In this document: in pieces, positions 1-49,865 of the stretch
Layout of the letters: each line of letters starts with the position of its first letter
Numbering within the stretch: position 1 is the first letter of the stretch
Assembly (NCBI GenBank): GCA_003551005.1
Contig: PULR01000049.1
Span: 1 to 49,865 of the forward strand
Direction of reading: 5' to 3'
From: Mollicutes bacterium
Lineage (GTDB): Bacteria > Bacillota_I > Bacilli_A > Izemoplasmatales > Izemoplasmataceae
Length of the DNA stretch: 49,865 nucleotides
The notes under the pieces: generated by a model
The model's input: the letters and a program-made list of their open reading frames with translations, nothing else
Databases searched by the model: none
What the model was told of the DNA's origin: nothing
Position numbers and translations under genes: made by a program

Positions 1-91
1 CCGGCGCCTACTAGTAGCGATTGTTTCTCCTTGCTGGCTTCACGCACATGGCGACTTCGGAAAGACAACCTCCCGCCGGTGGAAATTCAAC

Positions 92-646
92 TCACGGGAG
101 CAGCGCTTCCAAGGAATCCTCCTCGAAAGTCCCCTCGCCATCCGCGAGGTCAAGCTCGATGTCCTCCTCATCATCCTGGAGTTCATCGACCAGACCCTCG
201 ATGAGTTCACCGTACGATTCGACATCCGCTTCGAGCGCATCGAACTCGGCGGAGGCCGTCTCCTCATCTTCGTAGACAGCCAATTCCAGAGCTTCAAGCT
301 TGTCCGTCTCATCAGGGTCGGAATCGACGGCTCCATCATCATCGTCGCTGTAGTGGAAGTAATAATCGGCGACCGCATAGGATGCGGCTTCATTGTCAGC
401 GACGAATTCGATTTTCAAAGCGATACGTTCCGCGCCGTTTGTTCCGTAATCCTCGCCGGTGTATTCATAATCGATCGCGACCCAGTTGATCCGGTCCACA
501 TCGATCCCGCTGTCGACTTCCTCTTCAAGCTGTTCAAGGATGAACGGCGTACGCGCCTCCGTGAGTGCTTGAGCCCCCGGCGTCGTACAGGCGCTCATAC
601 CAGCCAGCAGCACAATCGCCGCGAAGACGGCAAGTGACAACCGCAT
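92..646 (-). CDS. Acidic lipoprotein of unknown function
   Basis: A 184-residue exported protein of no family I recognise. It begins with a basic residue, a hydrophobic stretch and a lipobox ending LAGMSAC, so residue 20 is the predicted lipidated cysteine and the protein should sit on the outer face of the membrane. The mature part is very rich in Asp and Glu (for example YSDDDDGAVDSDPDETD near the middle and DELQDDEEDIELDLADGEG near the end) and probably helical. The start is supported by GGAGGGG a few bases upstream and by a good promoter at 676-704. Its neighbour is transcribed the same way, but more than 130 bases separate them. Lipoprotein status is secure; the role is unknown. Confidence 0.8.
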   Translation of the reverse strand: MRLSLAVFAAIVLLAGMSACTTPGAQALTEARTPFILEQLEEEVDSGIDVDRINWVAIDYEYTGEDYGTNGAERIALKIEFVADNEAASYAVADYYFHYSDDDDGAVDSDPDETDKLEALELAVYEDEETASAEFDALEADVESYGELIEGLVDELQDDEEDIELDLADGEGTFEEDSLEALLP

Positions 647-675
647 GGAACCCCTCCTGCAAATAGGATGGGGTC

Positions 676-704
676 ATTATATCCAAAGCCTTTGGCCATT
701 TCAA
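676..704 (-). promoter_or_regulatory. Sigma-A-type promoter of the lipoprotein
   Basis: On the minus strand TTGAAA (699-704) and TATAAT (676-681) are separated by exactly 17 bases, about 30 bases before the start codon at 646. Confidence 0.7.
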
Positions 705-780
705 AGGAGGTGCATCGCGGGTTGAACTTCTGTATCCTTGTGATCACTGAACAGGTGCGAGATCAGAATTCGACCCTGCA

Positions 781-1941
781 TCAGATCCTGAGCGGATTGC
801 CGTCGATATAGACACGGGCGGGGTCGCTCATGATATCGAGCGGGTCGCCTTCCCAGATGACCAGATCGGCGTCCTTTCCGGGTTCAAGACTGCCGACGCG
901 ATCCTCGAGCCCGTTGACGCGGGCGGCGTCGAGAGTCACCGCACGCAGCGCCTTCTCCCTTGGAAGGCCGGCCTTGACAAACAGCGCGACCTGGACCAGG
1001 GCATTCTCGGCCGGTACGACGGGATGGTCGGTCATGATGCTGATGGGAACTTGGTAGGAATCAAGAATGCCGGCGCTTTTGAACGTCCTTGAGGCGGTCT
1101 CGTATTTCGTCGCCGCGCCGAGTGTCGGACCGAGGATGACGGCAAGGCCGCTCTGCTTGAGCGTGCTGGGAATCAGATGCGCCTCCGTGCCGTGGTCGAT
1201 GGACGCATCCAGACCGAATTCGCCGGCCACCCGCACCGCGGTCGTGATGTCGTCGCTGCGGTGGGCGTGGATTTTCACCTTCATACCCTCGAAGACCCGC
1301 ATCAGGCTGTGCAGTTTCATATCAAAAGCCGGCTTGTCCTCGGCTTGACCCTCTTCGTAGGCAGTCAGCTTATCCCGATACTCCTGCGCACGTATGAGCC
1401 ATTCCCGCATCAAGGCGGCGGAGGCCATCCGGGTCGACGGGCTCTTCTTCTGTCCGCTGTAGACCCGTTTCGGGTTCTCCCCGAGCGCCATCTTCATCGC
1501 GACCTCCTCGCGCAGCACCATGTCCTCGACGGTCTCGCCGACAGTCTTGACGGCGGTGAAGGTGCCGCCGATGACATTCGCGCTGCCCGGGCCGGTCACG
1601 ACCGTGGTCACCCCGGCGGCCGAGGCGGACTGGAAAGCGGAATCCCCCGGATAGAGGCTGTCGATCCCCCGTAGCTCGGGGAAGATGGGGTTGGTCATTT
1701 CGTTATGATCCATGCCCTCGAACTGGATGCCCTCCTCGACCACGCCGATGTGGCAATGCGGGTCGATGAGGCCCGGGGTCACAATGCGGCCCTGGGCGTC
1801 GTGAATGTCGGCCCCGGGGAAACGTGCGGGGTCGAAACGGCGGCCGGTCTCGACAATCCTGCCGTTTTCGAAGGCGACGTAGCCCTGTTCACCGTCGATG
1901 CCGGCCATGGTGTGCAGTGTCGCGTTCTTGATGATCTGCAT
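781..1941 (-). CDS. Metal-dependent amidohydrolase (imidazolonepropionase-like)
   Basis: A 386-residue member of the amidohydrolase superfamily. The N-terminal beta-sandwich part leads into the metal-binding motif GLIDPHCHIG (about residues 57-66), followed by IHAHRSDD and DHGTEAHL near the middle and MTDHPVVPAEN further on, which supply the remaining metal ligands. The C-terminus VGSLEPGKDADLVIWEGDPL is the usual ending of this superfamily. Relatives include imidazolonepropionases, prolidases and dipeptidases, so the substrate cannot be named. The ATG overlaps the stop of the upstream permease gene (TAATG), which implies translational coupling and suggests that the two proteins serve one process, perhaps uptake and hydrolysis or export of a small molecule. 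Confidence 0.85.
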   Translation of the reverse strand: MQIIKNATLHTMAGIDGEQGYVAFENGRIVETGRRFDPARFPGADIHDAQGRIVTPGLIDPHCHIGVVEEGIQFEGMDHNEMTNPIFPELRGIDSLYPGDSAFQSASAAGVTTVVTGPGSANVIGGTFTAVKTVGETVEDMVLREEVAMKMALGENPKRVYSGQKKSPSTRMASAALMREWLIRAQEYRDKLTAYEEGQAEDKPAFDMKLHSLMRVFEGMKVKIHAHRSDDITTAVRVAGEFGLDASIDHGTEAHLIPSTLKQSGLAVILGPTLGAATKYETASRTFKSAGILDSYQVPISIMTDHPVVPAENALVQVALFVKAGLPREKALRAVTLDAARVNGLEDRVGSLEPGKDADLVIWEGDPLDIMSDPARVYIDGNPLRI

Positions 1942-3074
1942 TACTCTTCCTCCCTGCGTAGACGTTGTCTTTCTTCTTCATTCAACCGCACGCGTTCCGC
2001 GTGCAGTTCTTTCAGATAATAAACACTCGTGCGGACCATACCGGTGATGGGGATCGCGAGAATGAGGCCGACCACGCCGAAGAGATACCCGAAAAAGACG
2101 AACGCGCTCAGCACCAGCAGCGGGTGCAGCTTGGTCTCGCGCCCCATGATCAGTGGTTGCGCGACGTTGTTCTGTATGAGCTGCCCGACGACCACCGTGA
2201 TCAGAATCGCCAGGGGAGCGAACTCACCGAAACGCAAGGTCTCGTCGGTCAAGCTATAAAGCACCGGCAGGACCATGGCGATGAACGGTCCGACATAAGG
2301 GACGATGTCGAAGAATCCAAGCATGAAGCCGAAAAGCAGACTCTGTTCACGAAAACCGAGGATGAAGAGCACGACGGTGAAGACGACGGCCATCACCAGC
2401 ATCGTCAGAAACCGTCCGTTGAAATACTCCTCGATGACACGGTTCGCCCGGCGGGTGAGTTCGATGACGTGCTTGCGAAAGTTTTTGGGAAAGATGATGA
2501 CGATGGCTTCGTAGATCCGCGTGCGGTCGTTCAGGATGAAAAACAGGAAGACCGGCACCAGCACAATAGTGATGACCACGTTGGTCACGCTTTGGAAGAC
2601 ACCGAATAGATCGATGTCCAGATCCCCGATCCGCTCGAAAGTGAACCACTCCGAGAACCGGTCCGTGATGCCTTCGAGGAACGGACGCTCGGCAATGAAC
2701 GTGCCGACCGCATCGACAACAGCCGGCCAGTCGTTTTCAATGAAATGGACGGCCTGTTCAACTATCAACGCACCGGCGAAACGACCGAACAAGAACAGCA
2801 GAAACCCGACACCGGCAAAGACGATGACTGTGGTGAGATAACGGTTGTTGAGTTTCAACCGCTTCTCGAGGAAGCGAAAGATGGGTGCCAGCAGATAACT
2901 GATGAACAAGGCGATCGAGAACGGCAGCAAGATGGCGATGAAGGCATCGAAGAACCGTTCAACGAACGTACTGAAAAGTTGCTGGAACAAGGTCAGAACC
3001 AGCAGTCCGAGGGCGACGATGCCAAGGTTGTACAACCACTGTTTCCGCCTGTTGAATTCAGGTTCACCCGCCAT
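1941..3074 (-). CDS. AI-2E (UPF0118) family membrane transporter
   Basis: A 377-residue polytopic membrane protein of the AI-2E/UPF0118 permease family. About eight hydrophobic segments are visible, starting with YNLGIVALGLLVLTLFQQL, and the family's conserved second half is present (GFFDIVPYVGPFIAMVLPVL and the Asn/Gln segment VGQLIQNNVAQPLIMGRE). The C-terminus is a charged, Arg/Glu-rich tail. The family name comes from one proposed autoinducer-2 exporter; most members are not linked to signalling, and some Bacillota members are Na+/H+ antiporters. GAAGGAGG precedes the ATG, and an extended -10 (TGGTATAAT, 3105-3110 on the minus strand) lies just upstream. It is co-transcribed with the amidohydrolase. 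Confidence 0.88.
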   Translation of the reverse strand: MAGEPEFNRRKQWLYNLGIVALGLLVLTLFQQLFSTFVERFFDAFIAILLPFSIALFISYLLAPIFRFLEKRLKLNNRYLTTVIVFAGVGFLLFLFGRFAGALIVEQAVHFIENDWPAVVDAVGTFIAERPFLEGITDRFSEWFTFERIGDLDIDLFGVFQSVTNVVITIVLVPVFLFFILNDRTRIYEAIVIIFPKNFRKHVIELTRRANRVIEEYFNGRFLTMLVMAVVFTVVLFILGFREQSLLFGFMLGFFDIVPYVGPFIAMVLPVLYSLTDETLRFGEFAPLAILITVVVGQLIQNNVAQPLIMGRETKLHPLLVLSAFVFFGYLFGVVGLILAIPITGMVRTSVYYLKELHAERVRLNEEERQRLRREEE

Positions 3075-3152
3075 GGAGCCACCTCCTTCAGGGTTGTCAA
3101 GTCAATTATACCAGAAATCATCGTCCTGCTCACGACAAAGACCGACACTCGG

Positions 3153-3181
3153 AAAGAAAAAGCCCGGCTGCATGGCCGGGC
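3153..3181 (-). terminator. Rho-independent terminator after rpsO
   Basis: On the minus strand GCCCGGC and GCCGGGC (3162-3168 and 3175-3181) form a stem with a 6-base loop followed by a run of T, directly after the rpsO stop. Confidence 0.85.
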
Positions 3182-3187
3182 GTGGGC

Positions 3188-3457
3188 TCAGCGACGGAGG
3201 CCGAGCTTCTTGATGAGTTCACGGTAACGGGGGACATCTTCAGCTGCAAGGTACTTGAGGAGCTTGCGACGCCGACCGACTTTTTGAAGCAGGCCACGGC
3301 GCGAATGGTGATCGTTCTTGTGCTCGCGGAGATGCTCGTTGAGCCGTTTGATCTCGGCTGTGAGCAGCGCGATCTGCACTTCCGGCGACCCGGTATCCCC
3401 GGGCTTGCGCCGGTACTCCTCAAGAATGCGTTGCCGTTCGTCCTTTGTCAAAGACAT
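3188..3457 (-). CDS. rpsO: 30S ribosomal protein S15
   Basis: An 89-residue protein with the full S15 signature: [19 protein letters not shown], then [16 protein letters not shown] and the C-terminal [14 protein letters not shown]15 binds the central domain of 16S rRNA early in small-subunit assembly. Length and sequence are standard. AAGGAGGAA precedes the ATG. The gene has its own promoter (TATAAT at 3540-3545) and terminator, so it is a single-gene unit between the membrane-protein operon and ribF-truB. The roughly 80-base leader is a candidate for autogenous control. Confidence 0.98.
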
Positions 3458-3546
3458 ACGGTTCCTCCTTGTTCATAGACTTACCCGGAACCTAGTGGAC
3501 CGGCGGAGTACGGACCCCCACGTAACGGGCGCAGAAAGCATTATAG
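3458..3546 (-). promoter_or_regulatory. rpsO promoter and possible S15 autoregulatory leader
   Basis: TATAAT lies at 3540-3545 (minus strand) with TTGCAA about 16 bases upstream. The G/C-rich leader between it and the SD contains self-complementary pieces (CCGG and GGTTCC types). S15 represses its own mRNA in several bacteria through unrelated leader folds. That this leader does the same is inference. Confidence 0.4.
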
Positions 3547-3574
3547 CACATACTGGGGATTTTGCAAGGGGGAT

Positions 3575-4495
3575 TCAAGGAAGACGTTCTCTGGATTTGA
3601 AAATGTCCCGTGTCCGCTGCTCGTCTTCCTTGATCTGCGCCACAAGCGAGGCGGTTGTGGGGAAATGACGCTCTTCGCGCAACTGCTCGATGAACGCCAG
3701 CCGAAGCGTCTCTCCGTAGAGATCCCCTTGATAATCAAGCAGATGGGTCTCCACCCGGATTGTGCCTGAGCGGTTCAACGTCGGATTGTAGCCGATGCTG
3801 CTCATCGAGGGGTGCCACCGCCCTTGGACTTTCGTCCTTGTCGCATACACTCCGCGGGCGGGGATGAAGAACGCACCGGTCTCGAGATTCGCGGTAGGGT
3901 AGGCGATCGTCCGTCCGCGGCGGTCTCCCGCGACTACCGTCCCTTCGATGGTGTAAGGTCTACCGAGCAGGGTTTCCGCCGCACGGACCTTCCCTTCACG
4001 GAGTAGACGCCTGATGCGGGTGCTGCCGATCTTGTCACCCGCGACCGTCCGTTCATCAAGGACGACAACCTCGAAAGTGGCGGTCTCTCTCAGTGAGTAG
4101 ACGTCGCCGAGCCCGCCTCGACCATAGGTGAAATCGAATCCGCACACCAAAGTCTGCAAGGTGCCCAGGTAGTCCTCGATGAACGTCTCCGGCGACAACG
4201 AAGCCATCTTGCGGTCGAAAGGAAGAACGTAGGCGACATCGAACCCTTCCGCTTCGAAGTGTTCAAGGCGCATCGCAAGCGGGGTCAGATAAAGAAAGTC
4301 TTCATTCGAGAACAGCCGACGGGGATGCTCATCGAACGTCACGACTGCCGAGGTGCTCCCTTTTGAGGCGGCAAGCTCGCGTGTCTTTTGAAGCAGCGCC
4401 GCATGCCCGAGGTGCACACCGTCAAAGAAACCGATCGCGGCGACGGTGTTTGAGAGGTCCATCCCTGGCTTGAGCGTACGTACATCCATGTTCAT
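3575..4495 (-). CDS. ribF: Bifunctional riboflavin kinase / FAD synthetase
   Basis: Makes FMN from riboflavin and then FAD. The N-terminal adenylyltransferase domain shows AAIGFFDGVHLGHAAL near the start and GFDFTYGRGGLGDV near residue 115. The C-terminal kinase domain shows RTIAYPTANLE near residue 200 and a HLLDYQGDLYGE segment. Length (about 306 residues) matches the family. Start choice is uncertain by a few codons: GTG at 4498, ATG at 4495 and ATG at 4489 are all in frame and overlap the end of truB, which supplies the ribosome binding site GGAGAAGG. truB-ribF is a common Bacillota gene pair; here the ribosomal gene rpsO follows. Confidence 0.96.
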   Translation of the reverse strand: MNMDVRTLKPGMDLSNTVAAIGFFDGVHLGHAALLQKTRELAASKGSTSAVVTFDEHPRRLFSNEDFLYLTPLAMRLEHFEAEGFDVAYVLPFDRKMASLSPETFIEDYLGTLQTLVCGFDFTYGRGGLGDVYSLRETATFEVVVLDERTVAGDKIGSTRIRRLLREGKVRAAETLLGRPYTIEGTVVAGDRRGRTIAYPTANLETGAFFIPARGVYATRTKVQGRWHPSMSSIGYNPTLNRSGTIRVETHLLDYQGDLYGETLRLAFIEQLREERHFPTTASLVAQIKEDEQRTRDIFKSRERLP

Positions 4496-5346
4496 CACAG
4501 CACCTTCTCCGGGCGGAAACGTCCTTCTGTGCGGCGATAGATCGCGAGCAGCCCGCCATCCTCATCGAGGATGCGCACGCGTTCAGCCTCGCAATCAAGC
4601 GTCAGGGGCTTGCCGCTCTTGATGGCTTTCGCATCCTGTATCTTAACGGCGGGATAGGGAAGCGCCTCTGCAAGCGGAATCAAACGCGCAATGCGACCCT
4701 CCCGCAACGCTTCAAAGGGCCAGGCCTCCGCAAGGGTGAAGCGGCCGCTGCGGATGCGGCGGATATTGCTGGCATGCGCCACAGTGCCCAGCGCTTCGGC
4801 GACATCGGCCGCGAGCTGGCGGACGAAGACGCCTTTGCTGCAGTCCAGACGAAAACGCGCCCGATAGGCGTCGGACTCGGCTGTCAGTCGGCTCAACCGG
4901 ATGAGCCTCTCGATGCGCACGCGGCGCGGCGGGACCTCGGGGATGGGTTCACCGGCCCGGGCGTACTCATAAAGCTTTTTGCCACCAACCTTCACCGCTG
5001 AATAGGCGGGCGGTATCTGTTCAAGCTGTCCGTGGAACCGCTTGAGGACCTCGTCAAGGTCCTTGAAGTCCTCGAACCGTCGCGTGCGGGTGATGGTTCC
5101 AGCGTCATCGAGCGTATCGGTCTCGACGTTGAAGACAATATCGAATTCATAGCCCTTATCATCACCGCTCAAGTACGAAAGCAGTTTCGTGCCCCGGTTG
5201 ATGCCAAGCACAAGCACACCGGTCGCCGGAATGTCCAGCGTACCGGCATGGCCGACACGTCGCGTCGAGAACGTGCGACGGGCGACGTCGACGACGTCGT
5301 GGCTGCTCATGCCGGCGGGTTTGTCGATCACTAGGATGCCATCCAT
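4495..5346 (-). CDS. truB: tRNA pseudouridine(55) synthase
   Basis: Converts U55 in the T-loop of tRNAs to pseudouridine. The N-terminus ILVIDKPAGMSSHDVVDV and the catalytic segment RVGHAGTLDIPATGVLVL, with its nucleophilic Asp, are diagnostic; QIPPAYSAVKVGGKKLYEYAR is the second conserved block. The reading frame stays open upstream to 5373, but the ATG at 5346 (MDGILV) matches the family N-terminus. A TATAAT at about 5366 would also put the longer starts at or before the transcription start. The stop overlaps the start of ribF. Confidence 0.94.
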   Translation of the reverse strand: MDGILVIDKPAGMSSHDVVDVARRTFSTRRVGHAGTLDIPATGVLVLGINRGTKLLSYLSGDDKGYEFDIVFNVETDTLDDAGTITRTRRFEDFKDLDEVLKRFHGQLEQIPPAYSAVKVGGKKLYEYARAGEPIPEVPPRRVRIERLIRLSRLTAESDAYRARFRLDCSKGVFVRQLAADVAEALGTVAHASNIRRIRSGRFTLAEAWPFEALREGRIARLIPLAEALPYPAVKIQDAKAIKSGKPLTLDCEAERVRILDEDGGLLAIYRRTEGRFRPEKVL

Positions 5347-5387
5347 AATCATCACCGGCTTCATTATACACAAATGCAGTCAAAAGA

Positions 5388-5408
5388 AAAAGCCCGTTGC
5401 GGGCTTCC
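5388..5408 (-). terminator. Terminator after trxA
   Basis: Minus strand AAGCCCG and CGGGCTT form a short GC stem (5392-5408) followed by a T-rich run, just after the trxA stop and before the truB promoter. Confidence 0.75.
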
Positions 5409-5415
5409 TCTTTGC

Positions 5416-5730
5416 TTATCCAGCAGTGTCTCTGACCCAGTCGACGACTGCGTCCTTCGGCATGAAACCGGCTTTCTGGTCAAGCACCTCTCCATCCTTG
5501 AGGACGAAAAGGGAAGGGATGCCTTGAACGCCGTATTGTTGCGCAAGGGAGATGTTCTCATCAACGTTGACTTTGACGACCTTGAAATCATCGTTCTCTT
5601 CGGCGACCTGCTCGAGGACAGGGCCGATCATTTTGCAGGGGCCGCACCAGTCTGCGTAGAAATCGAGCAGTACGACGCCATCCTTGACTTTTTCATCGAT
5701 GGTTGTGTTGTCTGCATATTCCAATGCCAT
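5416..5730 (-). CDS. trxA: Thioredoxin
   Basis: A 104-residue cytosolic disulfide reductase. The active site WCGPCK is intact in DFYADWCGPCKMIGPVLE, and the cis-Pro segment GVQGIPSLFVLKDG is present. Length is standard for TrxA. AAAGGAGG precedes the ATG, the promoter is TTGTGC-17-TATAAT (5763-5791) and a terminator follows at once, so it is a single-gene unit. Confidence 0.97.
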   Translation of the reverse strand: MALEYADNTTIDEKVKDGVVLLDFYADWCGPCKMIGPVLEQVAEENDDFKVVKVNVDENISLAQQYGVQGIPSLFVLKDGEVLDQKAGFMPKDAVVDWVRDTAG

Positions 5731-5762
5731 GTCTATATCCTCCTTTTTTCAGATTCAACCTT

Positions 5763-5791
5763 ATTATACAAGCCACGGCAGGGTCGCACAA
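5763..5791 (-). promoter_or_regulatory. trxA promoter
   Basis: Minus strand TTGTGC (5786-5791), a 17-base spacer and TATAAT (5763-5768), about 30 bases before the trxA start codon. Confidence 0.7.
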
Positions 5792-5812
5792 CCATTTTGC
5801 TTGCGTTAGGTT

Positions 5813-8137
5813 TCATTCGAAGTAGGCGATGGTGACGCCCTGGCCTCCTTCGTTTCCTTCGCCATCCCGATGGCGCTTCACATGGGGGTGCTTGCCGACG
5901 ACGTCCCTGACCATCTTCTTGAGGGCCAGCGTGCCGAAACCGTGAATGATGGTGGCGTAGGGCTGCTGCGAGAGAGCACAGTCGTCAAGATATTTCTCCA
6001 GCAGTTCCCTAGCTTCCGCGACGCGTTTGCCACGTAAATCGAGACTGGGGTCGACCTGCTTGTCGACACGGTTGTTCACGTAGGCGGTCTGGGGTTCTTC
6101 CGCTGCGTCTTGTTCGGCGGAACGTTCGAGTTCCTCCGGTTTGAACGTGGAGGTGAGATTCCCCATCCGGACCTGCCAGCGACCATCCTTCTGCTGCTTT
6201 TCGAGTCTCCCGTAGCGGTTGAACCGGAATACATAGACGGAATCGCCCGCTTGCAATTGTGAATCATCCGTTCCGGACGTTTCGGACTGCGTGGTGTCGC
6301 TGCCCATGAGATGTTTCGCGTCGTGTTTTTTGTCCGCAAGCTCGTGGGGCTTGTAGGGACGGTCCCGCATCGCTTCAAGCTCGCTGATGAGCTGCTGCGC
6401 GCGGCGTTTCGCCTCTCGCATCTGCTGCTCGTGTTCTTTTCTGAGCTTCTCTTCAAGGTTGTTCCGTTCTTGTTGCAGTCGCTTGCGCTCTTCAGCCAGG
6501 CGCTTTTGTTCGCGTTCGACTTCCTTGCGTGCGTCCTCGTAAGCGCTGAGCTCCTTGTCGAGCTTCTTATGTTCCCGTTTGAGCGTGTCGATCAGGTCGC
6601 TGACCTCGCTGCGTTGCGTCAGGACTTCTTCTTTCGCGGCGTCGACAATCTCACGCTTCAAGCCGAGGCGCTCGCTGATCAAGAACGCGTGGCTCTCTCC
6701 CGGGGTCCGCAGCAACAACCGATACGTCGGTTCAAGGGTCGTCTCGTCGAACTCGACGCTGGCGTTCATCACATCGCTGCGGGTATAGGCGTAGGCCTTG
6801 AGCTCCGGATAGTGGGTCGTGGCGACGATGATGCTGTTCTTCTTTCCGAGATAATTGAGAATGCTCATGGCCAGCGAAGACCCTTCCCGTGGGTCGGTAC
6901 CGCTGCCGAGCTCATCGAGCAGGACGAGCTGGTCATCGTCGTAACGATCAACGATGTCGACGATGCGGGAGAGATGGGAGGAGAATGTCGAGAGTGACTG
7001 CTCGATGCTCTGCTCGTCACCGATGTCCGCACGGATGGCGGAGAAGAGCCGGATGGTGCTGCCCTCGACGGCCGGCACCATCAATCCGCTTTGCGCCATG
7101 AGGTGCAACAATCCGACGGTCTTGAGGGCGACCGTCTTGCCGCCGGTGTTCGAACCGGTGATGATCATCGTCGTTTCATCGTCGAAGGCGAACGTGTTGG
7201 CTACGACTTCATCCGGTGGCAGGAGGGGGTGTCGCGCCCGGATCAGATGGATGCGTTCGGAAAGCCTGGGGATCGACCCTTCGGTTTCATGGCCGTAGCG
7301 GGCTTTCGCGAAAAGAAAATCCAGATGCGCGATGGCCTCGTCGTTCGCCTGCAGGGTATCGGCGGTTTCCATGATCAGTCCCGACAACCAGCGGAACAGC
7401 CGTTCGAGTTCTTCCGCCTCCTGCTTTTCCAGGCGCCGTTTTTCCGCGGCGAGTCCTTGAACGTTCTCGGGCTCGATATAGACCGTTTCGCCACTGCTCG
7501 AGTAATCCAGAATCGTGCCTTTCAAACTTTTTTTGTTCGAGGCACGAACCGGCACCACGTAGCGGTCCTGACGGATGGTCACCAGCTGCTCGCTGAGTTT
7601 CTCGCCGTGTTTTTTCAAAAAGGCATCCAGCGTCGACTTGATGCGACGCTCCTGGTCCGCCAGCCTGCGACGGATGTCACGAAGGGCGGGTGAGGCCTCA
7701 TCGCGCACATCCCCGTGGTCATTGAAAACTTTCCCAAGCGACTCCCTCAGATGCGCGGGAGGGTCGATGGCCTCGGCGTGCTCAAGAATGCCGAAGGTCT
7801 CCCCGAGGTCCTCGGGCAGTCGATGCATCTCCCGCTTGAGCTGGATCGAGGCATCGATATGCGAACGGACACGCAGGAACTGCGGCACATCGAGCACGCC
7901 CTCGATGCGTGCGCGTTCCAGGGCATCGTCGATGACTTTCACGCCATCGAAGGAAGGCACGGCGTCATGATGGATATAGCGATACGCCTCCGCTGTCTCC
8001 CTTAACCGCTCTTCGACTGTCTCTCGCTGTACGCTGGGTTCAAGCTTGAGGGCGCGCTCGGCGCCATGCTCGGTAAAAGCTAGGCTCGAAAGTTGTTCCT
8101 TGACTTTATTCAGTTCGAGGGTTTGGGTGTCGAACAT
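5813..8137 (-). CDS. mutS2: Endonuclease MutS2
   Basis: A 774-residue MutS paralogue that lacks the mismatch-recognition domain. The order is an N-terminal helical core and clamp, an ABC-type ATPase with Walker A TGSNTGGKT near residue 325 and Walker B VLLDELGSGTDP near residue 405, a long charged coiled coil (about 510-600, many Glu/Lys/Arg), then a C-terminal Smr nuclease domain with LDLRG and IIHGFGT. The family acts on branched DNA to suppress homologous recombination and has been linked to rescue of collided ribosomes. It is divergent from rnhC, a common Bacillota neighbourhood. The ATG is preceded by GGGAG. Confidence 0.96.
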   Translation of the reverse strand: MFDTQTLELNKVKEQLSSLAFTEHGAERALKLEPSVQRETVEERLRETAEAYRYIHHDAVPSFDGVKVIDDALERARIEGVLDVPQFLRVRSHIDASIQLKREMHRLPEDLGETFGILEHAEAIDPPAHLRESLGKVFNDHGDVRDEASPALRDIRRRLADQERRIKSTLDAFLKKHGEKLSEQLVTIRQDRYVVPVRASNKKSLKGTILDYSSSGETVYIEPENVQGLAAEKRRLEKQEAEELERLFRWLSGLIMETADTLQANDEAIAHLDFLFAKARYGHETEGSIPRLSERIHLIRARHPLLPPDEVVANTFAFDDETTMIITGSNTGGKTVALKTVGLLHLMAQSGLMVPAVEGSTIRLFSAIRADIGDEQSIEQSLSTFSSHLSRIVDIVDRYDDDQLVLLDELGSGTDPREGSSLAMSILNYLGKKNSIIVATTHYPELKAYAYTRSDVMNASVEFDETTLEPTYRLLLRTPGESHAFLISERLGLKREIVDAAKEEVLTQRSEVSDLIDTLKREHKKLDKELSAYEDARKEVEREQKRLAEERKRLQQERNNLEEKLRKEHEQQMREAKRRAQQLISELEAMRDRPYKPHELADKKHDAKHLMGSDTTQSETSGTDDSQLQAGDSVYVFRFNRYGRLEKQQKDGRWQVRMGNLTSTFKPEELERSAEQDAAEEPQTAYVNNRVDKQVDPSLDLRGKRVAEARELLEKYLDDCALSQQPYATIIHGFGTLALKKMVRDVVGKHPHVKRHRDGEGNEGGQGVTIAYFE

Positions 8138-8207
8138 GCAATCACGCTCCCGTCTCTGTCATTCTATCAGATTTCATGCTAAAATACAGCCGAAGGAAGT
8201 GAGACGC

Positions 8208-9089
8208 ATGAATCATGTACTGAAGCTGAATGATGCGCAGCTCGAGGCGCTTCTCGATTTCTACGCCGACAGCCGGAAGAACGTCCCCAACCCCTATATG
8301 AAGGCCTTCATCAAGCAGAGTGGTCTCACCATCTCCATCTATACTTCGAACAAGGTCGTCTTTCAAGGGGAGGGTGCTGAAGAGGCGTTCTTCTTCTGGC
8401 ACGAAGCTCTCGGCCTGCCTGAACTGGAAACCGAGGCTGAAGCCTTCGACACCCCCTCCATCGGCAGTGACGAAAGCGGAGCGGGGGATTATTTCGGTCC
8501 GCTCTGCGTCGGTGCCGTCCACATCGGTAAAGCCGACATGAAACACATAGACAAGCTAGGACTCAAAGATTCGAAGGCTCTCACCGACGAGACGGTGCGG
8601 ACTCTGGCTCCGAAAATCCGCAAGGCGTTCACGAATGTCGTCTACACGCTCGACAACGAGCGTTACAACCGCCACATCGAGGAAGGCCGCAACGCCAACA
8701 AGCTCAAGGCGCTCCTCCATGAGAAAGCCCATCGCTCGCTTTTGCAGAAGGTCGAGGGCCGGCCCTTGATCATCGTCGATCAATTCTGCGACGAAGTCCG
8801 CTACGATGCATATCTCAAGCAGCTCTCCAACCCCGTACGCCCGGACCGCTTCCGCTTCCGCGCCGAAAGCGCCTACGCCTCGGTCGCCGCGGCAAGTATC
8901 CTCGCGCGGCATGCGTTTCTGCATCACCTCGAAGAACTGTCGAATCAAGCCGGCACGCCCTTGCCCAAGGGCGCTTCAAGCGAGGTCGAACGCGTCGCCG
9001 CAAACATCCTCCGCACACAAGGCGAGGATGCCCTCCGTCGCCTGGCAAAGGTTCATTTCCGGACAACAGAGAAAGCGAAAAAGCGGTGA
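8208..9089 (+). CDS. rnhC: Ribonuclease HIII
   Basis: A 293-residue RNase H that cleaves RNA in RNA/DNA hybrids. An N-terminal TBP-like domain (about residues 1-80) precedes the catalytic domain, which opens with SDESGAGDYFGPLCVGAV; the GDYFGP form is diagnostic of RNase HIII rather than HII. IIVDQFCDE and ESAYASVAAASILAR supply further acidic and substrate-binding residues. The frame stays open upstream into mutS2, but the ATG at 8208 has GGAAGTGAG before it and matches the family start. A TAAAAT hexamer upstream could be the -10. Confidence 0.95.
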   Translation: MNHVLKLNDAQLEALLDFYADSRKNVPNPYMKAFIKQSGLTISIYTSNKVVFQGEGAEEAFFFWHEALGLPELETEAEAFDTPSIGSDESGAGDYFGPLCVGAVHIGKADMKHIDKLGLKDSKALTDETVRTLAPKIRKAFTNVVYTLDNERYNRHIEEGRNANKLKALLHEKAHRSLLQKVEGRPLIIVDQFCDEVRYDAYLKQLSNPVRPDRFRFRAESAYASVAAASILARHAFLHHLEELSNQAGTPLPKGASSEVERVAANILRTQGEDALRRLAKVHFRTTEKAKKR

Positions 9090-9176
9090 AACCGGCGTTC
9101 CCTTCGCAGACAACGCGCGACCGTGATACAATAAAGCTATCCGATACATATTGTCTGAATTTTGGAGGCTGACACC

Positions 9177-10037
9177 ATGCCGGAATTGCTGCTTTATACA
9201 TTCATCTTTCTAATCAGCTATTACACACTGGCCTTCCTGATAACCCGGTTGTTCCGCCTGGCCAACGCCTTGAGAGAAGAATCCTCCGTTGACATCTTCG
9301 CCGGTCCGGCTTTGATTGTCGTCGCCTATGGCATCGACTATATCCGTCTTCAGGCCGGCGAGGACCTTCATCGGGCGAGCATCTTCATGACGCTGTTTGC
9401 GATCTTCATGGGCGTGAGGCTGCTACGTTTCACGTTCGTACGGCGCCTGGACCTGCTTGAGCGGGGGCGGGAAAGACGCCCCTACCGGAATATTCTCGAA
9501 AACATCAAGGAGAAGTATCACCTGAATGTCTTCATAAAAATCTATCTGCGCCAGGCGCTTGTACTGTTTGCGATTCTTCTCCCCTATCCGCTGATCAACG
9601 CTTTCCCCCGGGACGCCTACACCATCGGTGCGGTCGATACGCTCGGGCAGCTTGGAATCATCGCCGGCGCCATCCTCTGGCTGGCGGGTTTCCTCTTCGA
9701 GGTCATCGGCGATGCGGTGCTACGCAATTTCCGGCGGCGTCTCGAAAACGACGGAAAAGTCCTGCGCACCGGTCTGTGGCGGTTCACGCGCTTCCCGAAT
9801 CTGTTCGGGAAGACCCTTGCGTGGGTCTGCATCTTTCTTCTGGCCTTTCCCAACATCGCCTTCCCCTACTCGCTTTTGGCGATTATCAGCCCGCTGCTGG
9901 TTATCTATCTCATCGTCTTTGTAATCGGTATCCGCCCCGTTGAAGCCCGTTATGAAGGCCACGCGGAATACGAACACTACAAGCGGACGACCAGCCGGTT
10001 CTTCCCCTGGTTCCCCAAGGACAAGCAAAAAAAATAG
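9177..10037 (+). CDS. DUF1295 / steroid 5-alpha-reductase-like membrane protein
   Basis: A membrane protein of about 286 residues with roughly six to seven transmembrane helices. The C-terminal part carries the DUF1295 signature: RTGLWRFTRFPNLFGKTLAW, then RPVEARYEGHAEYEHYKR and FFPWFPK. The fold is shared with 5-alpha-reductases and isoprenylcysteine methyltransferases, so a lipid or isoprenoid substrate and a nucleotide or SAM cofactor are plausible but not shown. A TTG at 9162 is also in frame; the ATG at 9177 has TTTGGAGG at the right distance. It ends at a bidirectional terminator. Confidence 0.85.
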   Translation: MPELLLYTFIFLISYYTLAFLITRLFRLANALREESSVDIFAGPALIVVAYGIDYIRLQAGEDLHRASIFMTLFAIFMGVRLLRFTFVRRLDLLERGRERRPYRNILENIKEKYHLNVFIKIYLRQALVLFAILLPYPLINAFPRDAYTIGAVDTLGQLGIIAGAILWLAGFLFEVIGDAVLRNFRRRLENDGKVLRTGLWRFTRFPNLFGKTLAWVCIFLLAFPNIAFPYSLLAIISPLLVIYLIVFVIGIRPVEARYEGHAEYEHYKRTTSRFFPWFPKDKQKK

Positions 10038-10051
10038 GGCCGAGCCCTATT
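10033..10051. terminator. Bidirectional terminator shared by convergent genes
   Basis: AATAGGGC (10033-10040) and GCCCTATT (10044-10051) form a perfect stem with a 3-base loop, with A and T runs outside. It includes the stop codons of both converging genes. Confidence 0.8.
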
Positions 10052-10589
10052 CTGTTTCCATGTAGATGGTCTTCCCGATGGCGAGAAAACGGTGTTCAAC
10101 CTCACGGGACACCTTTATGTCATCGGGAAAGGCCTCATAGAACCGTTGGTAGCGCGGGTCCGCCACTCTGGCGAGGATCCGCGTTCTTTTCATATCGGAT
10201 CGCAGTTGTTTTAAAATCTGTGGTTTCGGTTCTGCCTGCAGGGTGAGAAGCGCGACATCGTAAGGCTCACCAAAAGGCTTCGTACCATCATGCAAGGAAA
10301 CCTTGACCTTTGAAGCCAGCCCCATTCGGTCGAGGATTCTGCGCGCCCGCTTGATCGCGTGCGGATCGATGTCGATGGTGTGGACATCGACGCCGAAGAA
10401 GCGCGTGAGCAGGATCGGCGTGAAAGGAATCGAACCGCCGCCGACAACCAGCACTGTGTCGTCATTTGTTAGCTGCGCGAGCATCCCCTCCCGGCGAACG
10501 AGCCGCCGATACGGCAGCATATACATCCCGCTGAGAATCCGCGAACGGGAGGCGAGCTTTTCAAACCCGCGGATGAAGGGCTTGATCAT
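10047..10589 (-). CDS. Nicotianamine-synthase-like SAM-dependent transferase
   Basis: A 180-residue Rossmann-fold protein. The cofactor segment VLVVGGGSIPFTPILL followed by VHTIDIDPHAIKRARRIL resembles the nicotianamine synthase pattern (GSGPLPLT, then an acidic strand end and a DP/AN motif), more than that of ordinary class I methyltransferases. It lies 11 bases after feoB behind AGGAGG, so it belongs to the feoAB transcript. That makes metal or metallophore chemistry an attractive inference, but it is shorter than plant and archaeal nicotianamine synthases and lacks their N-terminal helical part. An ordinary small-molecule methyltransferase remains possible. Confidence 0.6.
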   Translation of the reverse strand: MIKPFIRGFEKLASRSRILSGMYMLPYRRLVRREGMLAQLTNDDTVLVVGGGSIPFTPILLTRFFGVDVHTIDIDPHAIKRARRILDRMGLASKVKVSLHDGTKPFGEPYDVALLTLQAEPKPQILKQLRSDMKRTRILARVADPRYQRFYEAFPDDIKVSREVEHRFLAIGKTIYMETE

Positions 10590-10600
10590 GAGTGGACCTC

Positions 10601-12418
10601 CTAAAGCGTCATACTAAGCAACGCGTGCAGCTGAGCGAACAAGCCACCCACGAGGAAGGCGGTGAACGTCGTCAGCAGCAGGATGCCGGCGGCCGTGCGG
10701 ATGCTGAACTCCTTCGAAAGCGTCGCGATCATCGCAATGCAAGGAACATAGAAGAGCGCAACCAGTGCGGCTGTAAAGAACTGTGCGGTCGAGAGCATAT
10801 CCGCCATGTCGATGAAGGGCAGCACCGTGAGCTCCCGCCGGACGATGCCCATGAGCAGGGGCGTCGATGCTTCCTCGGGCAGGTTCAGCCAGCCGGTGAC
10901 GACGGGCGATAGCGCCCTGCCCGCAGCTTCAAGGGTGCCGAGCTCATAAAGCAGTGCCGCCGCAGCGATGGCGATTACCATCGGCATGGCGCCATCACGG
11001 ACAAAATGCTTGATACGGAAGAGAACCTTCTTCGAAAGGATAGAGGGTTTCGGCGCCAGCAAAGGCGGAATCTCCATCAGGGTGAAGGGCGTTTTCTGCT
11101 TCTGATAGCGGTCCATGACCAAGCCGGCAAGCACGATGGCGACGATGGAAACCAGGAAAATGCCAATAAAGGCAAGGAGCGAGCGTTCAGCAAGCAAGGA
11201 AATAAAAGCGCCCATCTGGGCGACACAAGGAATGGCCAGGCTGACGATCGTCGCGACCATGATCCGCTGCTTGCGGCTTTGCAGGGTCCTCGTCGACATG
11301 ATCGCGGGGATGCCGCAGCCATAGCCGAGCAGCATTGGAATGATGCTCGAGCCGTTGAGACCGATCTTCTTGAGCACGCCATCGAGCAGGACGGCGACCC
11401 TCGGCAGATAGCCGACATCTTCAAGGATGCTGATGCCGGTATAGAAGGTGATTACATAGGGAAGCACGAGCGCGAACGGCCATTCGATGCCTTTGATCAG
11501 GAATCCGTATTCCCCGATGAGGACACCTTGCAGCCCGGCGTGGTCGGTGAGCGCCTCCACGCTCCGTTCAATGAAAGGGAACAGCCCGGGGATGGTGAAG
11601 GGAATCAATCCGCCGAACAACTGGCCGCCCTCGAAAAGCGGCAACAGCAGATACTGTCTCAAGCCCATCCCGACGCCGATCACGAACGCGAAAAGCAGCA
11701 CCAGCACGCCCAGGGCAATGGGGATGCCGGGAAAAGGCCGGATGAGGAAGTCCATCCGACCGTTCGATTCGGGAAGCGCCTTGAGCGTCGCGCGCTTGAT
11801 GGATTCAACTCGCTCCCAGCGGGCGGCATCATCCTTCTTATCGACCGCCTCGATGGTCTTGCCCAGTTCACGGGAGAGGGCGTAACGGACCAGGTCGAGG
11901 CTGTCGCCGCTCAACGCGACAGTGGGCACGACCGGCACACCGAGCGCACGTTGCAGACGGACATGGTCGATCTTGATGCCGCGTGAACGCATCAAGTCGG
12001 TCCGGTTCAAGGCGACAACGGTGGGAATACCGGCCTCCATCACCTGCAGCAGCAGATTCAGGCTGCTTTCAAGATTCAACGCATCCAACACAAAAAGCAC
12101 GGCATCCGGCCGGTCGTCAAGCATCTTTGCGGCGACACGCTCCGCTTCATCATTGGGATGCTTGATGTTATAGATGCCGGGGGCGTCCCGAAGTAGGACG
12201 GTCTCCCCCTCGATGTCGAACGTTCCCTCGGCATAGGACACCGTCGTGCCCGAATAGTTCGAGACCATCGCGTCCAGACCGGTGAAACGGTTGAAGACTG
12301 CACTTTTCCCCACGTTCGGAAGCCCCATCATGAGCACACTACGCAAACGGCCTCTCCCGAGGCCGCGGTCTTGGCGTCGTCGACGACGCCGTGGGTGTCG
12401 GTGACAGGATTCACTCAT
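10601..12418 (-). CDS. feoB: Ferrous iron transporter FeoB
   Basis: Imports Fe2+ across the membrane. The N-terminal GTPase shows G1 GLPNVGKS (32-39), SNYSGTTV as switch I and RDAPGIYNI as G3; G4 is NRTD. The membrane part has the conserved Cys-containing gates GYGCGIPAIMSTRTL and YVPCIAMIATLSKEF, each following PCVAQ-type helices. At 605 residues it is at the short end of the family. The start at 12418 gives an N-terminus with Ser-Cys-His-x-His and a run of six Arg; some FeoB proteins begin with a Cys/His segment. A TTG at 12346 with GGGAGAGG upstream would give a more compact start, so the first 24 residues are uncertain. Confidence 0.95.
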   Translation of the reverse strand: MSESCHRHPRRRRRRQDRGLGRGRLRSVLMMGLPNVGKSAVFNRFTGLDAMVSNYSGTTVSYAEGTFDIEGETVLLRDAPGIYNIKHPNDEAERVAAKMLDDRPDAVLFVLDALNLESSLNLLLQVMEAGIPTVVALNRTDLMRSRGIKIDHVRLQRALGVPVVPTVALSGDSLDLVRYALSRELGKTIEAVDKKDDAARWERVESIKRATLKALPESNGRMDFLIRPFPGIPIALGVLVLLFAFVIGVGMGLRQYLLLPLFEGGQLFGGLIPFTIPGLFPFIERSVEALTDHAGLQGVLIGEYGFLIKGIEWPFALVLPYVITFYTGISILEDVGYLPRVAVLLDGVLKKIGLNGSSIIPMLLGYGCGIPAIMSTRTLQSRKQRIMVATIVSLAIPCVAQMGAFISLLAERSLLAFIGIFLVSIVAIVLAGLVMDRYQKQKTPFTLMEIPPLLAPKPSILSKKVLFRIKHFVRDGAMPMVIAIAAAALLYELGTLEAAGRALSPVVTGWLNLPEEASTPLLMGIVRRELTVLPFIDMADMLSTAQFFTAALVALFYVPCIAMIATLSKEFSIRTAAGILLLTTFTAFLVGGLFAQLHALLSMTL

Positions 12419-12419
12419 G

Positions 12420-12686
12420 CTATCGCTGCTTTCTGATTGTGATTTGTGAAGCCAGCTCCCGGTCCAAAGCGACGGAACGGTTGTCGATGCTTAAAATCAA
12501 CGGTCCGTTCGCGACACTTTTAGAAATCAGCCTCACTCGCTTGCCCAAGCGGATGCCGAGCGAAGCAAGCAGGCTTAGCGAGGGAACGTCATGGATAAAT
12601 GCGACCTCGCCACGTACAAGGGAGTCGATGCTTCCGGTTTTGAAGATTGTTCCATCTATGACCGTTCTTGTCTTGCGCGGCTCCAT
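12420..12686 (-). CDS. feoA: FeoA-family SH3-like protein
   Basis: An 88-residue cytosolic protein with the FeoA fold: LASLGIRLGKRVRLISKS in the middle and the terminal SVALDRELASQITI strand pattern. FeoA helps FeoB in ferrous iron uptake. The first 25 residues are longer than in a minimal FeoA. The feoB start follows the feoA stop after one base, so the two are coupled. GAAAGGGG precedes the ATG, and the promoter with an overlapping dyad is at 12739-12784. Confidence 0.85.
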   Translation of the reverse strand: MEPRKTRTVIDGTIFKTGSIDSLVRGEVAFIHDVPSLSLLASLGIRLGKRVRLISKSVANGPLILSIDNRSVALDRELASQITIRKQR

Positions 12687-12738
12687 AACGGTCCCCTTTC
12701 TTTGTAAAAAATATAATTAGTATTACAGGTTCATTGTC

Positions 12739-12784
12739 AGTATAACGCGCCCATAAAATCGTGTCAACACTATCTGTAAGTGTT
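12739..12784 (-). promoter_or_regulatory. feo promoter with overlapping inverted repeat
   Basis: TTGACA (12762-12767) and TATACT (12739-12744) on the minus strand are separated by 17 bases. AACACT and AGTGTT (12766-12771 and 12779-12784) form a perfect 6-bp dyad with a 7-bp centre that overlaps the -35 box, a typical place for a repressor. The dyad is not a recognisable Fur or DtxR box, so the regulator is unknown. Confidence 0.6.
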
Positions 12785-12926
12785 ATAAACAGTCATACAA
12801 TCTGACCTTTCGGGGCTTCTCGTCTTTATAAGTCTGTTTAGAATATTTATAGATATTGTTGCAAGCGATGCGGGCGGATGTTACGTTAATTTTGAAACAG
12901 ACAAACGGTATCAGGAGGCTGCTTTC

Positions 12927-13880
12927 ATGCTCCGACATTTAAAAACCAACCGCAACCGGTATCTCCTGGTTCTGGGTGTTGCGCTGCTCGTACTGCTGCT
13001 CTTGCGCAGCGACTTCAGTGAACTCTCCAAGGCGCTTGGCGGACTGACGCCGAGCGCTCTACTGGGGCTTTTCACTCTGCAGGTGATCACGGTGCTTCTG
13101 ATCAACATACAATGGAAAGCCATCGCTCAGCACCTCGGCCAGACGATTCCCTTCACCCGTCTGCTCGAGATGAATTTCCTCGGCACCTTTTTCGAAAGTG
13201 TCACACCGGTGGTGAAGGCCGGAGGAGAAGTCTCGAAAGTCGCCTATCTGAAAAGTCAGGGCCAGGCCCTACCAGAGGGCGCCGCGTTGCTCACCGCTCA
13301 GAAATGGTTCAGTGCATCCACCTTTGTCGTGTTCGCCCTTTTCAGCGCCGCCTGGGCGGCGCCCTGGCTGGGCGGTCCGCTGCAAAGCGGCGTATGGGGT
13401 GGTTTGGCGCTGATCGGCGGGGCATTGGTCGCAACGCTCGCCGCGGGCATCTATTTCTATCGCACACAGACACGGGGTGGAAAGGTCCGCGCGCTGCTTG
13501 AAGAATTTCTCGCCGTTCTTTCAAAGCTTGCAAGACGCAAGCGGCGAATTGCTGCTTACATTGTGCTCGGCTTTATGATCTGGAGTCTCTATGCCTTCAA
13601 GACCTTCTATGTCAGCGACGTCCTCGGCGCCGGCCTATCATTCGCCGTCGCCGGAACCGTCACGTTTCTGGCTTATGCAGTGAACATGCTGCCGCTTTCC
13701 CCGGGCGGCATCGGGACATTTGAAGGGGCCATGGCGGCGCTTTTCGTCCTATTTGGTTTGGAATATGCGCTCGCGCTCTCCATCGCGTTTGTTCTCAGAC
13801 TGATGACGTTCTGGGCCATGCTGGGTGTGAGCGCCTTGTACCTGGGTCTAAGGCATCTCCAACGCGAGGTCTTCACATGA
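12927..13880 (+). CDS. Lysylphosphatidylglycerol-synthase TM family protein (UPF0104)
   Basis: A 317-residue membrane protein of the LPG_synthase_TM family, with about eight helices and the family motifs LEMNFLGTFFESVTPVVKAG, then GGEVSKVAYLK, and AVNMLPLSPGGIGTFEGAM near the end. The family includes the flippase part of MprF and stand-alone lipid transporters of bacteria and archaea. No aminoacyl-transfer domain is attached, so it should move or flip a lipid rather than synthesise LPG. TCAGGAGG precedes the ATG. Its last codons overlap the start of the PssA-like gene by four bases, which points to a shared role in phospholipid handling. Confidence 0.85.
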   Translation: MLRHLKTNRNRYLLVLGVALLVLLLLRSDFSELSKALGGLTPSALLGLFTLQVITVLLINIQWKAIAQHLGQTIPFTRLLEMNFLGTFFESVTPVVKAGGEVSKVAYLKSQGQALPEGAALLTAQKWFSASTFVVFALFSAAWAAPWLGGPLQSGVWGGLALIGGALVATLAAGIYFYRTQTRGGKVRALLEEFLAVLSKLARRKRRIAAYIVLGFMIWSLYAFKTFYVSDVLGAGLSFAVAGTVTFLAYAVNMLPLSPGGIGTFEGAMAALFVLFGLEYALALSIAFVLRLMTFWAMLGVSALYLGLRHLQREVFT

Positions 13881-14401
13881 ACCTGAAGGCTAACGTGATC
13901 AATGTTCTGACCGTTCTCGGCATCGTCCTCGGCATGCTCGCCATCGCCATGAACCTGCTAGCCGGCTGGCTGCTTCTGCCCGCGGCGCTGATTCTAACCA
14001 GCGCGCTCATCGCCCTTTATGACGGCAGGCTGGCAAGACGCCACAACCTCGTCTCAACCGTGGGCGCGTGGCTCGATCTAACCAACGACCTGCTGTCGTT
14101 CGCGATCGCCCCGGTCGTCTTCGCCCATACCTGTAGCCTTACCGGTCAACCCGCCTTCCCGGTTGTTGTCGCCCTTTTTCTGCTGTCCGCGCTTTTCCGG
14201 CTCAGGCGCTATCATCTGCAGTCGGACTCGCAGGTGATGCAGGGCCTGCCCACGACGGTGAGCGGCGTGGTGCTGACGATGGTAGTCGTCGGCTTCGCGT
14301 TGAGCTCTTTTAAAGGAATCGCGGCTTCATGGATTCTGTATGCCCTCATGATCTTGTTAAGCATACTCATGGTCTCCTCGTTCCGGTGGCGAAAAAGTTA
14401 A
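13877..14401 (+). CDS. CDP-alcohol phosphatidyltransferase, PssA-like
   Basis: A 174-residue membrane enzyme of the CDP-OH-P-transferase family. The active-site signature DGx2AR, Gly at +9, then Dx3D is intact as DGRLAR, STVGAWLD and LTND around residues 50-72. The protein carries about five transmembrane helices. The closest pattern is CDP-diacylglycerol-serine O-phosphatidyltransferase, making phosphatidylserine, but glycerol- or inositol-specific relatives cannot be excluded. It is translationally coupled (ATGA) to the UPF0104 gene and followed by a strong terminator. Confidence 0.82.
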   Translation: MNLKANVINVLTVLGIVLGMLAIAMNLLAGWLLLPAALILTSALIALYDGRLARRHNLVSTVGAWLDLTNDLLSFAIAPVVFAHTCSLTGQPAFPVVVALFLLSALFRLRRYHLQSDSQVMQGLPTTVSGVVLTMVVVGFALSSFKGIAASWILYALMILLSILMVSSFRWRKS

Positions 14402-14421
14402 GGCGACGCCGAGCACATGAA

Positions 14422-14449
14422 AAACGCACCGCCAGCAGGCGGTGCGTTT
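14422..14449. terminator. Bidirectional terminator
   Basis: A perfect 12-bp stem (14422-14433 with 14438-14449) and AGCA loop lies between the convergent PssA-like and PAS-GGDEF-EAL genes, flanked by A and T runs. Confidence 0.85.
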
Positions 14450-14470
14450 ACTATAGGAGGCTTCGGATCA

Positions 14471-16858
14471 TCACTCGTCATCCGGATGGTCGGGCCAATC
14501 AAAGAGATAGCCCTGCTGGATGGTGCAACCCAGCTCCATCAATCGATCACGCTGTGTTGGCTCTTCAACCCCTTCCGCGACGATCTGTTTTCCACTCAGT
14601 TCGCTGATGCGCCGGATCATGCGGACAATCTCCCGATTCTTCTGCTTGTCGAGATGCTGGGTGAAGAGGGAATCGATCTTGATGATGTCGAAGGGCACCG
14701 CATCGAGGATGCCGAGGGAAGAGGATTCCTTGCCGAAATCGTCAAGGGCGATGGTGAAACTGTGCTCTTTGAAGGCGTCGATCCGTCTGATGTAGTGCTC
14801 CATGTGATGCACGAATGTTTTTTCCGAGATTTCCACGACCACGTCATTCGCGGTCATGCCATAATGGTCGAGCTGCTTGAGAAGATAATCCAGAAAATCC
14901 GTGTTCATAATCGACTGCGGGGCTAAATTGATTGCGAGGCGCGGGCGGGGCTGGTCCTGGGAAAGGTAGTGTCGACTGAATAATTCGAGCGACCGGTCGA
15001 CGAGATAGCGTTCGAGCGTCAGGATGAGGTTCGAGTCGATGGCGATGCTGATGAAATCCTCGGGCGGAATCGCACCGATGGTCTCATCGGTCCAGCGGGC
15101 AAGCTGCTCGACATAAACCGTGCGGTTGGTCTCGGTGTCCTTCACTTCCTGGAAATGGATGTCGATCGTTTCGCTGTTGATTGCTTGACGGAGCTTGTTG
15201 GCGACATGGATGTTCTGTTGGAGCTTCTGGGTCATGTGCGGCTCATAGCGCACGATGTGATAGATTTTTTCATGGCGGGCTTGTTTCATTGCAAGGCTGG
15301 CGTTGGAGACAAGTTTTGCCAGATCGTGGGTATGCTCCGGGTAGGTCGCATAGCCGATGTTCTTCTTGATCTCGACGGTGATGTCCTCGGTGCGGTGCGT
15401 ACTCGATAGCGAGCGCGACAGGCGCTTGAGCGTGTTTTGAATATTCTCCTCGCTAGCCATCTCGCCATGGCAGTAAAGCACGAACTGATCGCCGGAATAG
15501 CGTGAGGCGAAGCATTGTTTGCTTTCAAATCCTCTGAGGAAATCGGCGATGGAGATCAAGATCCGATTGCCGGTCTCATGCCCATAGTAGTCGTTAATCT
15601 GCGAGAAATTGTCAATGTCGATGAAGAACGCGGCCCCTCTGTCCACATCTGTGAGAGCGGAGATTTCACGATAGAGCCCTCGTTGATTGAGCAGACCGGT
15701 AAGCTCGTCATGGTATTTGTCGAATTCAATCCGGAGATTCGCCTCGACAAGCGGGGTGACGTCATCGCCGCTGATATAGATGTGGCTTAAGCGTCCGTTG
15801 GCCTTCACCCCTTCATAACACCAACGGATCCAGCGGCGGCCCTCGGTGTTCGTGATGTCGAAGATTTCCGTTCCCTGATTGCCTTCAAGCGCTTCATAGA
15901 ACCAATCGTGATTGTGCTGCCCGACCGATTCGTTGATCGTCGTAATGGGTTCGCCGAGGACATCCTTCGGGGTCATGTCATAAAACCGGATCGCCGCACG
16001 CGAAGCGTAGAGAAGACGACCCTCCGAATCCAGCTTGAGGATGATGCTGTGGGAATCGGAGACCACACGCCCGTTCTCTTTCTCGACAGTTGCTAGGACG
16101 TTCTCGTTGTCGGATAGCTGGCGGTCGATGCGCTCGACTTCTGAAGCATCGTAAGCGATGAAGCCTTTCCCCTGCGGCACATCAAAAATCGAATGACGGA
16201 ACATGTTCGTGTAATGAGTCTGTCCGGGAAAGCGCACGCGGAACTCAAGTATTTTCCGTCTCCCGTGGGCCTCTTCTTCTTGGGGAGCGATGTAGGCAAG
16301 ATCGTCGGGGTGGAAAAGCGTCTCGAGGTCGTCATAGTGGAGCATCGTGGATTGCATATCCAGCTGATAGCGCTCGATGAGTGGTTTGCTGAAGCGGATG
16401 AGAACCTGGTCGCTGTCCCATAGATAAAGAACCTGCATGGACAGGGGCTCTCCCTGGGCGCTTTGCGAACGCAGCTGCTTTTCCGGCGGCCGGGTCGCCT
16501 CATAATAAGCGCCTCCTGCAAAGAACGCGACACTCAGCAACGTCGCCGTTCTTCTAAAAATATCACCGGCGAAGAAACCAGCATACAGAGGAAGTCCGTC
16601 GACCGCATTTTCTTTCACTAGTATCGAGAGCACTCCTGCAGCCACGAAACCCGATGTAATGGCGGCGAAGAACTTTCCTTTCCTTCTGGCAATCATAAAA
16701 AAGCCAACGGCGGCTAATCCGCCTGCTATCGCCAGGATGATTGCCGAAAGAAAGATTATCGGATCAAGAAGATTCCCACCATGGACGACCGCCACCACCA
16801 GCAGCGTCACCGGTGTGGCAAGAAGCACGTAGCGTAGCGGTTCATTGAGGAAGGTCAT
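14471..16858 (-). CDS. Membrane PAS-GGDEF-EAL protein, probable c-di-GMP phosphodiesterase
   Basis: About 795 residues. Four hydrophobic helices (about 8-125) anchor it, followed by two PAS-like regions (about 140-240 and 265-385), a GGDEF domain (about 395-545) and an EAL domain (about 560-795). The cyclase signature is degenerate: SGDQF where GGDEF is expected. The EAL domain reads EQL at the name-giving site but keeps the catalytic set: the Glu itself, Asn in AINLAPQS, Glu in VEISEKTF, the DDFG pair, Lys in IIKIDS, EGVEE and the final QQGY. It should hydrolyse c-di-GMP, with the GGDEF part regulatory. The frame allows GTG at 16867, but ATG at 16858 has AGGTGA correctly placed. The promoter region carries one of two 27-bp repeats shared with the neighbouring receptor/pheromone locus. 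Confidence 0.9.
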   Translation of the reverse strand: MTFLNEPLRYVLLATPVTLLVVAVVHGGNLLDPIIFLSAIILAIAGGLAAVGFFMIARRKGKFFAAITSGFVAAGVLSILVKENAVDGLPLYAGFFAGDIFRRTATLLSVAFFAGGAYYEATRPPEKQLRSQSAQGEPLSMQVLYLWDSDQVLIRFSKPLIERYQLDMQSTMLHYDDLETLFHPDDLAYIAPQEEEAHGRRKILEFRVRFPGQTHYTNMFRHSIFDVPQGKGFIAYDASEVERIDRQLSDNENVLATVEKENGRVVSDSHSIILKLDSEGRLLYASRAAIRFYDMTPKDVLGEPITTINESVGQHNHDWFYEALEGNQGTEIFDITNTEGRRWIRWCYEGVKANGRLSHIYISGDDVTPLVEANLRIEFDKYHDELTGLLNQRGLYREISALTDVDRGAAFFIDIDNFSQINDYYGHETGNRILISIADFLRGFESKQCFASRYSGDQFVLYCHGEMASEENIQNTLKRLSRSLSSTHRTEDITVEIKKNIGYATYPEHTHDLAKLVSNASLAMKQARHEKIYHIVRYEPHMTQKLQQNIHVANKLRQAINSETIDIHFQEVKDTETNRTVYVEQLARWTDETIGAIPPEDFISIAIDSNLILTLERYLVDRSLELFSRHYLSQDQPRPRLAINLAPQSIMNTDFLDYLLKQLDHYGMTANDVVVEISEKTFVHHMEHYIRRIDAFKEHSFTIALDDFGKESSSLGILDAVPFDIIKIDSLFTQHLDKQKNREIVRMIRRISELSGKQIVAEGVEEPTQRDRLMELGCTIQQGYLFDWPDHPDDE

Positions 16859-16963
16859 GTGCATCACCTGCTTTAGTCGGAAAGTGCGAATGTACCGGAC
16901 ACCTCATCATTCTCGCCGGAGGGTTGAAACACTTCTCCAGATACATTCTGTTGTGACATTTTA

Positions 16964-17015
16964 ATTATAGGATGCACAACATCCTGTAAACAGCGCGGAT
17001 ATGTCGTAGTTTTAG
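16964..17015 (-). promoter_or_regulatory. Promoter of the EAL gene with 27-bp operator, copy 1
   Basis: TATAAT lies at 16964-16969 on the minus strand. At a 15-base spacing is TTTACA, a suboptimal arrangement typical of activator-dependent promoters. The 27-bp element at 16989-17015 ends within this -35 region and is identical, on the opposite strand, to 18041-18067. A further palindrome (AGGATG/CATCCT, 16969-16985) fills the spacer. Confidence 0.7.
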
Positions 17016-17047
17016 CGATCCGGGCGGATCCAAGGGATAAAGATTAA

Positions 17048-17078
17048 AAAAACAAGGCGCGGTGGGCACCTTGTTTTT
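17048..17078. terminator. Terminator after the receptor gene
   Basis: AAAAACAAGG (17048-17057) pairs with CCTTGTTTTT (17069-17078 region) across a G-rich loop. It follows the receptor stop on the minus strand and separates it from the EAL promoter. Confidence 0.8.
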
Positions 17079-17108
17079 GTCTTATTTTAGCTGTTTTTCA
17101 GGATTTCC

Positions 17109-18029
17109 TCAGCTGATTTCTTTTTTTAGATACTGAATCGCGAAATTGCTGAGGCTGACGCCGAAATCTTTCTCAATCCATGCCGTGAACATGTCGAGCT
17201 TATGCTGATTCGCCTCCATGCGCAGGACGCTAAAGCATCGGAACAGGTTGTGCTCGAATTGCTCATAGTCCTCGAGGGCATGATAGGCAAGCGCCTTATA
17301 ATAGAAAAAATAATCCCAGAGATAATAGTTTTTCGTCTTCATCCCGCGGTTGATCCCCATGTCGCAAAACGAGATGACCTTGTCGTAGTTACGCTGTTTG
17401 CCGTGGCTTTTGCTCAGCCGCATGAGAATCAGGTAATAGATCAGATCCGTACCCCCGCTCATGATCCCTTCCCCGGCCTCGAACAAATCGGAGAGGCGGT
17501 TGAGGAGGGTCTGCCTTTTCGGTGTCTGCTCGAATTCGAGCAGCGAGCTCATGACCAGGACCTCGACATCCGTAAAGTATTGTTGCTTGAGGATGGCTGG
17601 ATAGTTGATTAAATCAGCGGTCTGCCTTGCAGTCGATTCACGCGACAGCCGACCTTCAAAAAAGTTGTTAAGTATGATGGAGTGTTTATAGAAGACCTTC
17701 TTCTCTTCGTCGATAATGAAATCATGACGGAATTCTTTTATCATCCGTTCAACGGTTGGTCGATCACGGGTCACGACCGCACTATAGAAACGATTCAGCC
17801 TGGATGCTTGTTCATTCTTCTCTTTTTCGAATTCGTTCAATAATTTTCTGCTCGGAATACCGAGTTTTTCAGCGAATTTCTCGAGTTTTTCATAGGGAAT
17901 CTCGCTTTCACCACTGCGATAGCGCTGATACTGCCGTAGCGAGACGATTCCGAATACAAACTCTTCCTGCGTGACCTTTCGCCCGAGGCGGACTTTCTCC
18001 AGATAGTTGCTGAGTTCCATGGAATTCAT
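17109..18029 (-). CDS. RRNPP-like peptide-responsive transcription regulator (HTH + TPR-type repeats)
   Basis: About 306 residues. An N-terminal XRE-type helix-turn-helix (about 4-60) shows VTQEEFVFGIVSLRQYQRY and EIPYEKLEKFAEKLGI. The rest is all-helical with TPR-like pairs, for example LIYYLILMRLSKSHGK and YYLWDYFFYYKALAYHAL. Size and architecture match the PlcR/Rgg group of cytosolic receptors for imported peptide pheromones. The start at 18029 is chosen because AGGGGTG lies 7 bases upstream; a GTG at 18038 is also in frame. The divergent gene encodes a secreted repeat peptide, the expected partner. A 27-bp element abuts the start region and recurs upstream of the EAL gene. Family membership is by architecture; no homology search was possible. 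Confidence 0.82.
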   Translation of the reverse strand: MNSMELSNYLEKVRLGRKVTQEEFVFGIVSLRQYQRYRSGESEIPYEKLEKFAEKLGIPSRKLLNEFEKEKNEQASRLNRFYSAVVTRDRPTVERMIKEFRHDFIIDEEKKVFYKHSIILNNFFEGRLSRESTARQTADLINYPAILKQQYFTDVEVLVMSSLLEFEQTPKRQTLLNRLSDLFEAGEGIMSGGTDLIYYLILMRLSKSHGKQRNYDKVISFCDMGINRGMKTKNYYLWDYFFYYKALAYHALEDYEQFEHNLFRCFSVLRMEANQHKLDMFTAWIEKDFGVSLSNFAIQYLKKEIS

Positions 18030-18040
18030 GTGCGTCACCC

Positions 18041-18076
18041 CTAAAACTACGACATATCCGCGCTGTTCAATATAGG
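18041..18076. promoter_or_regulatory. Intergenic 27-bp operator, copy 2, with pheromone promoter
   Basis: 18041-18067 is a perfect 27-base match, in inverted orientation, to 16989-17015. It starts 3 bases from the SD of the receptor and ends just before TATAGG (18071-18076), a possible -10 of the pheromone gene, with ACGACA inside the element as a weak -35. AGGATG follows both copies. It contains only a weak dyad (ACA-N9-TGT), so the binding unit may be asymmetric or longer. Confidence 0.7.
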
Positions 18077-18122
18077 ATGGCGGCGTTACCCTTTAGGTAG
18101 AATCAACCAAGGAGGAGATTTT

Positions 18123-18404
18123 ATGAAAAAACTATTCATCATTGCTATTTTCATGCTCGCTTTAGGAACCATCGGAATGAATGACGGCATCACCCCGGAC
18201 GGCTTCGACGACGACCACTTCCCCGAGTACGTCACCGTCGGCATCACCCCGGACGGCTTCGACGACGATCATTTCCCCGAGTACGTCACCGTCGGCATCA
18301 CCCCGGACGGCTTCGACGACGACCACTTCCCCGAGTACGTCACCGTCGGCATCACCCCGGACGGCTTCGACGACGATCATTTCCCCGAGTACGTCACCGT
18401 CTAA
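18123..18404 (+). CDS. Secreted tandem-repeat peptide precursor (candidate pheromone)
   Basis: A 93-residue protein made of a Sec-type signal peptide (MKKLFIIAIFMLALGTIG, residues 1-18), three linker residues (Met-Asn-Asp), and four identical 18-residue units GITPDGFDDDHFPEYVTV (residues 22-93) that run to the last codon. The units are acidic and have no Lys or Arg, so dibasic processing is impossible. A repeat-only mature part is the design of multi-copy peptide hormones. Divergent orientation to a TPR-type receptor and a shared 27-bp element support a pheromone role. AAGGAGGAG precedes the ATG. A secreted acidic structural or metal-binding peptide is the main alternative. Confidence 0.8.
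   Translation: MKKLFIIAIFMLALGTIGMNDGITPDGFDDDHFPEYVTVGITPDGFDDDHFPEYVTVGITPDGFDDDHFPEYVTVGITPDGFDDDHFPEYVTV
18186..18401 (+). repeat. Four 54-bp in-frame tandem repeats, arranged AB-AB
   Basis: Units at 18186-18239, 18240-18293, 18294-18347 and 18348-18401. Units 1 and 3 are identical, as are 2 and 4; the two types differ at two synonymous positions (gaccac versus gatcat). This indicates a recent duplication of a 108-bp dimer. Confidence 0.97.
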
Positions 18405-18484
18405 AGGGACACAACACTCTTTACTGTAACGATCTTAGATCCCATTTCAACCAAAGATACCCATCGATAAAGGACTGAGTATTT

Positions 18485-18757
18485 ATGGACAAACAGGAAT
18501 TTAAAGTCGAACTCGAAGGTGTCATCGGAACGATTCGCACCTATACGCGGAATCCATTCATGATGGGGTACACCAAAGAGCTCAAGCAGGCGGTCGAAAC
18601 GGACGACTATCAAACCATGCGCCTAGTGCTCGATAAAGTCATTGATTGGTACAGCGAAGAACTAAACAACATCAAGAATGATGAGTTTGTCTTTAACAAG
18701 CACATGCACGAAAAAGCGTTCATCATTCTCAAGCAGTACCGCCAGGCGATTCAATGA
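18485..18757 (+). CDS. Small helical cytosolic protein downstream of the pheromone gene
   Basis: A 90-residue protein of no family I recognise. It has no signal peptide or membrane segment and is predicted to be helical (KELKQAVETDDYQTMRLVL and KVIDWYSEELNNIKNDEF are amphipathic). AAAGGA lies upstream of the ATG. It begins 80 bases after the pheromone precursor, with no obvious terminator between, so it is probably on the same transcript. It could be a modulator of the receptor or of peptide processing; that is speculation from position only. Confidence 0.7.
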   Translation: MDKQEFKVELEGVIGTIRTYTRNPFMMGYTKELKQAVETDDYQTMRLVLDKVIDWYSEELNNIKNDEFVFNKHMHEKAFIILKQYRQAIQ

Positions 18758-18821
18758 AAACGGTGGAAACCATTTTCACTGATAAGCATATCACAAAACC
18801 CCAAAAATGTCATTGAAACTG

Positions 18822-18879
18822 TCGGGCCCTCAATTCTTCACTATGGAGAATTGAGTCTCCATACCGTCCCCTAGCCCGA
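18822..18879 (+). ncRNA. Structured RNA segment in the 3' region of the pheromone operon (candidate)
   Basis: TCGGGC (18822-18827) and GCCCGA (18874-18879) can close a stem. Inside are two mutually exclusive hairpins: CAATTCT/AGAATTG (18831-18837 with 18847-18853) and TATGGAG/CTCCATA (18842-18848 with 18857-18863). A terminator follows at 18899. It may be an sRNA or a folded 3' UTR; no family is recognised. Confidence 0.35.
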
Positions 18880-18898
18880 ACTGGCACCTCTCCCCTGC

Positions 18899-18929
18899 AA
18901 AAAGCCAAGGTCTCCCACCTTGGCTTTTT
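18899..18929. terminator. Strong bidirectional terminator
   Basis: A perfect 13-bp stem (18899-18911 with 18917-18929) with 5-base loop, A-rich on one side and T-rich on the other. It separates the pheromone operon from the convergent MMPL gene. Confidence 0.88.
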
Positions 18930-18950
18930 GTTCGGTTTTGAGCTGCTGGG

Positions 18951-21728
18951 TTAATCCTTGAAGGAAGCTCCAATCGTGGTTTTCTCCAGCAGGCGGTCAA
19001 GTGTATAGAGGATAGACGGCAGCAACAGCAACACAAACAGCACCGAGACGCTCGCACCGCGGGCGAGCAAATAGCCCACAGAATAGATGGCCATCTGACT
19101 GGAGACGATGCCCACGGCGAGGCCTGCCGTAATGAGAATCAATCCGGAAGTGAACACCGTGGGCAGGGAGTTGTTCACGGCTTTTCTCAAAGCTTCGCGT
19201 TTGGAGTGATAATGACGCTGTTCGAGGTAGTTCGAGGAAATCAGGATGCCGTAGTCGACCGTCGCCCCCATCTGGATCGCCGTGACGACAATGTAGGTCA
19301 TGAAGAAGATCGGCTGGTCAAGCACTGCCGAGACGCTCATCGACATCCAGATCGCCCCTTGAATGACCATGACAAGCACAAACGGCAGCAGATAAGCCCG
19401 GAAAGCAAGCGTAACCAGCAAGATGATGGCACCGACGGTAATCAAGCTGATGCGCAGCAGATCCTCATCAAACGCATCCGCCATGTCGTAGTTCGAGATG
19501 ATCTCGCCGGCGAAGAAGGCTTCCCCAGTGAACGTCTCATCCGCCTCGTCCCGGAGGAAGTCCACGAAGTCGAAGGTATCGCTTCCTTCCTTGGGGATAT
19601 CGAGCGTGAGAATCATACGCGAGTATTCCTCGCCGTTAAACATCTCATCGGCGAATTCGAGTTCGCCGATGGCGTAGTCGATCATTTCCTGTTCTTCCTC
19701 ACCGATCTCTTCCGCTAGCAGCTCGTTCTCTTCAATTTCGATTTCGATGAACTCAATCAAGTCTCTCGCGCGAATCGGCAGGTCAGGCGTTTCGTCCGTA
19801 TATTGAAAATAGAAAGCGTAGATGAGACGGGTTGCATCGGCGGGCAGGACGTCGAACCGTTCGGCGAGGTCCTCATATGACATTTCCTCTTCAATGTTTT
19901 CAACGAACGCGACTTGTTCATCGAGCTCCTCGCGTTCTTCCTCCGACAAGGTGATGGCTCCTTCGCGTTCGAGCTCGTCAATAAACAGAATCAGCTCTCC
20001 GAGCGGAATGGTCTCCGAGCCGTCGAACTCGCCGGTGATAATCGCGGTGGCAAGAGCGAGCGCCTGCTGGAGCAACGGCTCCTCGGGGTCATAATCTTCC
20101 GAATGATAGGCAAAGTAGATGAACAGCATCTCGAATTCACTGCTGTCCATGGCCGCTGCCGCTTCGTCGAAGGTCATCTCTTCATCGAGGCTCTCCATGA
20201 ATTCGTGGTATACTTCAATCTCTTCAATGACTTCTTCACCAAGAACCTCTGCGATCTGATCCTCATCCGTCGCCTCGTAAAGCGCCGAAAGTAAGTCCTC
20301 GCCCACAATGGTGTCCGAATCCATGTTCGAATTTTCCAGATGATACAGACTAAACAGCACGCCCGCCGATTCTTCATCAAGCGCGGTCAACAGGGCCACA
20401 TCCTCGGGGTCAAGCGGCGCCAGCGCGGTCGAGACGTAGCCGGTATCGCTGAGCAGCACCGGTTCCCCGTCTATTTCATAGTCTTCCAGGGAATCCAGCA
20501 GCGCTTCCTGTTCATCGAAGACGTCGTCGGTGGCCTCGGTGATCGCCGTGAGCGGTACGCTCTTGCCGAAGACTTCCTCGATGCGTTCCGCCCCTTCAAG
20601 GTCGGGGTCGTCCGCGAAGAAGTAGTCATTGGTGCTCTGAACGGCAAAGGCAAGAAAGAACAGGACGAGCGTCAGGGCGGGGAGTACACGACTGCCCTGG
20701 ATGGAGAGTTTCGCGAAGGGTTCTCCTTTTAAGTTGATCGGTTTCTTGCGGGTCCTCTCGAACCATTTGGCGAAAATGACCAGCAGCCCCGGGAGCACGA
20801 GGAACACCGTGATCAGTGAGCTGAGGATGCCTTTTGCGAGCACAAGGCCCAGATCCATGCCGATCTCGAAGGTCATGAACGTCAACGCGACCATCCCTGC
20901 GACGGTGGTCAGCGAACTCGAGGAGATGGGGGCGATTGAACGGGCGAGGGCCCGCTGCATCGCCGGTTTTTCATCGGACATTTCCTCGCGTTCCTGATGG
21001 AACCGGTTCAGCAGCATGATCGAATAGTTCATCGACAACCCGAGCTGCAGCACGGCGGCGACGGACTGCGTGATATAGGAAATCTCGCCGTAGAGGAAGT
21101 TGGTCCCCATGTTGATCAGGATGGCGATGATGACAACCACAATAAAGGCGACCGGCTCTAACCAGGAACGGGCGTTCAGCCAGAGGATGGCCAGCACGAT
21201 GGTAATGGCCATGATCATGATGAGCGGAAGCTCTGAAAGCACGGCCTCCTGCAGTTCATAGTTCGAAACCGCCGGGCCGCCGAGATGGTAGTCATGCCCA
21301 TGGAAATCGAGGTATTCGTCGATGTCGACGACGACTTCCTCGGCGACCTGGGAGAAATCGTCCCCGTCGATTGTCACTTGCAGCAACGCGGCGCCATCCT
21401 GTTCGTCGGGCAGATAATGCTCTTCAGAATGTTCATCGAAGGTCACGAACTGCACATCTGCGAAATCGTCGATATCCGACGCCACTTCCGACGCCGTCGA
21501 AGCGTCCACGCCAAGCAGCATCACCTGCGCGGTGCCGGTGCGGCCGAACTCATCCTCCATGCGCTCAAGCCCGATGGTCGTCTCCGAATCATCGGGCAGG
21601 TAGTCCGCCATGTCGTAGTTGATCTCCACACGGGGAATCAGCAATGCGCTGATGACTGCCAGGACACCCATCGCGATCAGGATGTAGAGACGTTTGTCGA
21701 CGATGAAGGATGCGATGCGTTCGAGCAT
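18951..21728 (-). CDS. MMPL/RND-family exporter
   Basis: About 925 residues, with two repeats of six transmembrane helices. The N-terminal signature DYLPDDSETTIGLERMEDEF and the ETD-like extracytoplasmic loops are typical of MMPL proteins, which export lipids, antibiotics or peptides using the proton gradient. Between the two membrane halves (about residues 380-700) lies an unusually long, very acidic helical region (EEVIEEIEVYHEFMESLDEE, EEEREELDEQVAFVENIEEE). The ATG at 21728 (MLERI) has AAAGGGGGG upstream; an in-frame ATG at 21746 lacks this. A divergent TetR gene and several palindromes between them suggest local repression. Confidence 0.9.
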   Translation of the reverse strand: MLERIASFIVDKRLYILIAMGVLAVISALLIPRVEINYDMADYLPDDSETTIGLERMEDEFGRTGTAQVMLLGVDASTASEVASDIDDFADVQFVTFDEHSEEHYLPDEQDGAALLQVTIDGDDFSQVAEEVVVDIDEYLDFHGHDYHLGGPAVSNYELQEAVLSELPLIMIMAITIVLAILWLNARSWLEPVAFIVVVIIAILINMGTNFLYGEISYITQSVAAVLQLGLSMNYSIMLLNRFHQEREEMSDEKPAMQRALARSIAPISSSSLTTVAGMVALTFMTFEIGMDLGLVLAKGILSSLITVFLVLPGLLVIFAKWFERTRKKPINLKGEPFAKLSIQGSRVLPALTLVLFFLAFAVQSTNDYFFADDPDLEGAERIEEVFGKSVPLTAITEATDDVFDEQEALLDSLEDYEIDGEPVLLSDTGYVSTALAPLDPEDVALLTALDEESAGVLFSLYHLENSNMDSDTIVGEDLLSALYEATDEDQIAEVLGEEVIEEIEVYHEFMESLDEEMTFDEAAAAMDSSEFEMLFIYFAYHSEDYDPEEPLLQQALALATAIITGEFDGSETIPLGELILFIDELEREGAITLSEEEREELDEQVAFVENIEEEMSYEDLAERFDVLPADATRLIYAFYFQYTDETPDLPIRARDLIEFIEIEIEENELLAEEIGEEEQEMIDYAIGELEFADEMFNGEEYSRMILTLDIPKEGSDTFDFVDFLRDEADETFTGEAFFAGEIISNYDMADAFDEDLLRISLITVGAIILLVTLAFRAYLLPFVLVMVIQGAIWMSMSVSAVLDQPIFFMTYIVVTAIQMGATVDYGILISSNYLEQRHYHSKREALRKAVNNSLPTVFTSGLILITAGLAVGIVSSQMAIYSVGYLLARGASVSVLFVLLLLPSILYTLDRLLEKTTIGASFKD

Positions 21729-21757
21729 TGCGATCCCCCCTTTCATTTGATAATTCT

Positions 21758-21847
21758 ACATATGTGTAATATAATACATATGTTGATTACAATCAACACC
21801 AATGCTTGAACCGGTGTCCGATATTCCCCACAATGTTCCAAATTGTG
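21758..21847. promoter_or_regulatory. Palindrome cluster between the MMPL exporter and its TetR regulator
   Basis: Three kinds of perfect dyad lie between the divergent genes: ACATATGT twice (21758-21765 and 21776-21783, 18 bp apart), TGTTGATT-ac-AATCAACA (21781-21798) and CACAAT-N7-ATTGTG (21829-21847). The first two overlap the likely MMPL promoter and the last lies near the TetR start. They are candidate operators. Confidence 0.65.
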
Positions 21848-21866
21848 TAGCGAAGGAGTGCAAACG

Positions 21867-22439
21867 ATGGACAGACGCATCCGAAAAAGCCGCGAGGCCA
21901 TCAAGCAGGCTGTCGTCGATTTGCTCGACGACAACACCATCGAGCAGTTGTCGGTCACCCGCATCGCCAAAGAGGCGGACGTCAACCGCAAGACGTTCTA
22001 CAATCACTTCTTCAGTCCGCAGGATGTGCTCTCGACGCTCGAAGATGATCTGACCGAACGGACGCTCACAGTCATGCGGCGCTTTGACTACCACTCGCTC
22101 TCTACGAACCCCCAGCCTCTTATCAAGACGCTGAGCCGGGAATTCGACGAAAGCCTTCTCTTCCGCCGTCTGCTTTTCGAACAGGACACCTCTTCAAGAT
22201 TGATTCAAAAGCTCAAGCGCACGCTCAAAGAGGAGCTGACCGAAGTCTACCGCGCACGCTACAGCGGAGACGAAGCCGCTTTCTCCTACGCTCTTTCGTT
22301 CATTATCAGCGGGGCGCTGGACTGCTATCAGGAGTGGTACCGTTCGGGGAGGAACATGCCGCTTGAGAGACTGAGCCGCTATATCGGGGCGCTGATCGCC
22401 GAAGGCATCCAATCCGTGCTCGAAAACGGCGAAACATGA
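21867..22439 (+). CDS. TetR/AcrR family transcriptional regulator
   Basis: A 190-residue repressor-type protein. The N-terminal HTH reads EQLSVTRIAKEADVNRKTFY followed by NHFFSPQDVL, a classic TetR motif. The C-terminal helical part would bind a ligand. It is divergent from the MMPL exporter, the standard arrangement for a TetR protein that represses an efflux gene and itself. The frame is open upstream, but the ATG at 21867 has AAGGAGTG before it. Confidence 0.92.
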   Translation: MDRRIRKSREAIKQAVVDLLDDNTIEQLSVTRIAKEADVNRKTFYNHFFSPQDVLSTLEDDLTERTLTVMRRFDYHSLSTNPQPLIKTLSREFDESLLFRRLLFEQDTSSRLIQKLKRTLKEELTEVYRARYSGDEAAFSYALSFIISGALDCYQEWYRSGRNMPLERLSRYIGALIAEGIQSVLENGET

Positions 22440-22505
22440 GTCCGGCAACCGCTGTCGATCTTTAGAGGCTATGTAGCTACTAATAGGTTGCTTCAGTCCG
22501 TAAAC

Positions 22506-22530
22506 AAAACACCTCTTTCGAGGTGTTTTT
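22506..22530. terminator. Terminator between tetR and the M20 gene
   Basis: AAAACACCTC (22506-22515) pairs with GAGGTGTTTT (22520-22529) around a TTTC loop, followed by T. Confidence 0.85.
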
Positions 22531-22567
22531 CATAAGTTATCGCGTTGCGTGATTTATTCCCGTAATC

Positions 22568-23737
22568 TTAAACACCGTGGGCCCTAGCTAAGCGGAGAAA
22601 AACCTCGACGGCGCGGAGAAGCACCCGTTCGTTGAAGTCGAAGGCGGGACTGTGAAGCGGGGCATGCAGCCCCTCCTCGTCGTTTTTCGTACCTAAAAGA
22701 AAGAACAGTCCCGGAATACGCTGCTGATAATAGGCGAAATCCTCCGCAAGGAGGAGCGGTTCGGGATGGACGATAGCGGACATATCCACAGTGTCGATCA
22801 GGGTCCGGTACAGCTCGCTGTCATTGACGACGGGCGGGAAGAGCCGGCGGATGGTGCTGTCGATGTGCACGCCATGGCGTGCCTCCACGTCGCGGTCGAT
22901 GGCGTGCATGCCCTCGACGAGCGCGTCGAAGTTTTCCTCATCGAAGCTTCTGAGCATTCCCGACAACCGTGCGGAGCCGCCCACGACGTTGCGGGCCTCT
23001 CCGCCGTGGATGGTACCGACGTTGAGCACGCCCTCGCGGGCATGGGGGAGGATTGTTTCGGGAAGCGTCCGATAACGGGTCAGCAGTTCGGCGCCCGCAG
23101 CCAATGCGTCCACGCCGAGATGCGGCTGGGCGCCGTGGCTGCTTCTCCCCGTGAGCTGGACGTCGAACTCGCCGTCCTGTCCCATGAGGATGCCTTCGCG
23201 GACACCGATGGTCTCTTCGGCGAGGCCGGGGTAGAGATGCATCCCGTAGATGGCCTCGATGTGGTAGCGTTTGAGCACCCCGGCGTGGATGATCGCCTCT
23301 GCGCCGCCGGCGGTCTCCTCCGCCGGCTGGAAGATGAAGACGACACTTTTCTGCGGGCGTTCACGGGAAGCCATGACACGGGCCAGCCCCAGCAAGGCCG
23401 CCATGTGGCCATCGTGCCCACAGGCGTGCATCGCGCCGTTATGCCTTGACATGCCGACGCGGGCGGATTCCTGGATGCTGAGTGCGTCCATATCCGCACG
23501 GAAGGCGACGGCTCCGGCTTGAATGCCTTGCCGTACGGCCACGATGCCACTTCGGGCCACGACCTCCACTGTGTAGCCCAGCGACTCGAGCGTGCTCCGC
23601 ACATAGGCGTGCGTGCGGGGGAGGTCGAAACCGAGCTCGGGGATGCGGTGCAAGTTCCGGCGGTAACGCTGCATCCATGAGAGCAGCGGGTCTTCAATGG
23701 TGCGGCTGATTGGTTCGTTGCGCGGAGTTATCTGCAT
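22568..23737 (-). CDS. M20 family amidohydrolase, probably N-acetyl-diaminopimelate deacetylase or related
   Basis: A metal-dependent amidohydrolase of about 389 residues, of the M20D group (hippurate hydrolase, N-acyl amino acid amidohydrolase, N-acetyl-LL-diaminopimelate deacetylase). Ligand motifs are HACGHDGHMAALLG near residue 95, PAEETAGGAEAI near 130 and GMHLYPGLAEETIG near 160; the dimerisation domain begins at GRSSHGAQPHLGVDAL. The ATG at 23737 follows AACAGGTG. The gene is preceded by a lysine riboswitch with its own terminator, so its product should act in lysine or diaminopimelate synthesis, or in releasing lysine from N-acyl forms. YkuR-type deacetylase of the acetyl-DAP pathway is the best guess; no other dap gene is in view. 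Confidence 0.85.
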   Translation of the reverse strand: MQITPRNEPISRTIEDPLLSWMQRYRRNLHRIPELGFDLPRTHAYVRSTLESLGYTVEVVARSGIVAVRQGIQAGAVAFRADMDALSIQESARVGMSRHNGAMHACGHDGHMAALLGLARVMASRERPQKSVVFIFQPAEETAGGAEAIIHAGVLKRYHIEAIYGMHLYPGLAEETIGVREGILMGQDGEFDVQLTGRSSHGAQPHLGVDALAAGAELLTRYRTLPETILPHAREGVLNVGTIHGGEARNVVGGSARLSGMLRSFDEENFDALVEGMHAIDRDVEARHGVHIDSTIRRLFPPVVNDSELYRTLIDTVDMSAIVHPEPLLLAEDFAYYQQRIPGLFFLLGTKNDEEGLHAPLHSPAFDFNERVLLRAVEVFLRLARAHGV

Positions 23738-23761
23738 GTCGATCACCTGTTATAAAAGAAA

Positions 23762-23953
23762 ATCCACGAACCTTCCAAGGCTCGTGGATGCATACGTCAA
23801 ACTCGCCATATGCCCCACTTCACGGAAGCACATTCCCCTTCCCTCGGGCAAGGGAGGGGAACAGTCCAGCGTCTTTTCGACGAAGGACCAGCATGCGCTT
23901 CGGCGTGCGCCCCTTTCCCGTGAGGTACTCTTGGCGCACGCAGCCTCTTCCAT
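23762..23953 (-). promoter_or_regulatory. Lysine riboswitch (L-box) with terminator
   Basis: On the minus strand the conserved core occurs in order: GAGGCTGCG, then CCAAGAGTA, GGGAAAGGGGCG, CGCCGAAGCGCATGC, GCTGG, and GTGAAGTGGGGC at the 3' end of the aptamer (about 23815-23953). A hairpin with arms ATCCACGA/TCGTGGAT (23762-23789) followed by a T-rich run is the terminator. The 5' segment CACGAAC can pair with its 3' arm. Lysine binding should terminate transcription before the M20 gene. Confidence 0.88.
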
Positions 23954-23968
23954 AAAGTTCGTGAGGCC

Positions 23969-23997
23969 ATCGTAGCACGGGGGTCGGGGCTTGTCAA
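23969..23997 (-). promoter_or_regulatory. Promoter of the lysine riboswitch
   Basis: Minus strand TTGACA (23992-23997), a 17-base spacer and TACGAT (23969-23974), placing the transcript start just ahead of the aptamer. Confidence 0.75.
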
Positions 23998-24028
23998 GGC
24001 GAATGGCGCGATGTATGGAGGTAAACGT

Positions 24029-24676
24029 TTACGTATCTTCTGCTAAGTTCATGGCGAAATGCATGGACTGATAAGCGAAGGAACCGATCGGACTCTTGAT
24101 CGTGGTTCTGCGCTCGCCGATCCGTTCGAATCCGTAACGTTCATAGAACACATACGTGCTGTCCGTGTCCGAGAACAGATGGACATTCTTCCCGCCTCGG
24201 CTGCGCACGCGGGTGAGGAAGGCATCCATCAGCGCACGGCCGATGCCCTTTCCTTGATAATCGGGGTGGACTGCGAACAGCACGACTTCGCTGTCGTAGG
24301 TCCGGGGAGCTTTCTTTTCGAGCTTCTTGAATTCACGCTCGACTTTCAATGCAGCCCTGAGCGCGCCGATTCCCTGCCGCATAAAAAGCAACGGGATTGT
24401 CTCGACGTTCAACGCGAGGATCCGGGGGATGGATGCGAGCGAAGCTTTGTTTCTACCGTACCGACCGAACAAAAGCCCCACGACGCGTCCGCTGTCTGCG
24501 ACCACGCGACAGTCGTTCGCCTCGGCGAGCGACAAGTGCGCATCCTGACGCATCATCCGGCGCACGACGGAAGGATTGTCGGTATACTGCTCCATCGGCC
24601 AGACGGCCCTCAGCACGTCGACCACCTGTTTGAAGTCCCCTCGTCTGTAGGGACGAATATCCAGCGTGTCCTCCAT
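24029..24676 (-). CDS. GNAT family N-acetyltransferase
   Basis: A 215-residue acetyltransferase. The acetyl-CoA binding motif is VLFAVHPDYQGKGIGRALMD (about 128-147), with the later GNAT beta-strand region FYERYGFERIGERR. The N-terminal IRPYRRGDFKQVVDVL is typical. The acceptor is unknown. AGGAGG precedes the ATG, and the barstar gene ends 8 bases upstream, so this is the third gene of the barnase-barstar operon; a role in modifying that system is possible but unsupported. Confidence 0.85.
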   Translation of the reverse strand: MEDTLDIRPYRRGDFKQVVDVLRAVWPMEQYTDNPSVVRRMMRQDAHLSLAEANDCRVVADSGRVVGLLFGRYGRNKASLASIPRILALNVETIPLLFMRQGIGALRAALKVEREFKKLEKKAPRTYDSEVVLFAVHPDYQGKGIGRALMDAFLTRVRSRGGKNVHLFSDTDSTYVFYERYGFERIGERRTTIKSPIGSFAYQSMHFAMNLAEDT

Positions 24677-24684
24677 AGAACCTC

Positions 24685-24951
24685 CTAGTGATACTCGATC
24701 TCAAGATGGCCTTTGCGGTGCAGTTCCTCGAGCAGGTTGAAAAGCCGATCCGCGTATTCTCCAAGCGACGCCCGGGCATCCTCTGCATGGGTGAGCACGA
24801 GCCGAAGTGGTTCACTTGAAAAGCGAAGCGCCTCTTCGAGCGCATCGAGATTGTGTCCATAATATTCACGCAGTCCCAGCCGGGACTGCAGATACGCATG
24901 CGTCTCTTTACGGGAAGTCAGCCGCCGTCCGTCAATCGTAATGCGTTTCAT
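24685..24951 (-). CDS. Barstar-family ribonuclease inhibitor
   Basis: An 88-residue intracellular inhibitor. The barstar core YYGHNLDALEEAL is clear, as is the second half LFNLLEELHRKG. The barnase-binding loop keeps the Asp corresponding to Asp35 in NLDAL, while the Trp38-Asp39 pair of barstar reads Glu-Glu. It immediately follows and overlaps the barnase-like gene (about 20 bases), the classic immunity layout. Start 24951 has GGGGATGAGG upstream; an ATG at 24966 is also in frame. Confidence 0.88.
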   Translation of the reverse strand: MKRITIDGRRLTSRKETHAYLQSRLGLREYYGHNLDALEEALRFSSEPLRLVLTHAEDARASLGEYADRLFNLLEELHRKGHLEIEYH

Positions 24952-25429
24952 AGTCCTCATCCCCATACAGCAAGATGAACGTGTCGTAGTGATCCGGGGT
25001 GTAGAAGATCAGCCCGTCGTTGGAATAGACCAGCCGCTCCGCGCCCCGGTAGCCGCCGTCGTAGTTCACATCGGCGCTGAAATACCGGCGTCCGTAGGCA
25101 TCGGGGAGGATGTCCTCTTGGTTGTTGAAGGGTTCTCCGCCGATGCTTTTGCCTTCGGCGACCGCCCAGAGGTTGCCGGCCTCGGGAACCCAGCCCCTGG
25201 ATTCCGCTTCCGCCTTGGTGATGTAGTTATCGGGAAGGCGGTTGTACTGGTTCAAATAGGCAGCGACCGCATCCGGGTCCGTATATTCTCCATCCTCTTC
25301 GATGGTTACCTGGGCATCGTCGACGGTGTTGATGCGCTGCCGGTCCTGCATATCGAGCGAATCGTCGCCAACACAGGCCCCCAGCGACAATCCCAGCAGC
25401 ATGGCAAGCATGGCAAGTAGTTTGTTCAT
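24932..25429 (-). CDS. Barnase-like ribonuclease, lipoprotein form, with altered catalytic residue
   Basis: A protein of about 165 residues. The signal peptide ends in a lipobox (LLGLSLGAC), so it is probably lipid-anchored outside the cell, unlike freely secreted barnase. The domain aligns well with barnase: RLPDNYITKAEAESRGWV, GKSIGGEPFNN, then GRRYFSADVNYDGGYRG and TPDHYDTF. Equivalents of Lys27, Arg83, Arg87 and His102 are kept, but the general base Glu73 (in barnase WREAD) is Ser here (YFSAD). The C-terminus has an added acidic tail of about 12 residues. AAAGGGG precedes the ATG at 25429. Barstar follows. Confidence 0.87.
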   Translation of the reverse strand: MNKLLAMLAMLLGLSLGACVGDDSLDMQDRQRINTVDDAQVTIEEDGEYTDPDAVAAYLNQYNRLPDNYITKAEAESRGWVPEAGNLWAVAEGKSIGGEPFNNQEDILPDAYGRRYFSADVNYDGGYRGAERLVYSNDGLIFYTPDHYDTFILLYGDEDYETHYD

Positions 25430-25594
25430 TGATGTGACCCCTTTCATTATATAGCATAACACAGTCCACACGGCCCGTCACGGGCGCGAAGGGAATGAAA
25501 ACGGTACATTTGATAAAGAAAAGTCCATCCATCCTCCCACCGCCGGCGGGAAGACACCGAGGTGCGGTCGATGAACGGACTCCGAGAACGATGA

Positions 25595-25680
25595 TGGTGC
25601 GAGCGGGGGGACTTGAACCCCCATGGGATGAACCCACATGACCCTGAACCATGCGCGTCTACCAATTCCGCCACGCTCGC
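25595..25680 (-). tRNA. tRNA-Leu(CAG)
   Basis: Cloverleaf on the minus strand: acceptor GCGAGCG with CGCTCGC, D-arm GGCGGAATTGGTAGACGC, anticodon stem CATGG/TCATG with loop TTCAGGG (anticodon CAG), long variable arm, T-arm GGGGGTTCAAGTCCCCC and encoded CCA. Confidence 0.96.
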
Positions 25681-25701
25681 GTGTCTAGCTTTACCGATAA
25701 C

Positions 25702-25730
25702 ATGATAGCATCATCCCCACCGGTATTCAA
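25702..25730 (-). promoter_or_regulatory. Promoter of tRNA-Leu(CAG)
   Basis: Minus strand TTGAAT (25725-25730), 17-base spacer, TATCAT (25702-25707), about 20 bases before the tRNA. Confidence 0.65.
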
Positions 25731-25797
25731 GTGCCGAGGGGATTTTTCAACGCCGCCGTCCACATGTCAATTCTGCCAGGGACAGGAAACCGCCGGC

Positions 25798-26205
25798 TTA
25801 TTCGCCGACGATGCGAAGGTGCAACTTGCGTCGGCGCGGGCCGTCGAACTCGCAGAAATAAATACCCTGCCAGGTGCCGAGCACCGGCGCGCCGCCGTCG
25901 ATAAAGACGGTCTCCGAGACCCCGACGACGGAAGATTTGATGTGCGCATGCGAGTTTCCTTCGGCATGAGCGAAATCGGGGCGGTCGGGTAGGCTTTTAT
26001 CCAGACCCAGCAGTAGATCCCGCTCCACATCGGAATCGGCGTTCTCGTTGATGGTCACGGCGGCCGTCGTGTGCGGAACGAAAAGCAAGGCCTCGCCTTC
26101 ACGGACACCGCTTTCTTTGATAGCCTCACGCAGCTCGCGTGTGATGTCGACCATGTCCGAGGCTCCTCGGGTGCGGATAGTCAAAGTCTTGGTCATGCGT
26201 CCCAT
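25798..26205 (-). CDS. YjbQ / UPF0047 family protein
   Basis: About 135 residues of the YjbQ family, a trimeric beta-fold enzyme family annotated as secondary thiamine-phosphate synthase, although the natural role is unclear. The motifs VPHTTAAVTINENAD, EGNSHAHIKSS and TWQGIYFCEFDGPRRRKL are all present. The ATG at 26205 has AAGGAG 8 bases upstream; in-frame alternatives lie 3 codons to either side. It sits between two tRNA-Leu genes on the same strand. Confidence 0.93.
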   Translation of the reverse strand: MGRMTKTLTIRTRGASDMVDITRELREAIKESGVREGEALLFVPHTTAAVTINENADSDVERDLLLGLDKSLPDRPDFAHAEGNSHAHIKSSVVGVSETVFIDGGAPVLGTWQGIYFCEFDGPRRRKLHLRIVGE

Positions 26206-26270
26206 GACGGGCACTCCTTCCGCTTCGCATTCCCGCGAGCAGGGGGCGCTTTTAGCTACCCGGCGCGGGT

Positions 26271-26297
26271 AAAAAAAGCAACTCCGCAGAGCTGCTG
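26271..26297 (-). terminator. Terminator of the tRNA-Val/tRNA-Leu unit
   Basis: On the minus strand GCAGCTC-TGCG-GAGTTGC forms a hairpin followed by seven T, 12 bases after tRNA-Leu(GAG). Confidence 0.8.
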
Positions 26298-26308
26298 AAG
26301 AGACAGTG

Positions 26309-26397
26309 TGGTGCGAGCGGGGGGACTTGAACCCCCATGGCCGTAAGTGGCCACATGGCCCTCAACCATGCGCGTCTACCAATTCCGCCACGCTCGC
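26309..26397 (-). tRNA. tRNA-Leu(GAG)
   Basis: Acceptor, D- and T-arms are identical to those of the tRNA at 25595-25680. Anticodon stem CATGG/CCATG with loop TTGAGGG (anticodon GAG), a longer variable arm (TGGCC...GGCCA) and encoded CCA. It lies 3 bases after tRNA-Val. Confidence 0.96.
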
Positions 26398-26400
26398 CGA

Positions 26401-26475
26401 TGGTGGAGACTGACGGACTCGAACCGCCGACCCCTTGCACGTCAAGCAAGTGCTCTCCCGCTGAGCTAAGTCTCC
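26401..26475 (-). tRNA. tRNA-Val(GAC)
   Basis: Acceptor GGAGACT/AGTCTCC, D-arm TAGCTCAGCGGGAGAGCA, anticodon stem CTTGC/GCAAG with loop TTGACGT (anticodon GAC), T-arm GGCGGTTCGAGTCCGTC and encoded CCA. Confidence 0.96.
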
Positions 26476-26491
26476 TTCACCGTCGCAAAAG

Positions 26492-26520
26492 ATTATATCA
26501 ACCGCCCGTATGAAAGTCAA
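26492..26520 (-). promoter_or_regulatory. Promoter of the tRNA-Val/tRNA-Leu unit
   Basis: Minus strand TTGACT (26515-26520), 17-base spacer, TATAAT (26492-26497). Confidence 0.75.
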
Positions 26521-26543
26521 GGCATAGGGGAATGAAAAACGGA

Positions 26544-27566
26544 TTATCCATGGTACAGACGGAAGCGTCCTGCACCGATATGTCGGATGTCGGTGACAAC
26601 CTCGAGCGTCATCTGCGTCTCCTGTTTCGTGAAGACCCGGGTGCGAAGCGCAGGGTTGGTGTGCTTCGGGGGCTTCTCGAGAGACTCGACAAAGCGGTTG
26701 TGCGCGTTGAGGCGCTCGTTGACATACAGCATCGACTCCACCGGCAGTTCCTGCATGCGCCGCTCGAAGGTGGGAAGGAAACTCTCGTCATATTCATAGC
26801 CGATGGAATTCCGCGCAAGCATCCCCGCGGCCACAAGCGTCGTGCCCGTCCCTGCGAAAGGGTCCAGCACGGTATCGCCCTTGATGGAGTACATGTTGAT
26901 GAGTCGCTGGGGCAGCGCGAGCGGAAACGCCGCCGTGCGGGAGCGGTTCAGCTCCGCATCGGCACGCTGGCGTTCACCGCCAAGGCGCCATACATCCGAA
27001 AACCAGGTGTTGCGCTCTTCATAGAAGAAGGCGCTCTCTCGGCGGCGCTCCTTCTCTTCTTCCGTGAAGCGGCGTTTGCCGCCCTTGCGGAAAATCAGGA
27101 CCTTTTCATGCTCGAGCGTGACGTAGGCCCCTGCGGGCAGGACACCCGAACCCATGAACTTCGTCGGTGCGTTGGTGCTTTTGCGCCAGACGATCGAGGG
27201 CAGGGGCGAGAAGCCCCGCCGACGCATCGCTTCGCCGATCCGGGCGGCGTTGGGATAAAGCTTGAACTCCCCTTGTAGACTGCGGGTGGCATCGCCGATG
27301 TTGATGCAGACGAAGGCGCCCTCATGGAGCACGCGGGCTAAAGCGTCCCACGTCCGATCGAGCTGGGCGTGCATGCGTTCAAACGCCGCTTCGCCCTCGC
27401 CGGCGGCGAGCAGGGATGCAAGATAGGAGTCGCGCTCGGCGAACAAGCCATCCCACATGCGCACCATGGGATAGGGCGGCGAGGTGACGACGAGCGAGAT
27501 GGACCCGGCCCTGAGGTTGCGCATCGAGGACGAACCTTCCGTGTAGAGTGTGTGTTCAGTCTCCAT
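26544..27566 (-). CDS. Orphan DNA methyltransferase (N4-cytosine/N6-adenine class)
   Basis: About 340 residues. The catalytic motif TSPPYPM is near residue 35 and the SAM-binding motif DPFAGTGTTLVAAG near residue 240, so the order is catalytic-first (beta class). TSPPY is usual in N4-cytosine enzymes, although N6-adenine cannot be excluded. A Lys/Arg/Glu-rich middle segment (RRFTEEEKERRRESAFF) may form the target-recognition region. The frame is open upstream, but the ATG at 27566 has GGGAGGG 6 bases before it and fits the domain. No restriction gene is adjacent, and the upstream co-operonic gene encodes a DUF6062 protein. Confidence 0.88.
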   Translation of the reverse strand: METEHTLYTEGSSSMRNLRAGSISLVVTSPPYPMVRMWDGLFAERDSYLASLLAAGEGEAAFERMHAQLDRTWDALARVLHEGAFVCINIGDATRSLQGEFKLYPNAARIGEAMRRRGFSPLPSIVWRKSTNAPTKFMGSGVLPAGAYVTLEHEKVLIFRKGGKRRFTEEEKERRRESAFFYEERNTWFSDVWRLGGERQRADAELNRSRTAAFPLALPQRLINMYSIKGDTVLDPFAGTGTTLVAAGMLARNSIGYEYDESFLPTFERRMQELPVESMLYVNERLNAHNRFVESLEKPPKHTNPALRTRVFTKQETQMTLEVVTDIRHIGAGRFRLYHG

Positions 27567-27579
27567 GCTTGCCCTCCCT

Positions 27580-28215
27580 TTAGCGACGATGATCGCCCTG
27601 ATCGACGAGCAGCCGCACGATGCGTTTCCAGGCCCGCCGTTCTTCGGGGGTCCAGCTTTCGGAGGCGTGCTTGTAGTCGTGTTTTTTCCGGATGCCCTCA
27701 AGCTGCGCGTGCAGTTCGTCGTATTTGCGCGAGGTGATGCGCATCAGCTGCTCATCGGCTGTTGATCGCCGGCGGAGCTTGCCGCGGACGCCCTCGAGGT
27801 GATGCATGCACAGCACACCCCCGGCGTCGTAGGCGGAGATGAAAGCCGGATCCTTCAGGCCTTTGGCGAACCAGTAGAGATAAGTCGTTTCGTTCTTCAG
27901 CTCGAGTTCACACAGTTCGCAGGGACGTCTGCGACCGCGGCGCTTCTTCTCCCACGCCTTACGTTTTTCCTCGAGCAGGTTGGAATAAAGGATCGCGTGA
28001 GAGAGCGGGCGTCCTGTCTCAAGGACGCGTTCGGAGTGGTGCCGGCAGAATCCTTCGGAATCGAGGAAGCGCTCGCGCGAATCGGGGTTGGTCACCACGC
28101 CATCGAGCACATGACGGATCCGGTGGTTGCTGCGGCGCTCGATGAGCGAGCAGACCGGACAGCGGTATCCGCGCATGACGCGTTTCAGCTCGTTTTTCAC
28201 CATGTCCTTGCCCAT
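27580..28215 (-). CDS. DUF6062-like Cys/His-rich protein
   Basis: About 211 residues. Paired metal-binding motifs are visible: YRCPVCSLIERR near residue 20, GFCRHHSERVL near 55, RPCELCELEL near 100 and VLCMHHLEGV near 135, which looks like two zinc sites of the CxxC...CxxH type. The C-terminal third is basic and helical. Family assignment from memory of the CPVC/FCxxH pattern; function unknown. GAGGTGG precedes the ATG at 28215; ATG codons a few residues downstream are possible. It shares a transcript with the methyltransferase (13-base gap). A TACAAT with TGG extension (28244-28249, minus) could be the promoter. Confidence 0.75.
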   Translation of the reverse strand: MGKDMVKNELKRVMRGYRCPVCSLIERRSNHRIRHVLDGVVTNPDSRERFLDSEGFCRHHSERVLETGRPLSHAILYSNLLEEKRKAWEKKRRGRRRPCELCELELKNETTYLYWFAKGLKDPAFISAYDAGGVLCMHHLEGVRGKLRRRSTADEQLMRITSRKYDELHAQLEGIRKKHDYKHASESWTPEERRAWKRIVRLLVDQGDHRR

Positions 28216-28382
28216 CCGGACCACCTCGCAGCCTTGTCACATAAATTGTACCACGCATCACAGCTCAGGGAAAGCCTCGACAGAACGCCAATGTCCATGG
28301 GTGGTGAAATCCCGAGCAATATGGCATAATGCAGGTAAGCTCGACTTTGGACAACCATCGACGGAAAGGGTCGGTTTCCCCC

Positions 28383-28411
28383 TTGCGTTTCCAATTAAAG
28401 AGTACTATAAT
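28383..28411 (+). promoter_or_regulatory. Promoter of the trk operon
   Basis: TTGCGT (28383-28388), 17-base spacer, TATAAT (28406-28411). The transcript would start near 28418, giving a leader of about 275 bases. The 170 bases between this promoter and the DUF6062 start hold nothing else that I can support. Confidence 0.65.
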
Positions 28412-28433
28412 CACCTTGTCAACTTACTTGTAG

Positions 28434-28467
28434 AAGCATACCGCCGCAGTAAGCATACCGCCGCAGT
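28434..28467 (+). repeat. 17-bp perfect tandem duplication in the trk leader
   Basis: AAGCATACCGCCGCAGT occurs twice with no gap (28434-28450 and 28451-28467), just downstream of the promoter. Confidence 0.9.
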
Positions 28468-28692
28468 CCGCCCTTTCTTCGGGCGGGGAAAGGAAGGTGG
28501 AAGATGCATAGCCTAAAGTCATTGCACGCCGCACAGGGCTCCTCCATGATTGATCCAAGACGGAGGGAGCCGGAGGGTTTCCAAGCAAGGGACCCGTGCG
28601 GCGTGTTTGTCGCATCCACCCCCGGCTGCGGCAAAGAAGAATCGTTTACCCGCGACGTTAGGAAGCGGGTCACGGTGGAAAGGAGTGTGCAC
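28468..28692 (+). promoter_or_regulatory. Long structured 5' leader upstream of trkA (unclassified riboswitch-like element)
   Basis: Nested pairing is visible: hairpin CCGCCC/GGGCGG (28468-28486); a closing stem GGTG-bulge-GATGC with GCATCCACC (28496-28507, 28612-28620); inside it ACGCCGCAC with GTGCGGCGT (28526-28534, 28596-28604); then GGCTCC/GGAGCC (28537-28571). A separate hairpin ACCCGC/GCGGGT (about 28651-28675) precedes the SD GGAAAGGAG. The conserved boxes of c-di-AMP (ydaO), Mg2+ (M-box) and c-di-GMP riboswitches were looked for and not found. Confidence 0.5.
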
Positions 28693-28694
28693 GG

Positions 28695-29144
28695 ATGGCC
28701 AAGACCAAACAAGTGAAAACTGTGTTAGTTATCGGATGCGGGCGCATGGGGGCGTCAATCGCCTCGCTCGCAAGCGAAGAGAACAAGGACGTAACGGTCG
28801 TCGACATCGAGGAGGACTCTTTAAAACGCCTTCCCGCCTCCTATGGCGGCAACACACTCCTGGGCGACGGTATGGACCGTGACGTGCTGGTGCGCGCCGG
28901 TATAAAGCAGGCCGACACCATCGTCGCCGCTACCGATTCGGACAACGTCAACCTTTTCATCGGCTTTCTCGCAAAGACGCTCTATCAAACCGGAAACGTC
29001 GTCTGCCGGCTCTATGACAACTCGAAGCAGACAGTTGTGGAGGACCGCGACATCGACACCATCTGTCCCCCCGAACTGTCCGTCAGGGCCTTCAAGGATC
29101 TCATCGATGAGGAGGTGAGTCCGGATGGCCATCAAGACTCGTAA
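28695..29144 (+). CDS. TrkA-type potassium channel subunit, RCK_N domain only
   Basis: A 149-residue cytosolic regulatory subunit. The Rossmann nucleotide-binding motif VLVIGCGRMGASIASLAS is intact, followed by VTVVDIEEDSL, GNTLLGDGMDRDVLVRAGI and TIVAATDSDNVNLFIG. The usual C-terminal RCK_C domain is missing; the protein ends about 20 residues after the RCK_N fold. GAAAGGAG precedes the ATG. Its 3' end overlaps the start of a second TrkA protein by 20 bases, so the two probably assemble together on the TrkH pore. Confidence 0.9.
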   Translation: MAKTKQVKTVLVIGCGRMGASIASLASEENKDVTVVDIEEDSLKRLPASYGGNTLLGDGMDRDVLVRAGIKQADTIVAATDSDNVNLFIGFLAKTLYQTGNVVCRLYDNSKQTVVEDRDIDTICPPELSVRAFKDLIDEEVSPDGHQDS

Positions 29145-29829
29145 GATCGTAATCAGCGGGGGGCATAAGAAGGTGCATTACCTGTTGCAGTCCCTCGCGC
29201 CCAGCAAACACCGCATTGTTGTCATCAACAAGGACAAGCAGTTCTGCAAGGCGCTTTCGCGGGAATTCGACGGAGCGACCATCATTCACGGGGACGCCTC
29301 CGAACCGGATATTCTGGAAGATGCGGGCATCGCCGGATTCGACCTCGCCATCTCGCTTTGCAACCGGGATGAAGACAACCTCGTCATCTCGATGCTCATG
29401 CGGGATATCTTTGACGTCAAGCGGACCGTCGCCCTCGTCAACCAGCCGCAGAATGTCGAATTCTTCGATGAAGCCGGCATCGACTCGACAATCAACTCCG
29501 CGAAGGTCATCGCCGGCATTATCGAACAGCATGCCTTCACCGAAAAGCTGCGGAGCTTCACACCCTTTGAAAACGAGGAGCTGATGCTTGTCGACATCGA
29601 GGTTCCGGAGGACTCGCCATTGCTCAGCAAGAAGATCTCGGACATCAAAGTCCCGGAAGGAGCCGTCATCAACGCCATCTATCGGGATCAAAAAGCGATA
29701 CTTCCGCGTTCGGAGACGATGATTGAAGCCAAAGACCGGCTCATTATCACCACCTTCAAAAAAGCACGTCAAAAAACTGTGAAAGCGATACTCGAGCCCA
29801 ATGCGAAGCCTAAAAAGCGAGTATTCTGA
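29125..29829 (+). CDS. TrkA-type potassium channel subunit, degenerate RCK_N plus RCK_C
   Basis: A 234-residue partner of the preceding protein. An RCK_N domain (about 1-135) is recognised by ATIIHGDASEPDILEDAGI and SLCNRDEDNLVISMLM, but the glycine-rich loop reads VISGGHKKVHYLL, lacking GxGxxG. An RCK_C domain (about 140-220) follows, with VDIEVPEDSPLLSKKIS and DRLIITTFK. The division of labour, an intact nucleotide site in one chain and the C-domain in the other, is unusual. SD GAGGTGAG. The stop overlaps the trkH start. Confidence 0.9.
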   Translation: MAIKTRKIVISGGHKKVHYLLQSLAPSKHRIVVINKDKQFCKALSREFDGATIIHGDASEPDILEDAGIAGFDLAISLCNRDEDNLVISMLMRDIFDVKRTVALVNQPQNVEFFDEAGIDSTINSAKVIAGIIEQHAFTEKLRSFTPFENEELMLVDIEVPEDSPLLSKKISDIKVPEGAVINAIYRDQKAILPRSETMIEAKDRLIITTFKKARQKTVKAILEPNAKPKKRVF

Positions 29830-31285
29830 TACACTGCACGTCGTCGGCTTCGTTCTGCGCATCGTCGGCTTCGGTTATCTCTTCCCGCTGCTCGCGGTGG
29901 TCTTTTTCAATGAAGCGTGGACACACGCCCTGGCGTTCATCGGGGCGTTCATCGGCACGGAACTGCTAGCGCTTTTGTTCTTGAAAAAACTGAAAGCGGA
30001 CGAGGACCGCACGTCCTTCACCTTCCAGCAGGGCGCTCTTGGCATCGTCGGTGCGTGGCTGCTCACGATGCTCATCAGCGCCGGGCCGTTCATGGCCATC
30101 CTCGGATACGACTTTACACGCGCCGTCTTCGAGAGCGTCAGCGGGTGGACAACCTCGGGACTGACGACCGTCGCGGTCGAAGCGGCACCCGGCAGCATCC
30201 TGCTGTTCCGCAGCCTGCTGCAGTTCTTCGGCGGTTTCGGCCTGGTCGCCCTCGCCGCTAGCTCGATCATCGGCGTGGGCAGTCTGAACGCGCTCTATGA
30301 CAGTGAAGGGCACGACCGGCTGCTCCCCAACATCAAGAAGACCGCCCGGTCCATGTTTCAGATCTACATCGGGCTGATGGTGCTGGGGGTTCTGCTTTAC
30401 ATCCTCGCGGGCATGCCCGCTTTCGATGCGCTGAATCATTCCCTCTCCGGCATCTCGACGGGAGGGTTCAGCGTCAAGGAGGCCAGCATCGGCCATTACG
30501 ACAGCGTCGCCATCGAAGGCGTCACTTTCGCCCTCATGCTTTTCGGCAGCACCAATTTCGCCGCCCACATCCTGTTGTTCCGACGAGATTTCAAATCGTT
30601 CTTCCGGATTACCGAGAACCGCTTCTTCTACTTCATGCTCATCAGCATGTCGATCATCGCCGTGCTGATTCTTTGGAACCTCGGCTTCGCCTTTGTCGGC
30701 GAATCGCTCCGCCATGGAGCTTTTGAAACCGTTTCGGCGATCACCGGCACCGGCTATACCATCAGCGATTATTCTGCCTTCCCCGGCGCCGTCGTGTTCT
30801 TCATCCTGATCATGATGATTCTGGGCGGACAGTCGGGCTCGACGAGCGGCGGGCTCAAGATGACACGCATCAACCTGATCCGCAAGAACCTCTCCTTCGC
30901 TGTACGCCGGATCTTCCAGCCCGAACATCAAGTCACGGAGAACGTCGTGCAGACTCCGGCGGGGCAGAAACTCATCCACAAGCAGGATGTCATCGAAATC
31001 TTCAATTTCGTCTCCATCTACATGCTGGCGCTCATCATCGGCACTCTGGTGCTCACCACACAAGGGGCGGCTTTGAAAGATGGATTGTTCGAGTTCGCCT
31101 CGACGATCGGCACCGTCGGGCTCACCATCGGCGTGACCGCGCCGGAGATGCCGCTGCTCTCGCAGTGGACGATGATCGCCGGCATGTTCTTCGGGCGCCT
31201 GGAGTTCCTCATCGTGCTCATCGTGCTCGTCAAGCTCTTCCGCGATGCAAAAATCGGCATCACTCGTGCGAGAAGGACAGACTGA
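29801..31285 (+). CDS. TrkH/KtrB potassium uptake pore
   Basis: A 494-residue membrane protein with four MPM repeats. The four pore loops show as SGWTTSGLTT, SGISTGGFSV, SAITGTGYTI and STIGTVGLTI, each with the filter glycine. It forms the K+ (or K+/Na+) path controlled by the two TrkA proteins. The start overlaps the previous gene by 29 bases and has only a weak SD, consistent with coupling. A terminator follows at 31289. Confidence 0.94.
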   Translation: MRSLKSEYSDTLHVVGFVLRIVGFGYLFPLLAVVFFNEAWTHALAFIGAFIGTELLALLFLKKLKADEDRTSFTFQQGALGIVGAWLLTMLISAGPFMAILGYDFTRAVFESVSGWTTSGLTTVAVEAAPGSILLFRSLLQFFGGFGLVALAASSIIGVGSLNALYDSEGHDRLLPNIKKTARSMFQIYIGLMVLGVLLYILAGMPAFDALNHSLSGISTGGFSVKEASIGHYDSVAIEGVTFALMLFGSTNFAAHILLFRRDFKSFFRITENRFFYFMLISMSIIAVLILWNLGFAFVGESLRHGAFETVSAITGTGYTISDYSAFPGAVVFFILIMMILGGQSGSTSGGLKMTRINLIRKNLSFAVRRIFQPEHQVTENVVQTPAGQKLIHKQDVIEIFNFVSIYMLALIIGTLVLTTQGAALKDGLFEFASTIGTVGLTIGVTAPEMPLLSQWTMIAGMFFGRLEFLIVLIVLVKLFRDAKIGITRARRTD

Positions 31286-31288
31286 ACC

Positions 31289-31315
31289 AAAAGCCCTCAA
31301 GATCGAGGGCTTTTT
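31289..31315 (+). terminator. Terminator of the trk operon
   Basis: AAAAGCCCTC (31289-31298), loop, GAGGGCTTTTT (31305-31315). Confidence 0.88.
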
Positions 31316-31342
31316 GATACGGCTGTCCTGCTCGCTTCAACT

Positions 31343-31374
31343 AAAAAGCCCGGGCTGTTTTCTGACCCCGGGCT
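31343..31374 (-). terminator. Terminator after tRNA-Arg(CCT)
   Basis: AGCCCGGG (31347-31354) pairs with CCCGGGCT (31367-31374); on the minus strand a T run follows, 25 bases after the tRNA. Confidence 0.8.
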
Positions 31375-31398
31375 AGTGTTTTACAAGAGGATATTTGA

Positions 31399-31474
31399 TG
31401 GCGCCCCCGGCAGGATTCGAACCTGCGGCCCCGGCATTAGGAGTGCCGTGCTCTATCCCCTGAGCTACGGGGGC
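31399..31474 (-). tRNA. tRNA-Arg(CCT)
   Basis: Acceptor GCCCCCG/CGGGGGC, anticodon stem CGGCA/TGCCG with loop CTCCTAA (anticodon CCT), T-arm GCAGGTTCGAATCCTGC and encoded CCA. It may be transcribed with the DUF2085 gene upstream. Confidence 0.96.
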
Positions 31475-31509
31475 GTGGGAAGCGTCTGATGGCAGTGCCG
31501 CGCACCGAT

Positions 31510-31854
31510 CTACAAAAATAGCTGCTCGGCGATGTAGAATGCCGTGAGGAAAAGAAGCATGTTCACACCCAATCCACCGAGAAAACCGGTCGCAAAGCGC
31601 AGCCAGTTCCGGCTTTCATATCGTGTGAAGGCCTGCACGAGCGCATCGATGATCATCGGCGCAAGCAGCGCGGGAACCATCCACCAGGCGGTAGGCACAA
31701 AAAACAGTATGAAATAGCCACTAAGAAAACCCGCAATCTCCCCCGTGCAACGAGCGCAGACAACAAACGGCCGCCCCTTGCAGCTAAACGAACGGTCCGC
31801 ACGCTGATGACACCCCATCACCATGGGCAGGTAGCGTTCGATGCGTTCCTTCAT
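31510..31854 (-). CDS. DUF2085 membrane protein
   Basis: A 114-residue protein with the DUF2085 pattern: GCHQRADRSFSCKGRPFVVCARCTGE in outline (Cys-His-Gln, Arg-Ser-Phe, then CARCTG), followed by three hydrophobic helices with an Asp-x4-Gln in the second (DALVQAF). Function unknown for the family; the conserved Cys suggest metal or redox chemistry near the membrane. The start overlaps the upstream gene by four bases (ATGA type), so the two are coupled. Confidence 0.88.
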   Translation of the reverse strand: MKERIERYLPMVMGCHQRADRSFSCKGRPFVVCARCTGEIAGFLSGYFILFFVPTAWWMVPALLAPMIIDALVQAFTRYESRNWLRFATGFLGGLGVNMLLFLTAFYIAEQLFL

Positions 31855-32138
31855 AGCAGAAGATAGAGTCCGAGGGCTTCAGACAACATGGCGACCATGA
31901 AGATTATCGCGATAATCAACAGGTAGATGATGACGAACGCAAAGGGGAGCACCACGCTGATCAACGCGCCGATACCCGCGTATTTCGCGTCCTGCGGGCG
32001 TTCCTGTCGCCAGACGAGAAACAGCACGAGTCCGGCTACCGGCACGCAGAAACCGATGATGGCATATCCGGCGTTGCCGGTATCCCTCGACGCTTCGACT
32101 TCGCTGGCTGCGGGTGCCTGCTGGGGTTGTTGAGTCAT
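31851..32138 (-). CDS. Small two-helix membrane protein with Gln-rich N-terminus (paralogue A)
   Basis: About 95 residues. A polar MTQQPQQAPAASE tail is followed by GFCVPVAGLVLFLVWRQERP, then QDAKYAGIGALISVV and a long C-terminal helix. It is clearly paralogous to the gene at 32280-32543. No function known. The start at 32138 follows GGAGGTC; upstream ATGs lack an SD. It is co-transcribed with DUF2085. Confidence 0.8.
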   Translation of the reverse strand: MTQQPQQAPAASEVEASRDTGNAGYAIIGFCVPVAGLVLFLVWRQERPQDAKYAGIGALISVVLPFAFVIIYLLIIAIIFMVAMLSEALGLYLLL

Positions 32139-32201
32139 GGCATGACCTCCAATAATATATAATATCCCCACGCACTGGGGTTGGGATGGATAAAGAAAGG
32201 A

Positions 32202-32217
32202 CCGCGCTTCGGCGCGG
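32202..32217 (-). terminator. Possible terminator after the second small membrane gene
   Basis: CCGCGC/GCGCGG with a tetraloop (32202-32217), followed on the minus strand by TCCTTTCTTT; the T tract is interrupted. Confidence 0.4.
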
Positions 32218-32279
32218 CCGCTTCAAGCAAATCAGACGACACCCGGCATGGAACACGCTTCTGCCGGGATGCACCTTTT

Positions 32280-32543
32280 TTACGCAGCTCCGCCGGCGAC
32301 GCCTAGGAGCACGAAAAGGATGATCCAGAGAATCCAGAAAACGACGTACGCGATGACAGCGATTAATGCGCCGATACCAGCATACTTCGCATCATAAGGA
32401 CGATCCTGGTTCCACACAAGGAATAGAATGAGGCCGACAAGCGGGATGCAGAAACCAAGTACGCCCCATGCCTTGTTCTGAGTATCCCTCGGATAACTCG
32501 GTGGTGTCTGCTGTTGCGGTTGCTGTCCGTTTTGTTCGTTCAC
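32280..32543 (-). CDS. Small two-helix membrane protein with Gln-rich N-terminus (paralogue B)
   Basis: About 87 residues. The Gln-rich tail (NEQNGQQPQQQTPPSYP) leads into GFCIPLVGLILFLVWNQDRP and YDAKYAGIGALIAVI, matching paralogue A nearly residue for residue, then a Trp/Ile-rich C-terminal helix. The start is a GTG at 32543 with AGGAGGAG upstream; a longer ATG reading at 32585 lacks an SD. Function unknown; a DUF-type small membrane protein. Confidence 0.78.
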   Translation of the reverse strand: MNEQNGQQPQQQTPPSYPRDTQNKAWGVLGFCIPLVGLILFLVWNQDRPYDAKYAGIGALIAVIAYVVFWILWIILFVLLGVAGGAA

Positions 32544-32662
32544 CTTGAACTCCTCCTTAAGATCTTTAGGTGCTTGGTGAAGCATAAGTTACGGTTCAGT
32601 GTGTAGTAAATTGTATCGAATATTGCGGGAGACGTCAAGCTCGACCGCATGTGTGGACAATA

Positions 32663-32739
32663 TGGCGTTCCGGGAGGGACTCGAACCCTCGACCTGCAGC
32701 TTCGGAGGCTGCCACTCTATCCAACTGAGCTACCGGAAC
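32663..32739 (-). tRNA. tRNA-Arg(CCG)
   Basis: Acceptor GTTCCGG/CCGGAAC, D-arm TAGCTCAGTTGGATAGAG, anticodon stem GCAGC/GCTGC with loop CTCCGAA (anticodon CCG), T-arm GAGGGTTCGAGTCCCTC and encoded CCA. Confidence 0.96.
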
Positions 32740-32776
32740 ACGATACGTGGTGCATTCCTTTCAACCGACACGTCGC

Positions 32777-32805
32777 ATTATACCACACGGGGCTGCGCGG
32801 GACAA
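32777..32805 (-). promoter_or_regulatory. Promoter of tRNA-Arg(CCG)
   Basis: Minus strand TTGTCC (32800-32805), 17-base spacer, TATAAT with TGG extension (32777-32782). Confidence 0.7.
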
Positions 32806-32913
32806 CACTCGGCCGAAAGGAGACGCGCCTTGCTTCTTTTTGGATGGCTACCTTTCTCCTCGAAGAAACATCGCGGGCTCCCCTTATAAAGTAATGCACT
32901 TCATCGGCATGGT

Positions 32914-33015
32914 TCAACGCTGTCGACGAAGATAGGAGAGCACCAGCCAGACCATCAGAAAAAGCAGCAAGAGGACAAGAATCTGTTCCCAGCTCAACGT
33001 CAGCTCGAATTGCAC
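32914..33015 (-). CDS. 33-residue single-helix membrane protein
   Basis: A GTG start at 33015 with GGGAGG upstream opens a 34-codon frame: MQFELTLSWEQILVLL, then a strongly hydrophobic helix LLFLMVWLVLSYL and the basic tail RRQR. An extended -10 (TGGTATAAT, 33034-33039 on the minus strand) lies about 20 bases before it. The features of a real small membrane protein are all there: SD, promoter, one helix, positive-inside tail. No family recognised. Confidence 0.6.
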   Translation of the reverse strand: MQFELTLSWEQILVLLLLFLMVWLVLSYLRRQR

Positions 33016-33049
33016 CACGCCACCTCCCAGCTTATTATACCATGAGAAA

Positions 33050-33067
33050 GGGGCGCATCAGCGCCCC
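33050..33067 (-). terminator. Terminator of the hydrogenase operon
   Basis: GGGGCGC-TGAT-GCGCCCC on the minus strand (33050-33067) followed by TTTCT, directly after the hydA stop. Confidence 0.8.
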
Positions 33068-33078
33068 ATTTCCATGAT

Positions 33079-34833
33079 TCAGATTCTTTCTTTCGCACTG
33101 TAGCTCGTATGCAGCAACCGATGCGCCCGCTCGCTGCCGGGCTTTCCGAGATAGGCCTCGTAAGCCTCCTTGACAAGCGGATTCTCGTGGGATTTCCTGA
33201 TGGGCATGTCTTTGTCGATGCGATAGAGCGCTTCGGCCCGACGTCTGAGCGTCGAGACATCGCCATGGTGGTAGGGCTGTCCGCCGCCGCCGATGCAGCC
33301 GCCGGGACAGGCCATGATCTCGATCGCGTCGAAATCGCTCTTGCCGTCACGGATGTCTTCAAGCAGCCTGCGGGCATTGCCGAGCTCATGGGCGATGCCC
33401 ACCCGCAAGGTCCGCTCGCCGAGGTCGATCGTCGCCTCGCGCACACCCTCGATGCCGCGAAGGTCCTTGAAATTGACTTCGCCGATCTCTTTTCCCGTCA
33501 GCATCTCATAGGCGGTGCGGGTCGTGGCCTCGATGACGCCGCCGGTCGTGCCGAAGATGGCCGCCGCACCGGTCGATTCCCCGAGCAGCCGGTCAAAGGG
33601 CTTATCGGGCAGCGACCTGAAGTCGATGGCCGCCTCCTTGATCATGCGGGCGAGCTCGCGGGTGGTGAGGACCTGGTCGACATTGGCGTATCCTTCTTCG
33701 CTGAGTTCTTCTCTTGCGGCCTCGCTTTTCTTGGCCACACAGGGCATGATCGAGACCATCTCAATGTCGGCGGGGGAAAGGCCGGACTGTTCGGCGTAAT
33801 AACTCTTGGCCATCGCGCCGACCATCGACTGCGGGGATTTGCACGAAGAGGGCACATCGAGCAGCTCGGGGAACTGATGCTCGATGAACTGCACCCAGGC
33901 GGGGCAGCACGAAGTGAGCATGGGCAGAGTTCCTCCGGATTCAATGCGCTCGGAAAGCTCCTTGGCCTCCTCGACAATGGTGAGGTCCGCGCCGAAGTTG
34001 GTATCGAAGACGGTATCGAAGCCCAGACGCTTGAGGGCGCTGACGACTTTTCCGGTCGAGATTTCGCCGGGGTCGTAGCCGAACTCCTCGCCCAGCGCGA
34101 CGCGCACGGCCGGAGCGACCTGCACGATGGTGTGCTTGCGCTCGTCGTTGAGCGCCTTCCAGACCGCCGAGGTCGCGTCGATTTCGGCGAGCGCGGCGGT
34201 CGGACAGACGCTGACGCACTGTCCGCAGTACGTGCAGCTGGTCTGATCGAGCGGCAGGTGGAAGGCGGTGCCGGCGACCACGTCGAAACCGCGTTCGAGC
34301 GGTGAGAGCACGCCGACGGTCTGCACCTCGTTGCACATCGTGATGCAGCGTCGGCACATGATGCATTTGTTGGGGTCCTTGATGATGGCCTGCGAGGATT
34401 CATCGATGGGATGGTTCATCTTCTCGCCGCGGTAGTGGATTTCCTTGATGTTCATCTCGTGGGAGAGATTCTGCAGCTCGCAGTCGAGATTCTTCACACA
34501 GGTCAGACAGTCGCGCGGGTGGTTGGAAAGCAGCAGCTCAAGGCTGGTCCGTCTGGCCATGACGGCCTTCAGCGAGTCGGTCTGGATGCGCATGCCCTCG
34601 CTGACCTCCTGCGAACAGGCGGGAAGCACCCGGCCGCTCCCTTCATCCTCGATGACGCAGACACGACAGTTGGCCGACTGGTTGACAGCGTCCAGCTCAT
34701 GCAGGTTGAGATGACAGAGTGTGGGAATATTCACCCCGGCCTTCTGAGCGGCCTCGAGGATGGTCGAGCCTTTCTCGACGTTGACGTCGATATCGTTGAC
34801 ACTACAGGTGATCATCTTGTCGATCAGTTTCAT
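33079..34833 (-). CDS. hydA: [FeFe]-hydrogenase catalytic subunit HydA
   Basis: About 584 residues. N-terminal [2Fe-2S] domain (NIPTLCHLNLHELDAVNQSA, NCRVCVIE), then the His-Cys3 cluster HPRDCLTCVKNLDCEL, two [4Fe-4S] clusters (CIMCRRCITMCNEVQ and CTYCGQCVSVCPTAA) and the H-cluster domain with TSCCPAW, MPCVAKK and ACPGGCIGGGGQP. These are the three diagnostic L-motifs, so it should make or oxidise H2. The frame is open far upstream inside hydB; ATG 34833 has AGGAGGGC before it. Gene order hydC-hydB-hydA matches electron-bifurcating NADH/ferredoxin hydrogenases. Maturases are not in view. Confidence 0.95.
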   Translation of the reverse strand: MKLIDKMITCSVNDIDVNVEKGSTILEAAQKAGVNIPTLCHLNLHELDAVNQSANCRVCVIEDEGSGRVLPACSQEVSEGMRIQTDSLKAVMARRTSLELLLSNHPRDCLTCVKNLDCELQNLSHEMNIKEIHYRGEKMNHPIDESSQAIIKDPNKCIMCRRCITMCNEVQTVGVLSPLERGFDVVAGTAFHLPLDQTSCTYCGQCVSVCPTAALAEIDATSAVWKALNDERKHTIVQVAPAVRVALGEEFGYDPGEISTGKVVSALKRLGFDTVFDTNFGADLTIVEEAKELSERIESGGTLPMLTSCCPAWVQFIEHQFPELLDVPSSCKSPQSMVGAMAKSYYAEQSGLSPADIEMVSIMPCVAKKSEAAREELSEEGYANVDQVLTTRELARMIKEAAIDFRSLPDKPFDRLLGESTGAAAIFGTTGGVIEATTRTAYEMLTGKEIGEVNFKDLRGIEGVREATIDLGERTLRVGIAHELGNARRLLEDIRDGKSDFDAIEIMACPGGCIGGGGQPYHHGDVSTLRRRAEALYRIDKDMPIRKSHENPLVKEAYEAYLGKPGSERAHRLLHTSYSAKERI

Positions 34834-34843
34834 GGAAGCCCTC

Positions 34844-36664
34844 CTAAGGTCGGATGATGGCGTCTTTGGGACAGACGGAATAGCAGGCGCCGCAGGCGGT
34901 GCAGGCGGCTTCGTCGATAATGTGCGTCTCGCGGACCTCGCCTTCGATGCAATCGACGGGGCAGACCCGCTTGCATTTCGTACAGCCGATGCAGAGGTCC
35001 GCATCGATGGCGTAAGCGGTCCGCTTCGTACGGTAGGCATAAGCCATGTATTCATCGGGGAAGGCATCGAGCGTGGAGAGCACGGGGTTGGGGGCCGACT
35101 GCCCGAGCCCGCACAGCGAGGCAAGCTGGATGTTCTCGCCCAGCATGCGCAGCCGCTGCAGATCTTCAGGGACGCCTTCCATCTCGGTAAGGCGATCGAG
35201 AATCTCGTACATACGCTTCGTGCCCACCCGACAAGGGGTGCATTTTCCGCAGGATTCATCCTGGGTGAAATCGAGATAGAATTTGGCGATCTCGACCATA
35301 TCGCTCGTCTCATCCATCACGATCAGCCCGCCGGAGCCCATCATCGCACCGATCGCATCTAGCGAATCGTAATCGATGGGCGTGTCGAAGTGCTCCTTGG
35401 TGATCACACCGCCGGAGGGACCGCCGATCTGGACGGCCTTGACGGGTTCCTTGCCGGAGGGCCCGCCGCCGATCTCATAGACGATTTCATTGAAGGTGAT
35501 GCCCATAGGCACCTCGACGAGACCGATGTTCTTGACGTTGCCGGCGAGGGCGAAGACCTTGGTCCCCTTCGAACCTTCAGTGCCGACGGAGGCGAACCAT
35601 TCGGGGCCGTTGAGGAGAATCTGCGGTATATTGGCGAAGGTCTCGACGTTGTTGACCGTCGAGGGTTTGCCCCGGAACCCGCGCTGACTGGGGAAGGGGG
35701 GCTTGGTGGTGGGTTCGCCGCGCTGCCCCTCCATGGAATGGATGAGGGCCGTCTCTTCGCCGCAGACGAACGCCCCGGCACCGAGCTTGATCTCGATGTC
35801 GAAATCGAAGCCGCTGCCGAAGAGGTCCTTACCGAGAAAGCCATGTTCACGGGCGTCATCCAGCGCGGCGCGCAAGGGTTCGATTGAAGTGGCGTATTCG
35901 GCCCGGATGTAGATGTATCCCTGATTCGCGCCCGTGGCGTAGGCGCCGATGGCCATCGCCTCAATCAGGGTGTGGGGGTCGCCCTCGATGATGCTGCGGT
36001 CCATGAAGGCGCCGGGATCACCTTCGTCCGCATTGCAGATGATGTATTTCTCATCGCTTGATTCCTGAAGGGTGAACTCCCATTTCCTGCCGGTCGGGAA
36101 ACCGCCGCCTCCGCGACCGCGCAGACCGCTTTGCTTGATTATCTCGACGACTTCCTGCGACGTCATCTCACTAAGCGCGATACCGAGCGCTTCATAGCCG
36201 TCCTGTTTGATGTAGTGCTCGATGCGCCAGGGGTCGATGCGGCCGCAGTTCTTGAGGGCGATGCGCTTTTGCTTCTTGTAGAAGCCCATCTCCTGCGTGC
36301 TTTTGACAAGCCCGGCCTCCGGGTCCTCGTAAAGGAGACGTTCGACGATATTGCCGCGCTTGAGGTGTTCATCGACGATCTCATCGACGTCCTTGAGGGT
36401 CACCTTGCCGTAGGCGACACCCTCGGGTTCAAGCAACAGCACCGGCCCGAGTCCGCAGAAGCGTACACAGCCCGTGCGCACGAGTTCGACCTCGGCCTCG
36501 AGGGGTTCCGCCTTGATGCGTTCACGCAGGCGCTCGATGAGCAGATCGCTGTCGCTCGAGAGGCACGACGTGCCTGCGCAGGCGTAAAGCGTCAGTTTCT
36601 TCGATTCGACGGGCGGCAGCTTTTCCCTCCACTGCCGTAGGCTCTCAAGGCTGTCAATCTTCAC
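34844..36664 (-). CDS. hydB: HydB / NuoF-like NADH-binding hydrogenase subunit
   Basis: About 606 residues. A thioredoxin-like [2Fe-2S] domain (TLYACAGTSCLSSDS, RTGCVRFCGLGPVLL) is followed by the NuoF core with the FMN/NADH loop GRGGGGFPTGRKW and ADEGDPGAFMDR, the [4Fe-4S] site ESCGKCTPCRVGT, and two C-terminal ferredoxin clusters (CIGCTKCKRVCPVDC, CTACGACYSVCP). It is the electron-branching subunit of a HydABC complex. The chosen start is a GTG at 36664, inside the end of hydC, with CGGAGTGG upstream; a longer ATG reading is less convincing. Confidence 0.94.
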   Translation of the reverse strand: MKIDSLESLRQWREKLPPVESKKLTLYACAGTSCLSSDSDLLIERLRERIKAEPLEAEVELVRTGCVRFCGLGPVLLLEPEGVAYGKVTLKDVDEIVDEHLKRGNIVERLLYEDPEAGLVKSTQEMGFYKKQKRIALKNCGRIDPWRIEHYIKQDGYEALGIALSEMTSQEVVEIIKQSGLRGRGGGGFPTGRKWEFTLQESSDEKYIICNADEGDPGAFMDRSIIEGDPHTLIEAMAIGAYATGANQGYIYIRAEYATSIEPLRAALDDAREHGFLGKDLFGSGFDFDIEIKLGAGAFVCGEETALIHSMEGQRGEPTTKPPFPSQRGFRGKPSTVNNVETFANIPQILLNGPEWFASVGTEGSKGTKVFALAGNVKNIGLVEVPMGITFNEIVYEIGGGPSGKEPVKAVQIGGPSGGVITKEHFDTPIDYDSLDAIGAMMGSGGLIVMDETSDMVEIAKFYLDFTQDESCGKCTPCRVGTKRMYEILDRLTEMEGVPEDLQRLRMLGENIQLASLCGLGQSAPNPVLSTLDAFPDEYMAYAYRTKRTAYAIDADLCIGCTKCKRVCPVDCIEGEVRETHIIDEAACTACGACYSVCPKDAIIRP

Positions 36665-37169
36665 GACGACCACTCCGCTTGTACTGACGGATGATGTCGT
36701 CGACGTCTTCGACACCGACGTTGCCGTAGACCTTCTCGTTTATGGTGAGCACGGGCGCTAATCCGCACGCGCCGATGCAACGGACGTCCTCAACGGTGAA
36801 CAGGCCGTCCTCGCTCATCTTGCCTTTCTCGGAGCCGGTCAGCTCGAGGATACGCTCGAGAACCTTGTCCGCGCCTTTGACGAAACACGCCGTCCCCATG
36901 CAGACGCTGATGGTGTATTTGCCACGCGGCTCTTCGCTGAACAGCGAATAGAACGTGACCACGCCGTTCACCGTCGCCGAGGGGAGATCGAGGCGCTTCG
37001 CGACGTAGCGCTGAAGGTTGTGCGGGAGGTAGCCGAACTGCTGCTGCGCGAAGTGCAGCACATGAATCAGCTCCTCTTCCGGGTCGCCGGTGATCTTGTC
37101 GATGTAGTTGTCCAGTTCGACGAGACGTGTTTCGTCGAGGTCAGTGATGTCGAGCACGTCTTTTTTCAT
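36654..37169 (-). CDS. hydC: HydC / NuoE-like [2Fe-2S] subunit
   Basis: About 171 residues of the NuoE family. The four cluster cysteines are in VCMGTACFVKG and DVRCIGACGLAP. The N-terminal helical region contains HFAQQQFGYLPHNLQRYVA and ATVNGVVTFYSLF, both typical. It relays electrons between NADH and HydB. ATG 37169 has GGAGGG upstream and a promoter at 37200-37228. First gene of the operon. Confidence 0.94.
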   Translation of the reverse strand: MKKDVLDITDLDETRLVELDNYIDKITGDPEEELIHVLHFAQQQFGYLPHNLQRYVAKRLDLPSATVNGVVTFYSLFSEEPRGKYTISVCMGTACFVKGADKVLERILELTGSEKGKMSEDGLFTVEDVRCIGACGLAPVLTINEKVYGNVGVEDVDDIIRQYKRSGRRED

Positions 37170-37199
37170 AAACACCCTCCTACCATTATGTCCATGATT

Positions 37200-37228
37200 A
37201 TTCTACCCTTCCTGGCTGTCGGTGTAAA
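37200..37228 (-). promoter_or_regulatory. Promoter of hydCBA
   Basis: Minus strand TTTACA (37223-37228), 17-base spacer, TAGAAT (37200-37205). An imperfect AT-rich dyad centred on ACAGA-AAA-TCTGT lies about 50 bases further upstream (about 37268-37290) and may be an operator. Confidence 0.65.
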
Positions 37229-37304
37229 TGTTTTTCGAGACTTCATCAAGGGAAAACGTTTTTATTTGTATTACAGAAAATCTGTATTATGGATTTTGCG
37301 TAAT

Positions 37305-37329
37305 AAAAAAGCCCGTCTGTTTGACGGGC
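37305..37329 (-). terminator. Terminator after the 52-residue protein
   Basis: GCCCGTC (37311-37317) pairs with GACGGGC (37323-37329); a T run follows on the minus strand. Confidence 0.85.
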
Positions 37330-37345
37330 ACGGGTGCAGCGGTTG

Positions 37346-37504
37346 CTAATCGGCTTCGCGCCGCTTTTTAAGCACGTTATGGACGACAATGCGAAGCGCC
37401 ACGTAGCCGGCGAACAGGCCGGCGCCGAGCGGGAATCCCACGGCATCGGCAAACAGCATCGCCATGAGCAGAATTAGAAATACAATGACGTCGAGCGGTT
37501 TCAT
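37346..37504 (-). CDS. 52-residue small membrane protein
   Basis: ATG at 37504 with AGGAGG 5 bases upstream. The protein starts MKPLDVIVFLILLMAMLF, continues with a Gly-rich second hydrophobic stretch (GFPLGAGLFAGYVALRIVV) and ends in the basic tail KKRREAD. It has two short helices and its own terminator. No family recognised. The SD, codon pattern and terminator make it a confident small gene. Confidence 0.75.
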   Translation of the reverse strand: MKPLDVIVFLILLMAMLFADAVGFPLGAGLFAGYVALRIVVHNVLKKRREAD

Positions 37505-37573
37505 CATATCCTCCTATCGGTAAAGAAGCCGCCCAGATTGGACGGTATCTTCACTTTATCATATGTATTGGTT

Positions 37574-38146
37574 TCATTCAAGGCGACCGGATGGCTTGAT
37601 AAACAAATCACTCGTCGAGGCCGGCGTAGCGGATGCGGGGATGGAATATTGTGCTCGAAGCCGCCCGAGAAAGGCATCGGTTTCGCGGGCGAGCGTTTCA
37701 AGCGTATCAAGCGCTGGGAAAACGTCGCCTTCGAAGGCGGTCAGGTGCACGATGGCCTTATCGCGGATATGAATCAGTTTGTGTATGAGCCGGGCGTGCC
37801 GGCTCGCCAGGCGTTCGCCGGCCAGCTGAAGATCACGGATATCGCCGGCTTCAGCGAGCACATGCTGGTGGCGCTTGAGAAATTCAAGCAGTTCAGGCAG
37901 GTTGCGGAGATCTTTTGAACGCAGTCGCCTTTCGAACACTTTCGCGAGGATGACGCAGGCTTCCTCGACGCGTGCTCGGCGCACCCATTCGTAAAAGGCG
38001 GGGGATTGACGATAGAGGCGTTCTCCTGCTTTCGAGGCGAGGCGTCTGAGGAAATGAATCGCGTCCAGCGCCCGGGCGCATTCCTGATCAAGCCTTCCCA
38101 CCCGGCGTTTAAGCGCCGCTTCAACATAAGGATCGGAAAGACTCAT
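37574..38146 (-). CDS. HEPN/AbiU2-like helical protein
   Basis: About 190 residues, all helical and rich in Arg. Near the C-terminal third, KLIHIRDKAIVHLTAFEGDV carries an Rx5H signature (RDKAIVH) like the RNA-cleaving motif of HEPN domains, in a setting resembling the AbiU2 type. No partner nucleotidyltransferase or antitoxin gene is adjacent, so if it is a toxin it acts alone or the motif is non-catalytic. ATG 38146 has AGGAGG upstream; an ATG two codons earlier is possible. The promoter is at 38254-38282. Confidence 0.65.
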   Translation of the reverse strand: MSLSDPYVEAALKRRVGRLDQECARALDAIHFLRRLASKAGERLYRQSPAFYEWVRRARVEEACVILAKVFERRLRSKDLRNLPELLEFLKRHQHVLAEAGDIRDLQLAGERLASRHARLIHKLIHIRDKAIVHLTAFEGDVFPALDTLETLARETDAFLGRLRAQYSIPASATPASTSDLFIKPSGRLE

Positions 38147-38253
38147 CTGCATCCACCTCCTCGGGAAAGCTGAAAATCGGTGGGGAGAATAAGTCCCGGT
38201 GCCATGCAAATCCTTTCCGGTGTCTTTTGTTCCGGTCTCGACATCTCATCTAT

Positions 38254-38282
38254 AGTGTACCTAGCATCTACAGAATAAACAA
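38254..38282 (-). promoter_or_regulatory. Promoter of the HEPN-like gene
   Basis: Minus strand TTGTTT (38277-38282), 17-base spacer, TACACT (38254-38259), about 105 bases before the start codon. Confidence 0.5.
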
Positions 38283-39152
38283 TCAGCTGTCGAAATAGGA
38301 CAGAATCGCACGGCGCCAGTCGCGATAAGGAAGCTGAAGCAAAGCGGCCGCCCCGCGACCCTTGTCCAGCTCGCGTGCGACCTGTGCGCCATAGTAATAC
38401 CCCAGGCGGCTTTCGTGAAGATGCATCGAGGCGGCGCTTGAGAAAAGCCGTGTGTGTAGCGCCACATCCACTCTGTCTTCAAGAATGGCCTTCTGCAAGT
38501 TGAACCCGGCGCTTCGCCGGAAGCGTTGTGCGGTCTCGATCCATTGCAGTGTCAATCGTTCATCCAGAAGATTGAACCAATAGATTGCGGCGGGGGTGGC
38601 ACCCGTGAGCGCCTTCGTGAGGTGGGTGACCGCGCCTTCGGCCGCCAGGCGCTTGAAAAAGACATCCTCGGGATCGGCGTAATCACCGGGGTAGAATGTC
38701 GGCCGCAAGGCGTAGTGGATGCCATGAAGATACTCATGCGTCGCGTACGACTCCCAATCGACACGATCCTTTCGGTCTTTGGCGGCGGTCAGGTCGTAAA
38801 AGACCACCGGCCGCCCGTTTAGCAGCACAGCATGACCATCCGGTGCGCCCGGTCCAATGTAGAAGGCGAGATCGGGAACGACTCCGGTCTCCTCTTGCAG
38901 TTTTCCCGCAAGCTTCTGTAACGGCTCAAGCAGCTGCTCCACCAGAAAATCCGCAAGGTCAGGAGTGAACGATGGGATGTGCTGACGCGCACCCTCGATG
39001 AGCATGTCGATCGGGGTGTTGAACAATTTCGCACAAGCCTCGAAGAAGGCATTTTCTCGAAACGGACCGGCCGGGTCGTCGCCGGCGAGCTGTTTTCGGT
39101 CGAAACGCTGGACGTCCAGACTGGCGGGCTCTGAGGCGATGTTCCTTCTCAT
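38283..39152 (-). CDS. Putative zinc metallopeptidase (HExxH)
   Basis: About 289 residues. The zinc-binding motif is HEYLH in YATHEYLHGIHYAL (about residue 145), with a downstream Glu in LAAEGAVTHLTKAL as likely third ligand, the arrangement of DUF2268-like gluzincins. No signal peptide, so presumably cytosolic. Start 39152 is the first ATG, but it lies on the 3' edge of the terminator of the upstream gene and has no clear SD, so the N-terminus is uncertain. Substrate unknown. Confidence 0.7.
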   Translation of the reverse strand: MRRNIASEPASLDVQRFDRKQLAGDDPAGPFRENAFFEACAKLFNTPIDMLIEGARQHIPSFTPDLADFLVEQLLEPLQKLAGKLQEETGVVPDLAFYIGPGAPDGHAVLLNGRPVVFYDLTAAKDRKDRVDWESYATHEYLHGIHYALRPTFYPGDYADPEDVFFKRLAAEGAVTHLTKALTGATPAAIYWFNLLDERLTLQWIETAQRFRRSAGFNLQKAILEDRVDVALHTRLFSSAASMHLHESRLGYYYGAQVARELDKGRGAAALLQLPYRDWRRAILSYFDS

Positions 39153-39169
39153 GAGAAAAAGGCCGTCCG

Positions 39170-39712
39170 CTAGCTGCGAAGCGGCCTTAGCGCTCCAGCC
39201 CAGTCCTCGACCTGTTTGAAGAGTCCTTGAAGGCTCTTTTCGTGCGGCGGACGGGGGTTGAACTCGGAGCCATTGTCGAAATCGTCGAACAAGGAAAGCA
39301 GCACATGCGCGCGGACGTCGGCGATGTTCACTTCGCCGAGGACGCCACGCAGATGCTCGGCGGCCCGTACCCCGCCACCGCTGCCGTAGCTGACGATGCC
39401 GGCGGCTTTGTGCCACCACGCTTCCTTGACGTGGTCAATGGCGTTCTTGAGGGCGGCGCTCATTGAATGGTTGTATTCACTGACAATGAAGATGAAACCA
39501 TCGAGTTCAGCAAGTTTCTGATTCCAGCGTTCGATGCCGGAGGTGTCGCCGCCTTCGCCGAGCAGGGGGATGTTGTAATCGCGGATGTCGATCAGCTCAT
39601 AGGATGCGTCACGATTCTGCGCGTGTTTCTCGACCCAGCGTCCGACCTGGGGCGAGACACGCCCTTCCCTTGTGCTGCCGAGGATGATGCCGATCTTAAG
39701 TGGTTGAGCCAT
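39170..39712 (-). CDS. NADPH-dependent FMN reductase family protein
   Basis: About 180 residues with a flavodoxin-like fold. IGIILGSTREGRVSPQVGRW forms the phosphate loop and FIFIVSEYNHSMSAALKNA the flavin-binding segment, then KAAGIVSYGSGGG. Members reduce FMN, quinones or azo dyes with NAD(P)H. ATG 39712 has AAAGGAGG upstream. A terminator (AAGGCCG/CGGCCTT, about 39157-39187) overlaps its end. Confidence 0.92.
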   Translation of the reverse strand: MAQPLKIGIILGSTREGRVSPQVGRWVEKHAQNRDASYELIDIRDYNIPLLGEGGDTSGIERWNQKLAELDGFIFIVSEYNHSMSAALKNAIDHVKEAWWHKAAGIVSYGSGGGVRAAEHLRGVLGEVNIADVRAHVLLSLFDDFDNGSEFNPRPPHEKSLQGLFKQVEDWAGALRPLRS

Positions 39713-39759
39713 GGGGAGGTCCTCCTTTATTTGTATCTTTTCCAAATTCTTCTGTTTTT

Positions 39760-39788
39760 ATTATACGGGGCGCTTGAAGCAGGGTCAA
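39760..39788 (-). promoter_or_regulatory. Promoter of the FMN reductase gene
   Basis: Minus strand TTGACC (39783-39788), 17-base spacer, TATAAT (39760-39765). Confidence 0.75.
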
Positions 39789-39870
39789 CGGATATGCGCA
39801 AGGTTTGAGCGCAGCGATGGGTCGAGGAAAGACGGCGTGTTATAATGAGAGTACAACGGAGGTGATTCTG

Positions 39871-40179
39871 ATGTGGATTGCGTTACTGATCATTGTCGCC
39901 TTGGTATTGATTTTCATCCTGCTGTGGCTGCTCAACCCGCAGGAAGACCACTATAGAACGACACTTGAAGAAGTCAAGACCTTCCACCAGGAAAAAGGCG
40001 ACAAGCTGGACAATGAAGACAGGCAGTCCCTCAAGAAGACAATTGAACGTATGGAAAAAGAACTGGAGAAGCGCGAGCGGTTTCCGATGAAGCTGCTCTC
40101 ATCATGTTGCAGGCGTGAACTGAACGACGCCTACGAACAGTTGATCGCGTTGTATACGGACCTTTCCCACAAACATTGA
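39871..40179 (+). CDS. Small membrane-anchored coiled-coil protein
   Basis: A 102-residue protein: one N-terminal helix (MWIALLIIVALVLIFILLWL) and a charged cytosolic part rich in Lys/Glu (QSLKKTIERMEKELEKRERF), probably a coiled coil, with a Cys-Cys pair (SSCCRREL). No known family. ATG 39871 has CGGAGGTG upstream; TATAAT with a TGT extension at 39841 is the likely promoter. A perfect-palindrome terminator follows. Confidence 0.75.
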   Translation: MWIALLIIVALVLIFILLWLLNPQEDHYRTTLEEVKTFHQEKGDKLDNEDRQSLKKTIERMEKELEKRERFPMKLLSSCCRRELNDAYEQLIALYTDLSHKH

Positions 40180-40204
40180 CAAAGGAGCCCGCGGGCTCCT
40201 TTGT
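40179..40204. terminator. Palindromic terminator
   Basis: ACAAAGGAGCCCG at 40179-40191 is the exact reverse complement of 40192-40204; T-rich DNA follows. It includes the last base of the preceding stop codon. Confidence 0.75.
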
Positions 40205-40365
40205 TTTGTAGGCCAATGCTTATGTCTTGCATTTTCGTGGACCTGGGAACGTACTTATCAAATTCCGTTGTAATTTGTTCTTGCCTGAGACTAGTGGCAA
40301 TTTATTCCTTTTGTAAGCCATTAACTTGTTATTAAACTTATGTTAACATAATTATATCAAACATT

Positions 40366-41106
40366 ATGGAAGGGGTTTTATTTATTCGCAATCGTTTTGT
40401 TCCTTTATTGACGTTTCTTATGTTGTTGGCTCCGGTGCTGTTTCTTTTTGGTGGTATACTTCCTTTTGTCACTGTAGATGACGAAGGGGTTATCGGCAGC
40501 CGACTGATTGGTGAGGATTGGTCACTCTTTTCGACACCTTTCGATACTGTAACGATGATTGTTGTTCTCGGCTTTTTGGGAAGCCTGTTCTTTGTTTTAG
40601 GTTCGGCGCGTCAAAAGTTGCTGGGTAAGATGTTTTACGGTCTGGGATTCCTGTTCGCACTCTCAACGATTATTATTCAATTCGATGCTTATTCCGATGA
40701 ACTTGATGGTGCTTACGAACCCGCTGTCGGCTTGATTTTAGGTGTTTCCAGTGTTATTGTCTGGGGTTTAATAACGATTTTTATCATCTTGTTCGACTTG
40801 TTCCAGCATATCATGTCCGAATACTATGAAGTCCCGGGCCGAGCTTCTGCTGAACAGGGTGTCCATCGTTCCGTCGCTGCCTGCATCAAGGATCTCAGGA
40901 AATGGTATAGTCTAACAGAGGACTCGACGATATCCGAGGAGGATTATGAATGGATGAAGGAAGAACGTCTTGAGCAATTAAACCTCAAGGGGATTTCATC
41001 TGTCGAGGCAATCATGCAGCTCAAGAATGCTATGGAGGAAGGATTGATCAACAAGGATGACTTTGAAAGCCTGAAAGAGGACATTCTCGAAAACGCCACC
41101 TCTTAA
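40366..41106 (+). CDS. Four-helix membrane protein with SHOCT-like C-terminus, in AT-rich DNA
   Basis: A 246-residue protein. Four hydrophobic helices (about 12-32, 62-82, 88-106, 120-145) are followed by a cytosolic tail ending in IMQLKNAMEEGLINKDDFES, the SHOCT pattern (short oligomerisation domain). Codon use and base composition are clearly more AT-rich than the neighbours. The start is odd: the SD-like GGAAGGGG lies after the ATG at 40366, so initiation may be at ATT 40384 or use the ATG without SD. A palindrome TTATGTT-AACATAA lies at 40338-40351. Possibly acquired DNA. Confidence 0.7.
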   Translation: MEGVLFIRNRFVPLLTFLMLLAPVLFLFGGILPFVTVDDEGVIGSRLIGEDWSLFSTPFDTVTMIVVLGFLGSLFFVLGSARQKLLGKMFYGLGFLFALSTIIIQFDAYSDELDGAYEPAVGLILGVSSVIVWGLITIFIILFDLFQHIMSEYYEVPGRASAEQGVHRSVAACIKDLRKWYSLTEDSTISEEDYEWMKEERLEQLNLKGISSVEAIMQLKNAMEEGLINKDDFESLKEDILENATS

Positions 41107-41170
41107 GCGGAATTGTTTTTGTTGACATTACTAAAATGGCTTGATATGTGCGACAACGGAAGGTTAAATA

Positions 41171-41210
41171 AGGCTTGGCTTCGAGATTCACTCGCTGCCA
41201 GGCCTTTTTT
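41171..41210 (+). terminator. Terminator after the SHOCT-like gene
   Basis: AGGCTTGGC (41171-41179) pairs with GCCAGGCCT (41197-41205), then six T. Confidence 0.75.
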
Positions 41211-41291
41211 GGCTATCAGGGATGATTATTGAACTTTTCTGGAATCACTGGATGCAACGATTCGGGACTTCTCACATCTGCATTTGTAGCA

Positions 41292-41543
41292 TCAACTACT
41301 TCTACGTTTACTCCACACCGCATAGGTTGTTGTAGCAACCAACAGTACAAGAAAAAGCGTGATCAGCGCCATATAGAGACCGAAACCGCCGGCAACCCCG
41401 TAAAAGGGATTCAGCAGAATCGCCCCGACGCACAGCGCCAACGTCAGAATCGTGAACCATGAGAAGGTCGCCTCAAAGGGCCGCGCGCCTAGCAGACGCC
41501 TGAAGGCGACGTATTGTGCGTAGCGGGCTTTTTTTCTGTTTTC
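41292..41543 (-). other. In-frame 83-codon continuation after a UAG stop (membrane domain)
   Basis: Directly after the TAG of the gene at 41544-42026, the same frame continues without a stop for 83 codons and ends in TGA (41292-41294). It has no ATG, GTG or TTG near its beginning (it opens Glu-Asn-Arg-Lys-Lys). The product has a basic lead (RYAQYVAFRRLLGARPFE), two hydrophobic helices (SWFTILTLALCVGAILL and LYMALITLFLVLLVATTTY) and a positive end (WSKRRSS), so it looks like real coding sequence. It may be reached by stop readthrough, or be the remnant of a longer gene. Confidence 0.55.
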
Positions 41544-42026
41544 CTAAGTCTGTGCCGTGAGTCGCTTCAGACCGCGAAACCACGCCAACAGGTGCCGATG
41601 CATGGTGAGGGCGACGACGAGCGTGACAATCAAGGCGCGGATGAGCAGATGCTGATAAGTGAAGACCCCTGTCTTCGGCGTGTCGAGGCCGGTGACCATC
41701 ATCAGGCTGTTGACGAGGGTGATGAAGCTGAAGATCACGGCGAACAATACAAGCGGGGAGACGCTTCGATACCAGCCGATCAATCGTTTGGGCCATTGCG
41801 CGATGCGCAGCTCTTTGGAGGCTGTGAAAGTACGGAATAATCCGAATGCAATATGCAGCGCCAGAATGATGGCATAGACATAGACGATGCTCATCAGACC
41901 ATCCACATAGGCATCCTCGTGCAAACTGACGAACTGCCCCATGACGAAGACAATCACAAGCATACCCACAATCAGGGATGCGAAGACGAACAGGTGTTTC
42001 AGCGTGGCTTTCTTGATTGCTTGCAT
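41544..42026 (-). CDS. Four-helix membrane protein after the ABC-2 genes
   Basis: 160 residues with about four helices: LFVFASLIVGMLVIVFVMG, DGLMSIVYVYAIILALHIAF, VSPLVLFAVIFSFITLVNSL and LLIRALIVTLVVALTM. A family resembling DUF6608 is possible, but I am not certain. ATG 42026 has GGGAGGTC upstream; longer readings are shadows of the permease. It lies 64 bases after the ABC permease and is likely the fourth gene of that operon. The frame continues past its TAG stop (see 41292-41543). Confidence 0.75.
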   Translation of the reverse strand: MQAIKKATLKHLFVFASLIVGMLVIVFVMGQFVSLHEDAYVDGLMSIVYVYAIILALHIAFGLFRTFTASKELRIAQWPKRLIGWYRSVSPLVLFAVIFSFITLVNSLMMVTGLDTPKTGVFTYQHLLIRALIVTLVVALTMHRHLLAWFRGLKRLTAQT

Positions 42027-42090
42027 GTTCGTGACCTCCCAAAAGTCAGATGGTTCGGGTCTGTAATCCGGACGGTGCTTGAACATCCCC

Positions 42091-43047
42091 TCAGTAGCGT
42101 CCCGCCCGCAGCTTCGCACGGATGAGCCAGCCGGCAAGGGCGAAAAACAAAACAATGGGCGCCAAGACGGCGGCTGCGTGTCCAACCGGCAAAGCATCGC
42201 CCGCAAGCGCGTCGCTCAATTCCATCACGTGCCGCTGAGGCAGCGCATCCATCACGCGCTGCAGAAAACCGCCGACATTCAGCGCGCCGAAACTTCCCGA
42301 TAGGATGGAGGTGAACAGCACCACGGCAGCGAACAAGGCCGCGGCGTTGTCCCGGACTTCGATGAGGGCGCAGCTGAACAGGGAAAAAGCAATGCCCAGC
42401 AGCGTCGTCAGGGCGAACGGAATGGCGTAGTAAGGAATGGGCATCCCCACATCCTGATTGAAGCCCCACCGGAAGATGGCGAGCACAACCATCGCCACAC
42501 CAAAAACGATGAAGAAGGCATAGAGCGTCAGCGCCACCAGATAGCTCCCCAGCCCTCTCGGAGAAGACATGACTCGCGCGAGCGCCCCGTTCTTCTTGTC
42601 CTCGATGAACAGATCGATGTAGAAGAACGCCTGCAGCAGCAACACGACGACCGCGAAGCCCATGATGCGCACGGCCCTCGGCGTCTCGTCCGCGAAATAC
42701 CCTTCCACGTCCTCCCCGGCGAGCGCGGCGAGCACGAAGGCTTCGTATTCGACATTCTTCAAGCTTTCCGCTTCATACCTTCCGTCAACCTCCTCGACCA
42801 CCACGTCATAGTCGCCGAGGACCAGCTCGCTTCTTCTCGGCTCCGCATCGAGCGAGACGGCCTCGATGGCGTCAACCTCGACCGGGAAGTCTCCATCCGC
42901 CAGATAGGCGACCCTGAGCGTCGGCTCCGCGGTCGCCGAGACCAGCAGGGCGACGAAGATGAAAAAGGCTGTCAGGCCGACCGAGAGCGCGAGATAATAC
43001 GGTTTGGCGAGAATACGTGCAAAAAAGCCCCTTAGATAAGCAATCAT
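42091..43047 (-). CDS. ABC-2 type permease, first-type subunit with large extracytoplasmic loop
   Basis: 318 residues. One N-terminal helix (LALSVGLTAFFIFVALLVS) is followed by a soluble loop of about 110 residues rich in Glu, then five helices ending in AAVLAPIVLFFALAGWLIRA. This is the ABC-2 membrane protein pattern of drug or lipid exporters. It is translationally coupled (ATGA overlap) to the preceding permease gene, so the two probably form a heterodimer with the ATPase. Confidence 0.88.
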   Translation of the reverse strand: MIAYLRGFFARILAKPYYLALSVGLTAFFIFVALLVSATAEPTLRVAYLADGDFPVEVDAIEAVSLDAEPRRSELVLGDYDVVVEEVDGRYEAESLKNVEYEAFVLAALAGEDVEGYFADETPRAVRIMGFAVVVLLLQAFFYIDLFIEDKKNGALARVMSSPRGLGSYLVALTLYAFFIVFGVAMVVLAIFRWGFNQDVGMPIPYYAIPFALTTLLGIAFSLFSCALIEVRDNAAALFAAVVLFTSILSGSFGALNVGGFLQRVMDALPQRHVMELSDALAGDALPVGHAAAVLAPIVLFFALAGWLIRAKLRAGRY

Positions 43048-43778
43048 AGATAGTCCTCCAGCCTGAACGTCCGCCGGCAGATCAGGAGGAACACCCCGCC
43101 GAGGGCCAGCATGATCACCACGGCGGGCAGCACCATCGCGTAGTCATTATCGTGGATGGCCCGCATCGAGGCCTGCATCACCCAACGCACCGGGCTGAAA
43201 GCCGAGGCGGCGGCGAACGTCTCGCCGATGGTGCGCGGATGGAAGAACACGCCGCCGAGCAGAGCGAGGAAGAGATTTACCAGCGCGAGGATCTTGTTGG
43301 CGCTCTCTTCATCCCTGAGCAGACAGCAAAACGCCACCCCGATGGTCGAGGCGAGCATCGCCAGCGCCGCGAGCAAGGCGAGAAAGGCGAAATAGGCACC
43401 GCCGAAGCCGACCCCGTAGATCCTTGCGACCACGGCGCTCACCAGCAGGATCGAGCCCATACAGAAAAGAAAGGTCGCCAGCACCTTCGAGACATAGAGC
43501 TTCCATTCCGCAACGGGCGCGTAGCCGATGCGCAGGTTCGGTCGTTTCACGGAGCGTTCCATGAAGCTGTTCGTGGCGATGATGGAGATGTTGAGGGCCA
43601 TGAAGACGAGGATGGCGACCGTGTAATAATCGTGCGCCGTGATTACCTCGCTGTCGTAGAGGTCGCGGTTGATGGCGCCGAGGACGACAATGAGCAGAAA
43701 CGGAAACAAGGTATTATACAGCAGGAGAGCGGGGTTGATGAGTAGATTGAGCAGATCCCTTCGAATAATCGGCAGCAC
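43044..43778 (-). CDS. ABC-2 type permease, second subunit
   Basis: 244 residues with six helices: NLLINPALLLYNTLFPFLLI, YTVAILVFMALNISIIATNS, and others to AMVLPAVVIMLALGGVFLLI. SAFSPVRWVMQASMRAI is the typical ABC-2 loop. It starts 4 bases after the ATPase gene and overlaps the next permease by 4 bases, so the order is ATPase, permease, permease. The substrate is unknown. Confidence 0.88.
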   Translation of the reverse strand: MLPIIRRDLLNLLINPALLLYNTLFPFLLIVVLGAINRDLYDSEVITAHDYYTVAILVFMALNISIIATNSFMERSVKRPNLRIGYAPVAEWKLYVSKVLATFLFCMGSILLVSAVVARIYGVGFGGAYFAFLALLAALAMLASTIGVAFCCLLRDEESANKILALVNLFLALLGGVFFHPRTIGETFAAASAFSPVRWVMQASMRAIHDNDYAMVLPAVVIMLALGGVFLLICRRTFRLEDYL

Positions 43779-43782
43779 GCGC

Positions 43783-44721
43783 TCACCCCCGGAGCGAATG
43801 GCCCGTCAGGTGCAGAAACACCCGTTCGAGATTCGCTCGCTCCTTCTCGAGGCTCCGGATGCGCACGTGCTGGCGGCTCAGCTCCTCGACGAGGTCGGGG
43901 AGGACGTCCTTGTCGCGCTCGACGAGAAAGCCAAGGCCCGCTTCACCATCCTCGACCCGGGTGACCCCATCGAGGGCGAGGAAGCGGTCTTCATTAAGCT
44001 TCGCGCCGTCTTCGGTCTCGACCGTGTAGCGGTCGGTGTCGCCGATGGTCGCCTGCAGGCTTTCTTTCGTTCCTTCCGCAATAAGCCGGCCATGGTCGAC
44101 GATGACAATCCGTGTCGCGATCTCCTCGACCTCCTCCATGTAGTGCGAGGTATAGACGACGGTGATACCGTCGTCCTTCAGGCTCTTGATGTAATCGAGG
44201 ATGTACTTGCGTGATTGCGGGTCGATGCCGACAGTCGGCTCATCAAAGATGATCAGTTCCGGCTCGTGCACCACGCCGCAGGCGATGTTCAGCCGGCGCT
44301 TCATCCCGCCGGAGAAGGTTCTCGGCTTACGATGCTGGACCTCGAGCAGCCCCACACGCGAAAGAGCGGTCCGGATGCGTTGTTTCAACGGTTCCCCCTT
44401 GATTCCATACAGCGAGCCGAAGAACCGCACATTCTCATAGGCGGTGATCTCTTCGTAGATCGCGAGCTCCTGAGGCACGACCCCGAGATTCCGCTTGAAG
44501 TGTTGAAGGTTTTTGCCAAGCGGCTTGCCGCGGTACGCCATCTTGCCGGAATCGGCACCGAGAATCCCCGCGAGGATGTTGATGGTGGTCGTCTTGCCGG
44601 CCCCGTTGGGCCCGAGCAGACAGAAGACTTCTTTCTCCTGGACGTCGAAGGAGAGGCCTTTGAGGGCCTTGACGTCCTTGTAGCTTTTCTGAAGGTTGTC
44701 GACTGAGAGTATTGTCTTCAG
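43783..44721 (-). CDS. ABC transporter ATP-binding protein
   Basis: About 312 residues. Walker A GPNGAGKTTTINILAG, Q-loop VVPQELAIYEEI, signature FSGGMKRRLNIACG, Walker B LIIFDEPTVGIDP and the H-loop TSHYMEEVEE are intact; a C-terminal domain of about 90 residues follows, as in drug-export ATPases. The start is unusual: AAAGGAG sits 8-10 bases before CTG 44721, and the only in-frame ATG (44742) lies 3 bases from TATAAT (44745-44750), probably before the transcript begins. CTG is therefore preferred, though unproven. Confidence 0.9.
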   Translation of the reverse strand: MKTILSVDNLQKSYKDVKALKGLSFDVQEKEVFCLLGPNGAGKTTTINILAGILGADSGKMAYRGKPLGKNLQHFKRNLGVVPQELAIYEEITAYENVRFFGSLYGIKGEPLKQRIRTALSRVGLLEVQHRKPRTFSGGMKRRLNIACGVVHEPELIIFDEPTVGIDPQSRKYILDYIKSLKDDGITVVYTSHYMEEVEEIATRIVIVDHGRLIAEGTKESLQATIGDTDRYTVETEDGAKLNEDRFLALDGVTRVEDGEAGLGFLVERDKDVLPDLVEELSRQHVRIRSLEKERANLERVFLHLTGHSLRG

Positions 44722-44744
44722 GGCAAACACTCCTTTCTTCATTG

Positions 44745-44773
44745 ATTATACCACGAAGAGTTTGAACTGTGAG
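44745..44773 (-). promoter_or_regulatory. Promoter of the ABC-2 operon
   Basis: Minus strand CTCACA (44768-44773), 17-base spacer, TATAAT with TGG extension (44745-44750). Confidence 0.65.
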
Positions 44774-44808
44774 CGCTTAATCGTACTTTCAAAAACAGAA
44801 AGGCGTAG

Positions 44809-44832
44809 AAAAAAAGCGGGAAGCCCCGCTTG
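44809..44832 (-). terminator. Terminator after the GntR gene
   Basis: AGCGGG-GCTT-CCCGCT hairpin on the minus strand (44815-44830) followed by seven T. Confidence 0.82.
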
Positions 44833-44855
44833 ATCAGTCCAACTTCATGAACAGT

Positions 44856-45587
44856 TCAACGGCTCAGCGTCACAGTGAATACATACTTCTCTCCGACATA
44901 ATAGGCTTTGACATAATACAGAGGGCTGCCATCCGAGAGAAAGATGTTCGCACGCATGAACAGAAGCGAAGCGTCTATGTCTACATCGAGGAGGTCCGCA
45001 ACCTTGCTCGTCGGCTTGGTGGCCTCGAGTGAGTAGTCTCCGCTTTCGATGGGCAGTCCATAGACGTTTTCATAGAGATTGAATAGTGAGGTCTTCGGAG
45101 TGACGCGACGATCGATATCCGGACAATGTTCTGCCGAGATGTAGGCTTGTTCATAACACAGTTTCTCTTCACCATCCTTGCGAATCCTCTCGACAAGATA
45201 GCATTTTTCTTCAGGCCCGAGGGCGAGCTTGTTCGAAACCTCTTCTGTCGGCTCGATGAGGTCCGCGCGAAGCACAGTACTGTTCGGACGGCCTTGTTGG
45301 CCTTCGATGATTTCGGTGAAACTGGAGACGTTCGAGAGGTTGTATCCGGCCTTCACGGATTTAACAAACGTTCCAACTCCTTTCGTCCGATAGACAAGCC
45401 CTTCGGTGTGCAGACGGTCGAGCGCTTTACGAACCGTGTGGCGGCTGACTTCAAAGGTCTTTGCAAGGTCGATCTCTCTAGGAAGTCTCATTCCCACAGG
45501 ATAATCCCCGGCTTCTATTTTTTCCCGGAAATGCTCGTAGATCTGTTCATGAAGATACTGTTTCTGTTTGACCATTTCATCACACAT
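44856..45587 (-). CDS. GntR/HutC family regulator (wHTH + UTRA)
   Basis: About 243 residues. The winged helix-turn-helix shows YPVGMRLPREIDLAKTFEVS and RHTVRKALDRLHTEGLVY, and the UTRA ligand-binding domain shows EQAYISAEHCPDI and SPLYYVKAYYVG. HutC-type regulators typically respond to sugar phosphates or amino acid derivatives. It is divergent from the EIIC-like/TIM-barrel operon, whose promoter holds a perfect palindrome, so it is the likely local repressor. Start may be 45587 or ATG 45575, neither with an ideal SD. Confidence 0.9.
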   Translation of the reverse strand: MCDEMVKQKQYLHEQIYEHFREKIEAGDYPVGMRLPREIDLAKTFEVSRHTVRKALDRLHTEGLVYRTKGVGTFVKSVKAGYNLSNVSSFTEIIEGQQGRPNSTVLRADLIEPTEEVSNKLALGPEEKCYLVERIRKDGEEKLCYEQAYISAEHCPDIDRRVTPKTSLFNLYENVYGLPIESGDYSLEATKPTSKVADLLDVDIDASLLFMRANIFLSDGSPLYYVKAYYVGEKYVFTVTLSR

Positions 45588-45702
45588 CCCTTACTAGTGT
45601 TGTCCGTGGTGCATTGTGTATGATTATACTATATCATAATTCTTTTAAAGGCAATAAACGGGTCTCTCACAATCATCCATGAAAAGGATTTCAATTTTCT
45701 AT

Positions 45703-45755
45703 TGACATTCATGTACGGTCATGTTTTATAATTCGAGTAGAATGTACGTACATTC
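45703..45755 (+). promoter_or_regulatory. Promoter and GntR operator of the EIIC-like operon
   Basis: TTGACA and TATAAT (spacer about 19) precede the perfect 16-bp palindrome GAATGTACGTACATTC (45740-45755). A related half-site TCATGTACGGTCATG lies in the spacer. GTAC-centred palindromes are common GntR-family operators. The site lies at or just after the transcription start, suitable for repression. Confidence 0.75.
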
Positions 45756-45781
45756 AAAACGGTATGGAGGTTTTTTGTCAA

Positions 45782-47347
45782 ATGAAACGAATAGCAATTA
45801 TCGGCAGTTCCGGCGGAAATCTCTTTTCGCAAGGCGGCAACAACCCGAAAAAATTGCTAGGCGAAGTGATGACGCAAGCGAACGCAGCCAACATGCGCGT
45901 CAGCGACATCTCCTTCGTCGGTGCCACGCATTCTCTCGACAACATCCAAAGTTCGACAAAAGCAAGTCTGTATTATCTGACTGAAGACGACACCCTCGCC
46001 GCTACCGAGCAACAATCTCTCAATGATACCAACGAACTCGCCACACAAGCAGACGAAGAGATTGCGAAGAAAATCCGCAATGGCGAAGTGGACGCCATGA
46101 TCGTCCCCAGCGCGGATCCCAAACGCATCAACAAAGCTTCCCTTGAAGCCGCTGCTGAAAAGAAAATCCCCATCGTAGGCACCGGCGGTACTTCGATGGC
46201 GGATATCCAGCACATGGGCTGCAACGTCGTCGCTGTCTCTGGCACGACGGCAACCACGAACCGTACACGAGCCATTTCCGCCATCACTTCTCTCGCCAAG
46301 CATTTCGATATCAAGTACCGTCCGGCGGTCGGCAAGACCGAAGCCGACGGTCAGGACGGACAGACGCGGCTTCGCGACCGCATCAGCATTAAAAGCATCA
46401 TGCTCGCCAGTATTCCCGGCTTCATCGCCATGGCGTTGATTCTGGCCCTGAGTCAGATTCCCTGGCTTGAACCGCTTGAAGAGGTTTTCGATATTCTTGT
46501 CGAAGCCCTGCCGGTCATTGTCGCGGTCGTCGCGGCGAAGCAAGTCTCCGGTCTGGATGAAACCGGAATCGTATCCGGCGTCGTCGCCGGCGTCCTCTCG
46601 GTCGAAGCGGGCATCGTCGGCGGCATCATCGGCGGAATTCTGGCTGGTATTTTCTCCGGATTCGCCCTGAAAAAAGCCTTCGAGTGGAAAATCCCCGGCA
46701 CGACGGCCAATATCGTCGCCGGCGGGCTTTCCGGCCTGGTCGCAGGACTGCTTATCTACTATCTGCTCGGCCCTGTCGCCCTCGCCGCCGGCGAGGGGCT
46801 GCGAGATGCCATTGAATGGGCCAACGACTTTAACGCCCTGCTTGCAGGCATGCTTGCCGGCGCTGTTATCTGGCCGGCATTGATGTTCGGTGTCTATCAC
46901 GCCGCCATCCTGCCGATCATCCTGCTCGAGATGGAAGAGGTCGGCATGAGTTTCTTCGGCGCCGTGGACATGGTCGGACTGGTCATGGTCTCGGCCGGCA
47001 TCACGCTGGCGAACATCCTCTCCCCCGTCGACAAGGAAGGGAGAACCATCGCCACACCCGGCTTCCTCATCAACATGGGATTCGGAACGTTTGTTGAGGC
47101 GGCGTATCCCTTCATGTTCTCCCGTCGCCTGGTCATGGGCACGGCTATTGCTTCCGCTACGTTCGGCGGACTGCTCGTCGGCATCTTTGGCGTCCGCGGC
47201 ACCGCCTATGTTCCGTCGGTCGTCGCCCCCTTCATGTCCAATACCCCTGTCGGTTTCATCGTGAGCATGCTCGGCTCGATGCTTCTGGCTATGACCCTCA
47301 CGCTGTTCATCAACCGCATCACACGTCGGGCGATGGCCAATGATTAA
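45782..47347 (+). CDS. EIIC-like membrane transporter with N-terminal soluble domain
   Basis: About 521 residues. Residues 1-185 are soluble and look Rossmann-like (KRIAIIGSSGGNLFSQGG, DAMIVPSADPKRINKASL, IPIVGTGGTSMADIQHMG). Residues 205-521 form about eight to ten helices with EIIC-like features: Gly-rich VAGVLSVEAGIVGGIIGGIL, the signature-like KIPGTTANIVAGG (W-x-I-PGT) and FGVYHAAILPIILLEMEE. It resembles PTS EIIC permeases, but no EIIA or EIIB domain or gene is present. ATG 45782 follows TGGAGG. Overlaps the TIM-barrel gene by 8 bases; probably uptake of a sugar or sugar acid. Confidence 0.75.
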   Translation: MKRIAIIGSSGGNLFSQGGNNPKKLLGEVMTQANAANMRVSDISFVGATHSLDNIQSSTKASLYYLTEDDTLAATEQQSLNDTNELATQADEEIAKKIRNGEVDAMIVPSADPKRINKASLEAAAEKKIPIVGTGGTSMADIQHMGCNVVAVSGTTATTNRTRAISAITSLAKHFDIKYRPAVGKTEADGQDGQTRLRDRISIKSIMLASIPGFIAMALILALSQIPWLEPLEEVFDILVEALPVIVAVVAAKQVSGLDETGIVSGVVAGVLSVEAGIVGGIIGGILAGIFSGFALKKAFEWKIPGTTANIVAGGLSGLVAGLLIYYLLGPVALAAGEGLRDAIEWANDFNALLAGMLAGAVIWPALMFGVYHAAILPIILLEMEEVGMSFFGAVDMVGLVMVSAGITLANILSPVDKEGRTIATPGFLINMGFGTFVEAAYPFMFSRRLVMGTAIASATFGGLLVGIFGVRGTAYVPSVVAPFMSNTPVGFIVSMLGSMLLAMTLTLFINRITRRAMAND

Positions 47348-48176
47348 AAACGACGTCGCCAAGAAGCTTGAACGGGCTCAAGCGAAAGTCCGCTCCGCGA
47401 TTGAGAATGACGGCGGCACGACACTCATGAGCACCGGCATCACCGGCGATGACGCCCGCCTGGCAAGGGCCGCCGTCGAAGCCGGCGCCAAAATCCTCGA
47501 GCCCAATCATCCCGCGCTCGCCCTCGCCCGTGGCCACAAAGGCGTCACAGACATGCATGACGCCGAAAATATCCGCCATGAAATCCGCATTGAACAGATG
47601 TGTGAAGCGACGCAAGGCGTCCGAAACGTAGTCGGGGAGGATGTATTCATCACCGTCGGCGTCCCGGGCGGCTTCACCGAAGTCATGCCCCTCCGCCTCG
47701 AAGATGAAGATTTCCAACGCATCGCCCTCTCCGGCGCAGACGGACTGCACACACACAAATCCAGCCTTGAAGATCTTGAGGAATGGGTCGAAAAAGCTCA
47801 CGCCCACGGCCTTCTCGTCGACGCTTACATCGGCAAGTCCTCGGACCGGCATACATTCGGCATCCCCGCCGAAACGCCGGAGGAAGTTGCTGAGGTGGCA
47901 AAACAGATGGAGAAGATCGGCGTGGACATGATCGGACTCATGACTGGCATGAGTTATGAAGGTCTTGCAGCCGACGAAATCCATCCCGAGGTCGAATCCC
48001 GCATCCGGGCGCTGGTTGGCGCCGTTGATGTTCCGACCCTCGGCGAAGGCGGCATCAACAACAAAAACTTCCGCCGCTTCAAAGAACTAGGCATCAATAT
48101 CATCGTCGTCGGCACCAGTATCGACAATGCCGTCGAGGAAGCGGCAAAACGCGAAATCAAGACCTTTCTTGAATGA
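47340..48176 (+). CDS. (Beta/alpha)8-barrel enzyme, aldolase/epimerase-like
   Basis: 278 residues of a TIM-barrel type. The N-terminal helices precede TGDDARLARAAVEAGAKILE; the C-terminal VPTLGEGGINNKNFRRF and IIVVGTSIDNAVEEAAKRE have the form of the phosphate-binding loops of HisA/HisF, KGPDC and NanE-like enzymes. I do not recognise the exact family. Overlap with the transporter gene and the UTRA regulator suggest that it processes the imported compound, perhaps as a phosphate. The start is set by the overlap; a terminator follows. Confidence 0.75.
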   Translation: MIKNDVAKKLERAQAKVRSAIENDGGTTLMSTGITGDDARLARAAVEAGAKILEPNHPALALARGHKGVTDMHDAENIRHEIRIEQMCEATQGVRNVVGEDVFITVGVPGGFTEVMPLRLEDEDFQRIALSGADGLHTHKSSLEDLEEWVEKAHAHGLLVDAYIGKSSDRHTFGIPAETPEEVAEVAKQMEKIGVDMIGLMTGMSYEGLAADEIHPEVESRIRALVGAVDVPTLGEGGINNKNFRRFKELGINIIVVGTSIDNAVEEAAKREIKTFLE

Positions 48177-48207
48177 AACTGGCATCCATCCCACCCCTTC
48201 CCTATAT

Positions 48208-48235
48208 AGAAAGGGCTCCGCAAGGAGCCCTTTCT
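48208..48235 (+). terminator. Terminator of the EIIC-like operon
   Basis: A 12-bp perfect stem (48208-48219 with 48224-48235) with GCAA loop, ending in TTTCT. Confidence 0.85.
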
Positions 48236-48384
48236 GCTAGTTTGCTTGTATCTGTTTTTTGAGGCTCGACCCTCGGCGGGAGCTCAGTCCCCTTCATGCA
48301 CGCATACCTCGTTTGGTCCAGGATGTCCATGGTTTGCAATGGCACGAATAAACTCGATCAGTGTTTGGAATATGTGAAATATAC

Positions 48385-48413
48385 TTTACATTATGTAAAC
48401 AATAGTATATAAT
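48385..48413 (+). promoter_or_regulatory. Promoter with palindrome for the XRE/membrane operon
   Basis: TTTACA (48385-48390), 17-base spacer, TATAAT (48408-48413). The 15-bp perfect palindrome TTTACAT-T-ATGTAAA (48385-48399) covers the -35 box, as expected for autorepression by the XRE protein. The preceding 150 bases hold nothing else that I can identify. Confidence 0.75.
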
Positions 48414-48430
48414 CACGGTGGGTGATGGGT

Positions 48431-48640
48431 ATGGGTAAAAATCTCAAGATGAAAAGCGTGCGTGTCCACAAAGACATGACACAGGCCGACCTCGCCGCTC
48501 GAGTCGGGGTGACGCGGCAGACGATCAATGCCATCGAGAACGGGGACTACAACCCGACCATCAACCTCTGCATAGACATCTGCAGGACCTTGGACGTCAC
48601 GCTCGACGATCTGTTCTGGAAGGAGGAGAATGATGAATAA
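48431..48640 (+). CDS. Small XRE-family HTH regulator
   Basis: About 69 residues, almost entirely one HTH: MTQADLAARVGVTRQTINAI followed by ENGDYNPTINLCIDICRTLD and the ending DVTLDDLFWKEE. This is the YozG-like compact repressor usually paired with a small membrane protein. The transcript probably starts within 10-15 bases, so GTG 48422, ATG 48431 and ATG 48449 are all possible starts. It overlaps the membrane gene by 8 bases. Confidence 0.9.
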   Translation: MGKNLKMKSVRVHKDMTQADLAARVGVTRQTINAIENGDYNPTINLCIDICRTLDVTLDDLFWKEENDE

Positions 48641-49052
48641 AAAGTATGACGAAAGACAGCGCTGGATCAACTACCGGCTCTCGCACCACGCGCTCATCAT
48701 CGTGTTCGTCCTGTTGCTTGTGAACGGTCTCGTACGCTCGAGTTTCGAGGTCACATGGGCGGCGCCGATGGCCGAGACATTCGTGCTGATCGCCCTGCCG
48801 ACGCTTTATTACATTACTCGGTCGCTGTTTCAAGGGGCGTATGTCGGCCGCCGGGAAACATACGGCAAGAACGGCCTCGCCTTCGCGTTTATCGCGCTGA
48901 TATTCCTAGGTGTGTTTATTGCCTCAGGCGATGCCTTCATCGCCGATGGGCAGCTCGCCCAGGACAGCGTACTGCTGCTAGCCGGCATCTTCTTCGCCTA
49001 CATCACCGTACTGCACGGCGTCAAGTACTTTAGCGAGAACAAGCGTGTCTAG
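48633..49052 (+). CDS. Four-helix membrane protein partnered with XRE regulator
   Basis: 139 residues with four helices: HHALIIVFVLLLVNGLV, MAETFVLIALPTLYYIT, GLAFAFIALIFLGVFIA and VLLLAGIFFAYITVLHGV. A basic N-terminal tail (KKYDERQRWINYR) is cytosolic. Small membrane proteins of this kind are common behind YozG-like repressors; function unknown. GGAGGAGA precedes two consecutive ATG codons; the second (48633) is better spaced. Confidence 0.82.
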   Translation: MNKKYDERQRWINYRLSHHALIIVFVLLLVNGLVRSSFEVTWAAPMAETFVLIALPTLYYITRSLFQGAYVGRRETYGKNGLAFAFIALIFLGVFIASGDAFIADGQLAQDSVLLLAGIFFAYITVLHGVKYFSENKRV

Positions 49053-49074
49053 AATCCCATATTATCACTAGACG

Positions 49075-49512
49075 CTACAAAAAGACGCAGGCTCCCTCCC
49101 CGCCGGATAAGAGCGCAAACGAAACGATCGAGTTCGATGCACTGAGTGTCTCACCGTATTCAGCGGTGATGGCGTCGACCGATTCCCCGTCGAATGTCTC
49201 AAACGTCATGGTATAGGTTGCAGGCTGCCATTTCGCATAGAGGGTCACGTCGCTTTCCAGCAGTTCCGGTGAAAATCCTTCAGAATAATCCTCATCCAGA
49301 TACCAGCCCTCGAAGTGGTACCCTTCCCGGGTCGTCTCGGGCAGGTCGGGAATGTCGTCGATCGTCACGTTCATTGCGTCGACGCTCTCGCCGCCGAGTG
49401 CATCGAACTCGATCGTAAAGGTGGTCTCGTCGTCTTCGGTGAAGAAATCGCAGGCGGCCAGTGTCAAGGAGACAAGCACTAAAATCAGCAGCAATCCCTT
49501 CTTGCGTAACAC
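49075..49512 (-). CDS. Lipoprotein with one and a half InlB-type B-repeats
   Basis: 145 residues. The signal peptide ends in the lipobox SLTLAAC (Cys near residue 20). One complete Listeria-Bacteroides B-repeat follows (FTIEFDALGGESVDAMNVT to HFEGWYLDEDYSEG and LYAKWQ). A second begins (MTFETFDGESVDAITAEYGE) but stops before its GW and AKW parts and ends in a non-repeat tail (SGGEGACVFL), so the 3' end may be truncated by a frameshift or deletion. The start is GTG 49512 with AGGAGGAG about 10 bases upstream; TGA precedes it in frame. Confidence 0.75.
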   Translation of the reverse strand: MLRKKGLLLILVLVSLTLAACDFFTEDDETTFTIEFDALGGESVDAMNVTIDDIPDLPETTREGYHFEGWYLDEDYSEGFSPELLESDVTLYAKWQPATYTMTFETFDGESVDAITAEYGETLSASNSIVSFALLSGGEGACVFL

Positions 49513-49518
49513 GGTCCA

Positions 49519-49647
49519 TCATCTCCTCCTTCCTGGTCTTCGTCTGAATTTCTGAGGAGAGCAGCCGACGATTCCCGCAATAACAAAAGCACCGGCAACC
49601 GGCCATTCCCCTCGCGTCTTGAAACACTTCTTCCGTAGAGAATACAT
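49519..49647 (-). CDS. Possible 42-residue membrane peptide
   Basis: ATG 49647 opens a 43-codon frame: basic start MYSLRKKCFKTRGE, one short hydrophobic segment VAGAFVIAGIVGCS and a very basic end (KFRRRPGRRR). It stops 7 bases before the lipoprotein start. No good SD is visible, and the frame competes with another open frame over the same DNA, so this is tentative. The remaining bases to the window end (49648-49865) show a GGAGGGAGG with a 5-codon ATG frame but no gene that I can support. Confidence 0.3.
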   Translation of the reverse strand: MYSLRKKCFKTRGEWPVAGAFVIAGIVGCSPQKFRRRPGRRR

Positions 49648-49865
49648 GCTGCGGCCGTGTCGGTGCGTAACCTGCGTTCGATTGTTGGGAAGGTCCCCTT
49701 AGCTTCCCTTGCATCCTTTCCAGCAATGACAATGCGCGGGGGCGGGTCCGAGTAAAAGGGACCGGCGTCTCGTCATCGTCTTTCAGTCATCCTCCCTCCT
49801 TTCTTGATTCGGTATACACTTAAGATACTTTTATGTTGCACAACACAAAAATACTTCAAGGTTCA

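Follow-up and report, generated by a model that had tools for sequence, protein, structure and literature searches.

Peptide quorum-sensing systems of the RRNPP(A) family (Rgg-SHP, ComR-ComS, PlcR-PapR, PrgX) consist of a receptor of about 300 residues with helix-turn-helix (HTH) and helical-repeat domains, an adjacent gene encoding a secreted precursor, and an operator at the target promoters. RRNPPA propeptides containing several copies of the pheromone are known for AimR, NprR, PlcR and Rap, with up to six identical copies, while none were found for Rgg or ComR (PMC9765709). The PlcR regulon of Bacillus cereus includes Bc3747, which encodes a PAS-GGDEF-phosphodiesterase (PMC2464732). SpbK, an antiphage protein of ICEBs1, binds the phage portal YonE through its N-terminal domain (PMC12847820).

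The window analysed here is the whole 49,865-nucleotide stretch (contig PULR01000049.1) from a Mollicutes bacterium of the order Izemoplasmatales. To judge from its sequence, one locus in it is likely to be a self-contained RRNPP-type peptide quorum-sensing circuit, controlling a pheromone operon and a c-di-GMP phosphodiesterase. It resembles the RRNPP(A) systems in receptor architecture, in the adjacent secreted-precursor gene and in having an operator at target promoters, and its nearest members are Rgg2, ComR and ElrR by sequence and PlcR, Rgg2, PrgX and ComR by fold. Unlike them, it has its own pheromone core, up to about 11 units per precursor, its own operator, a divergent gene order and a companion gene encoding an SpbK-like domain.

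The initial annotation regarded the combination of a repeat-only, multi-copy precursor with a receptor that appears to control a c-di-GMP phosphodiesterase as undescribed. This is too strong in two respects: multi-copy propeptides (PMC9765709) and an RRNPP-controlled PAS-GGDEF-phosphodiesterase gene (PMC2464732) have both been described, so neither is new alone. Like the published multi-copy propeptides, the precursors of this family carry several identical pheromone copies; in contrast to the published maximum of six, the largest have about 11 near-identical units, which account for almost all of the mature protein. As in the PlcR regulon, a PAS-GGDEF-phosphodiesterase gene is predicted to be under the control of an RRNPP receptor. 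However, Bc3747 is one of many PlcR targets, whereas here the EAL gene lies directly behind the receptor gene and is the only target found in this genome besides the pheromone operon. The literature searched yielded no account of the combination, of this lineage, of the pheromone core or operator, or of the SpbK-like companion. The novelty lies in the clade, in the family of receptors and pheromones, in the dedicated wiring and in an SpbK sensor-domain homologue that stands alone next to a pheromone gene. The source organisms are environmental relatives of mycoplasmas, in which the cluster is conserved and looks like a cell-to-cell signalling circuit. No paper describing a peptide quorum-sensing family of Izemoplasmatales or related wall-less Bacilli was found in the literature searched, and the circuit, if real, would be the first for these organisms.

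The putative receptor, a cytoplasmic HTH and TPR-like transcription factor of 306 residues, is encoded at 17109-18029 on the reverse strand (ATG at 18029; a GTG lies further upstream at 18038). It matches HTH_3 with an E-value of 1.4e-4, slightly short of the Pfam cut-off. At E ≤ 0.1, HTH_3 was detected in 21 of 31 members of the receptor family and HTH_19 in 13 of 31 (best 1.3e-7), giving the family the N-terminal helix-turn-helix typical of RRNPP(A) receptors. No family model naming the receptor family was found. When PDB sequences were searched with the receptor profile (A1, hmmsearch), structures of Rgg2, ComR, ElrR and MutR were matched (E 1e-4 to 2e-3). The AF2 model, built from five sequences, is all-helical and of moderate confidence (pLDDT 72, pTM 0.59). 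All of the PDB entries at Foldseek ranks 1-43 are RRNPP receptors (PlcR, Rgg2, PrgX, ComR, ElrR), with probabilities mostly of 1.0 and modest E-values (E ≥ 3.6e-3), which points to a C-terminal TPR-like superhelix. Thus the PlcR/Rgg-like receptor proposed from the sequence was recovered by both searches, and its predicted fold is of the TPR peptide-receptor type rather than an unrelated one.

Receptor homologues were present in 50 of the 101 relative genomes sampled, the named records being Izimaplasma, Acholeplasmatales and Mollicutes metagenome-assembled genomes (MAGs). Most homologues for which upstream sequence was available, in Izemoplasmatales as in other families of this class, lie divergent to a gene encoding a small secreted protein, a precursor with one or many copies of the core. 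The window's precursor and those of 13 close relatives have several copies, and those of three (L051, L055 and L074) a single one. Beside distant receptors (27-39% identity), as in further families of the class, both single- and multi-copy precursors occur, that of L062 having ten units. A linked precursor was not seen beside a minority of distant receptors (L056, L060, L068, L070, L073 and L183). Within the close family, receptors were not found to lack a linked peptide or operator. MAG contigs (L042, L047, L067 and others) often end inside or beside tandem repeats. Assembly of MAGs thus seems to fail at the repeats, a possible reason for the system having been overlooked.

The predicted pheromone precursor (18123-18404, forward strand) has 93 residues. 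As first annotated, it is divergent from the receptor gene and has a signal-like N-terminus followed by four identical 18-residue units, GITPDGFDDDHFPEYVTV, which include the stretch DGFDDDHFPEYV. The four units have one protein sequence and two DNA variants. Precursors of relatives have in common the core (V/L)(D/G)FDDxxxPE(Y/F)(V/I), in one or many copies after the signal peptide. Units within one precursor differ almost solely at silent sites (pooled over 18 precursors, pS 0.43, pN 0.013, pN/pS 0.03). As silent divergence is high and pN low, the protein identity of the units is maintained by selection at most loci. Recent duplication as the source of identical units was rejected because of the high silent divergence in most precursors, though the window's own four units are young (pS 0.11). 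Known RRNPP pheromones are less acidic than GITPDGFDDDHFPEYVTV-type units, and this counts against a pheromone circuit.

On a quick receptor tree the precursor changed at least five times between the single- and multi-copy states. If the circuit is real, this natural series could be used to ask why pheromones come as repeats and how they are cut. At L057:6511-6971 (receptor-oriented 1-461), three pheromone genes with one copy each follow one another, a different solution from repeats within a single gene. The precursors of L171, L172 and L173 mix two cores, FENSGxxEW and FKNSGLPE, and possibly yield two signals from one gene.

A 27-bp element is the candidate operator of both the pheromone operon (18041-18067, forward strand) and the GGDEF-EAL gene (16989-17015, reverse strand). 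A genome-wide scan at ≤ 3 mismatches revealed only these two copies, both perfect, in the 1.35-Mb genome, and the reversed 27-bp control gave no match there at the same threshold. A loose core (≤ 1 mismatch) occurred twice in the window against 0.26 expected. The copies point at the peptide and EAL genes rather than at the receptor gene, the peptide-side copy ending 12 bp from the receptor start codon. This corrects the proposal that all three genes share the element in their promoter regions. In close relatives, the element directed at the pheromone gene lies 35-47 bp ahead of the receptor start codon, and that directed at the next gene 35-142 bp past the stop codon. Its consensus is AAAA(C/G)TACGACATATCCGCGCTGTT, with variants in other clades, and both of its positions, ahead of the peptide gene and in the interval from the receptor to the next gene, are conserved across genera.

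The two copies in the window form perfect inverted repeats flanking the receptor gene and might thus mark an invertible or mobile segment instead of being operators. This is hardly credible, since the two copies are not identical in several relatives, and lone copies with an equally spaced -10 precede unrelated genes elsewhere. The conserved promoter spacing in relatives largely refutes such a segment.

Of 80 element sites, 56 had a -10-like hexamer 19-20 nt further on (300 shuffles gave a mean of 5 and a maximum of 11). In the window, the EAL side has a -10 box TATAAT (16964-16969, reverse strand) 19 nt past the operator, and the pheromone side a candidate -10, TACCCT (18087-18092, forward strand), at the same distance, which is a weak match here and better in relatives. 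The operator plus -10 pattern was found in 35 of 101 genomes, comprising all 24 with a close receptor versus 11 of the 77 others (Fisher 4e-15); its reversed control gave zero matches in the 101 genomes. No -35 consensus is present at the element sites. As the invariant element replaces the -35 at a fixed spacing of 19-20 nt, these sites are probably activator-dependent promoters, and the conserved element would be the RRNPP(A)-type operator of both the pheromone and the target promoter. Some Rgg proteins are repressors relieved by peptide, and a receptor of that kind, bound at the element, would keep the pheromone and EAL promoters off until the peptide arrives. Indeed, RNA polymerase could also be obstructed by a protein bound there, as the element overlaps the -35 position. 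However, there is no consensus -35 left to block, and an invariant element at fixed distance resembles activator-dependent promoters, making repression rather unlikely. A terminator-like hairpin (inverted repeat at 17039-17087, reverse strand) lies 3' of the receptor gene. As it would cut the receptor transcript off from the EAL gene, that gene probably depends on a promoter of its own.

The gene at 14471-16858 (reverse strand) encodes a membrane protein for which the PAS-GGDEF-EAL assignment of the initial annotation was confirmed (EAL E 4e-55, GGDEF E 1e-27, and PAS). Its GGDEF motif is degenerate (SGDQF) while the EAL metal and catalytic motifs are intact, so it is predicted to be a c-di-GMP phosphodiesterase. 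Of the close relatives with enough sequence, all 19 encode a GGDEF-EAL protein directly downstream of the receptor. The EAL catalytic and metal-binding motifs are kept in all 16 aligned proteins and GGDEF is degenerate in most; the sensory N-terminus varies among relatives. The window's own genome has 15 GGDEF domains, showing that c-di-GMP signalling is well developed in this organism.

An activated circuit could work as follows. The signal peptide would direct export of the precursor, and cleavage would release several identical, acidic peptides carrying the (V/L)(D/G)FDDxxxPE(Y/F)(V/I) core. At high cell density the peptide would re-enter by an oligopeptide permease and bind the helical domain of the receptor. 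The peptide-bound receptor would act at the 27-bp element, in place of a -35 and 19-20 nt upstream of the -10, and presumably activate two promoters. One would drive the pheromone and the small companion protein, giving positive feedback, and the other the membrane phosphodiesterase; as the activated target is a c-di-GMP phosphodiesterase, a quorum would lower c-di-GMP. If so, a peptide signal would be tied to c-di-GMP directly and with a minimum of parts. The genome has an OppBCDF operon (L132:543-4594, G000 contig C2), which begins 543 bp from the contig end. The OppA domain (PF00496) was not found in this assembly and is possibly off the contig; the position of OppBCDF at a contig end weakens the missing OppA as an argument against import. 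The weak -10 of the window's own pheromone promoter and the moderate confidence of the receptor model count against the circuit. Overall, the receptor fold, the linked repeat precursor, the shared operator and the EAL linkage conserved across genera support the interpretation first offered for this DNA.

A conserved gene at 18485-18757 (forward strand), missed in the earlier annotation, encodes a 90-residue companion, which appears to be a stand-alone homologue of the SpbK N-terminal domain. Its profile (A4) matched SpbK (9phb) with an E-value of 2.9e-14, and the PADLOC spbK model was matched by 18 of 18 companion members (best 5.5e-19). The AF2 model has four helices (pLDDT 92), as expected of the four-helix N-terminal domain of SpbK. 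Pfam and NCBIfam searches gave no family for the companion, SpbK having come from the PADLOC and PDB sequence searches; a Foldseek search of the PDB gave no significant match. Unlike SpbK, the companion has no C-terminal TIR NADase domain, and open frames of the family matches are 58-159 residues long with no fusion. The gene is 3' of the pheromone gene in most close relatives. Among 69 companion-family matches, 43 lie within 2.5 kb of a receptor match, beside receptor paralogues across the order, and most of the remainder are on contigs without a detected receptor. The best guess is that the companion is a protein-binding helper of the circuit.

Homology to a portal-binding domain (PMC12847820), together with this recurrence beside receptor paralogues, would also suit an operon for phage response, with the SpbK-domain protein as sensor of a phage portal and the pheromone and EAL protein working downstream of it. 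Such a role is very unlikely as these short proteins have no fused effector, TIR or otherwise, the companion had no significant Foldseek match, and its family also fits a general protein-binding helical bundle. A broader idea, unlikely though a little less so, is that an ancient and distinct line of peptide quorum sensing extends across wall-less Bacilli and has its own core and operator, with an SpbK-like helper that regularly couples cell density to phage response and c-di-GMP.

Since a small secreted peptide and a small cytosolic helical protein share an operon, the repeat protein could also be a bacteriocin-like effector and the 90-residue protein its immunity protein, the HTH-TPR protein regulating just this pair. 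An operator ahead of a C39-peptidase ABC exporter in L113 fits this idea. Nevertheless, it is most improbable: bacteriocins are usually cationic whereas the unit peptide is acidic, the core occurs in many relatives as a single copy after the signal peptide, as expected of pheromone precursors, and the companion matches SpbK and no immunity family. It also leaves the shared operator ahead of the EAL gene unexplained.

For the putative quorum-sensing receptor, further candidate targets with the operator were found in relatives. These include EAL proteins (L111 and L115), a SLATT_4 protein in L114 (L118 looks alike) and an LRR lipoprotein in L108. The operator-promoter ahead of the bacteriocin-type C39-peptidase ABC exporter is at L113:530-2835 (G022 contig C89). 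In L116 and L117, the operator precedes genes whose large, secreted products show features of CBM96 or DUF6531 (Rhs-like).
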